DNA of 33,879 nt from an uncultured Actinomycetes bacterium (GTDB lineage Bacteria > Actinomycetota > Acidimicrobiia > Acidimicrobiales > RAAP-2). Every line of letters begins with the position of its first letter. Position 1 is the stretch's first letter. The notes beneath the pieces were generated by a model, which did no database searches, was not told where the DNA came from, and saw only the letters and a program-made list of their open reading frames with translations. The translations under genes were made by a program, and so were the position numbers. Of this stretch, positions 1 to 33,879 are shown in pieces. The DNA lies in NCBI GenBank assembly GCA_903900235.1, contig CAIUMH010000152.1:1-33879 (forward strand), written 5' to 3'.

Positions 1-198
1 TGCGGTAAGAGCGCACCAGTGGCCACGGTGACGTGGTCAGCTAGGTAAACCCCACCCGGAGCAAGGCCAAGCGTGGGAGTTGGGCTGCTCGCCCGTCCGG
101 GAGACCGGGCACTCCCCAGGTAGGCCGCATAGATGGATGGTCACCCATCCCCTTCGTTGAAGGGGTGGACAGAATCCCGCCTATAGGCCGACTCACCA
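1..198 (+). ncRNA. rnpB: RNase P RNA (class A), 3' part; 5' end outside window
   Basis: This is the catalytic RNA of RNase P, which matures the 5' ends of tRNAs. The window opens inside the gene: positions 2-17 (gcggtaagagcgcacc) match the conserved GGUAAGAGCnCACC segment. The stretch around 42-67 (aggtaaaccccacccggagc) matches the conserved core that precedes the GCAAGnCCAA element. The block at 168-192 (gacagaatcccgcctatag and what follows) matches the conserved ACAGAAnCCsGCUUAuAGGCC near the 3' end. The 3' boundary near 198 is estimated from the end of the conserved block, because the pairing 5' strand of P1 lies outside the window. An overlapping minus-strand ORF at 41-277 is spurious. 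Confidence 0.93.
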
Positions 199-214
199 CC
201 ACCCCACCGTCGTT

Positions 215-237
215 GTCGGCCCTCGGATCAGGCCGGC
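215..237 (+). terminator. Candidate terminator hairpin after rnpB
   Basis: GTCGGCC (215-221) pairs with GGCCGGC (231-237), seven pairs including one G-T wobble, around a 9-base loop. It lies about 17 bases after the estimated 3' end of rnpB and before the putative promoter of the nuclease gene. There is no following T tract, so the terminator role is inferred from position and stem only. Confidence 0.35.
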
Positions 238-249
238 CGGAAGACTCCG

Positions 250-255
250 TAGCAT
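250..255 (+). promoter_or_regulatory. Putative -10 hexamer (TAGCAT) for a leaderless nuclease mRNA
   Basis: TAGCAT fits the TAnnnT -10 consensus and ends six bases before the GTG start at 262, so transcription would begin at or next to the start codon. No purine-rich ribosome binding site precedes the GTG. No convincing -35 box is visible. The same arrangement recurs at 3523, 10340 and 20366. Confidence 0.45.
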
Positions 256-261
256 TGCCTC

Positions 262-2106
262 GTGAACGAGCAGCCAATCGACCCGCGACCGATGCTCGAC
301 GCCTACGCCACCCAGCGCTGCCCCGTGAAGCTCCAGCACCGTCTCGACGACCACATCGTCGGCGTCTCCAATCGACCCTCCTCGCTGCAGCGGCGGATCG
401 ACGCCGGCATCGCCCATGAGCGCAGTGTCATCAATGCCTTGGTCCATGCAGGACCCGACGGGCTCGTCATCATTGACGGCGGTGATCGGGACCACATGCA
501 AGCCGCCACCCTCGAAGCGATGGTGGCTCAGCGTCGGGTCATCGCAGGCGGATGGCTTGGCGCCGACGACATCGGCCGACGGGTGGGACGTCCCGACCTG
601 CTCGTCCTGCACGACGGCGGCTATCTCCCGGTGGAGATCAAGCTCCACCTCCTGACCACCGAGGGTCAAGGAAGCGTGGCGACGTCGTCGCTGAGCACTC
701 CATTTCCCGAGGCTTCCACTGCACAGACAGGGCGCAAGTTCCGACGAGGTCGGGCCGTCGAGTCCGACGGGCTCCAGCTCGCCCACTACCGTCGCATGCT
801 CGAAGCCCATGGCCTCGCCAGCGCCGATCAGTCAGTGCTCGGTGGGGTGATCGATGGTTCGGGAACCCTGTGGTGGATCCCCGTCGACCTGCGTCGGGGA
901 GGTCGCAAGAGTCTCGTCGAAACCTACGACCAGGCCTTCGCCGAGCGCATCGTCCTTGCCGATGCCACCGTGGCGAGGAATGCCGACCGCTCCCTGCCAC
1001 GGCCGGTGAACCCCTGGTGGCACAAGGAATGCGAAGGCTGCGAGTTCGAGACCATCTGCCACGACGAGCTCGAGGCCCTCGACGATGTGAGCCTCGTGCG
1101 CTGGTCGACGCCGGCGACCCTTGACCGGCTCCGATCCGCTGGCGTCGAGACCCGTCGGGGCCTCGCTCGCCTCGACCTTGGGCTCGTGGCCCTCGCTCGA
1201 CGGCTCGCCGACACCACCCTGCCGCTGCCCAAGCTGCTCGAGCTCGCTCGGTCTCAGCCGACGGACACCGAGCTCGCCACCCTGGTCGGATCGCGCATGG
1301 GGGTCCGCCGACGCCTCGAAATCGCCGGACTCTTGTTGGTGGCCGACCTCGTCGAGCGAGATCCCGTCACGCTCTCTCTGCTCGAGGTGAACGATCTCGA
1401 CCGACTCATCCGGCGAGCCCGCGCCTGGCAGGCCGGCGGCGCGGTGCGAACGGTTCATGCGCATGAGATCGACGCGGCGCGTGGCGACGTCGAGGTGGAC
1501 ATCGACATGGAGAGCTACGACCACGCCACGTACCTCTGGGGCGCCCTCGTGACCTGCCGTACGCCGATGATTGGCATCGATGAGGGTTACCGGGCCTTCG
1601 TGGAGTTCGATCGGCTCGACGCCGGGATCGAGACGGATCTGTTCCGCCAACTGTGGACCTGGTTATCGGCCCTCCGGGCCGAGGTCCGCAGGCAGGGTCG
1701 ATCGATTCGCGTCTACTGCTTCTGGCGGTCGGCCGAGGAAGGCCAGATGCGTCGGGCCCTTGTCGCCGACGACGACCTCCCCTCCGCTCGGTCGCTCGAG
1801 CGGTTCTTCGCCTCCGACGAGTGGATTGACCTCCACCAGATCGTTGCCGATCAGATCCTCACCGAGGGCCCCCTGGGTCTGAAGGCACTTGCCACCCGCG
1901 CCGGATTCTCCTGGCGCGACGAGGATCCGAGCGGCGAGGCATCGATGGCCTGGTACGAGGAGGCCGCTGGCGGAGATCTCGCCGCTCGACAGCGGCTTCT
2001 GGCCTACAACGAGGATGATGTCTTGGCCACCCGCGCACTCCGCGAATGGCTCGATGGCCCAGCTCGGAGCCTTCCTCACCTCGATGATGTGATCGACGCG
2101 ACATGA
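262..2106 (+). CDS. TM0106-type RecB-like nuclease with C-terminal RNase H-like (YprB) domain
   Basis: The protein has 614 residues. The N-terminal half carries a PD-(D/E)xK nuclease core: GRPDLLV at 109-115 (Asp112), then Glu125-x-Lys127, and a QxxxY-like QLAHYR at 172-177. Cys20 together with Cys257, Cys260 and Cys266 reproduces the one-plus-three cysteine layout that binds a 4Fe-4S cluster in Cas4/AddB-type nucleases. The C-terminal part (about 410-600) resembles the YprB/DEDD exonuclease fold, with DIDME at 413-417 and YNEDDV at 582-587. It probably acts on DNA ends or single-stranded nucleic acid in repair; the substrate is unknown. The GTG start has no ribosome binding site but sits six bases after a TAGCAT hexamer. 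The next gene overlaps by four bases (ATGA), so translation is probably coupled. Confidence 0.85.
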   Translation: MNEQPIDPRPMLDAYATQRCPVKLQHRLDDHIVGVSNRPSSLQRRIDAGIAHERSVINALVHAGPDGLVIIDGGDRDHMQAATLEAMVAQRRVIAGGWLGADDIGRRVGRPDLLVLHDGGYLPVEIKLHLLTTEGQGSVATSSLSTPFPEASTAQTGRKFRRGRAVESDGLQLAHYRRMLEAHGLASADQSVLGGVIDGSGTLWWIPVDLRRGGRKSLVETYDQAFAERIVLADATVARNADRSLPRPVNPWWHKECEGCEFETICHDELEALDDVSLVRWSTPATLDRLRSAGVETRRGLARLDLGLVALARRLADTTLPLPKLLELARSQPTDTELATLVGSRMGVRRRLEIAGLLLVADLVERDPVTLSLLEVNDLDRLIRRARAWQAGGAVRTVHAHEIDAARGDVEVDIDMESYDHATYLWGALVTCRTPMIGIDEGYRAFVEFDRLDAGIETDLFRQLWTWLSALRAEVRRQGRSIRVYCFWRSAEEGQMRRALVADDDLPSARSLERFFASDEWIDLHQIVADQILTEGPLGLKALATRAGFSWRDEDPSGEASMAWYEEAAGGDLAARQRLLAYNEDDVLATRALREWLDGPARSLPHLDDVIDAT

Positions 2107-3494
2107 CCATCCCCATCTCGCCTCTCATGGTCGGCAGCGGGACCGCCAGCGCGTCGGCCGAGGCCATCGACCTGATGGAGCTGGCCGCTCGCCGCGCACT
2201 GTCAGTGGCGGGGATCACTAACAGCCCCCTCGACGCCATCATCGTTCCCGCCGGGACCTGGCCCTATGGCGATCCGGGACGCGAGCTTGCTCGCCGGCTC
2301 GGTTCCCCCTCGGCGCACACCATCCTCGGACAACTCGGCATCTCCCAGCAGGAACTCATCAACGTCGGCCTCGGAATGATCGCCCGGGGAACAGTGGGCT
2401 CGGTTCTCGTGGTCGGAGGCGAATCCCGACGATGGGCAGCCACTGGTGCGTTCAGCGATCTCCCTGGTCCGCCTGATCAGACCCTCGAGCGATCCGATGC
2501 GTTCCTCGATGACCTCGAGATCGCCTCAGGTCTCGTCTTTCCTGCCGTGCGTAGCTACGCGCTCATCGAGCGAGCCGTCGACTCGAGGGCAGGTCTCTCC
2601 TCCGCCGAATCCGCACACATCAATGCCGAGCTGTGGTCATCGATGAGCGCGATAGCCGCCGGACTCTCCGAAAGCCTGATCGACGAACCGGTAACGGCCG
2701 ACGAGATCGCCACTCAGAGCCCTCAGAACCGCTTGCTCGCCGCGCCCTACCTCCGACTCCACGCCAGCCAGTGGACCGTCGATCAGGCTGCGGCGCTCTT
2801 GCTGATGAGCCCCGAGGTTGCCCGAACGTCTGGGGCCGACCCCTCAGCGGCGATCTACCCGCTCGTGGCCCTTGAGTCCACCAGTTCAGTCCCTGTCATC
2901 CAGCGGGTCGACCTCGCCTGCTGGCCAGCCATGGGCGTCCTCGGCGAGGTCGCAGCAGCGCACCTCGGGTATGGCATGTCCGAGATCGACCTCGTCGATC
3001 TCTATTCGTGCTTCCCCGTCGCCGTGCGTATTCAGGCCAACGAATTGGGAATATCGATCGACCGGCCGCTCACGGTCACCGGCGGCATGACCTTCGGTGG
3101 TGGGCCCTTCAACAACTACGTCCTGCAGGCGACCGCATCCATGGCCGGTCGCCTGAGGAGCGGACCCGCCCGAAGTGGCCTCGTCACCACCGTGAGTGGC
3201 CTGCTGACGAAGCCCGGCCTCGCCGTGTGGAGCGCCGCTGCTGCGAACCGGCCCCCACTCGTCGCCGACCTCGCTGACGAGGCGGCTCGGCGCACGCAGC
3301 GCACGACCTGCTCCCTGCTGCCTGGAGGAGCCGCCATGACCATCGAGTCATCGACGGCCTGGCGCGATGGCGAAGTGCCCACGGCGGCCATCGTCGGACG
3401 CGATGCGGAGGGACATCGTCGACTGGCTCTGCGCCGTGATGACGCGTCCTTCGACCGCTTCTGCTCGACCAGCGGCATCGGCGAGCAACTCTGA
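2103..3494 (+). CDS. Thiolase-superfamily protein (acetyl-CoA acetyltransferase-like), nucleophilic Cys apparently absent
   Basis: This 463-residue protein resembles the SCP2-thiolase-like acetyl-CoA acetyltransferases common in actinobacteria. The C-terminal signature includes LVDLYSCFPVAVR at about 299-311 and a glycine-rich GGMTFGGGPFNNY soon after. The region where classical thiolases place the acyl-accepting cysteine reads LGQLGISQQELIN, with no Cys. It may therefore not be a standard beta-ketothiolase. An acyl-CoA-binding, condensing or lipid-transfer role is possible but unproven. It overlaps the upstream nuclease by four bases, although no functional link is obvious, and ends 41 bases before cydD. 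Confidence 0.75.
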   Translation: MTIPISPLMVGSGTASASAEAIDLMELAARRALSVAGITNSPLDAIIVPAGTWPYGDPGRELARRLGSPSAHTILGQLGISQQELINVGLGMIARGTVGSVLVVGGESRRWAATGAFSDLPGPPDQTLERSDAFLDDLEIASGLVFPAVRSYALIERAVDSRAGLSSAESAHINAELWSSMSAIAAGLSESLIDEPVTADEIATQSPQNRLLAAPYLRLHASQWTVDQAAALLLMSPEVARTSGADPSAAIYPLVALESTSSVPVIQRVDLACWPAMGVLGEVAAAHLGYGMSEIDLVDLYSCFPVAVRIQANELGISIDRPLTVTGGMTFGGGPFNNYVLQATASMAGRLRSGPARSGLVTTVSGLLTKPGLAVWSAAAANRPPLVADLADEAARRTQRTTCSLLPGGAAMTIESSTAWRDGEVPTAAIVGRDAEGHRRLALRRDDASFDRFCSTSGIGEQL

Positions 3495-3522
3495 GTGCCC
3501 GAGGGGCCTCCGACAGCCTCGC

Positions 3523-3528
3523 TAGGGT
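3523..3528 (+). promoter_or_regulatory. Putative -10 hexamer (TAGGGT) for leaderless cydD
   Basis: TAGGGT ends seven bases before the GTG start of cydD at 3536. No ribosome binding site lies between them. This suggests that cydDC has its own promoter and a leaderless mRNA, separate from the thiolase gene upstream. No -35 element is recognised. Confidence 0.45.
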
Positions 3529-3535
3529 CGAGAGC

Positions 3536-5218
3536 GTGCCGAGCCGTCCAACCGCGCCCGCCGATCGGAAAGCGCCATCGATTGACCGCCGGCTGCGGTC
3601 TGAGCTCACCCCGGTGCGATGGGCACTCCTCACCAGCGCACTTGTCGGGACCTGCCTGTCGATCACGGTCATCGTCCAGGCATTCGCCTTGGCTCGCCTC
3701 CTGGCGTGGGCCGCCCACCCGGGGGGGCGACCCACGCCGAGCTCCACCATTGTCGTGCTGGCGATGGCCCTCGGCGCCCGAGCTCTGCTTGGCCTGCTCG
3801 GCGATGGTCTGGCCGGCCAGTCCGCCACCCGGGTGACCGCGGCACTTCGTGGCCAGCTGCTCTGGGCTCTCATCGCCGAGGGTCCAACAGCGGTCACCGG
3901 CCGGCGTACCGGGGCCATCGTGCTCACGGCCACCCGCGGGCTGAGGTCGCTCGAGGCCTACATCAGCCGCTACCTCCCGGCCGCCATGACCGCCGCCATC
4001 GCCCCGGTCCTCGCCATGGCGGTGCTCGCTGCCACCGACTGGCCGAGTGCCCTCGTCGCACTCGGACTCGTCGTGCTGGTGCCCTTCGTGATGATCCGGC
4101 TCGGCCGACGAGCATCGGCAGCATCTGCTCGAGAGTGGAGCCGCCTCTCATCGTTGTCGACCCGTTCCCTCGAGCTGCTCCGCGGTCTGCCCACCCTGCG
4201 AGCGCTCGGCCGGGTCGACCATGGCCGAACCGAGCTTCGGTCGGCCAGCGAAGCTGTCGCCGACAGCATCGATGCCACACTCAGAGCGTCGCTCTCGTCG
4301 GGAGCCGGGCTGGAGTTCATCGCCGGGGTCGGGGTCGGGCTCGTCGCCATGCTGGCTGGCCTCCGGCTGCTCACCGGCGGGATCTCGCTCACCACCGCCT
4401 TTGCGGTGATTCTCGTCACTCCCGAAGTCTTCCTGCCGCTCCGCCGGGCTGGGGCCGAGTTTCACGCCAGTACCGAAGGTCGTTCGGCCGGGGCATCGCT
4501 CTACGAGCTCCTCGATAGCCTCGGGTCATCGCCGGGCACCGCTCAAGGTGAGGAGATCCCCCCAGCGGCAACCCCAATAGAGGTTCTCAACCTCTCCTGC
4601 CGCTACCGAGGGGTCAGCGCCGATGCGCTGGCCGGGGCAAGCCTTCGAGTCGATGCTGGCGACCATCTCGTCGTGGCCGGACCCTCGGGATCAGGCAAGT
4701 CCACCCTGCTCTCCGCCCTGATGGGCTTCGTGCCCCCGTCGCAGGGTCGCATCACCATCGCCGGAACGTCACTCGACGAGATTGACCCGTCCTGGTGGCA
4801 CCAGCAGGTAGCTCTGGCTCCTCAACGACCCCATGTCTTCGCCGCCAGCCTGCGCGAGAACCTCTTGCTTGGCGGCTCCGCCACTGATCGACAGATCACC
4901 GAGGTCCTCGGTCTCGTCGGTCTCGACAGCCTGATCGACGATCAGCTCGACAGCCTCGATCGCATCCTGGGCGAGGCCGGAAGCACCATCAGCGCGGGTG
5001 AGCGACAACGTCTCGGCCTGGCACGGGCGATGCTGCTCGACCGTCCCATCCTCCTGCTCGACGAGGCAACCAGCCACCTCGATGCCGAGACCATCACCGT
5101 CCTGCGCTCGAACCTCGGTGCCTGGTTGGGATCTCGCACCGTCATCGAGGTCGGCCATCGACCCGGTCTGGCCCGCCCAGATGCTGAGGTCCTCCACCTC
5201 ACTGCGGTGCACCCCTGA
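3536..5218 (+). CDS. cydD: Thiol-reductant ABC exporter subunit CydD
   Basis: CydD is half of the CydDC heterodimer, an inner-membrane ABC exporter needed for assembly of cytochrome bd oxidase and for redox homeostasis, through transport of cysteine/glutathione or haem (the substrate is debated for the family). The 560-residue protein has an N-terminal membrane domain (about 30-300) with hydrophobic segments and a C-terminal ATPase. Walker A is GPSGSGKST at 382-390, the signature loop is the variant STISAGERQR at 483-492, Walker B is ILLLDE at 505-510, and the switch His is His541. The GTG start is chosen because the TAGGGT hexamer lies just before it. The stop shares one base with the cydC start (TGATG). 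No cydAB is present in the window. Confidence 0.88.
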   Translation: MPSRPTAPADRKAPSIDRRLRSELTPVRWALLTSALVGTCLSITVIVQAFALARLLAWAAHPGGRPTPSSTIVVLAMALGARALLGLLGDGLAGQSATRVTAALRGQLLWALIAEGPTAVTGRRTGAIVLTATRGLRSLEAYISRYLPAAMTAAIAPVLAMAVLAATDWPSALVALGLVVLVPFVMIRLGRRASAASAREWSRLSSLSTRSLELLRGLPTLRALGRVDHGRTELRSASEAVADSIDATLRASLSSGAGLEFIAGVGVGLVAMLAGLRLLTGGISLTTAFAVILVTPEVFLPLRRAGAEFHASTEGRSAGASLYELLDSLGSSPGTAQGEEIPPAATPIEVLNLSCRYRGVSADALAGASLRVDAGDHLVVAGPSGSGKSTLLSALMGFVPPSQGRITIAGTSLDEIDPSWWHQQVALAPQRPHVFAASLRENLLLGGSATDRQITEVLGLVGLDSLIDDQLDSLDRILGEAGSTISAGERQRLGLARAMLLDRPILLLDEATSHLDAETITVLRSNLGAWLGSRTVIEVGHRPGLARPDAEVLHLTAVHP

Positions 5219-6909
5219 TGGCGATGAGCACCATGAGGGTCCTGTCGAACTGGGCCGAGCGCTCGAGACCTCCGACCCGCAGGCTTCTCGCATCGGTGGG
5301 TCTCGCTCTTCTCGCCGCCCTCAGCTCGTTGGCCCTGCTCGGCGGCTCCGGTGTGCTTGTCGTGCGAGCGACCGGCGGAGGAGGCCTCGCAGCACTCGGT
5401 GGCCTGCTGATCGCCATCGAGCTCATGGCCTTTCTGCGTGCGCCCCTTCGGCTCAGCGAGCGGCTGAGCGCCCACCGCGTGGCCCTTCGGTCCATGATTC
5501 AGTGGCGCCTGTGGCTCTATGACGGCATTGCTCGACAACCTGCGGGAGCGCTGACGATCTCCTCGGGAGAGCTACTCGATCGCTCCATCGACGATGTCGA
5601 TGCCCTGCAGGACCTCTATGTTCGCCTCGCCCTGCCTCTGCTATCCGTCGTGGTTGCCGGTCTCGCGGCCAGCATCTGGATCGCCCTGGTGCTCCCGCTG
5701 GCCGGCTTGGTGATGCTGGTCATGGTGACCTTGGGCATCGTGGTTGCCCTCCTCGTCGGCCGTCGAGCCGATCAGGACCAGATCGCCGCAGCCGCGGCCC
5801 GGGGACATCTCGCGGGCAGGGTGGCCGACCTCGTGGCAGGAATGACCGAGTTGGCCATGGTCGATGGCACCGCGGGAGCTATGGCTGGCGTCGAAGCAGC
5901 CGCCCATCGCCGCTCGAGGATCCTTGTTCGCCAGGCCTGGCGTCAAGGACTCGGAGGTGCCGGTGAGGTGCTCGTGGTCGGCGCCGGGATCATCGCCGTC
6001 ACCCTGCTCGCCGGACAGAGCGTGGCGAGCGGGAGAATCGGAGGTGCAGCGGCCGCCGGTGTGGTCCTCCTCGCCGTGGCCGGGCTTGAGCCTCTGCCGG
6101 GACTGATCGCCGCTGCTCTGCGAGCACCTGAGGTGGCGGCGTCTGCCCGCCGGCTTGAGGAGATCGAGGCCATGGCTACCACTGTCGTCGCGGCTCCCAC
6201 CACCGAGGCGTGGCCGCCCAGTCCCATCACCATCACCATCGAGGGCCTGCGGGTCACGCTCCCCGGCCGGGCCCACCCGGTCCTCGATGGCGCCTCTCTC
6301 GAGTTGCCACCGGGGGAGCACATCGCTCTGCTCGGTGCCAGCGGTTCTGGCAAGTCCACGCTGGCCGCCGTGCTCCTCGGTTTCGTGTCACCGACCGCTG
6401 GCTCAGTCCACATCGGGGGCACTGCGCTCGGAGCGATCTGCGCCGACGACATCATCGGACACGTGGCGCTCCTCGATCAGTCCCCGGCCCTCTTCGGCGG
6501 AACGATTCGCGATGCACTCCGGCTCGGGGCACCCTCGGCCAGCGATACCGAGCTGCGCGACGTGCTCGCCACCTGCCAGCTCGTCGAGGTCGTCGAGGGA
6601 GTCGGCGGTCTCGATGCCGTCCTCGCCGAACAAGGGGCTTCGCTCTCAGGTGGCCAGCAACAGCGGCTTGCCCTAGCGCGCGCCCTGCTGCGCCGGCCCG
6701 ACCTGCTGATTCTCGACGAGCCGACGGTCGGGCTCGACCCTGATCAAGCCCATGAGGTCCTGACCCTCGCCCTTGCGGCGGCGGGCAGCGCCACCGTGCT
6801 GCTGATCACCCATGATGTCGATGAGGCTCTGCGATGCCAGCGCATCGGTTGGCTTTCCGGCGGCCAGATCCGTCTGCTGGGCCCCGACGAGGTTGCGGCC
6901 CTGCGCTGA
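5218..6909 (+). CDS. cydC: Thiol-reductant ABC exporter subunit CydC
   Basis: This is the partner of CydD, 563 residues, with the same membrane-domain/ATPase layout. Hydrophobic segments span about 25-300. The nucleotide-binding domain has Walker A GASGSGKST at 373-381, a canonical LSGGQ at 476-480 and Walker B LLILDE at 496-501. The canonical signature here, against the degenerate one in CydD, is in keeping with an asymmetric heterodimer. The start ATG overlaps the cydD stop by one base, so the two are translationally coupled. The gene is convergent with the DUF2889 gene, with a 10-bp stem between them. Confidence 0.88.
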   Translation: MAMSTMRVLSNWAERSRPPTRRLLASVGLALLAALSSLALLGGSGVLVVRATGGGGLAALGGLLIAIELMAFLRAPLRLSERLSAHRVALRSMIQWRLWLYDGIARQPAGALTISSGELLDRSIDDVDALQDLYVRLALPLLSVVVAGLAASIWIALVLPLAGLVMLVMVTLGIVVALLVGRRADQDQIAAAAARGHLAGRVADLVAGMTELAMVDGTAGAMAGVEAAAHRRSRILVRQAWRQGLGGAGEVLVVGAGIIAVTLLAGQSVASGRIGGAAAAGVVLLAVAGLEPLPGLIAAALRAPEVAASARRLEEIEAMATTVVAAPTTEAWPPSPITITIEGLRVTLPGRAHPVLDGASLELPPGEHIALLGASGSGKSTLAAVLLGFVSPTAGSVHIGGTALGAICADDIIGHVALLDQSPALFGGTIRDALRLGAPSASDTELRDVLATCQLVEVVEGVGGLDAVLAEQGASLSGGQQQRLALARALLRRPDLLILDEPTVGLDPDQAHEVLTLALAAAGSATVLLITHDVDEALRCQRIGWLSGGQIRLLGPDEVAALR

Positions 6910-6985
6910 ACTGTCCCGGCTTGCATCTTGCGACCCGTGGTGTCTAGGTTCTCCCACACTGGCAGGGGGGGCCAGGCACCTCGGT

Positions 6986-7016
6986 GGTCCGCCTGTGAGC
7001 TTGCTCCAGGCGGACC
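6986..7016. terminator. Perfect 10-bp inverted repeat between convergent genes
   Basis: GGTCCGCCTG (6986-6995) and CAGGCGGACC (7007-7016) are exact reverse complements around an 11-base loop. It lies between cydC (ending 6909) and the minus-strand DUF2889 gene (ending 7028). This is the expected position for a bidirectional terminator. No T tract follows on either strand. Confidence 0.55.
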
Positions 7017-7027
7017 CCGAAGTGCAC

Positions 7028-7669
7028 CTAATCGTCGTGACCGGCGGCGCTGTCATTCTCGGCTGCCGCCCGACGAGACCGCAGCTCGACGAGCGACGGT
7101 GCCGGATACTCCCCGAGACCGGGTCGCCAGCCCTCGGCGAGTTTGGTCATGCCGATACCGTCCTCAGCCCAAAAGTGGCAGGTGTTCTTGAGCCAGCCGC
7201 CGCCATTGACCACTCGACCTACCGCCTCGGCATCGGCCTGTCGAGATGCCGACGAGGGCATCGCCTGAATCACCGCTGGCCCGAGTGATCGGGCCAGGAA
7301 TTCGAGATGGCTGCAGCCAGCCTCACGGCCGAATCGCTCCTGCACTGCCCGGGTGTAGCCCCGGGCGATCGAGAGGCCCACAAGTCCATCGAAGGCGGCC
7401 TCGATGGACGGGCACTCGGCATGAGGGAAGGCGTGCATGATCGTGGCCACGGCGGTGATGGTCAGGGTCGCCCGCTCCACCTTGATCCGCAGCTCCATGT
7501 CATGGATGTTCCGAGGCTTCGCCTCGCCGTCGGCCCATGGTCGCTCGTCACGTAGCCGGCCGTTCACCTCGAATGATGCGCCGTCCTCGAAGACCCTGAT
7601 CTCGACGGTCCGAACATGGACGGGATCAGGTTCAAGCCCCTCGATCAGCCACGTCACAGGATCTTTCAT
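7028..7669 (-). CDS. DUF2889 family protein
   Basis: The protein has 213 residues when started at the ATG at 7669. The ORF stays open to 7807, but the added part overlaps the preceding phosphatase gene and does not look like protein. The text matches my recollection of DUF2889: a RTVEIRVFEDG-like opening, an IHDMELRI strand, then an ITAVATIMHAFPHAECPSI segment followed by LVGLSIARGYT. No catalytic residues are known for the family, but conserved His and Cys residues occur in the middle and near the end (SHLEFLARSLGP, CHFWAEDG). It is the last gene of the minus-strand cluster, 25 bases after the phosphatase stop. The function is unknown. Confidence 0.7.
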   Translation of the reverse strand: MKDPVTWLIEGLEPDPVHVRTVEIRVFEDGASFEVNGRLRDERPWADGEAKPRNIHDMELRIKVERATLTITAVATIMHAFPHAECPSIEAAFDGLVGLSIARGYTRAVQERFGREAGCSHLEFLARSLGPAVIQAMPSSASRQADAEAVGRVVNGGGWLKNTCHFWAEDGIGMTKLAEGWRPGLGEYPAPSLVELRSRRAAAENDSAAGHDD

Positions 7670-7694
7670 CGTCCTAGTGTGGCCGCTTCGACCC

Positions 7695-8288
7695 TCAGGA
7701 GCCAGACGGGACCTCGTTGAAGGACACCACCTGGGGACCATGAGGTCCGAGATCGATCCGAGTGATCGATCCGGTGGAGAGCCGGAGCCGCCACGCCACC
7801 AGTTCATCAGTACCGAGCGCCCACGCCACTGCCGCCTTGATGGGCGACACGTGACTCACCACGACGACATCGCCGTCGCGAGAGCGCGCTGCCTCGCCGC
7901 GGACAGCAAAGAGTTCCTCGAGGAGCCCCTCCATGCGGCGGCCGAGGTCAGCCAAGCTCTCTCCGCCCTCAGGGGCGAATGTCGGATCAGTCAACCAACG
8001 CTGCCAGAGGATCGGATCGACGTCAGTGAGCCGCTCGCCATCGAGGGATCCGTAGTCGAGTTCGATGGCTCGATCCTCGACGATCACCGGGGCCTCGAGG
8101 CCAAGGAGTCTGGCGGTCTCGGTGGTGCGAGTGAGCGGGCTGTGGCGCACCTCGATGGTGGGTCCGAGCATGGCCCCCGCGGCGCGGGCTTGGTCTGCTC
8201 CGAGACTGGTAAGCGATGGGTCGAGCCGTCCGACGAGGCGACCCTCAGCATTGAGCGTCGACTCTCCGTGGCGAACGAGGACCAGCAT
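7695..8288 (-). CDS. Histidine phosphatase family protein (phosphoglycerate mutase-like)
   Basis: This is a 197-residue member of the branch 1 histidine phosphatase superfamily. LVRHGES at residues 4-10 holds the RHG motif with the phosphorylated His7. Later features are SPLTRTTETA (conserved Arg), a GESLADLGRR helix and the second catalytic His in VVVSHVSPI. I chose the ATG at 8288, which puts the RHG at the usual distance from the N-terminus. The longer ORF to 8420 would add unrelated sequence overlapping the zinc-ribbon gene. It begins two bases after that gene's stop. In mycobacteria a CobC-like phosphatase domain fused to RNase H sits beside the same zinc-ribbon gene, so the pairing is conserved, although here no RNase H domain is attached. 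The substrate is unknown. Confidence 0.85.
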   Translation of the reverse strand: MLVLVRHGESTLNAEGRLVGRLDPSLTSLGADQARAAGAMLGPTIEVRHSPLTRTTETARLLGLEAPVIVEDRAIELDYGSLDGERLTDVDPILWQRWLTDPTFAPEGGESLADLGRRMEGLLEELFAVRGEAARSRDGDVVVVSHVSPIKAAVAWALGTDELVAWRLRLSTGSITRIDLGPHGPQVVSFNEVPSGS

Positions 8289-8290
8289 GA

Positions 8291-9019
8291 CTACTCGGCG
8301 AACTGCCCCGGCCGGAGCAAGATGCGGCCACACTGCTCGCAGCCACCCACCGCGTCTGGCTCGAGCTTCTTGAGTGACTCGAGCTCGGCCGAGGCCAGCG
8401 CAAGGTGGCAGCCACCACAACGGCCATCGACGAGTCGAGCGGCACCGACGCCGCCGACTGACCGGCTGATGGCGTCGTAGCGCTTGAGCAGTCCGGGCGA
8501 AATCAATGCGACGGCCTCGTCGCGCCGGGTTCGACGCTCTGCCATCTCGGCAGCAAGGGCAGTCTCCTGTTCGACGAGTTCAGCCCGACGTTCGACCGCA
8601 GCCACCTCAAGCGGCACGAGCATCGCTGCCACGTCTGCTCGACGCGATTCGAGTGGTTCAACCCGTTCCATCAGGAGAATCTCGTCGTCCTCAAGCCCAC
8701 GCTGGCGCTCGGCGAGAAGCTGGCGCTCGGCATCCATCGCCACGAGGTCTCGACTTGCTCCCGTCGAGGAGGCGAGCCGCGCCTCGACCACGGCTCTGCG
8801 ATCCGCCACCCTGGCCACCTCCTCTTCGAGCTTGGCGAGTGATTCGCTGAGCGGTGCCAGCTCGGCATCGATGCCCGCCAGGACTGCCTGGTGCTCTGCG
8901 GCCTTGTCGGCGAGCTCAGTGAGCGCCACGCGGGCGGGCAACGACGCTGCCGAGTACTCCAAACGGAGCAGCTCGGCATCGAGGCTGGCCACGGTATCGA
9001 GGGCGGGGTGATCGGTCAC
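8291..9019 (-). CDS. C4-type zinc-ribbon protein with long N-terminal coiled coil
   Basis: The 242-residue protein has two parts. Residues about 10-180 are rich in Glu, Ala, Leu and Arg with heptad-like spacing, which predicts an extended coiled-coil hairpin. The C-terminus holds a zinc ribbon, Cys201-x2-Cys204 and Cys227-x2-Cys230. This architecture is that of the zf-RING_7 / CdsZ-like family, proposed to act as a nucleic-acid or chaperone adaptor; no activity is established. The GTG start at 9019 overlaps the Nudix stop (GTGA). In mycobacteria the homologue lies between a NIF3-like gene and an RNase H-phosphatase gene; here a phosphatase follows at two bases. Confidence 0.85.
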   Translation of the reverse strand: MTDHPALDTVASLDAELLRLEYSAASLPARVALTELADKAAEHQAVLAGIDAELAPLSESLAKLEEEVARVADRRAVVEARLASSTGASRDLVAMDAERQLLAERQRGLEDDEILLMERVEPLESRRADVAAMLVPLEVAAVERRAELVEQETALAAEMAERRTRRDEAVALISPGLLKRYDAISRSVGGVGAARLVDGRCGGCHLALASAELESLKKLEPDAVGGCEQCGRILLRPGQFAE

Positions 9020-9618
9020 GGTGTCGTCCCTGGTCGTCGGTCCTGCATCTGCTCCACCTTCTCACGCCAGACGCACCTCGGGTCCCACCATGCTTCGGCG
9101 AGCTTGGAGAGAGCCGGGACGAGGGCAGGCTCAGCACACTGGTCCACCGCATCGAAGGCACACCAGCGCACGTCTTGGCTCTCACCCGGCGGAGGGGAGG
9201 GGTCATCGTCGGTCGAGAGCAGCACGTAGCGCAGATCGAGGTGAGTGTGGCCCCGAGGGCCGGGATGGACATCGACATGGAACAGCACACCCTCCGGCGC
9301 GGCCGAAACCGGGTGCAGACCCGTCTCCTCCTCGGTCTCGCGCACGGCAGCGGCGAGCGGTGACTCCCCGGGATCGATGTGACCACCCGGCTGAACCCAG
9401 ATCCCGAGCTTGCGGTGGAGATGCAGGATCGTGCCCCGGATACCCACCACGAAGGCCGACGCGGTCAGGTGGATCGGATCGGCGTGCTCACTACAGGGAT
9501 CGGCCAGGAGCGGCACCTCGGTCACGATACGGCGGATCGAGGCTGCTTCGCGCTCGTCGACCGGAGTGATCGCTGCGACCTGCTCGAGCAGCCCGACGAT
9601 GCTCGGCGCCGTCACCAC
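9016..9618 (-). CDS. Nudix hydrolase
   Basis: This 200-residue protein has a complete Nudix box at residues 79-101 (Gly79, Glu85, Arg93, Glu94, Glu97, Glu98, Gly100), matching GX5EX7REUXEEXGU. It should hydrolyse a nucleoside diphosphate linked to another moiety, with Mg2+ or Mn2+ bound by the box glutamates. The specific substrate cannot be told. A helical N-terminal extension of about 50 residues precedes the fold (VGLLEQVAAITPVDERE), as in a group of actinobacterial Nudix proteins. The GTG start overlaps the upstream flavoprotein gene by seven bases, and the stop overlaps the zinc-ribbon start by four, so the cluster is one transcription unit. Confidence 0.85.
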   Translation of the reverse strand: MVTAPSIVGLLEQVAAITPVDEREAASIRRIVTEVPLLADPCSEHADPIHLTASAFVVGIRGTILHLHRKLGIWVQPGGHIDPGESPLAAAVRETEEETGLHPVSAAPEGVLFHVDVHPGPRGHTHLDLRYVLLSTDDDPSPPPGESQDVRWCAFDAVDQCAEPALVPALSKLAEAWWDPRCVWREKVEQMQDRRPGTTP

Positions 9619-10283
9619 CCACGCTCCAAGCCCTCGACCGAGGCCGGGATTGGGATCTCTCCCCGACCCACCGCTCCGTCAGGTGCCGGCTGTGGTGTGC
9701 CCCACCGGGTCTCGAGCGGCACCACCCCCGCCCAAGCGCTGCCGGCGAGGTCCTCGGGGCTGTCCTCGGGCGGACCTTCACTGACCTTGGCGGAGGCCTC
9801 GACGATTCTCACACGGACCACCGAGGTCCGTCGCAGCTCGTCAGGAGTCGAGGCCCGGACCTCCCCTGAGCGGCCGGGCAGCAGGCCGTCAATGAGCCGA
9901 TCGATGGCCACCGACTGCTCCGTAGCATCGTCGACAAGTTCGGCGGGTCCGAAGAGGACGGCCGATCGATAGGCCACCGATGACTCGAAGGTCGATCGGG
10001 CGACGATCAGTCCATCGACCAGGGTCACCGCCACGCAGACCGACTCAGCCGCCACCATGGCCCGCAGGAGTCGGCTCGAACGAGATCCGTGGAGCAGCAG
10101 CGTGTCGTCGTGGCGGACGTGGAGACTCGGGAGGACCAAGGGGTGGCCGTCGACCACGGTGGCGACGTGACACACCGACGTTGCGTCGACGATGGCATGG
10201 ATGGTGGCGGCGTCATAGGCCGCCTTCTCCGGCAGTCGGCGCAGACGGGTGCGATTTGTCGTCCCGCCGAGGTCATTGCTCAC
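9612..10283 (-). CDS. Pyridoxamine 5'-phosphate oxidase-like flavin-binding protein
   Basis: The 223-residue protein resembles the flavin-nucleotide-binding split-barrel family (Pyridox_ox_2 type). The opening RLPEKAAYDAATIHAIVDA, then VCHVATVVDGHPLVLPS, then LLLHGSRSSRLLR and FESSVAYRSAVLFGPAEL follow the usual order of FMN-contacting strands in this family. The family reduces or sequesters F420, FMN or haem substrates; which applies here is open. The last 60 residues are Pro/Glu-rich and less typical. The GTG start at 10283 is preceded by GGGGAG, a plausible ribosome binding site. It is the first gene of the minus-strand cluster, divergent from the EEP gene with 68 bases between the starts. 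Confidence 0.8.
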   Translation of the reverse strand: MSNDLGGTTNRTRLRRLPEKAAYDAATIHAIVDATSVCHVATVVDGHPLVLPSLHVRHDDTLLLHGSRSSRLLRAMVAAESVCVAVTLVDGLIVARSTFESSVAYRSAVLFGPAELVDDATEQSVAIDRLIDGLLPGRSGEVRASTPDELRRTSVVRVRIVEASAKVSEGPPEDSPEDLAGSAWAGVVPLETRWGTPQPAPDGAVGRGEIPIPASVEGLERGW

Positions 10284-10339
10284 CGGGGTCTCCCCTTCCC
10301 TGAGTATCGAGGTGGCGTGGCCACGCAGGGACGAAGGCG

Positions 10340-10345
10340 TAGCGT
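10340..10345 (+). promoter_or_regulatory. Putative -10 hexamer (TAGCGT) for the leaderless EEP gene
   Basis: TAGCGT ends six bases before the GTG start at 10352. The only purine stretch (GAGG) lies one base from the start codon, too close for a normal ribosome binding site. No -35 element is recognised. Confidence 0.45.
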
Positions 10346-10351
10346 CGAGGC

Positions 10352-11170
10352 GTGCACGATGCCTTCAGCGTAGCGACGTACAACGTCCACGGAGGGGTGG
10401 ATGCCTGGGGTCGCCCGGTCGACGCCGTCGGTGAAGTGGCCCGCCTCGAGGCCGACGTGATCCTTCTGCAGGAGAACTGGGTGACCCAAACGGGTGATTC
10501 TGTGGCGAGGTCGCTGGCCGAGCGGGTCGGAGCCACGGTGCTCGAGGTGCCCTTGGCCCATGGCCGCCGAGCCCGTCCGCACGCCGATGCCGGGGGCGAT
10601 TGGCACCGCCACCGGGCCTTCCTCGACGGCGACCACGCGCTCTTCGTCGACTCTGAGCTTCCGCTGCGCGGTTCCTTGGCCTCGTCGGACCGCTTCGCCG
10701 ATGCCGAGCCCGGATCCTGGGGTATCGCCGTCGTCAGCCGCCTCCCGGTCACCTCATGGCGAATCCTCGATCTTGGTCGTCGCCAACGCGACCGGGCTCA
10801 TCGGCGGGTCCTGCTCGTTCAGGTCGCCGCCCCTGGCGGCATGGTCGAGATCGCCTGTGTCCACATGTCGCACCTGATCCATGGCTCACCGGTCCAGATT
10901 CGGTCGCTGAACCGTATCCTCGGCGGCCGTTCGGCGACCCATGGCACCACCATCATCGGTGGTGACATGAATTGCTGGGCGACGCCGCTTCGGCTCCTGC
11001 TTCCCGGTTGGCAGCGAGCGGCGTCTGGGCCAACGTGGCCGGCATGGAGGCCCCACAGTCAGCTCGATCATCTCCTCGTGGGCCGACGTTTCTCGGTGCT
11101 CAGCGGCTCGGTGATTGCCGCCAAGGCCAGCGACCACCTTCCCGTCAAGGCAACCCTCGCCTTGCGCTGA
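10352..11170 (+). CDS. Endonuclease/exonuclease/phosphatase (EEP) family hydrolase
   Basis: This is a 272-residue metal-dependent phosphoesterase with the full EEP motif set. Asn11 is in ATYNVHGG and the Mg-binding Glu41 in LLQENW. GIAVVSRLPV lies near 124-133. His171 is in IACVHMSH, Asp205 and Asn207 in GGDMN, Asp239 in QLDH, and the terminal Asp261-His262 in KASDHLPV. There is no signal peptide or membrane anchor, so the protein is predicted cytoplasmic. The family covers DNA repair nucleases, phosphodiesterases and sphingomyelinases, and these motifs do not discriminate among them. The gene is followed directly by an 8-bp stem-loop, so it is probably monocistronic. Confidence 0.88.
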   Translation: MHDAFSVATYNVHGGVDAWGRPVDAVGEVARLEADVILLQENWVTQTGDSVARSLAERVGATVLEVPLAHGRRARPHADAGGDWHRHRAFLDGDHALFVDSELPLRGSLASSDRFADAEPGSWGIAVVSRLPVTSWRILDLGRRQRDRAHRRVLLVQVAAPGGMVEIACVHMSHLIHGSPVQIRSLNRILGGRSATHGTTIIGGDMNCWATPLRLLLPGWQRAASGPTWPAWRPHSQLDHLLVGRRFSVLSGSVIAAKASDHLPVKATLALR

Positions 11171-11193
11171 CCGGTCGAGACCTCATCGACCGG
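11171..11193 (+). terminator. Stem-loop directly after the EEP stop codon
   Basis: CCGGTCGA (11171-11178) and TCGACCGG (11186-11193) form a perfect 8-bp stem with a 7-base loop, starting at the base after the TGA stop. It probably ends the EEP transcript before the PLP-enzyme promoter (TACGAT at 11204-11209). No T run follows. Confidence 0.5.
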
Positions 11194-11260
11194 CTCGGCG
11201 ACCTACGATCGGGAAGCGTCCACCACCTCGGGCGGCGGACCCTGATCCAAAAGGAGTCCC

Positions 11261-12649
11261 ATGACCGTCCCCTACAGTGACCGCTTCGCCGTCAATGCCA
11301 CCCTCCCCGCCGAGGGTCGCGACCGCTCCGAGGTCCTCGCCGAGCTGTCAGCCATGGCCGCGGCCGAGGACCCGACCTGGGAGGTCGGGAAGTGCTCGGG
11401 AACCATGTACTGCGGTGATCACGACCACTACGACTTCATGTCCGAAGCCTTCTCTCGGTTCGCCCACGTCAACATCCTCCAGCGTGACATGTGCCCGAGC
11501 GCGACCAAGATGGAGGCCGAGGTGATCGCCATGACGCTCGACATGCTCGGTGCCGGCAGCGTGACGGACTCCGAACCTGTCGGCCTCCTCACCACGGGCG
11601 GCAGCGGATCGATCAGCCACGCCATGCTCGCCTACCGTGAAGCCGCTCGAGCGGCGGGGCGCCAGGGTCGCCTGCGCATCATCAAGCCCGAGACCGCCCA
11701 TCCGGCCTTCAACAAGGCCTGTCACCTCTACGACCTCGAGGTCGTCACGATCCCGGTCGATCCGGTGACCACCACCGTGCGCCCTGCCGATGTGGCTGCC
11801 GCGATCGACGACCAGACAATCGCCGTCATCGGCTCAGCCTGCAACTATGGCTACGGAACCGTCGACCCCATCGCCGAGCTCGGACAGGTCGCCCTCGATG
11901 CTGGTGTGGGCCTGCACGTCGACGGCTGCCTGGGTGGGTTCATCCTCCCGTTCGGTCGGGCCCTCGGCGAGCCCATCCCGGCCTTCGACTTCAGCGTCCC
12001 CGGCGTCACCACCATCTCGGCCGACACCCACAAGTACGGGTATGCCTTGAAGGGCACCTCGGTACTGGCATTCCGTGACAAGGCCCTGCGCAATGCGCAG
12101 TACTTCTATCTCACCGACTGGTCGGGCGGGAAGTATTGCTCCCCGGGCATCGAGGGAAGCCGGTCGGGCGGCCTGTTGGCAGCCACCTGGGCCTCCATGG
12201 TCAGCATCGGTCGCTCGGGCTACCTCGGGTACGCCAAGCAGATCTTCGCCACCGCCCGAACCATGCGAGCCTCGGTGGAACGTCATCCTCAGCTGAGGAT
12301 CCTTGGTGAGCCCACGTTCCTGTTCTCGTTCACGTCCGACGAATTCGATGTCTACCTGGTGAACGATTTCCTGCGCACCAGGGGATGGAGACTCAATGGC
12401 CAGCAGTACCCCAACGCCCTCCACATGGCCGTGACCAGACCCCAAACTCAACCTGGGGTCGCCGAGGCCTTCGACGTCGACCTCGCCGAAGCCGTGGCCT
12501 ATGCCGTCGAGCACGCACATGAGCCGGCCAAGTCCTCCGCCGTCTACGGCGGGGTGGCCGGTGGGATGACCAACGAGGCCGATGAGTTCATCAAGATGAT
12601 GATGGCCGACATGATGGATGCCCAGCAGTCTCTCGGCGCCGCTGGCTGA
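11261..12649 (+). CDS. Sphingosine-1-phosphate lyase-like PLP-dependent enzyme (group II decarboxylase fold)
   Basis: The 462-residue protein belongs to the DPL/S1P lyase branch of fold type I PLP enzymes. The PLP lysine is Lys258 in ISADTHKYGYALKGTS, the strand-ending Asp221 is in LHVDGCLGGF, and a TTGGSGSISHAM phosphate-contact loop lies near 111-122. ETAHPAFNK (144-152) supplies the His that stacks on PLP. Known members cleave a phosphorylated 2-amino-3-hydroxy compound into an aldehyde and phosphoethanolamine; others are Glu or Tyr decarboxylases. The ADTHKYG-x-x-KG sequence favours the lyase branch. Unlike the eukaryotic enzyme there is no N-terminal membrane segment. AAAAGGAG precedes the ATG. 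The stop shares one base with the FGGY kinase start, which points to a shared pathway. Confidence 0.82.
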   Translation: MTVPYSDRFAVNATLPAEGRDRSEVLAELSAMAAAEDPTWEVGKCSGTMYCGDHDHYDFMSEAFSRFAHVNILQRDMCPSATKMEAEVIAMTLDMLGAGSVTDSEPVGLLTTGGSGSISHAMLAYREAARAAGRQGRLRIIKPETAHPAFNKACHLYDLEVVTIPVDPVTTTVRPADVAAAIDDQTIAVIGSACNYGYGTVDPIAELGQVALDAGVGLHVDGCLGGFILPFGRALGEPIPAFDFSVPGVTTISADTHKYGYALKGTSVLAFRDKALRNAQYFYLTDWSGGKYCSPGIEGSRSGGLLAATWASMVSIGRSGYLGYAKQIFATARTMRASVERHPQLRILGEPTFLFSFTSDEFDVYLVNDFLRTRGWRLNGQQYPNALHMAVTRPQTQPGVAEAFDVDLAEAVAYAVEHAHEPAKSSAVYGGVAGGMTNEADEFIKMMMADMMDAQQSLGAAG

Positions 12650-14196
12650 TGACCACCGTCGAGAACCTCTCCCTTGTCGTCGATCTCGGGACGACGGGGC
12701 TCAAGGTTGGCGTTGCCACCCTCGGTGGACGACTGCTGGCGAGCCGCACAGCCCAGCTGACCACCATCCACGGCGACCGAGGCGCAGCCACCCAGGACGC
12801 ACAGCAGTGGTGGGATCTCATCGCCGCCATGTCGTCGAGCCTGTTGCACGAGATCGATCCGAGTGCCATCGCGGCGGTCGCCGTCAGTGGCCAGTACGCA
12901 TCGATCGTGCCGGTCGACGAGTCGGGGATACCGGTTGACGCTTGTGTGCTGTGGAGCGACCTGCGCGGTGGCACCCACACTCGCCGACTGATCGGCGGTC
13001 CTGTCGCTGGATATAAGCCGGGAGCCGTCCTGCGCTTCGTCCGCGCGACCGGAGGGGCGCCCACACCCTCAGGTGCCGACGGCACCGGTGGCATGCTCCA
13101 TCTGCTCCATGATCGCCCTGACGTGATCGCGGCGGCGGCCCACCTGCTCGAACCGGTCGACTACCTCGCCATGCGCTTCTGCGGACAAGCTCGAGCGACA
13201 CATGCGTCGATGTTCGGTTCGTGGCTGACCGACAACCGCAACCTTGATCGAATGTCCTACGACCCGGCCCTCCTCAAGGCACTGGGCATGACGTCCGATT
13301 TACTGCCCGACCTCGTGGCCTTCGGGTCCATCATCGGCGGCGTAACCGCTGCCGCCTCTCGTGCGACCGGGGTTCCCGAGGGCACGCCGGTCCTCGCCGG
13401 CATCCCCGACCTGCATGCGGCCGCGCTCGGCACCGGAACCACCGTCCTCGGCGGCCCCGGGCACCTTGCCCTCTCGACCACCTCGTGGATCTCCGCTCCC
13501 CATGCGGCCAAGAAGACCGACATCCTCCACTCCATCGCCACCATGCCGGGCCTCGACCAGTCGTCATACCTGATCGTGAACAATCACGAGATCGGGGCGA
13601 AGGCGCTTGAGTGGTTCGCCGGCGGGCTGGGTCTCCCTGCGCCCGTCGACTACGACGACCTGTGTGCAGAGGCCGCCATGGCACCGCCCGGCTCCGGCTC
13701 AGTGATCTTCACGCCTTGGTTGGCCGGGGAGCGCTCGCCGGTCGAAAGCCACTCGGCACGCGGTGGGTTCCACAATGTCTCGATCACCACGAACCGGGCC
13801 GAGCTCATCCGCTCAGTCCTCGAGGGCGTGGCCTACAACAGCCGGTGGCTCGCCGAGTATGTCGACCGCTTCGCCGGCCGGACCCTCACCCCATTGCGGA
13901 TGGTCGGCGGCGGAGCGAGATCCCGGCTGTGGTGCCAGATCCACGCCGACGTGATGGGGCGACCCATCGAACAGGTCGTCGACCCGATGGTGGCTCAGCT
14001 GCGCGGCACTGCCCTGCTCGCCGGGCGGACCCTCGGCGTGATCGATGACGACGAGATCCCGAGCCTCGTGGAGATCGCCGAGCGCTTCGAGCCCAACCCC
14101 TCAACGGCGGCTACCTACGACCGTCTCTACGCCGAGTTTCCCAAGCTCATCAAGACGCAAGGGCCGATGTTCCGGCGACTTCAGCGCCGTCGCTGA
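12649..14196 (+). CDS. FGGY-family carbohydrate kinase (xylulokinase-like)
   Basis: This is a 515-residue actin-fold kinase. The N-terminal phosphate loop DLGTTGLKV lies at 12-20. The likely catalytic-base region GIPDLHAAALG holds an Asp near 254. The C-terminal adenosine loop MVGGGARSRLWCQIHADVMG starts near 417. FGGY kinases phosphorylate a hydroxyl of a sugar or polyol with ATP; residues alone do not fix the substrate. No pentose isomerase, epimerase or sugar transporter is nearby. Its TGATG overlap with the PLP lyase suggests that the kinase makes the phosphorylated substrate that the lyase cleaves. The 3' end overlaps the convergent Ser-repeat gene by 16 bases. Confidence 0.85.
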   Translation: MTTVENLSLVVDLGTTGLKVGVATLGGRLLASRTAQLTTIHGDRGAATQDAQQWWDLIAAMSSSLLHEIDPSAIAAVAVSGQYASIVPVDESGIPVDACVLWSDLRGGTHTRRLIGGPVAGYKPGAVLRFVRATGGAPTPSGADGTGGMLHLLHDRPDVIAAAAHLLEPVDYLAMRFCGQARATHASMFGSWLTDNRNLDRMSYDPALLKALGMTSDLLPDLVAFGSIIGGVTAAASRATGVPEGTPVLAGIPDLHAAALGTGTTVLGGPGHLALSTTSWISAPHAAKKTDILHSIATMPGLDQSSYLIVNNHEIGAKALEWFAGGLGLPAPVDYDDLCAEAAMAPPGSGSVIFTPWLAGERSPVESHSARGGFHNVSITTNRAELIRSVLEGVAYNSRWLAEYVDRFAGRTLTPLRMVGGGARSRLWCQIHADVMGRPIEQVVDPMVAQLRGTALLAGRTLGVIDDDEIPSLVEIAERFEPNPSTAATYDRLYAEFPKLIKTQGPMFRRLQRRR

Positions 14197-14537
14197 GCGC
14201 CAAGCAGTGATCGCCCCCCATAACTGACCAGACCGAGCGCTGCTCCGACCGAGAACAGCGAGGCCACGGAGCCCAACGACCCGATCGAGAAGGCGCTCCC
14301 CACCGAACCGATCGAGCAGAACGAGCCAATCGACCCGATCGAGAAGGCACTCCCCACCGAACCGATGCTGAAGATGCTGCCGACCGAGCCGATTGATCGA
14401 ACGGAGTCGATGGAGCCGATTGATCGGACGGAGTCGATGGAGCCGATTGATCGGACCGAGTCGACGGAGCTCATCGAGTGATCATCGTCAAGGTCATCCG
14501 AGACATTGGGTATGGACGGTAAGGCACGCAGCGTCAT
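14181..14537 (-). CDS. Ser-Ile-Gly nonapeptide-repeat protein of unknown function
   Basis: The 118-residue protein has three parts. Residues 1-23 form an acidic head with DDLDDDH. Residues 24-95 contain eight consecutive 9-residue repeats of the form S-(I/V/L)-(G/D)-S-x-x-S-(I/L)-(G/F), followed by a worn ninth unit to 104. The tail is basic, ending in RRR. Serine falls at every third residue and an aliphatic residue follows most serines. Two repeats make 18 residues, the length of one left-handed beta-helix coil, so a solenoid is a reasonable guess. Similar IGSxxS proteins occur as hypotheticals in actinobacteria (from memory). The ATG at 14537 lies 10 bases after the MFS stop, so co-transcription is likely; Met22 is an alternative start. 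No signal peptide is seen. Confidence 0.7.
   Translation of the reverse strand: MTLRALPSIPNVSDDLDDDHSMSSVDSVRSIGSIDSVRSIGSIDSVRSIGSVGSIFSIGSVGSAFSIGSIGSFCSIGSVGSAFSIGSLGSVASLFSVGAALGLVSYGGRSLLGAQRRR
14388..14468. repeat. Three tandem 27-bp repeats coding the repeat protein's first units
   Basis: Units 14388-14414, 14415-14441 and 14442-14468 each begin GCCGATTGATCG (plus strand) and differ by only a few bases. They encode residues 24-50 of the Ser-repeat protein. A second, longer-range repeat, GATCGAGAAGGC(G/A)CTCCCC, starts at 14283 and again at 14337, exactly 54 bases (two units) apart. The pattern implies recent in-frame expansion by slippage or unequal exchange. Confidence 0.9.
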
Positions 14538-14547
14538 CCCTGCATTC

Positions 14548-15792
14548 TCACCGCTGCGCGCCGATCGTGCCGGCCAGGACGGCTCCCCGGGTCTCTGGCA
14601 CCCGGCGAATCAGTCCCAGCACGCCTAAAACCGGAAGCGACACGGCCACTGCTGCCGCTTCGAATGAGCCCGTGGAGTCGGCGATCAGACCGAAGGCGAG
14701 CAGGCCGACGATGGCGCCGAGGACTGAAGCGGCGATTCCCCACCCCGCCACCGACGCTCGCACCGATGTCTCGAAGAGCTCATTTGGCAGCGCCGTGCCG
14801 GCAGGAGCCAAGAATCCTGCGGACAGCACGGTGAGGAGATAGCCGACCACCACCGCCGCTCCGGTGCCCGAATAGACGATGATGGCCGAAAGGCCGATCC
14901 CCGCCGCGCCGATTGCCACCGACGGGCGCCGGCCATAACGATCGGCCGCTCGGCGGCCAAGGAGGAGGCCGACGAGGCCGGTCAGCGCTGCAGACAGGAT
15001 CATGATCGACTCGAGTGCCTTACCCAAGTGGACGACGTTCTCGGCATAGACGAAGACGAAACTCGAGGCCGGGGCAGAGGTCATGGACGTGGCGAAGCTC
15101 AAGCCCATGACCACGAGGAGGCGACCCGAGGCTGAGTGTGCGACCCATCCGAATCGAGGCCGCTCGTGAGAGTGATCCTCGGGGGTCTGGGTCGGTTCGG
15201 GGATCTTGTGCGCCAGGAGTGCCACGACGACGAAGGGTATGGCGCACGTCAGGAACAGGATCCGAAACCCCGCCACTCCGCGCAAAGCGGAGTGCAGCAG
15301 GGCATTGAGGCCCGCCCCGAGGCCGTAGCCAGCCGAGACCACGCTCAGCGCCCGAGCCCGGGTTGCCGGCGTCGACAACTCCGCCGTCACGACGTGGCCG
15401 AGCGCTGCTGCAGCCGAGAGAAATGGTCGCCCCACGGCGAAGATGCCGACGAACCACCAGTAGCTCGGACTGATCGCTGCAGCCATCGTCACACCCAGTC
15501 CGACCAACGACCAACCCACCAATGTCCGACGCCGGCCCAATCGATCGGCCGCTGCCGCGAGAGGCTGACCGAGGACCGAAGCCAATCGCAAGATGGCGAG
15601 GCCGATCCCAAGCGTCGCCCCCGAGAGTCCGGCCTCCTCGGCAACAGTCCCGGTGTGGACCTGGTGGCCAAAGGCAGTGGCCACCTGACCGAGCGCGGAG
15701 ACCGCGCCGAACTGTCCGTAGCCCGCTGCCAGAGCGACGACGGCCACCGCGACGATGGTGCCGCCAATCTTGCCGGGTTTACCCAGCGTCAC
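14548..15792 (-). CDS. Major facilitator superfamily transporter
   Basis: This is a 414-residue membrane protein with about 12 hydrophobic segments. The MFS motif A appears between TM2 and TM3 as ADRLGRRRTLVG and again in the second half as ADRYGRRPSVAIG. A PETRG element follows the last segment, as in metabolite:H+ symporter-like members. A charged central loop (PEPTQTPEDHSHERPRF) separates the halves. The substrate is unknown. It starts at a GTG without a clear ribosome binding site and lies 36 bases from the oxidoreductase stop upstream; the Ser-repeat gene follows at 10 bases. Confidence 0.85.
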   Translation of the reverse strand: MTLGKPGKIGGTIVAVAVVALAAGYGQFGAVSALGQVATAFGHQVHTGTVAEEAGLSGATLGIGLAILRLASVLGQPLAAAADRLGRRRTLVGWSLVGLGVTMAAAISPSYWWFVGIFAVGRPFLSAAAALGHVVTAELSTPATRARALSVVSAGYGLGAGLNALLHSALRGVAGFRILFLTCAIPFVVVALLAHKIPEPTQTPEDHSHERPRFGWVAHSASGRLLVVMGLSFATSMTSAPASSFVFVYAENVVHLGKALESIMILSAALTGLVGLLLGRRAADRYGRRPSVAIGAAGIGLSAIIVYSGTGAAVVVGYLLTVLSAGFLAPAGTALPNELFETSVRASVAGWGIAASVLGAIVGLLAFGLIADSTGSFEAAAVAVSLPVLGVLGLIRRVPETRGAVLAGTIGAQR

Positions 15793-15828
15793 CTCACAAT
15801 TCTCGCTCCGGCGAGGCCGCCAGCTGGC

Positions 15829-16839
15829 TCACGAGACCCTGACCAGCACCTTGCCGGTATTGCCGCCGGTGAACAACAGGTTGAGTGCCTCAGGGGCGTG
15901 CTCGAGGCCATCGACGATGTGCTCGGCATGGTGCAGGCGCCCATCGGCAAGCCACCCGGCCATGACCGCCTGCGCCTCCGGCCATCGTGCGAGGTAATCG
16001 AGGATGATGAACCCTTCCATCGAGCCTCGTCGGATGATCAGCGAGGTGTAGTTCGCCGGACCCGGTGCCGCAGAACGATCGTTGTAGCCGGCGATGGCTC
16101 CGCAGAGCACCACGCGCCCACGCATGGCCAGGTTGGCCAGCGCCGCATCGAGGATCTTCCCGCCCACATTGTCGAAGAACAGGTCGATGCCCTTTGGGCA
16201 CAGCTCGTGGAGCCTCCGAGAGACGTTCTCGGAGTGGTAGTCGATCGCTTCGTCGAACCCGAGTTCGTCGATGAGCTGCGCACACTTCGCCGGACCACCG
16301 GCGATGCCCACCACTCGGCCGGCCCCTTTGATCTTGGCGATCTGGCCCACTGACGACCCGGTCGCACCTGCGGCACCGGAGACGACCACCACGTCGCCCT
16401 CCGTCAGGCGCCCAACCTCGAGGAGGCCGAAGTAGGCCGTCATGCCGGTGATCCCGAGCACGTTCAGGGCGACGGCGAGGTCGATGCCTTCCGGGATCTT
16501 GGCCATCGCCCCCATGGCCTCGTCGGCGACGGCGTACTCCTGCCAGCCCACCATGCCGGTGACGACGTCTCCGACCCGGTACCGGTCGGACCGAGACTCC
16601 ACCACGACGCCACCGCCACCCGAACGGATCACCTCGCCGATGCCGATCGGCGGGAGGTAGCCGGGCGCGTCGTCCATCCAGGTCCGGATGGTGGGGTCGA
16701 TGGACAGGTGTGACACCTTCACCAGCGCCTGTCCGTCGATGAGGTCAGGCAGCTCGGACTCCACCACGGCACAGGTCTTCGCGTCGACTGCAGCGGTCGG
16801 TCGGACGGCCAGGACGACCTGACGGTTCGGCGTGGGCAT
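15829..16839 (-). CDS. NADP-dependent MDR-family oxidoreductase (PTGR/CurA-like)
   Basis: The 336-residue zinc-free medium-chain reductase resembles leukotriene B4 dehydrogenase/prostaglandin reductase and bacterial CurA. Features are SIDPTIRTWM near 46-55, the GMTAYFGL helix at 132-139 and the nucleotide-binding loop GAAGATGSSVG at 155-165. DLFFDNVGG and a terminal GKVLVRVS are typical. The family reduces the alkene bond of alpha,beta-unsaturated ketones or aldehydes with NADPH. AAGGAG lies before the ATG. The gene is divergent from the amidohydrolase, and a palindromic operator lies in the shared 161-base gap. Confidence 0.88.
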   Translation of the reverse strand: MPTPNRQVVLAVRPTAAVDAKTCAVVESELPDLIDGQALVKVSHLSIDPTIRTWMDDAPGYLPPIGIGEVIRSGGGGVVVESRSDRYRVGDVVTGMVGWQEYAVADEAMGAMAKIPEGIDLAVALNVLGITGMTAYFGLLEVGRLTEGDVVVVSGAAGATGSSVGQIAKIKGAGRVVGIAGGPAKCAQLIDELGFDEAIDYHSENVSRRLHELCPKGIDLFFDNVGGKILDAALANLAMRGRVVLCGAIAGYNDRSAAPGPANYTSLIIRRGSMEGFIILDYLARWPEAQAVMAGWLADGRLHHAEHIVDGLEHAPEALNLLFTGGNTGKVLVRVS

Positions 16840-16948
16840 GGGGATCTCCTTCGATCTGGGGCTTCCCCGAGCATCCCAGAGCCTGGTCCCATCCGCCAGC
16901 AGCCGACCGGAGCAGTCATCACCTCTCCCGTGGGGCCCGGCAGGACAG

Positions 16949-16954
16949 TAAACT
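16949..16954 (+). promoter_or_regulatory. Putative -10 hexamer (TAAACT) of the amidohydrolase gene
   Basis: TAAACT overlaps the left edge of the palindrome at 16953-16967. This would place the transcription start near 16961, inside the palindrome, with a leader of about 40 bases containing GAGGAACGAGG before the ATG at 17001. Confidence 0.45.
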
Positions 16955-16967
16955 GACGGTCCGTCAG
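16953..16967. promoter_or_regulatory. Perfect 15-base palindrome, probable TetR-family operator
   Basis: CTGACGG-T-CCGTCAG is a 7-1-7 perfect inverted repeat in the divergent gap between the oxidoreductase and amidohydrolase genes. The form resembles operators of TetR/AcrR-type repressors in actinobacteria. It overlaps the putative -10 and start site of the amidohydrolase promoter, so a bound dimer would block transcription. No TetR gene is present in the window, so the regulator would act in trans. Confidence 0.6.
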
Positions 16968-17000
16968 ATCTTTTCGCTGCGGCGAGGAACGAGGACCGAG

Positions 17001-18722
17001 ATGCTCGACTACGTGATCAGGAACGCCACCGTCATCGATGGGACCGGCGCACCGGGCTTCATTGCCGACGTGGGCGTGGCCGAGGGCAGGATCGTGGCGG
17101 TCGGGACCGTGGAGGATGCGGCCACCACCGAGCTCGACGCCACCGGCCTGATGGTGATGCCCGGTGTGATCGACCCTCACACCCACTACGACGCGCAGCT
17201 GTTCTGGGACCCGTCGGCGTCGCCCTCCAACCTCCATGGCGTCACCACCATCATCGGTGGCAACTGTGGTTTCACCCTCGCACCAGTGAAACCTCAGGAC
17301 GTGGGCTACATCAGTCGGATGATGGCCAAGGTCGAAGGCATGCCGCTGATCGCCCTCGAGGAGGGTGTCCCATGGACATGGGAATCGTTCGGCGAGTACC
17401 TCGGCCAGCTCGAGGGGAATCTTGGGGTGAACGCCGGGTTCCTGGTCGGCCACTGCGCCCTGCGCCGCAAGGTCATGGGAGACGACCGTCATGGCGAGGT
17501 CGCCACCGACGATGAGATCAGCGCGATGCGCGCCCTGCTGGCGGAATCGCTGGCCGCCGGCGGGTTGGGGTTCTCCTCCAGCCAGTCCCGCACGCACTCT
17601 GACGGCGAGGGGCGCCCCATCAACTCGAAGTTCGCCGACCGCCGCGAGATGCTTGCCTTCTGCGAGGAGGTCGCCCTGCACGAGGGGACGACCCTCGAGT
17701 ACATCACCTCCGGGTGCCTCGACAGCTTCACCGAGGAGGAGGTCGACCTGATGGCCACGATGTCGGCCACGGCCAACCGCCCCCTCAATTGGAACGTGCT
17801 CACCGTGAACCAGCGCGACGAGGACAAGATCGCCCATCAGCTCGCCGCCGCCGACGTCGCCGCCGACAAGGGAGGCCGGATCATCGCCCTGACGATGCCG
17901 ACCGTGGTCCCGATGAACATGAGCTTCCTCAACTTCTGCGCCATCTTCCTCATCCCCGGCTACGCCGACGTGATGAACCTCCCCGTCGAACAGCGGATCG
18001 AGAAGCTCAAGGACCCCGAAGTGCGCGCCGAACTGCTCGAGCTCGGGAACTCCAAGGACGCGGGCGTCTTCCGGCACGTCGCCCGGTGGGGCAGCTACAT
18101 CATCGGTGACACGTTCTCCGAGGCGAATGCCCAGTACGAGTGGCGCGACGTCGGCTCGATCGCAGCCGAACTGGGCAAGAGCGACTTCGACACTCTGCTC
18201 GACATCGTCATCGAAGATGGTCTTCGGACGGTGTTGTGGCCAAAGGCCACCGACACCGACGACGCCACCTGGCAGGCCCGCGTCGGCGTCTGGCGTGACC
18301 CCCGAGTGATGATCGGCGGCTCCGACGCTGGCGCCCACCTCGATCGCATGTGTGGCACGAACTATCCCACCGCGTTCCTGGGTGACTGCCTCCACGGGCG
18401 AAAGCTGATCCCTGTGGAGGAGGCCGTGCGGATGATCACGTCAGACCCCGCCACGCTGTTCGGTCTGACCGACCGCGGCGTTGTGCGCGAGGGCGCGTAC
18501 GCCGACCTCGTCGTCTTCGATCCCGAGACCATCGCTTCAGAGCCGGCGAGGCTCGTCGAGGACCTCCCCGGCAACTCACCCCGACTCTTCGCCGCCTCCA
18601 TCGGCGTGGTGCGGGTGCTCGTCGGTGGGACGGAGATCATCGTGGACGGCACCCCCACCGGAGCGCTACCCGGCTCGGTGCTGCGTTCCGGCGTCGACAC
18701 CGCCTCGGTCACCACGGCGTAG
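17001..18722 (+). CDS. N-acyl-D-amino-acid deacylase-like amidohydrolase
   Basis: This is a 573-residue amidohydrolase-superfamily protein. The N-terminal beta-sandwich leads to the metal motif His60-x-His62 in IDPHTHYDAQLFWDP. Cys89 in GGNCGFT corresponds to the metal-bridging Cys of D-aminoacylases. A later GGSDAGAHL (Asp near 438) supplies the catalytic aspartate. The C-terminus returns to the sandwich with REGAYADLVVFDPETI. Characterised relatives hydrolyse N-acyl-D-amino acids, but this longer actinobacterial group is largely untested, so the substrate is uncertain. A palindromic operator lies just upstream. Confidence 0.82.
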   Translation: MLDYVIRNATVIDGTGAPGFIADVGVAEGRIVAVGTVEDAATTELDATGLMVMPGVIDPHTHYDAQLFWDPSASPSNLHGVTTIIGGNCGFTLAPVKPQDVGYISRMMAKVEGMPLIALEEGVPWTWESFGEYLGQLEGNLGVNAGFLVGHCALRRKVMGDDRHGEVATDDEISAMRALLAESLAAGGLGFSSSQSRTHSDGEGRPINSKFADRREMLAFCEEVALHEGTTLEYITSGCLDSFTEEEVDLMATMSATANRPLNWNVLTVNQRDEDKIAHQLAAADVAADKGGRIIALTMPTVVPMNMSFLNFCAIFLIPGYADVMNLPVEQRIEKLKDPEVRAELLELGNSKDAGVFRHVARWGSYIIGDTFSEANAQYEWRDVGSIAAELGKSDFDTLLDIVIEDGLRTVLWPKATDTDDATWQARVGVWRDPRVMIGGSDAGAHLDRMCGTNYPTAFLGDCLHGRKLIPVEEAVRMITSDPATLFGLTDRGVVREGAYADLVVFDPETIASEPARLVEDLPGNSPRLFAASIGVVRVLVGGTEIIVDGTPTGALPGSVLRSGVDTASVTTA

Positions 18723-18765
18723 ATCGCACTCCGGCACTAGCGTTCCTCCGACAAGGAGGCGACCC

Positions 18766-19506
18766 ATGTTCGACGAGTTCCGCAAGAGGCGAGAAGCCGC
18801 CAAGGCCCAGCATCAGGCCAAGGTCGCCGTGCATGACTACCCCAAGCGTCTCGCCGCCTGGCAGGCCGAGCGTGACGCCGAGCAGGCGCTCATCGATGCA
18901 GCGACCAGCCCGCCTGCGGGAAACGCGGAGATCGTCCTGCACCAGGGCGAGAGCTGCGTGGGCGTGCTCAGCGACTGCGGCCTCGTTGAGGAGCGCCGGG
19001 GAGCTGGCCACTATGTCGGCGGCTCCCAGGGGATCTCGGTGCCCATCGCCAAGATCGGAGGACGCACCGTCCGCTACTACGTGGGCGCCCAACGAGGGCA
19101 CTTCGATCAAGGTCCGATGGCGCAGAGTGTCGTGGCCACCGGAACGCTCTACATCACCAACCAACGGATGCTCTTCACCGGGCCGACCCAGACCCGCGAG
19201 TGTGCCTTCGCCAAGGTGGTGGCCGTCAACCGAGACGATCAGACTGGCACCCTCACCGTGGCGGTCAGCAACCGCCAGAAGCCGACGGTCGTGACCTATG
19301 GTCCCTCCGTCGCCGGATGGGTCGGCTTCGCCGTCGACCTTGCTCTCGCCCGCTGGCGCGGAGACGATGCCCAGTTCATCGCGAATCTCAAGAGCACCCT
19401 CGCGGCGATCGATGCCCGGAAGCCCCAAGACCCCTCAGCGCCTCCGGCCGCCCCGAGTCCCAGTGGTGGGCCTGCGGCACCTCCTGCAACGCCACCGTCT
19501 GCCTGA
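18766..19506 (+). CDS. GRAM/PH-like domain protein with N-terminal charged helix and Pro-rich tail
   Basis: The protein has 246 residues. I chose the ATG at 18766 because a strong AAGGAGG lies at 18753-18759; the frame is open from 18481 but that part overlaps the amidohydrolase. Residues 1-45 form a charged helix rich in Lys, Arg, Glu and Ala. The middle contains GTLYITNQRMLF followed by ECAFAKVVAVNRDD and TLTVAVSNRQKP, the strand pattern of bacterial PH/GRAM-like domains. A hydrophobic stretch (VAGWVGFAVDLALA) follows, and the last 30 residues are Pro/Ala/Ser-rich. A TAGCGT hexamer at 18738-18743 would give a leader of about 16 bases. The function is unknown; lipid or membrane association is a guess from the fold. 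Confidence 0.7.
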   Translation: MFDEFRKRREAAKAQHQAKVAVHDYPKRLAAWQAERDAEQALIDAATSPPAGNAEIVLHQGESCVGVLSDCGLVEERRGAGHYVGGSQGISVPIAKIGGRTVRYYVGAQRGHFDQGPMAQSVVATGTLYITNQRMLFTGPTQTRECAFAKVVAVNRDDQTGTLTVAVSNRQKPTVVTYGPSVAGWVGFAVDLALARWRGDDAQFIANLKSTLAAIDARKPQDPSAPPAAPSPSGGPAAPPATPPSA

Positions 19507-19535
19507 TCACTCGGGCGCAGCAGTCCGGACGGCGC

Positions 19536-19552
19536 GGCTCGGTCGACGAGCC
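19536..19552. terminator. Short stem-loop between convergent genes
   Basis: GGCTCG (19536-19541) and CGAGCC (19547-19552) form a perfect 6-bp stem with a 5-base loop, in the 100-base gap between the GRAM-like gene and the convergent sortase-substrate gene. It could terminate either transcript; there is no T tract. Confidence 0.35.
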
Positions 19553-19606
19553 CTCGACGGTGCTCCAGCCCCTCCACCCTGCGATGTCGTCGGGCGGTGA
19601 GTCAGC

Positions 19607-20359
19607 TCAGATCTGCGACGGAGGTGCGCCTTGGCGACGACGACGCCTGCGGCTGGTGACGACGAGGATCCCTCCCGCCACCAAGAGCGCCGCACCGATC
19701 AAGGACGCAGCTGCGATCTGCGCACCAGTGAAGGCCAGCCCACCGCCGCCACCATTGGGCGTGGTGGTAGTGGTCCCGCACTGCGAGATCGTGAAGGCCT
19801 CGCTGAGCCCAACTTCCTTGTCCCGGTAGGGACCCGGACCACCGATTCCCTTGACGATCATCGTGTGGTTCCCGTATCCCGATGGGATAGGGCCGAGCGA
19901 CTTGGGACCGTTGGATCCGAAGGTCTCGATCGTCAGGCTGGCATCGTTCGACACGTGGATCGTGTAGCCGACGCAGCCATTGTTCTCCGCCCGGGCGGTC
20001 CCCACGACGACGCCATCGACCTCGAAGGTGACCTGGGAGCCCGGCATGAAACCACAGACGTAGTTGGGGGCGGCAGAGCCACCGCCACAGACCGTGCCCA
20101 CCGAGGGGCCGGGGTGAATGTCCGGCCGAGCGATGGGGCCCGGGTACCCGCTGGTGGCGACGTTGGCGGCCGTCTCGATGACGGTCCTCGTGGAGGGCTC
20201 GAGATGGACCACAGCGCTTCGCGCTGACACCGCCCCACTCGGCGGTGCCTGCGCGGCCACCACGGCCATCGACGCCATGGCGATCACGAATGCACCTGCG
20301 ATGATCCACAGTCCTCGACGTCGCTCCACGGCGACTCCCGCGCTACTCCCCCGCTCCAT
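19607..20359 (-). CDS. Secreted protein with LAFTG sortase-sorting signal
   Basis: This is a 250-residue exported protein. Residues 1-30 have a basic start (ERRRG) and a hydrophobic run ending in AQAPPSGA, a signal peptide. The C-terminus has a Gly-rich linker, LAFTG at 208-212, a hydrophobic segment and a run of six Arg, the standard order of a cell-wall sorting signal. LAxTG is the motif cut by class E sortases of high-GC actinobacteria. The mature part has a few Cys residues (VCGGG, VCGFM, NGCVGY, SQCG) that could form disulfides, and Ig-like strand text such as GSQVTFEVDGVVVGTA. The ligand is unknown. No sortase gene is in the window. Confidence 0.78.
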   Translation of the reverse strand: MERGSSAGVAVERRRGLWIIAGAFVIAMASMAVVAAQAPPSGAVSARSAVVHLEPSTRTVIETAANVATSGYPGPIARPDIHPGPSVGTVCGGGSAAPNYVCGFMPGSQVTFEVDGVVVGTARAENNGCVGYTIHVSNDASLTIETFGSNGPKSLGPIPSGYGNHTMIVKGIGGPGPYRDKEVGLSEAFTISQCGTTTTTPNGGGGGLAFTGAQIAAASLIGAALLVAGGILVVTSRRRRRRQGAPPSQI

Positions 20360-20365
20360 GGCACG

Positions 20366-20371
20366 ACCCTA
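20366..20371 (-). promoter_or_regulatory. Putative -10 hexamer (TAGGGT) for the leaderless sortase-substrate gene
   Basis: On the minus strand TAGGGT ends six bases before the ATG at 20359, with no ribosome binding site between them. It is the fourth example of this arrangement in the window. Confidence 0.45.
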
Positions 20372-20407
20372 CCACCGGGACCCCCGGAGATCGCGGCCAG
20401 CGGCGGC

Positions 20408-21403
20408 CTAGAAGTGCCCGAGGACGGGGTGTGGGACGTACGGTGCCTCGAGACGAGCCACCTCGTCATCGGTGAGGCTGACCTCAAGGGCGGCGATCGC
20501 CTCGGTGAGGTGCGACGGCTTGGTGATCCCGACGATCGGCGCGGTCACGCCGGGGCGGGTGCGCAGCCATGCCAGCGCCACCTGTGCCATCGACACCCCA
20601 CGCTCCGCCGCGATCTGCTCGACCACATCGACCACATCGAAGTCCGACTCTGAGTACAGGTAGTCGGCAAACCCATCCGTCGAGGATCGCTGAGTCCGAC
20701 GCTCGCCGCTTCGAGTCCGGGACCCCGCAAGGATTCCCCGGGCGAGTGGGCTCCAGGGGATCACGCCGACCCCCATGTCGATGCACTGCGGGACCATCTC
20801 CCGCTCCTCCTCGCGATAGAGCAGGTTGTAGTGGTTCTGCATCGAGATGAACCTCGTCCCGCCGATGTCATCCGCGGCATGCTGCGCCTTGGCGAACTGC
20901 CACGCGTGCATCGAGCTCGCTCCGATGTAGCGGGCCTTGCCCGAGCGGACCACCTCGTCGAGCGCGCCCATCGTCTCCTCGATCGGGATCGAGGGATCGA
21001 AGCGGTGGATCTGGTAGAGGTCGACGTAGTCCATGTTGAGCCGCCGCAGCGACGCGTCGATGGCCGACATGATGTGCTTGCGCGACAGGCCCCCTCCATT
21101 GGGCCCCGGACCCATGGGCATGAAGACCTTGGTCGCCACGACCGCCTCGTCGCGCGAGAGGTACTTCGCCACCAGACGGCCAGTGACCTCTTCGGAGGAA
21201 CCGTGCGAGTAGATGTCCGCGGTGTCGATGAACTGGATCCCGGCCTCCACCGCCAGACGGACCACCTCATCGGCCGTGGCATCGTCGATTGTCCAGGGCC
21301 GATCCTCGGAGCCATTGGCGTCGCGTCCGTCGCCAAAGCTCATCGTCCCGAGGCACACCGTCGAGACCCGAAGGCCACTTCGTCCAAGCGTTACGTACTC
21401 CAT
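20408..21403 (-). CDS. Aldo/keto reductase
   Basis: This is a 331-residue (beta/alpha)8 NADPH-dependent reductase. The catalytic tetrad is visible: Asp60 and Tyr65 in FIDTADIYSHG, Lys92 in VATKVFMP and His133 in DLYQIHRFD. The opening MEYVTLGRSGLRVS is typical of the Tas/YajO-like group. I set the start at the ATG at 21403, which is preceded by GGGAGGGAG; the open frame to 21586 overlaps the next gene and is not protein-like. It lies 43 bases after the DHDPR-like gene and is probably co-transcribed with it. The physiological carbonyl substrate is unknown. Confidence 0.88.
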   Translation of the reverse strand: MEYVTLGRSGLRVSTVCLGTMSFGDGRDANGSEDRPWTIDDATADEVVRLAVEAGIQFIDTADIYSHGSSEEVTGRLVAKYLSRDEAVVATKVFMPMGPGPNGGGLSRKHIMSAIDASLRRLNMDYVDLYQIHRFDPSIPIEETMGALDEVVRSGKARYIGASSMHAWQFAKAQHAADDIGGTRFISMQNHYNLLYREEEREMVPQCIDMGVGVIPWSPLARGILAGSRTRSGERRTQRSSTDGFADYLYSESDFDVVDVVEQIAAERGVSMAQVALAWLRTRPGVTAPIVGITKPSHLTEAIAALEVSLTDDEVARLEAPYVPHPVLGHF

Positions 21404-21446
21404 GAATTTCGCTCCCTCCCCGGTGGCCCCGCCACTGCGGCTGAGG

Positions 21447-22502
21447 CTATCGGAGATGGCCCGCTGCCCTCCCGGCCACCAGCGGCAGCTCGAGGTAGGT
21501 CCGGAGCCCCGGTGCCGCCTCGCAGACCGCGGGGATGGCGTTGACGCAGTGCAGTGCGGTCGCCACGATGCCCGGGTTCCGCTCAAGGCCGGCGGCCACC
21601 GATTCGGGATGGAGCTTGGAGAAGGTGGTCAGGCTCGAGGGATCCCCGGTGATCTCGACCTCAAAGCGCTCGCCCTTGGGGCCGAAACCCCACGCGGGCT
21701 CAAGATGCTCCTCCCCCATCAGCCAGTTCACCGCTGCGGTGACCACCGGGACCCCGTCGACCGTCGCTTCCCACCGGAATCGCTGAGCGGCCACCAGTCC
21801 CGGAGCGATCGGTCCGATCGGCGACGCGATGGGCTTCGTCGCCACCGCCGTCTCGTGGGTCGTCTGCATCGTGGGATCGAGCCGGAACCCGAGCACGTCC
21901 GCCACCATCTGGATCGACTGACGGAATCCTGCGCCGAGCGCCTCGGCCATGATCGACGTGGCCGCGACCGTGGGTGTGGCTCCGAAGAGCATCCAGTCAC
22001 GGATGACGTCAGGGGCCCCGTAGGTCCGGATGTCGGAGTACTCCTCGGCCCGCACGTGGGTGATCGATCCCGACAGCGCAGAGAGCATCAGCGGGAATCG
22101 CTCGGTGATGCCCCCTGGGTGAATGCCCGTGCCGTGGAGCGTGGCGGACCCCGCTCGTGCCGCCTCGTCCATCGTCGACCGGTCCGCAGGGGCTGGATAG
22201 AACCAGCCCAACGGCGTCACCACGCTCTTGCCGGACCGCAGGATCCTGGCCACGAGGCCCGGATCCGCCATGATCGGCGCGTAGAGCACGCAGTCCGCGT
22301 CAGATGCCAGCAATGCTTCGACGTCACCCGACGCCGTGATACCGATGGGCGGCCGCCCGACCAGAGTGCCGAGGTCCACCCCAACCTTGTCGTCGCTGTG
22401 GACCCACGCGCCCACGAGCTCGAGCTCCGGATGATCGAGGATTCCCTCGATGGCGGCCCGGCCCACCCCGCCGGTGGCCCACTGGATGACGCGATACGCC
22501 AC
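21447..22502 (-). CDS. DHDPR/DAPDH-like NAD(P)H-dependent dehydrogenase
   Basis: The 351-residue protein has an N-terminal Rossmann fold with ATGGVGRAAIEGI near 9-21, followed by LELVGAWVHSDDKVGVD. The second domain resembles the 2,4-diaminopentanoate dehydrogenase C-terminal fold rather than true dihydrodipicolinate reductase. Actinobacteria hold many such paralogues, usually beside lipid or steroid catabolic genes, as here beside an acyl-CoA dehydrogenase. The reaction may be an oxidoreduction at an amine or carbonyl, but this is unproven. The GTG start at 22502 has a purine-rich GAGAGGGGGATC before it. Confidence 0.75.
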   Translation of the reverse strand: MAYRVIQWATGGVGRAAIEGILDHPELELVGAWVHSDDKVGVDLGTLVGRPPIGITASGDVEALLASDADCVLYAPIMADPGLVARILRSGKSVVTPLGWFYPAPADRSTMDEAARAGSATLHGTGIHPGGITERFPLMLSALSGSITHVRAEEYSDIRTYGAPDVIRDWMLFGATPTVAATSIMAEALGAGFRQSIQMVADVLGFRLDPTMQTTHETAVATKPIASPIGPIAPGLVAAQRFRWEATVDGVPVVTAAVNWLMGEEHLEPAWGFGPKGERFEVEITGDPSSLTTFSKLHPESVAAGLERNPGIVATALHCVNAIPAVCEAAPGLRTYLELPLVAGRAAGHLR

Positions 22503-22586
22503 GATCCCCCTCTCGACAGCATCCCCCCACGGGCCGCTCAGGCGGACGGTAGCAGTCGATCCGCCGAGGTGCTCTGCCTTTGGGTC

Positions 22587-24737
22587 CTACTTGATCAGCG
22601 GGTCGCGCGGCAGACCGAGGATCCGCTCACCGATCTGATTCCGCTTGATCTCCGACGTCCCACCGGCGATGGACATCCCACGGTGCATGAGCACGAGCAC
22701 GTTGCTCAGCGCAGCGTCACCGTCCATGAACACCGACTGCGATGCGTAGATGTCGGTGAAGATCGCTGCGGCCTCATGGCCGATCTCCGACAGGACGAGC
22801 TTGGTCATCGCACCCTCGGGTCCCGGCTCTGCTCCAGCGACAGCACGGTTGGCCGCCCGAAGGTTGAGCAGGCCCATCGCCTGGTGCTCGGCGATGTAGC
22901 GGCCCAGTCGCGGCTCGCCGCCGTCGAGGTGGTGACCATGGGCGTCATAGGCCTCTACGAGAAAGGACCCCGGTACGGACAGCCCGCCATCACCAGCCCC
23001 GATGCTGACGCTCTCGTTGCCGAGCGTTGCCCGTGCCACCGTCCACCCGCCGTCGACCGGTCCGACCACGTCGTCGTCCGGGACGAAGACGTCCGTGAAG
23101 AAGACCTCATTGAAGTCCGAGGCACCGGAGGCCTGCTTGAGGGGTCGGACCTCGACACCCTCCGCATGCATGTCGATTGCCATCATCGTGATCCCGTCGT
23201 GCTTGGGGACGTCAGGATTCGTCCGGACGGTGGCGAACCCCATACCGGCCACATGTGCCCCTGAGGTCCAGACCTTCTGACCATTGACCAGCCAGCCGCC
23301 GTCGACACGCGTGGCCTTGGTCTGAACCCCCGCGGCATCGGAGCCGGCATTGGGCTCGGAGAACAGCTGGCACCAGATCACCTCCTGGTTGAGCGCAGGG
23401 AGCACCCAGCGAGCCTTCTGGTCCTCGGTGGCGAACTGGATCAGCGTGAGGATGTTCCATGCCGTGATGCCGTAGCTCGGCCGGACGATGCCCGCTGTAG
23501 CGAACTCCTGCTCGATCACCAGCTGCTCGATGGCTCCTGCGGAGCGGCCGAAGGGCACCGGCCAGTGCGGCATCACATAGCCCGTCTCGATCAATCGGGC
23601 ACGCTGCTGCTCAGCCGAGAGCCCCGCGATGCTCTGGGCGAAGGCCACGACTTCGGCCCGGATGGATTCCGCCTCCGGAGGGAGCTCGACGCTCTTGCCC
23701 CGCTTGACCCCGCGGCGGGTCAGGTCGGTGAGGTCGGCGGCAGCCCGATCGGCTCGCAGGAACGCCAGCAGCGTCGTCGCCCGTCGCATGTAGAGGTGGG
23801 CATCGTGCTCCCACGTGATCGCAATGCCTCCATGGACCTGCGTGTTCAGGTTCGCACACAGGTCGGCGGCAGGTGCCGCAAGGGTGGCGGCCACGGCTGC
23901 CGCATAGGAAAACACGTCACCGCCGGTCGATGCCGCCTTGGCGGCATCCCACACGGCAGAGGTGGCGAGCTCGGTCGCCACGGCCATGTTGGCGCAGTGG
24001 TGCTTCACCGCCTGATAGGTCCCGATGACTCGGCCGAACTGCAGGCGCTCCTTGGCATAGGCCGCCCCCATCTCGGTGCAGGCAGCTGCCACACCGACCG
24101 CCTCCGCGGACAGCAGCAGCCGCGAGAGGTCCATGAGAGCCTGGCGAGCGCCGCTCAGCACGGTTGCCGGAGCACCGTCGAGGGTGACCCGAGCCGAACG
24201 GCGAGAGGGATCGAGGTTCGGCGGAACCTCAATCGTGACCCCGGTGCCCGCCTCGACCACGAGCACATCGTCGCCCGCTCCGATCAGCAGGACCGTGGCA
24301 AGGCCACCGCCGAGAATGACACCAGCGTCACCCGTGGCCAGGCCATCGACCACCGTGACCGATGTGTCAAGCGCCACCGCTCCGATCAGCGACCCCTCGG
24401 CAAAGCCGGGGAGGAGGCGATCGGCCGCCTCTCCACCCACCGCCGACAGCACGGCACTGGCGATCACGGTAGGCACAAAGGGCCCGGGGGCGAGGGTCCG
24501 TCCCATCGCCTCGACCACGACGACAAGCTCTTCGAGGCCGAATCCCGATCCGCCCTGCTCCTCGGCGAGGTGGAGGCCGAGCCAGCCCATATGCGCCATC
24601 TCCGACCAGGTGCTCGAGAGCTCTTCGGTCGTCGCATCGAGCAGCGCCCGCGCCGGCTCGGTGCCACCACGAGCGGTCAGGAAGTTTGTTGCGGTCTCGG
24701 CCAGCGACAGGTGGTCTTCGGTGATGGCGATCGACAT
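22587..24737 (-). CDS. Two-module acyl-CoA dehydrogenase (FadE-type fusion)
   Basis: At 716 residues the protein is about twice the length of a normal acyl-CoA dehydrogenase. Residues 1-about 370 form a first ACAD module whose FAD/substrate motifs are worn. Residues about 375-716 form a second with clear signatures: WCQLFSEPNAGSDAA, WLVNGQKVWTSGAHVA and a C-terminal GGTSEIKRNQIGERILGLPRD. Fused or heteromeric ACADs of this sort in actinobacteria act on bulky acyl-CoAs such as steroid side chains, with one half catalytic and the other structural; that extension is inference. The ATG has GAGGAG before it. It is the first gene of the minus-strand group and is divergent from the crotonase. Confidence 0.85.
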   Translation of the reverse strand: MSIAITEDHLSLAETATNFLTARGGTEPARALLDATTEELSSTWSEMAHMGWLGLHLAEEQGGSGFGLEELVVVVEAMGRTLAPGPFVPTVIASAVLSAVGGEAADRLLPGFAEGSLIGAVALDTSVTVVDGLATGDAGVILGGGLATVLLIGAGDDVLVVEAGTGVTIEVPPNLDPSRRSARVTLDGAPATVLSGARQALMDLSRLLLSAEAVGVAAACTEMGAAYAKERLQFGRVIGTYQAVKHHCANMAVATELATSAVWDAAKAASTGGDVFSYAAAVAATLAAPAADLCANLNTQVHGGIAITWEHDAHLYMRRATTLLAFLRADRAAADLTDLTRRGVKRGKSVELPPEAESIRAEVVAFAQSIAGLSAEQQRARLIETGYVMPHWPVPFGRSAGAIEQLVIEQEFATAGIVRPSYGITAWNILTLIQFATEDQKARWVLPALNQEVIWCQLFSEPNAGSDAAGVQTKATRVDGGWLVNGQKVWTSGAHVAGMGFATVRTNPDVPKHDGITMMAIDMHAEGVEVRPLKQASGASDFNEVFFTDVFVPDDDVVGPVDGGWTVARATLGNESVSIGAGDGGLSVPGSFLVEAYDAHGHHLDGGEPRLGRYIAEHQAMGLLNLRAANRAVAGAEPGPEGAMTKLVLSEIGHEAAAIFTDIYASQSVFMDGDAALSNVLVLMHRGMSIAGGTSEIKRNQIGERILGLPRDPLIK

Positions 24738-24823
24738 GGGTGCTCCTCGTGCTCGTCCGTGGTCCTAGTGGTCTAGCCGGTACGCAGCCGGCGGTCCACA
24801 GGTCTCGCCTTCCACCGTCGGAC

Positions 24824-24829
24824 TAGGTT
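24824..24829 (+). promoter_or_regulatory. Putative -10 hexamer (TAGGTT) for the crotonase gene
   Basis: TAGGTT lies in the 155-base gap between the divergent acyl-CoA dehydrogenase and crotonase starts. A start near 24836 would give a leader of about 57 bases carrying AGGAAGG at 24878-24884. No palindromic operator was found in this gap. Confidence 0.35.
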
Positions 24830-24892
24830 CGGTCGACCGGGCCGATGTGCTCCCGGACTACAGCGACACCGTCGAACAGGAAGGCCCAGACG

Positions 24893-25630
24893 ATGACCGA
24901 GCCCCTCGTGATCCGTCGTGACGACGGCGGCATCACCACCCTCACCCTCAACCGACCCGACAAGCTCAATGCGCTCACGCCGGCCCTTTTCGTCGAGCTT
25001 CGTGGTCACCTCGATGCCCTGCGCGACCGCGACGACATCTCCTGTGTCATCCTTCGCGGAGCCGGACGCTCGTTCTGCGCCGGCCATGATCTCCCGGCTA
25101 TCGCCAGCGGGGAAAGGGCGCCAACGCGTCACTTCGAGCCAGAGACCATCGATGTGCTCGAGGCTCTTCCCATGCCCACGATCGCCCAGGTCCACGGACA
25201 TTGCTTCACCGGAGGGCTTGAGCTCGCCCTGGCCTGCGACCTCATCGTGGCGGCGGAGTCGACACGCCTCGGCGACACCCATGGGCAGTGGGGGCTGGTC
25301 CCGATCTGGGGGATGTCGGTGCGCCTCCCCGAGCGGGTGGGGCGATCGACGGCCAAGGAGCTCATGTTTACGAGTCGCAGGATCAGCGGCCGCGAGGGGC
25401 TCGAGATCGGCCTCGTCGACCGCTGCACCCCAGACGACTCACTGGAGGCCACCGTGGCGGCACTCTCCGCCGAGATCGCCGCCAACTCACCAGGGACCAA
25501 TCGGATCGTCAAGCGGCTGGTGGACGGCCACCCAGCGCTCGATCGGACGCAACGGCTCCTCCACGAGCGCACCTTGCCCCACGGCCTGCCCGCCGACATG
25601 GCTGAGCGCATGGGTGGCAGCACTCGATAG
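24893..25630 (+). CDS. Enoyl-CoA hydratase/isomerase (crotonase) family protein
   Basis: This is a 245-residue crotonase-fold protein. The start is set at the ATG at 24893 behind AGGAAGG (24878-24884); an in-frame ATG at 24845 would add 16 atypical residues. The CoA-binding SFCAGHDL and the oxyanion-hole/helix segment FTGGLELALACDLIVA are present, the Glu in GLELA matching the first catalytic Glu of hydratases. The second position (PE in classical enzymes) reads LGDTHGQWGLVP, so the second catalytic Glu is replaced, probably by His. It may be an isomerase, hydrolase or another crotonase rather than a hydratase. It is divergent from the acyl-CoA dehydrogenase fusion. Confidence 0.85.
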   Translation: MTEPLVIRRDDGGITTLTLNRPDKLNALTPALFVELRGHLDALRDRDDISCVILRGAGRSFCAGHDLPAIASGERAPTRHFEPETIDVLEALPMPTIAQVHGHCFTGGLELALACDLIVAAESTRLGDTHGQWGLVPIWGMSVRLPERVGRSTAKELMFTSRRISGREGLEIGLVDRCTPDDSLEATVAALSAEIAANSPGTNRIVKRLVDGHPALDRTQRLLHERTLPHGLPADMAERMGGSTR

Positions 25631-25654
25631 GCACCAGCCGTCAGGTGATGCCTC

Positions 25655-26782
25655 CTAGGGTCTACCGCCAGCCCTCGGCAGGTGCTTCGCCTCATAGGCC
25701 AGACCGATGCACATCTCATCGGTGGAACCGTCTCCCCAGGTGACGAAGTGCGCGGGTGCACTGCGCAGCAACGGGAGCTTCTGGGCCAGCGTCGGGTCGA
25801 ATCTGCATGACACGGTCAGGGTGTCCCCCGACCGAACCTTGATCGGCGAACGCAGGTTGTAGCCCCGCTGGTCGTCGAAGTTGTAGGCCGGTACATCGAG
25901 GACCGTCCGGGCGGCTGGGGTGCCGGCGTTCAGGGTGAGGCGGAGGCTCCGTCCAAGCAGGTGCATGTGCGCCTGGGTCCGCACGATGTAGCCCGAGGAG
26001 CCGATCGGCCACGTGCACGACGTCGTCGTGCTGCCGATCGCCGCCACTGCATCGTGCCGACAGGCGGCCTCGATCGAGTCCACGATCTCGACGGCGTGCG
26101 CGCCAAACCGATGGCCTTGGTCAGCCAGGGACGCGGCGCGCGTGCACAGCGGGCCGGTGATCCCCGTCGGACAGGGGATGTCCGGCGGGGCGAGCACGAT
26201 GCTGAGGGCGAGTCGTTGCAACGGGGTGCTCGCCGGGACGGTGTGGAGGACCAGCCGATTGCGGACGGGGCGCTTCCCAACCAGCAGGTTGTAGTGCACC
26301 TGCATGATCACCATGCTTCCCCTCGGCAACAAGACGCCAGTACCCGCCGGGAAATGATCGGCGCCATGACCCGGCGCCCACTCACTGAGCATCGGATCCT
26401 TGAGGATCGTGGCGAAGGGGACACCCGGCAGCGAAGCCTCCCCAAAGCAGGTCCAGCCTCGACCGCCCACGTCAGCCCGCCGAGCGGCGGCGGCTAGCGA
26501 CGGCGGCACAAGGAAGAGCGCCGCATGGTGGACCTCGGCGGAACCAGGAAGGAACTGGCTCGAGGTCACGACGGCGTCATGCTTCACTCTCGGATCCACG
26601 AGGGTGCAGTGGTAGTCGTCGGTGACACCCTGTCGAGCATGGGGCGTGTAGGCCGACGGCATGCTCAGCGACACCGTGGAGCCCGTCGGCGCCAGTGATG
26701 CGCCGCTCGGGGCCGGGACGCCGACGGCGGCGATCACGCCACTGATGAGGCCCACGAGGGCCGTCCGGTACCGTCGGAGCAT
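25655..26782 (-). CDS. Secreted type II copper monooxygenase (PHM/DBH-like)
   Basis: The 375-residue protein has a signal peptide (RRYRTALVGLISGVIAAVG..SGAS). Its copper ligand pattern matches peptidylglycine hydroxylating monooxygenase and dopamine beta-hydroxylase: His85-His86 and His163 (QVHYN) for the CuH site; His272-x-His274 (AHMHLLG) and Met357 (DEMC) for the CuM site. Several Cys (60, 112, 204, 213, 241, 256, 326, 358) could form disulfides. Such enzymes hydroxylate C-H bonds using O2 and ascorbate or another reductant. Bacterial members are mostly uncharacterised and their substrates unknown. It ends 24 bases from the convergent crotonase gene. Confidence 0.72.
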   Translation of the reverse strand: MLRRYRTALVGLISGVIAAVGVPAPSGASLAPTGSTVSLSMPSAYTPHARQGVTDDYHCTLVDPRVKHDAVVTSSQFLPGSAEVHHAALFLVPPSLAAAARRADVGGRGWTCFGEASLPGVPFATILKDPMLSEWAPGHGADHFPAGTGVLLPRGSMVIMQVHYNLLVGKRPVRNRLVLHTVPASTPLQRLALSIVLAPPDIPCPTGITGPLCTRAASLADQGHRFGAHAVEIVDSIEAACRHDAVAAIGSTTTSCTWPIGSSGYIVRTQAHMHLLGRSLRLTLNAGTPAARTVLDVPAYNFDDQRGYNLRSPIKVRSGDTLTVSCRFDPTLAQKLPLLRSAPAHFVTWGDGSTDEMCIGLAYEAKHLPRAGGRP

Positions 26783-26938
26783 CGCTGCAGACTATCGCCG
26801 AGCACGAGGCGAGCACCGGGGAGACGAGACCTCTCCTCGCACACTCACCTCGTGAGGTGAGCCCGCCGTGAGGCCGGGCAGCCTGGCCCACCCTCACCCG
26901 ATCGTGCGCCGGCGTCGCCTCGCCTCAGCGCGACCTCC

Positions 26939-26944
26939 TAGATT
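26939..26944 (+). promoter_or_regulatory. Putative -10 hexamer (TAGATT) for the CoA-lyase operon
   Basis: TAGATT would give a start near 26951 and a leader of about 22 bases containing TTTGGAGG (26961-26968), just before the GTG at 26973. No -35 box is recognised. Confidence 0.4.
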
Positions 26945-26972
26945 GTGAGGGTTCCCTGACTTTGGAGGTTCA

Positions 26973-28037
26973 GTGCGCTCCCCGAAAGACTTCTTCCGCC
27001 CCTTGGCCGTGGGCGCTCCCGAGCCTCTGCGAGAGATCCCGTTCCGACCGTCGCGGATGATCCACTTCTTCCCCTCGTCCAACCCGAAGATGGTGGCCAA
27101 GCTGCCGGACCTCGCTCCGAAGGTCGATGTGCTGCTCGCCAACCTCGAAGATGGGGTTCCCGCCACCGACAAGGAGGCCGCTCGGGCCGGCCTGGTCGAG
27201 GTCGGGCGGACGGTCGACTTCGGAACCACCCAGTTCTGGACGAGGGTCAACTCGCTCGACTCACCCTGGGGCCTCGATGACCTCACCACTGCCGTCACCG
27301 AGGTCGGCCACAAGCTTGACGTCATCATGATCCCCAAGGTGGAGGGGGCCGAGGACATCCACTACGTCGATCGGTTGGTCGCCCAGCTCGAGGCGAAGGC
27401 CGGCCTCGACCGACCCATCCTCCTGCACGCCATCCTCGAGACCGCTCGCGGCGTGGCCAACGTCGAGGAGATCTGCGCCGCATCCCCGCGGATGCAAGGC
27501 CTCTCACTCGGCCCAGCCGACCTCGCGGCCAACCGTCGCATGAAGACCACTCGTGTCGGTGGAGGCCACCCTGACTACCTCGTGCGCCAAGACCCCATCG
27601 ACGGAGATATCAACGGCCCACGGGCGATCTTCCAGCAGGACCTGTGGCACTACACGATTGCCCGCATGGTCGATGCCTGCCAGGCCAATGGAATCTTCGC
27701 CTTCTACGGCCCGTTCGGTGACATCGCCGACACCGTGGCCTGCGAAGACCAGTTCCGCAATGCCTACCTCCTCGGCTGCGTGGGTGCGTGGTCGCTTCAT
27801 CCAACCCAGATCGACATTGCTCGCCGGGTCTTCTCACCCGCCGTCGCCGACATCCGCCACGCCCGCCGCGTTATCGCCGCCATGGGCGATGGAACCGGAG
27901 CCGTCATGCTCGACGGAAAGATGGAGGACGACGCCTCCGTCAAGCAGTGTCGCGTCATGATCGAGCTCGCCGATGAGTTGGCGAGCCGTGATCCTGATCT
28001 GGCCGCGCTCTACTCGACCATCACCTTGGAGGACTGA
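26973..28037 (+). CDS. mcl: Malyl-CoA/(S)-citramalyl-CoA lyase, Chloroflexus Mcl-like
   Basis: The 354-residue HpcH/HpaI-family lyase resembles, from memory, the Chloroflexus malyl-CoA lyase of the 3-hydroxypropionate bicycle along its length: the [12 protein letters not shown] opening, VRVNxLxSPWxLDD-like text, [43 protein letters not shown] and [10 protein letters not shown]. Mg2+ ligands should be Glu156 (ILETARG) and Asp183 (GPADL); Arg91 (WTRVN) would contact the substrate. The enzyme reversibly cleaves malyl-CoA or methylmalyl-CoA to glyoxylate plus acetyl- or propionyl-CoA. The GTG start is backed by GGAGG at 26964-26968. It heads a three-gene operon with a CitE-like gene and a thioesterase. 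Confidence 0.87.
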
Positions 28038-28038
28038 C

Positions 28039-28917
28039 ATGACCGATGCGAACCTGCGACCCCGTAGAAGTGTGCTCTACATGCCCGCCGCCAATGAACG
28101 GGCCCTCGAAAAGGCAAAGGACATCGCCGCTGACGCCCTGATCTTCGACCTTGAAGACGCGGTCGCCCCCGACGCCAAGGCCGAGGCCCGCGAGCGAGCC
28201 TGCGCCATGGTTGCCGCCGGTGGCTATGGAAACCGCGAAATCACCATCAGAGCCAACGGCATCGGGACACCCTGGCACGACGATGATCTCGCAGCCATCT
28301 CCGCTGCCGGTCCCGACGGCGTGGTTGTGCCGAAGGTCAACTCGGTCGCCGACGTCGCCGCCATCGAGGCAGCACTCGAGCGCCATGGTGCGCCGGACCG
28401 GACCCGCATCTGGGCCATGCTCGAGACTCCCATCGCCATGCTTCACGCCGAGGAGATCTGCGCTGCCTCAGAGCGACTGAACGTCCTCGTGATGGGTACC
28501 AATGACCTGGCCAAGGAGCTCCACGCCCAGCGTGTGCCGAGCCGCCAGCCCCTGATGGCCGGCCTCTCCCTCAGCCTGCTCGCAGCGCGCGCTGCCGACA
28601 AGGTGATCCTTGATGGCGTCTTCAACGACATCAAGGATGAGGGTGGATTTCTCGCTGAGTGTCAGGTCGGCCGCCAGATGGGCTTCGATGGCAAGACGCT
28701 CATCCATCCGAGCCAGGTCGGGCCCTGCAACACGGCGTTCTCACCTGAGCCAGCCGAGATCGAGCTCGCAGAGCGCATCATCGCCGCCTTCGAAGAGGCA
28801 GAAGCCGAGGGTCGCGGCGTCGTCACGGTCGACGGTCGCATGATCGAGAACCTCCATGTCGACGAGGCTCGCCGGGTGCTCGCCATTCGCTCGGCCATCT
28901 CCGACGCCGGGGGCTGA
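28039..28917 (+). CDS. CitE-like CoA-ester lyase/thioesterase (HpcH/HpaI family)
   Basis: The 292-residue protein is a second, shorter member of the same superfamily. Motifs are SVLYMPAANERALEKA, FDLEDAV at 36-42, RANG at 71-74, MLETPIAML with Glu129 and VMGTNDLAKE with Asp156 as likely Mg2+ ligands, and KTLIHPSQVGPCN. Family members include citramalyl-CoA lyase, citrate lyase beta and malyl-CoA thioesterase (Mcl2). The start is placed at the ATG at 28039, one base after the previous stop with GGAGG at 28028-28032; the frame open from 27973 overlaps mcl. The shared operon suggests that both act on the same C4/C5 CoA esters. Confidence 0.85.
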   Translation: MTDANLRPRRSVLYMPAANERALEKAKDIAADALIFDLEDAVAPDAKAEARERACAMVAAGGYGNREITIRANGIGTPWHDDDLAAISAAGPDGVVVPKVNSVADVAAIEAALERHGAPDRTRIWAMLETPIAMLHAEEICAASERLNVLVMGTNDLAKELHAQRVPSRQPLMAGLSLSLLAARAADKVILDGVFNDIKDEGGFLAECQVGRQMGFDGKTLIHPSQVGPCNTAFSPEPAEIELAERIIAAFEEAEAEGRGVVTVDGRMIENLHVDEARRVLAIRSAISDAGG

Positions 28918-28977
28918 CTGACCACCTGCACCCTCGGAGTCAACCGCCCTCCACCTCATGCCCAGGAGGCTGAATCC

Positions 28978-29649
28978 ATGAGCACCGTCGACGACACTGG
29001 AAGCGACTCCACCACACCAGCTCGGCTGGCTGCAGCCGGTGCACTCCGGCGGCTCGGCAATGCTCTCGTGGCGCACCAAGTCGATGATGAGGCCTTAGAG
29101 CGTCTCAGCAACCGGGCCGAACAGTTCACCCTCGAGATCGAGCAAGGGGCTGAGCGTCTCCATGGGTTCTTCCAACCCGATCGACCCAACTTCGCCGATG
29201 CTTCGCAGATGACTCGTGACGGTTCTCCCCTCCGCTCGCTCCCCGACTGTGTCATCTCGGGGGCTGCGAACCCCATGGGCATCAATGCCACCTTCTTCCG
29301 CGAAGGCGACGATGCGGTCTGCCGAGTGGCGCTCGGTCCGGCCTTCGAGGGTGCTCCCGACCGAGCGCATGGTGGGATCGTCTCGGCGATCTTCGACCAC
29401 ACCATGGGGCTCTCAACCGCCCCAACTCCAGCCTTCACCGGTTGGATCACGGTCACCTATCGCGCCCCTACTCCGCTCCGCACTCCACTCGAGGTCCGGG
29501 CGAGGGTCACCGAACGCGACGGGCGCAAGTTGACGGTCACCGCGGAGATGGCGGCCGATGGCACGACGCTCGTCGAAGCGCAAGGGCTCTTCATCGTGTT
29601 CGACATGGCCAAGGTGATGGGCGCAGCCAGCGCCACCGGGTCGTCCTAG
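28978..29649 (+). CDS. PaaI-type hotdog-fold thioesterase
   Basis: This is a 223-residue protein. The C-terminal half (about 90-215) is a hotdog domain with AHGGIVSAIFDHTMG, in which the His near 131 and Asp near 140 are the expected substrate and catalytic positions of PaaI/YbgC-like acyl-CoA thioesterases. The N-terminal 85 residues are helical and extra. The start at 28978 has AGGAGG at 28964-28969. It lies 60 bases downstream of the CitE-like gene. It may release free acid from CoA esters made or used by the lyases. Its stop codon is interlocked with that of the convergent gene in a CTAG at 29646-29649. Confidence 0.82.
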   Translation: MSTVDDTGSDSTTPARLAAAGALRRLGNALVAHQVDDEALERLSNRAEQFTLEIEQGAERLHGFFQPDRPNFADASQMTRDGSPLRSLPDCVISGAANPMGINATFFREGDDAVCRVALGPAFEGAPDRAHGGIVSAIFDHTMGLSTAPTPAFTGWITVTYRAPTPLRTPLEVRARVTERDGRKLTVTAEMAADGTTLVEAQGLFIVFDMAKVMGAASATGSS

Positions 29650-30914
29650 CGGCTGAAGCGGATCTCGACGGGCGTCCCTCGCTCTTCGAAGGCGAAGTCC
29701 GCTCCAGTGCTGAATTCGGTGAGTCGCACGTCTTGTGATGTTGGGCGCTCGTCAACCCCTTGGACTACCTCGATCACCAGCTCGGCCTCCGTCGAGACGA
29801 GCACCTCGCAGCGCAGCCTTGGGTTGACCGCCAAGACGATGGCGTCGAGGGGCTCAAGGTGCCCCTCCTCGAGGAGCGACGGCCACGCTCCGTCGGCGAA
29901 GGCAGGAGCCCGGCGATCGAATCGGACCATCAGGCCTTCAGCGAGTTCTATCGAGCAGCCCGTGTACTGAATTGGCAACAGTCCCGGACTCCACGCCAAG
30001 ACTTCTGCCGCCGCGTCGAGATCCTCGGCCAGGCGCAGGTGACGCACGATCCGCTGGGCAGCCACGCCGGCTACCCCGGTGAACTGGTGACGGACCAGCG
30101 CCCGAGCCTGCTCCTCGGTGTCGGTGCGGCGCCCAGTGGCTGCCAGGAAGGACAGGACCAGCAAGTGCCCCTGGAGGCACACCTCCTCAGCCAGGCGGCG
30201 AAGCGCCGGAGCGGAGAAGTCAGCGAAGTGAAGGTCGCTGAGCAGCGGTCCGGAATAGTCGCTGCGTCCCGAGGCGCCGATATCAATGGGATCGAGCTCG
30301 AGCCTGGCGGCTCGGGTGGCAGCCACGGCCTTGGCCTCCTCGGGGACCGGGAGTGCGGGGTGTGACTCGTCGATGATCACCGTCCACGCACAGTGCGGGG
30401 TTCGGTCAGTCGGAATCCGGGGGGGTCGGTGGATGGGGCGCACCTGGGCCTTCGGGTTCGACGCAGTGGCGGTGGCATCGAAGGTTGGATCCTCGATCTC
30501 ATGGCACATCGCCACGACAAAGGCATCGCCCATGGGTTCGACGTCCATCAGCGCCCCACAATGGTCGAGCCAGAACTCACCATGATGTGCATCGATCAAC
30601 TTGAACCGGAAGTCGAGGAACTGCGGCGGAGCACCGATGTCGATCTGGATGTTCTTGAAGATGGTGTCGACCGTGTCGCCCTCGAATCCCATCGCCTGCT
30701 GCATGCGCTTGGAGTAGACGGGGCTCGCCCCCCTCCACTCCTCGATGGCGATATCGCGCATGACATCGGGGCCGAAGGCTCCGATCAGGTGCGGCATACC
30801 GGCCCGGTCGATGAGGTGGCCGGCCAGCAGGAGCTCGGGGAGCATCGATGCCAGCTCCGGACCACTTCTCTCCTCCAATCCCCGCGGTGCTGTCCTCGCC
30901 CTCTCGTCGTCCAT
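29646..30914 (-). CDS. Conserved actinobacterial protein of unknown function with His-Cys pairs
   Basis: The protein has 422 residues from the ATG at 30914, which has GGGGGCTGGGA before it; the frame stays open to 31055, but that part contains the inverted repeat and is not protein-like. The N-terminal half has motifs I recognise from mycobacterial hypotheticals: HHGEFWLDHCGALMDVEP (110-127), MCHEIEDPTFD (136-146), RPIHRPPR (159-166) and HCAWTVIID (174-182). Three adjacent His/Cys pairs (118-119, 137-138, 174-175) could bind metal or take part in catalysis. The resemblance is loosely to the L-2-amino-thiazoline-4-carboxylate hydrolase family, but I am not sure. The C-terminal half has an amphipathic helical part (about 225-300) and a beta-rich end. 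Confidence 0.68.
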   Translation of the reverse strand: MDDERARTAPRGLEERSGPELASMLPELLLAGHLIDRAGMPHLIGAFGPDVMRDIAIEEWRGASPVYSKRMQQAMGFEGDTVDTIFKNIQIDIGAPPQFLDFRFKLIDAHHGEFWLDHCGALMDVEPMGDAFVVAMCHEIEDPTFDATATASNPKAQVRPIHRPPRIPTDRTPHCAWTVIIDESHPALPVPEEAKAVAATRAARLELDPIDIGASGRSDYSGPLLSDLHFADFSAPALRRLAEEVCLQGHLLVLSFLAATGRRTDTEEQARALVRHQFTGVAGVAAQRIVRHLRLAEDLDAAAEVLAWSPGLLPIQYTGCSIELAEGLMVRFDRRAPAFADGAWPSLLEEGHLEPLDAIVLAVNPRLRCEVLVSTEAELVIEVVQGVDERPTSQDVRLTEFSTGADFAFEERGTPVEIRFSR

Positions 30915-30918
30915 TCCC

Positions 30919-30988
30919 AGCCCCCTGTGCTTGGCTCGCTCCGAGCACCTTCGCTCGTCGCTGAGTGTGGCGCCAAGCTGCGGGGGCT
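30919..30988. repeat. Long inverted repeat / stem-loop between a small ORF and the unknown gene
   Basis: AGCCCCC (30919-30925) pairs with GGGGGCT (30982-30988), and GCTTGGC (30929-30935) with GCCAAGC (30972-30978), separated by a symmetric 3x3 mismatch. Inside, CGAGC (30942-30946) and GCTCG (30953-30957) can form a smaller hairpin. The structure begins at the stop codon of the small ORF and ends five bases before the start of the unknown gene. On the minus-strand RNA it could be a terminator, or a leader that controls access to the GGGGGCT/GGGA ribosome-binding region. Confidence 0.7.
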
Positions 30989-31161
30989 CACGGTAGCCCG
31001 AGTTCGATCGACGTGGTCGATGCCATGACCAGTCGCTCTCCCGATTCCATTGCACGACTCAGTGGTCCGCTGATCACGAGTCTCCCCTCGAGCCAAACGG
31101 CGAAGGCGTAGCGCAGCCCGGAGGCCTGAGGTAGACGGCCACCACCCCCGGACAGACCCAT
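30988..31161 (-). CDS. Possible small ORF, 57 residues
   Basis: Reading the minus strand from the ATG at 31161 gives a 57-residue frame with a TGA at 30988-30990. The segment LRYAFAVWLEGRLVISGPL, then SRAMESGERLVMAS and TTSIELGLP, looks more protein-like than the competing frames, and its third codon positions are mostly G or C in the middle part. A weak AGGGCGAG precedes the ATG. A long inverted repeat begins at its stop codon. I recognise no homologue. The sequence upstream of the ATG stays open only to a stop about 20 codons earlier. Confidence 0.42.
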   Translation of the reverse strand: MGLSGGGGRLPQASGLRYAFAVWLEGRLVISGPLSRAMESGERLVMASTTSIELGLP

Positions 31162-31368
31162 GAAGACTCGCCCTGCAGGACCCCTTGGACCGTTCCCGGT
31201 GCCGACGGAGCATGCTCATGTACGGCGATGCATCTTCGTGCGAGTCCTGATGGGCCTCAACCCGGTAGAATATGGTTTCACCCTTAGTGGGGACCCCCTT
31301 GTGGATAGCTGACCCAATTTCGTCAGGCTCCTTCGGTCGCCTCCTCTGAGCTCGTCTCAAGGAGAACC
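31162..31368. promoter_or_regulatory. Intergenic region and leader of the DUF1611 gene
   Basis: This region holds a TAGAAT hexamer at 31266-31271, a candidate -10 for the DUF1611 gene; transcription from about 31278 would give a leader of about 90 bases. Within it AGC-TGAC (31307-31313) can pair with GTCA-G-GCT (31322-31329), seven pairs with one bulge. A CAAGGAG ribosome binding site lies before the ATG at 31369. No known riboswitch or tRNA was recognised. Confidence 0.4.
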
Positions 31369-32508
31369 ATGTCACGCAACGCTGCGGAGAATTCTGTGCC
31401 CGACCGCACCCCCGCCACCGACTCCCGGCCGACAGCCGTCGTCTACTGCGAGGGCAACTTTGGTCGGCCTGATGGCAAGACGGCGAATGGTCTCGTCCGG
31501 TACTCAGAGCGCTTCCGGATTCTCTCGGTCATCGACAGTTTCGAAGCTGGCCACGACGCAGGCGAGCTCCTTGATGGCACGCCGAACGGAATTCCGGTGG
31601 TGGCCGATCTGGCCGCCGCCATCGAGCTCAACGGAGGAACTCCCACCGTCGTGATCTACGGCATGGCGCCGCTGAGCGGCCTGCTGTCGCTCGAGGAGCG
31701 CCGTGTGCTGCTCGACGCCATGGCCCAGGGGATCAGCGTGGTGAATGGGCTCCACGAGTTTCTCAACGAGGATCCCGAGTTCGCCGCCAGCGCGGTGATC
31801 CACCACGTCACGATCGAGGACGTCCGCCGACCGCGCGACAAGCGAGACCTCCAGATGTTCACTGGGCGGATCTTCGACGTCACCTGTCCTCGGATCGCCG
31901 TGCTCGGAACTGACGGAGCGGTGGGGAAACGGACCACCGCCACCATTGTCACCCAGGCGCTCCGCGATCGGGGCATCAATGCCGTGATGGTCAGCACCGG
32001 CCAGACCGGATTGATCCAGGGCGCCCGCTACGGCGTTGCGCTCGATGCCATCCCCTGTCAGTTCTGCTCGGGCGAGATGGAGGCCGTGGTCGTGAAGGCC
32101 TTCGAAGCAGAGCACCCGGACGTCATCATCATCGAGGGTCAGGGGGCACTCAGCCACCCGGCCTACCTCAGCTCGACATTCATCCTCCGCGGCGGTCGAC
32201 CCAATGGTGTGATCCTCCAACATGCACCGAGCCGTCGATTCCTCGGGGACTTCCCGGAAATCCGGGTGCCCGACCCGCTGAGCGAGATCAACCTGATCGA
32301 GACCTTCGCCGACACCAAGGTGATCGGCCTAACGATCAACCACGAGAATATGAGCGATGTCGAGGTAACCGCCGCCATCGAGCTCTACCAGCTCGAACTC
32401 GACATCCCCGCTACCGATGCGCTGACCCGACCAGTCGAATTGCTCGTCAACATGGTGCTGTCCGCCTTCCCCGAGCTCACCCCTTCAGCCATACCTGTCG
32501 CCACGTGA
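31369..32508 (+). CDS. DUF1611 family protein (DgcN-like, P-loop)
   Basis: The 379-residue protein has an N-terminal Rossmann-like domain (TAVVYCEGNFGRPDGKTANG near 22-41) and a C-terminal P-loop domain. The nucleotide loop is GTDGAVGKRTT at 180-190, the family form of Walker A. It is followed by VSTGQTGLI and VIIIEGQGALSHPAY, which are strongly family-like. The best-known DUF1611 protein is DgcN, a D-glutamate N-acetyltransferase that works with the epimerase DgcA. Here the family's usual Cys in GTDC is Gly183, and the partner is a PLP racemase instead of DgcA, so the substrate may differ. Its stop overlaps the next gene by four bases (GTGA). Confidence 0.8.
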   Translation: MSRNAAENSVPDRTPATDSRPTAVVYCEGNFGRPDGKTANGLVRYSERFRILSVIDSFEAGHDAGELLDGTPNGIPVVADLAAAIELNGGTPTVVIYGMAPLSGLLSLEERRVLLDAMAQGISVVNGLHEFLNEDPEFAASAVIHHVTIEDVRRPRDKRDLQMFTGRIFDVTCPRIAVLGTDGAVGKRTTATIVTQALRDRGINAVMVSTGQTGLIQGARYGVALDAIPCQFCSGEMEAVVVKAFEAEHPDVIIIEGQGALSHPAYLSSTFILRGGRPNGVILQHAPSRRFLGDFPEIRVPDPLSEINLIETFADTKVIGLTINHENMSDVEVTAAIELYQLELDIPATDALTRPVELLVNMVLSAFPELTPSAIPVAT

Positions 32509-33602
32509 GCCTGCCGAGGCTGGAGATCCGCCTCGACCTCATCCGGCACAACGCAGAGATCCTCGTCGGCCGGCTCGCCCAACGGGGGATTGAGGTCTGC
32601 GGAGTGACTAAGGCGACGCTTGGATCCGCCGAGGTAGCTCGCGAGCTCCTCGCCGCCGGCGTCACGTCGCTCGGCGAATCGCGCATCGACAACGTCGAGC
32701 ATCTTCGGCAACGAGGGATCGAAGCGGAGATCATGCTCATTCGGTCGCCTCCGATGAGCCAGGTTGACCGCGTGGTGGCCTCCACGGACGTCAGTCTGAA
32801 CACCGAGCTGGCGGTCATCGAACACCTCTCGGCATCCGCACGTCGTCAGCAGCGCAATCACGCAATCATCCTGATGGTCGAGCTCGGTGACCTCCGCGAA
32901 GGCATCATGCCCAGTGATCTGCTCGAGGTCGTCGAACAGGTCCTCGACCTCCCGGGCATCACCCTTCGGGGCATCGGAACCAACCTCGCCTGCCAGAGCG
33001 GCGTGATCCCCGACGCATCCAACATGGGTCAGCTCACAGATCTGACTGAGTCAGTCGAGGCGGCCTTCGGCCTCAAGCTGTCGGTCATCTCTGGGGGCAA
33101 TTCAGCCAACCTCGGCTGGGCGCTCTCCCCTGAGTCCTCCATCGGTCGCGTTTCACAACTGCGCCTCGGAGAGGCGATCCTTCTCGGGCGAAACCCCACG
33201 GACCGAACGGGGATCGACGGCCTCCACACCGACGCAATCGCACTTCTCGGCGAGGTCATCGAGAGCAAGGACAAGCCCATGGTGCCGGCGGGAACTCGCG
33301 GTCAATCGGCGTTCGGTGCAGCCAAGCAGACTCAGGGTGCTGATGGAACAGAAGAGAGGATCATCGTCGCCCTAGGTCGCCAAGACATCGACCCTGAGGG
33401 CATCGTCGCTCCCCTCCCCCTGACTTCCCTCGGCGCCAGCAGCGATCACCTCGTGCTCACCAGCATGGCCCCGAAACCGGCGGCCGTGGGATCGGTCATT
33501 CGCTTCACGCTTGACTACAGCGCTCTGCTTCGGGCGATGACCTCGCCCTTTGTCGCTCGACGGTTCCTTCAGGACAGTTCCACCGATCCGTTCATGCCGT
33601 GA
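32505..33602 (+). CDS. Alanine/ornithine racemase-family PLP enzyme
   Basis: The 365-residue protein has the alanine racemase N-terminal barrel. Lys36 in VCGVTKATLG is the PLP Schiff-base lysine. GESRIDNVEHLR, NTELAVIEHL and SGGNSANL follow the order seen in Clostridium ornithine racemase and YhfX-like proteins rather than biosynthetic Alr, and the C-terminal domain is short. The substrate is an amino acid whose identity is not fixed by the sequence. The GTG start overlaps the DUF1611 stop by four bases, which indicates coupled translation and a joint pathway, plausibly D-amino acid metabolism. Confidence 0.8.
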   Translation: MSLPRLEIRLDLIRHNAEILVGRLAQRGIEVCGVTKATLGSAEVARELLAAGVTSLGESRIDNVEHLRQRGIEAEIMLIRSPPMSQVDRVVASTDVSLNTELAVIEHLSASARRQQRNHAIILMVELGDLREGIMPSDLLEVVEQVLDLPGITLRGIGTNLACQSGVIPDASNMGQLTDLTESVEAAFGLKLSVISGGNSANLGWALSPESSIGRVSQLRLGEAILLGRNPTDRTGIDGLHTDAIALLGEVIESKDKPMVPAGTRGQSAFGAAKQTQGADGTEERIIVALGRQDIDPEGIVAPLPLTSLGASSDHLVLTSMAPKPAAVGSVIRFTLDYSALLRAMTSPFVARRFLQDSSTDPFMP

Positions 33603-33879
33603 TCGATGATCGAAGGATGACCACCTGAGGCGGTGGGAACTCGATCCCTACCTCGGTGCGTGTGGAACTGTCAGAGGAGAGCGACACCATTCTCACGGTC
33701 CCGTCGGTCGTCCCGAGCTCGTCACGCAACGTGCGCACGAGACGGACGGCTTGCCTTGGCTCGAACCTTGTGAACAAAGTCTGGATCCTGCAGCCAACCC
33801 AGTGCGATTCACTTTCGTGTCTTCTCAAGGGACACGTTGAGAATGCTCCGATGGCCCGACTACTTCGCGGACCCTCCAA
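33592..33879 (-). CDS. Partial ORF of unknown function, open at the window edge
   Basis: A minus-strand frame of at least 95 codons runs off the right edge; its true start is outside. The segment RFEPRQAVRLVRTLRDELG followed by RMVSLSSDSSTRTEVGIEFPPPQVVIL reads like a helix followed by strands. The 3' end overlaps the racemase gene by 11 bases. Codon bias is weaker than in neighbouring genes, so it may be a poorly conserved gene. No family was recognised. Confidence 0.45.
   Translation of the reverse strand: MEGPRSSRAIGAFSTCPLRRHESESHWVGCRIQTLFTRFEPRQAVRLVRTLRDELGTTDGTVRMVSLSSDSSTRTEVGIEFPPPQVVILRSSITA

Follow-up and report, generated by a model that had tools for sequence, protein, structure and literature searches.

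A widespread DUF1611-racemase gene pair as a candidate second DUF1611 pathway

A gene for a DUF1611 protein and a gene for a fold-type III PLP-dependent enzyme of the ornithine racemase (Orr) family overlap in an uncultured Actinomycetes bacterium, and the two form a widespread two-gene module. We put at about one half the probability that this is a coupled module in which a free basic amino acid serves as substrate for the racemase, with the DUF1611 protein N-acylating one enantiomer. Slightly short of an even chance, in our estimate, is the wider proposal that the pair represents a second DUF1611 pathway, a widespread two-enzyme cassette apart from DgcN-DgcA that would lock a basic D-amino acid as an N-acyl compound. 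In the known system, DgcN N-acetylates D-Glu from acetyl-CoA, and the enolase-fold enzyme DgcA then epimerises the N-acetyl compound. DgcN-DgcA is named for D-Glu in an excerpt of PMC10845958.

The gene pair and its distribution

The window, which is the entire contig of 33,879 bases, belongs to a genome of 2.4 Mb in 157 contigs. On its forward strand, the DUF1611 gene (31369..32508; ATG start, 379 aa; open reading frame with Pfam matches) is followed by that of the PLP enzyme (32505..33602; GTG start, 365 aa; open reading frame with profile matches). The two overlap by the four nucleotides GTGA (32505..32508), where the GTG start of the racemase lies over the TGA stop of the DUF1611 gene. Both reading frames, the overlap and the family matches bear out the first-pass annotation, which had placed a DUF1611 gene and an ornithine/alanine-racemase-like gene here. 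A ribosome-binding-like AAGGAG, read by eye, lies just 5' of the ATG at 31369 (31359..31364, forward strand). No transporter or regulator near the pair within the window points to a substrate.

In a collection of species-level genomes, we surveyed the neighbours of the nearest 80 of at least 570 DUF1611 genes (61-71% identity). A racemase gene lies directly downstream on the same strand in 68 of these 80 loci, two of them cut by the contig end; one of the other 12 is at a contig edge and 11 have no adjacent racemase. The record titles of these best 80 of at least 570 name Actinobacteria, Alpha-, Gamma- and Deltaproteobacteria, Desulfuromonadales, Planctomycetota/Phycisphaerae, Verrucomicrobiales, Lentisphaeria, Acidobacteriota, Krumholzibacteriota and Synechococcus. 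With genomes found twice excluded, 74 of 83 pairs have a start that yields a 4-nt overlap like that of the window. Distances among DUF1611 proteins correlate with those among their racemases (r 0.86 over 74 pairs; the highest of 1000 permutations reached 0.23). Plasmids of Vibrio and roseobacters bear the same pair (DUF1611 55-59% identical), and in four plasmid loci the partner is labelled by NCBI as an alanine/ornithine racemase family PLP-dependent enzyme.

Closer to the window, PF07755 was matched in 12 of 100 genomes (the window's own and its relatives) and exceeded its cut-off in seven. The strong matches (E <1e-60) were in the window's genome and three relatives; in each of these relatives, the racemase gene comes immediately after DUF1611, and in two of them the surroundings are unlike. 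An evenly drawn set of 249 Pseudomonadota genomes, including the centre genome G229 and G239 (both carriers known beforehand), held DUF1611 at 41 places in 37 genomes. Each of the six window-type places has a racemase beside it, and the 35 others comprise 32 with an epimerase and three where no partner was found. Orr-family genes were present in eight genomes of the draw, adjoining DUF1611 in six. Among 100 Microbacteriaceae-type genomes (the family of G105), eight had DUF1611 over the cut-off; besides G105 these were two with a window-type DUF1611 and racemase, three with a window-type DUF1611 and no racemase, and two with an epimerase partner. From the side of the racemase, a survey of Actinomycetota (60 genomes matched, 30 loci examined) found DUF1611 beside all six racemases with 50% or higher identity to that of the window, which is itself one of them, and near none of the 24 with 45% or less, within the flanks available. 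We rejected a chance pairing on the strength of the 68/80 loci, the 74/83 overlaps and the 6/6 window-type places in Pseudomonadota.

DUF1611 can also stand alone, because nine of the 11 genomes whose DUF1611 lacks an adjacent racemase gave no Orr-family match at E 0.001; seven of these nine are titled Microbacterium or Leifsonia. In the genomes of loci L044 and L046, racemases encoded elsewhere score higher against the Ilyobacter Orr than against the window's racemase, and by these scores they are doubtful candidates for the absent partner of DUF1611.

Two clades of DUF1611 proteins

The window's DUF1611 protein, encoded by the only DUF1611 gene of its genome, passes the Pfam gathering scores for both of its domains: the Rossmann-like N-domain PF17396 (aa 59-155; 80.3 bits, gathering score 22.6) and the P-loop C-domain PF07755 (aa 163-359; 218.2 bits, gathering score 25). 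Its sole NCBIfam match, to the DgcN model NF041892, fails the cut-off (150.7 of 480 bits). The AlphaFold2 model (mean pLDDT 89.7) is closest to the solved DUF1611 structures 2obn from Anabaena (Z 39.3) and 2g0t, Thermotoga TM0796 (Z 35.5), whose titles name no function, followed by 7xrj (Z 30.0), titled N-acetyltransferase DgcN-25328.

With partner type mapped on the DUF1611 phylogeny, the window protein falls in a racemase-paired clade and outside the DgcN clade. In an unrooted tree of 44 hand-picked rows, the stems of both clades are supported at 100/100, and the AU test rejects a tree that puts the window protein into the DgcN clade (p-AU 7.1e-6). A 111-row tree was subsampled from 154 distinct sequences, keeping every non-racemase row, 16 named kinds of row with a racemase and every third of the remaining racemase rows, with one short row dropped; L060, where 34 residues precede the contig end, was set by hand to racemase and L086 to unknown. 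Its racemase group of 54 rows holds 38 with a racemase, 15 with no partner found, one unknown and no epimerase, and its DgcN group of 50 rows holds 45 with an enolase-fold epimerase and five with none found. Two further sets, A3 and A4, add to the window 48 sequences from a list of 62 and 43 from a list of 54, respectively. Two haloarchaeal rows, one of which has a dipeptide epimerase partner, join the racemase clade (100/97, unrooted and with a long-branch warning), and from this placement one partner swap is a possible history.

The two clades share a conserved core. In an alignment comparison, 36 columns at least 95% conserved are identical in both, and 19 are conserved yet different (at least 90% in one clade, 85% in the other). 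Conserved differences between window-type and DgcN residues are Q231/D, R274/H, H325/T and D56/R; the last is a possible charge swap. The first-pass annotation had read the P-loop as GTDGAVGKRTT (aa 180-190; 31906..31938, forward strand), which is correct, and had taken GTDG in place of GTDC as a sign of a different route, which we do not retain. Among the 154 distinct DUF1611 sequences, the 81 racemase-paired proteins have C (48), G (32) or S (one) as the fourth residue of the P-loop, and the 49 epimerase-paired ones have C (47) or M (two). Glycine at this position occurs only within the window's clade, yet independently of partner type, and GTDG was discarded as a mark of a racemase partner since both GTDG and GTDC occur among racemase-paired members. 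The GTD and GK of the P-loop are common to window-type proteins and DgcN. GKRTT is typical of the racemase-paired clade and GKMYT or GKKYT is commonest in the DgcN clade, and this contrast is a better divider of the clades than the fourth residue.

We found no DgcA in the window's genome, which at 96.55% completeness may have a gap (best 51.8-51.9 bits, cut-off 400), and its one enolase-family (MR_MLE) gene fits menC/OSBS best (137.9 bits). The first-pass annotation had suggested that the pair may differ from DgcN-DgcA, a claim that a DgcA homologue elsewhere in the genome, with this DUF1611 inside the DgcN clade, would have spoken against. It holds up, with the DUF1611 protein outside the DgcN clade and well under the DgcN cut-off, and with the sole enolase-family gene nearest to menC/OSBS.

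Both kinds of pair can occur in one genome. Among 42 genomes with a racemase-type DUF1611, DgcA exceeded the cut-off in nine and was just under it in G246 (393 bits); the Sphingobium plasmid, a control in this search, also matched. When 24 of those genomes were searched again, 10 held at least two strong DUF1611 places. One DUF1611 adjoins a DgcA gene and another forms a racemase pair in G224, G226, G228, G230, G246 and G247, and in the Pseudomonadota draw, G346, G362 and G429 each have one DUF1611 place with an epimerase and one with a racemase, which makes nine genomes with both pair kinds. A second DUF1611 lies near a weaker DgcA relative in two Synechococcus genomes and one Krumholzibacterium. 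Four genomes (G210, G229, G231, G233) combine a full-score DgcA with DUF1611 of the racemase type only; in these four, DgcA could act as a dipeptide epimerase, or its DUF1611 partner could be the racemase-paired one.

The racemase and its candidate substrate

At E 0.001, the only Pfam match of the PLP enzyme is PF01168 (Ala_racemase_N; 106.1 bits). Its best NCBIfam model is the ornithine racemase Orr (NF040742), at 334.2 bits and below the cut-off of 480. That cut-off is strict, because the Acetoanaerobium member (407.8 bits) and the racemases sited with D-ornithine genes in G631 (394.7 bits) and G623 (361.3 bits) miss it too. The protein fails the Alr model TIGR00492 (35.3 bits, cut-off 168); the second of the two Ala_racemase_N genes in the genome is a normal Alr (317.8 bits).

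The AlphaFold2 model (mean pLDDT 94.9) has the two-domain alanine-racemase fold, with best values of Z 30.0 and rmsd 3.1 against Alr and Z 28.8 and rmsd 2.5 against D-threonine aldolases. Lys36, Arg131, Cys163, Arg220, Asp314, His315 and Tyr338 are invariant in 74 of 74 paired racemases. By analogy with Alr, Lys36 would be the PLP lysine, and Lys36, Arg131 and Arg220 are consistent with a PLP site. Tyr265 is the second catalytic base of Alr; the position that we matched to it by eye, 292, varies (R 39, H 16, E 6, Q 5, L 3 of 74).

In a 67-row racemase tree (every third named paired locus; L111 and L112 left out), all 37 DUF1611-paired racemases fall in one clade (SH-aLRT 99). The nearest outsiders are three rows of the actinobacterial family f85 (joining branch SH-aLRT 80), and beyond them a G631 row is grouped with three arginase-fused racemases. 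The gene surroundings of these relatives offer clues to the substrate. The racemase gene of G631 heads a run of Or-4, OraE (1317 bits) and OrtB (792 bits), and in G623, a member of f85, Or-4 adjoins the racemase with OraE about 4.6 kb off. The racemase of the window resembles Orr of D-ornithine degradation in its closest family, its PLP-site residues and its kin with OraE, OrtB and Or-4, and differs in reaching 334 of 480 bits, in forming its own clade and in having a DUF1611 partner. Three unpaired racemases, of Shinella (L219), Sinorhizobium (L218) and G370 (L222), are fused to an arginase-family domain; these related enzymes are 43-44% identical to the window's racemase, which differs from them in lacking the fused domain, and DUF1611 was not found in the stretches available around the fusions. 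A D-amino acid dehydrogenase adjoins the fusion in Shinella and G370, and the Shinella locus also has a 5-guanidino-2-oxopentanoate decarboxylase. The conversion of L-Arg to D-Arg to 2-ketoarginine is established chemistry, and the predicted functions at the Shinella locus would fit this route. An L-Arg-independent D-Arg catabolic pathway is called uncharacterised in an excerpt of PMC6034422. A Photobacterium relative of the racemase precedes a putative basic amino acid antiporter, a match below the model's cut-off.

From these racemase kin, our best guess for the likeliest substrate is a basic amino acid of the ornithine/arginine class. The first-pass annotation had suggested either a different D-amino acid route or a different substrate: the pair is distinct from DgcN-DgcA, and the different substrate is plausible, with the kin pointing to ornithine or arginine. 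OraE over its cut-off was absent from all 42 genomes with a racemase-type DUF1611, the window's included (a weaker match in G238 reached 119.8 bits), and present in both of the unpaired Orr genomes, so that ornithine mutase is not the sink; we thus ruled out a D-ornithine mutase route in window-type genomes.

A neighbouring M81/MlrC-like gene is present in nine loci by sequence similarity, two of which Pfam confirms. A PepE dipeptidase is present in two scanned loci, and M19, arginine deiminase and amidohydrolase genes in one locus each; the arginine deiminase gene directly precedes the racemase-less DUF1611 member of L046, where gene calls came from a crude custom method. The remaining scanned neighbours are mutually unrelated (YcaO, luciferase-like, methyltransferase, aldehyde dehydrogenase and more). 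A cyanophycinase was also considered and rejected, as both S51 genes score above the PepE cut-off. Drawn from the minority of neighbours scanned, these genes are suggestive at most of peptide or amide turnover.

Proposed pathway, alternatives and implications

In the pathway that we propose, the two genes would be translationally coupled and their enzymes would work as one module. The racemase would convert a free ornithine/arginine-class amino acid between its L and D forms, and the DUF1611 protein would N-acylate one enantiomer, probably by N-acetylation from acetyl-CoA. The acylated enantiomer is most likely D, as with DgcN, and acylation would draw the reversible racemisation one way, toward an N-acyl-D-amino acid. 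The module may serve catabolism, detoxification or the making of such an N-acyl compound. The two-domain DUF1611 fold, the conserved core and a stereo-inverting enzyme usually encoded downstream recall DgcN (NF041892; 7xrj) and DgcA (NF042940), and with a PLP racemase in place of the enolase-fold epimerase, the order of steps must differ from theirs. A PLP racemase needs a free amino group to form its Schiff base and cannot use an N-acyl product, so the racemase would act before acylation, in the reverse of the DgcN-DgcA order: racemisation first, acylation second.

Several alternatives bear on one or the other partner. The DUF1611 clade could carry out ATP-dependent ligase or carboxylase-type chemistry, like the P-loop enzymes BioD and CobB, on a D-diamino acid and without acyl transfer. 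At Z 13-14, its C-domain is similar to dethiobiotin synthetase, CTP synthase and cobyrinic acid diamide synthase, and of its nearest structures, 2obn and 2g0t, which are without named function, the latter is titled putative nucleotide binding protein. Such Z values reflect the fold level only, common to many P-loop proteins, and the title of 7xrj, whose P-loop core is the same, names an N-acetyltransferase; we regard a ligase as unlikely. It is quite unlikely, too, that the DUF1611 protein keeps the D-Glu specificity of DgcN, the PLP enzyme replacing the epimerase in a module for D-glutamate or another acidic or neutral amino acid. The core common to DgcN, the grouping of the haloarchaeal DUF1611 proteins (an epimerase partner in one of two rows) with the racemase clade in an unrooted tree, and the four genomes with DgcA and only racemase-type DUF1611 would agree with that. 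The nine genomes with both pair kinds make plain redundancy unlikely, however, the racemase kin are ornithine/arginine enzymes, and positions 231, 274, 325 and 56 are conserved differently from DgcN.

The direction of the module and the class of the PLP enzyme can also be read otherwise. A basic amino-acid racemase would permit a module running toward the L form, from D-ornithine to L-ornithine, from which DUF1611 would make N-acetyl-L-ornithine, an intermediate of arginine biosynthesis, and the arginine deiminase gene of L046 could be placed in such a context. DgcN works on D-Glu, however, in agreement with an excerpt of PMC10845958, and among annotated loci, in the minority of neighbours scanned, no arginine-biosynthesis gene was seen beside the pair, which leaves the L direction very unlikely. 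We consider it highly improbable that the PLP protein is a fold-III D-amino acid lyase of the D-threonine aldolase or D-serine dehydratase type: the D-threonine aldolases come near Alr in the structural comparison and have the lower rmsd, but ornithine racemase is by far the best family model, PF01168 is the only Pfam family matched, and the nearest kin sit in D-ornithine loci.

Our search of the open-access literature, where most subscription papers are absent, returned no report of a DUF1611-racemase pairing, and likewise nothing on COG3367 and N-acetyl-D-ornithine; papers that mention DUF1611 alone were unrelated, and matches for DgcN with DgcA mostly concerned diguanylate cyclases. If the proposed racemase-acyltransferase module is correct, members of DUF1611 would acylate D-amino acids in no fewer than two pathway designs, with the partner deciding which: an epimerase after acylation, or a racemase before acylation. 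Homology-based counts of dgcN could then lump two clades. The module would also offer a testable D-ornithine/D-arginine route in marine and soil bacteria.

Genes close to the DUF1611-racemase pair

A gene resembling M81/MlrC lies close to the pair in nine of the 80 loci examined (the best 80 of at least 570), an assignment made by sequence similarity that Pfam confirms in two of the nine; two of these nine loci come from one assembly. It occurs in either orientation, at L037 (5253-6734, reverse strand), L069 (8240-9727) and in seven further loci.

We also observed a Cys-rich, secreted-looking protein near the pair in 14 loci, L025 and L199 being one and the same stretch. It bears several W-x-C-x-R-G-Y...C repeats and is encoded at L025:6962-7798, L049:5049-5891, L083:4767-5645 and in 11 further loci. 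Pfam matches were marginal: among three members scanned, one reached EGF_MSP1_1 at 28.1 bits (cut-off 27), and matches in the other two fell under the cut-off.

Divergent DUF1611 relatives and other genes of the window

A DUF1611 relative, 37% identical, is carried by a Vibrio nigripulchritudo plasmid typed as conjugative (L027:5914-7080); its P-loop is degenerate (GDDTTISRLST), and no racemase was found nearby. A distant DUF1611 gene occurs in 34 phage records, from Erwinia and Dickeya phages. In Dickeya phage AD1, gene numbers put it with a methyltransferase on one side and an asparagine synthase on the other (PMC6143709).

The window itself encodes two tandem HpcH/HpaI-type, citE/RipC-like lyases (26973-28917), whose ORFs overlap when each is taken from its first start codon, and a single-chain protein of 716 aa (22590-24737, reverse strand) with acyl-CoA dehydrogenase N-terminal, middle and C-terminal domains, the last in two stretches.

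Racemase-arginase fusions

An arginase-family domain is fused to an Orr-family (ornithine) racemase in Shinella (L219:6001-7785), Sinorhizobium (L218:5001-6785) and genome G370 (L222:1492-3315). A D-amino acid dehydrogenase gene adjoins the fusion in L219 and L222. These fusion loci may possibly encode an arginine racemase-ureohydrolase route.
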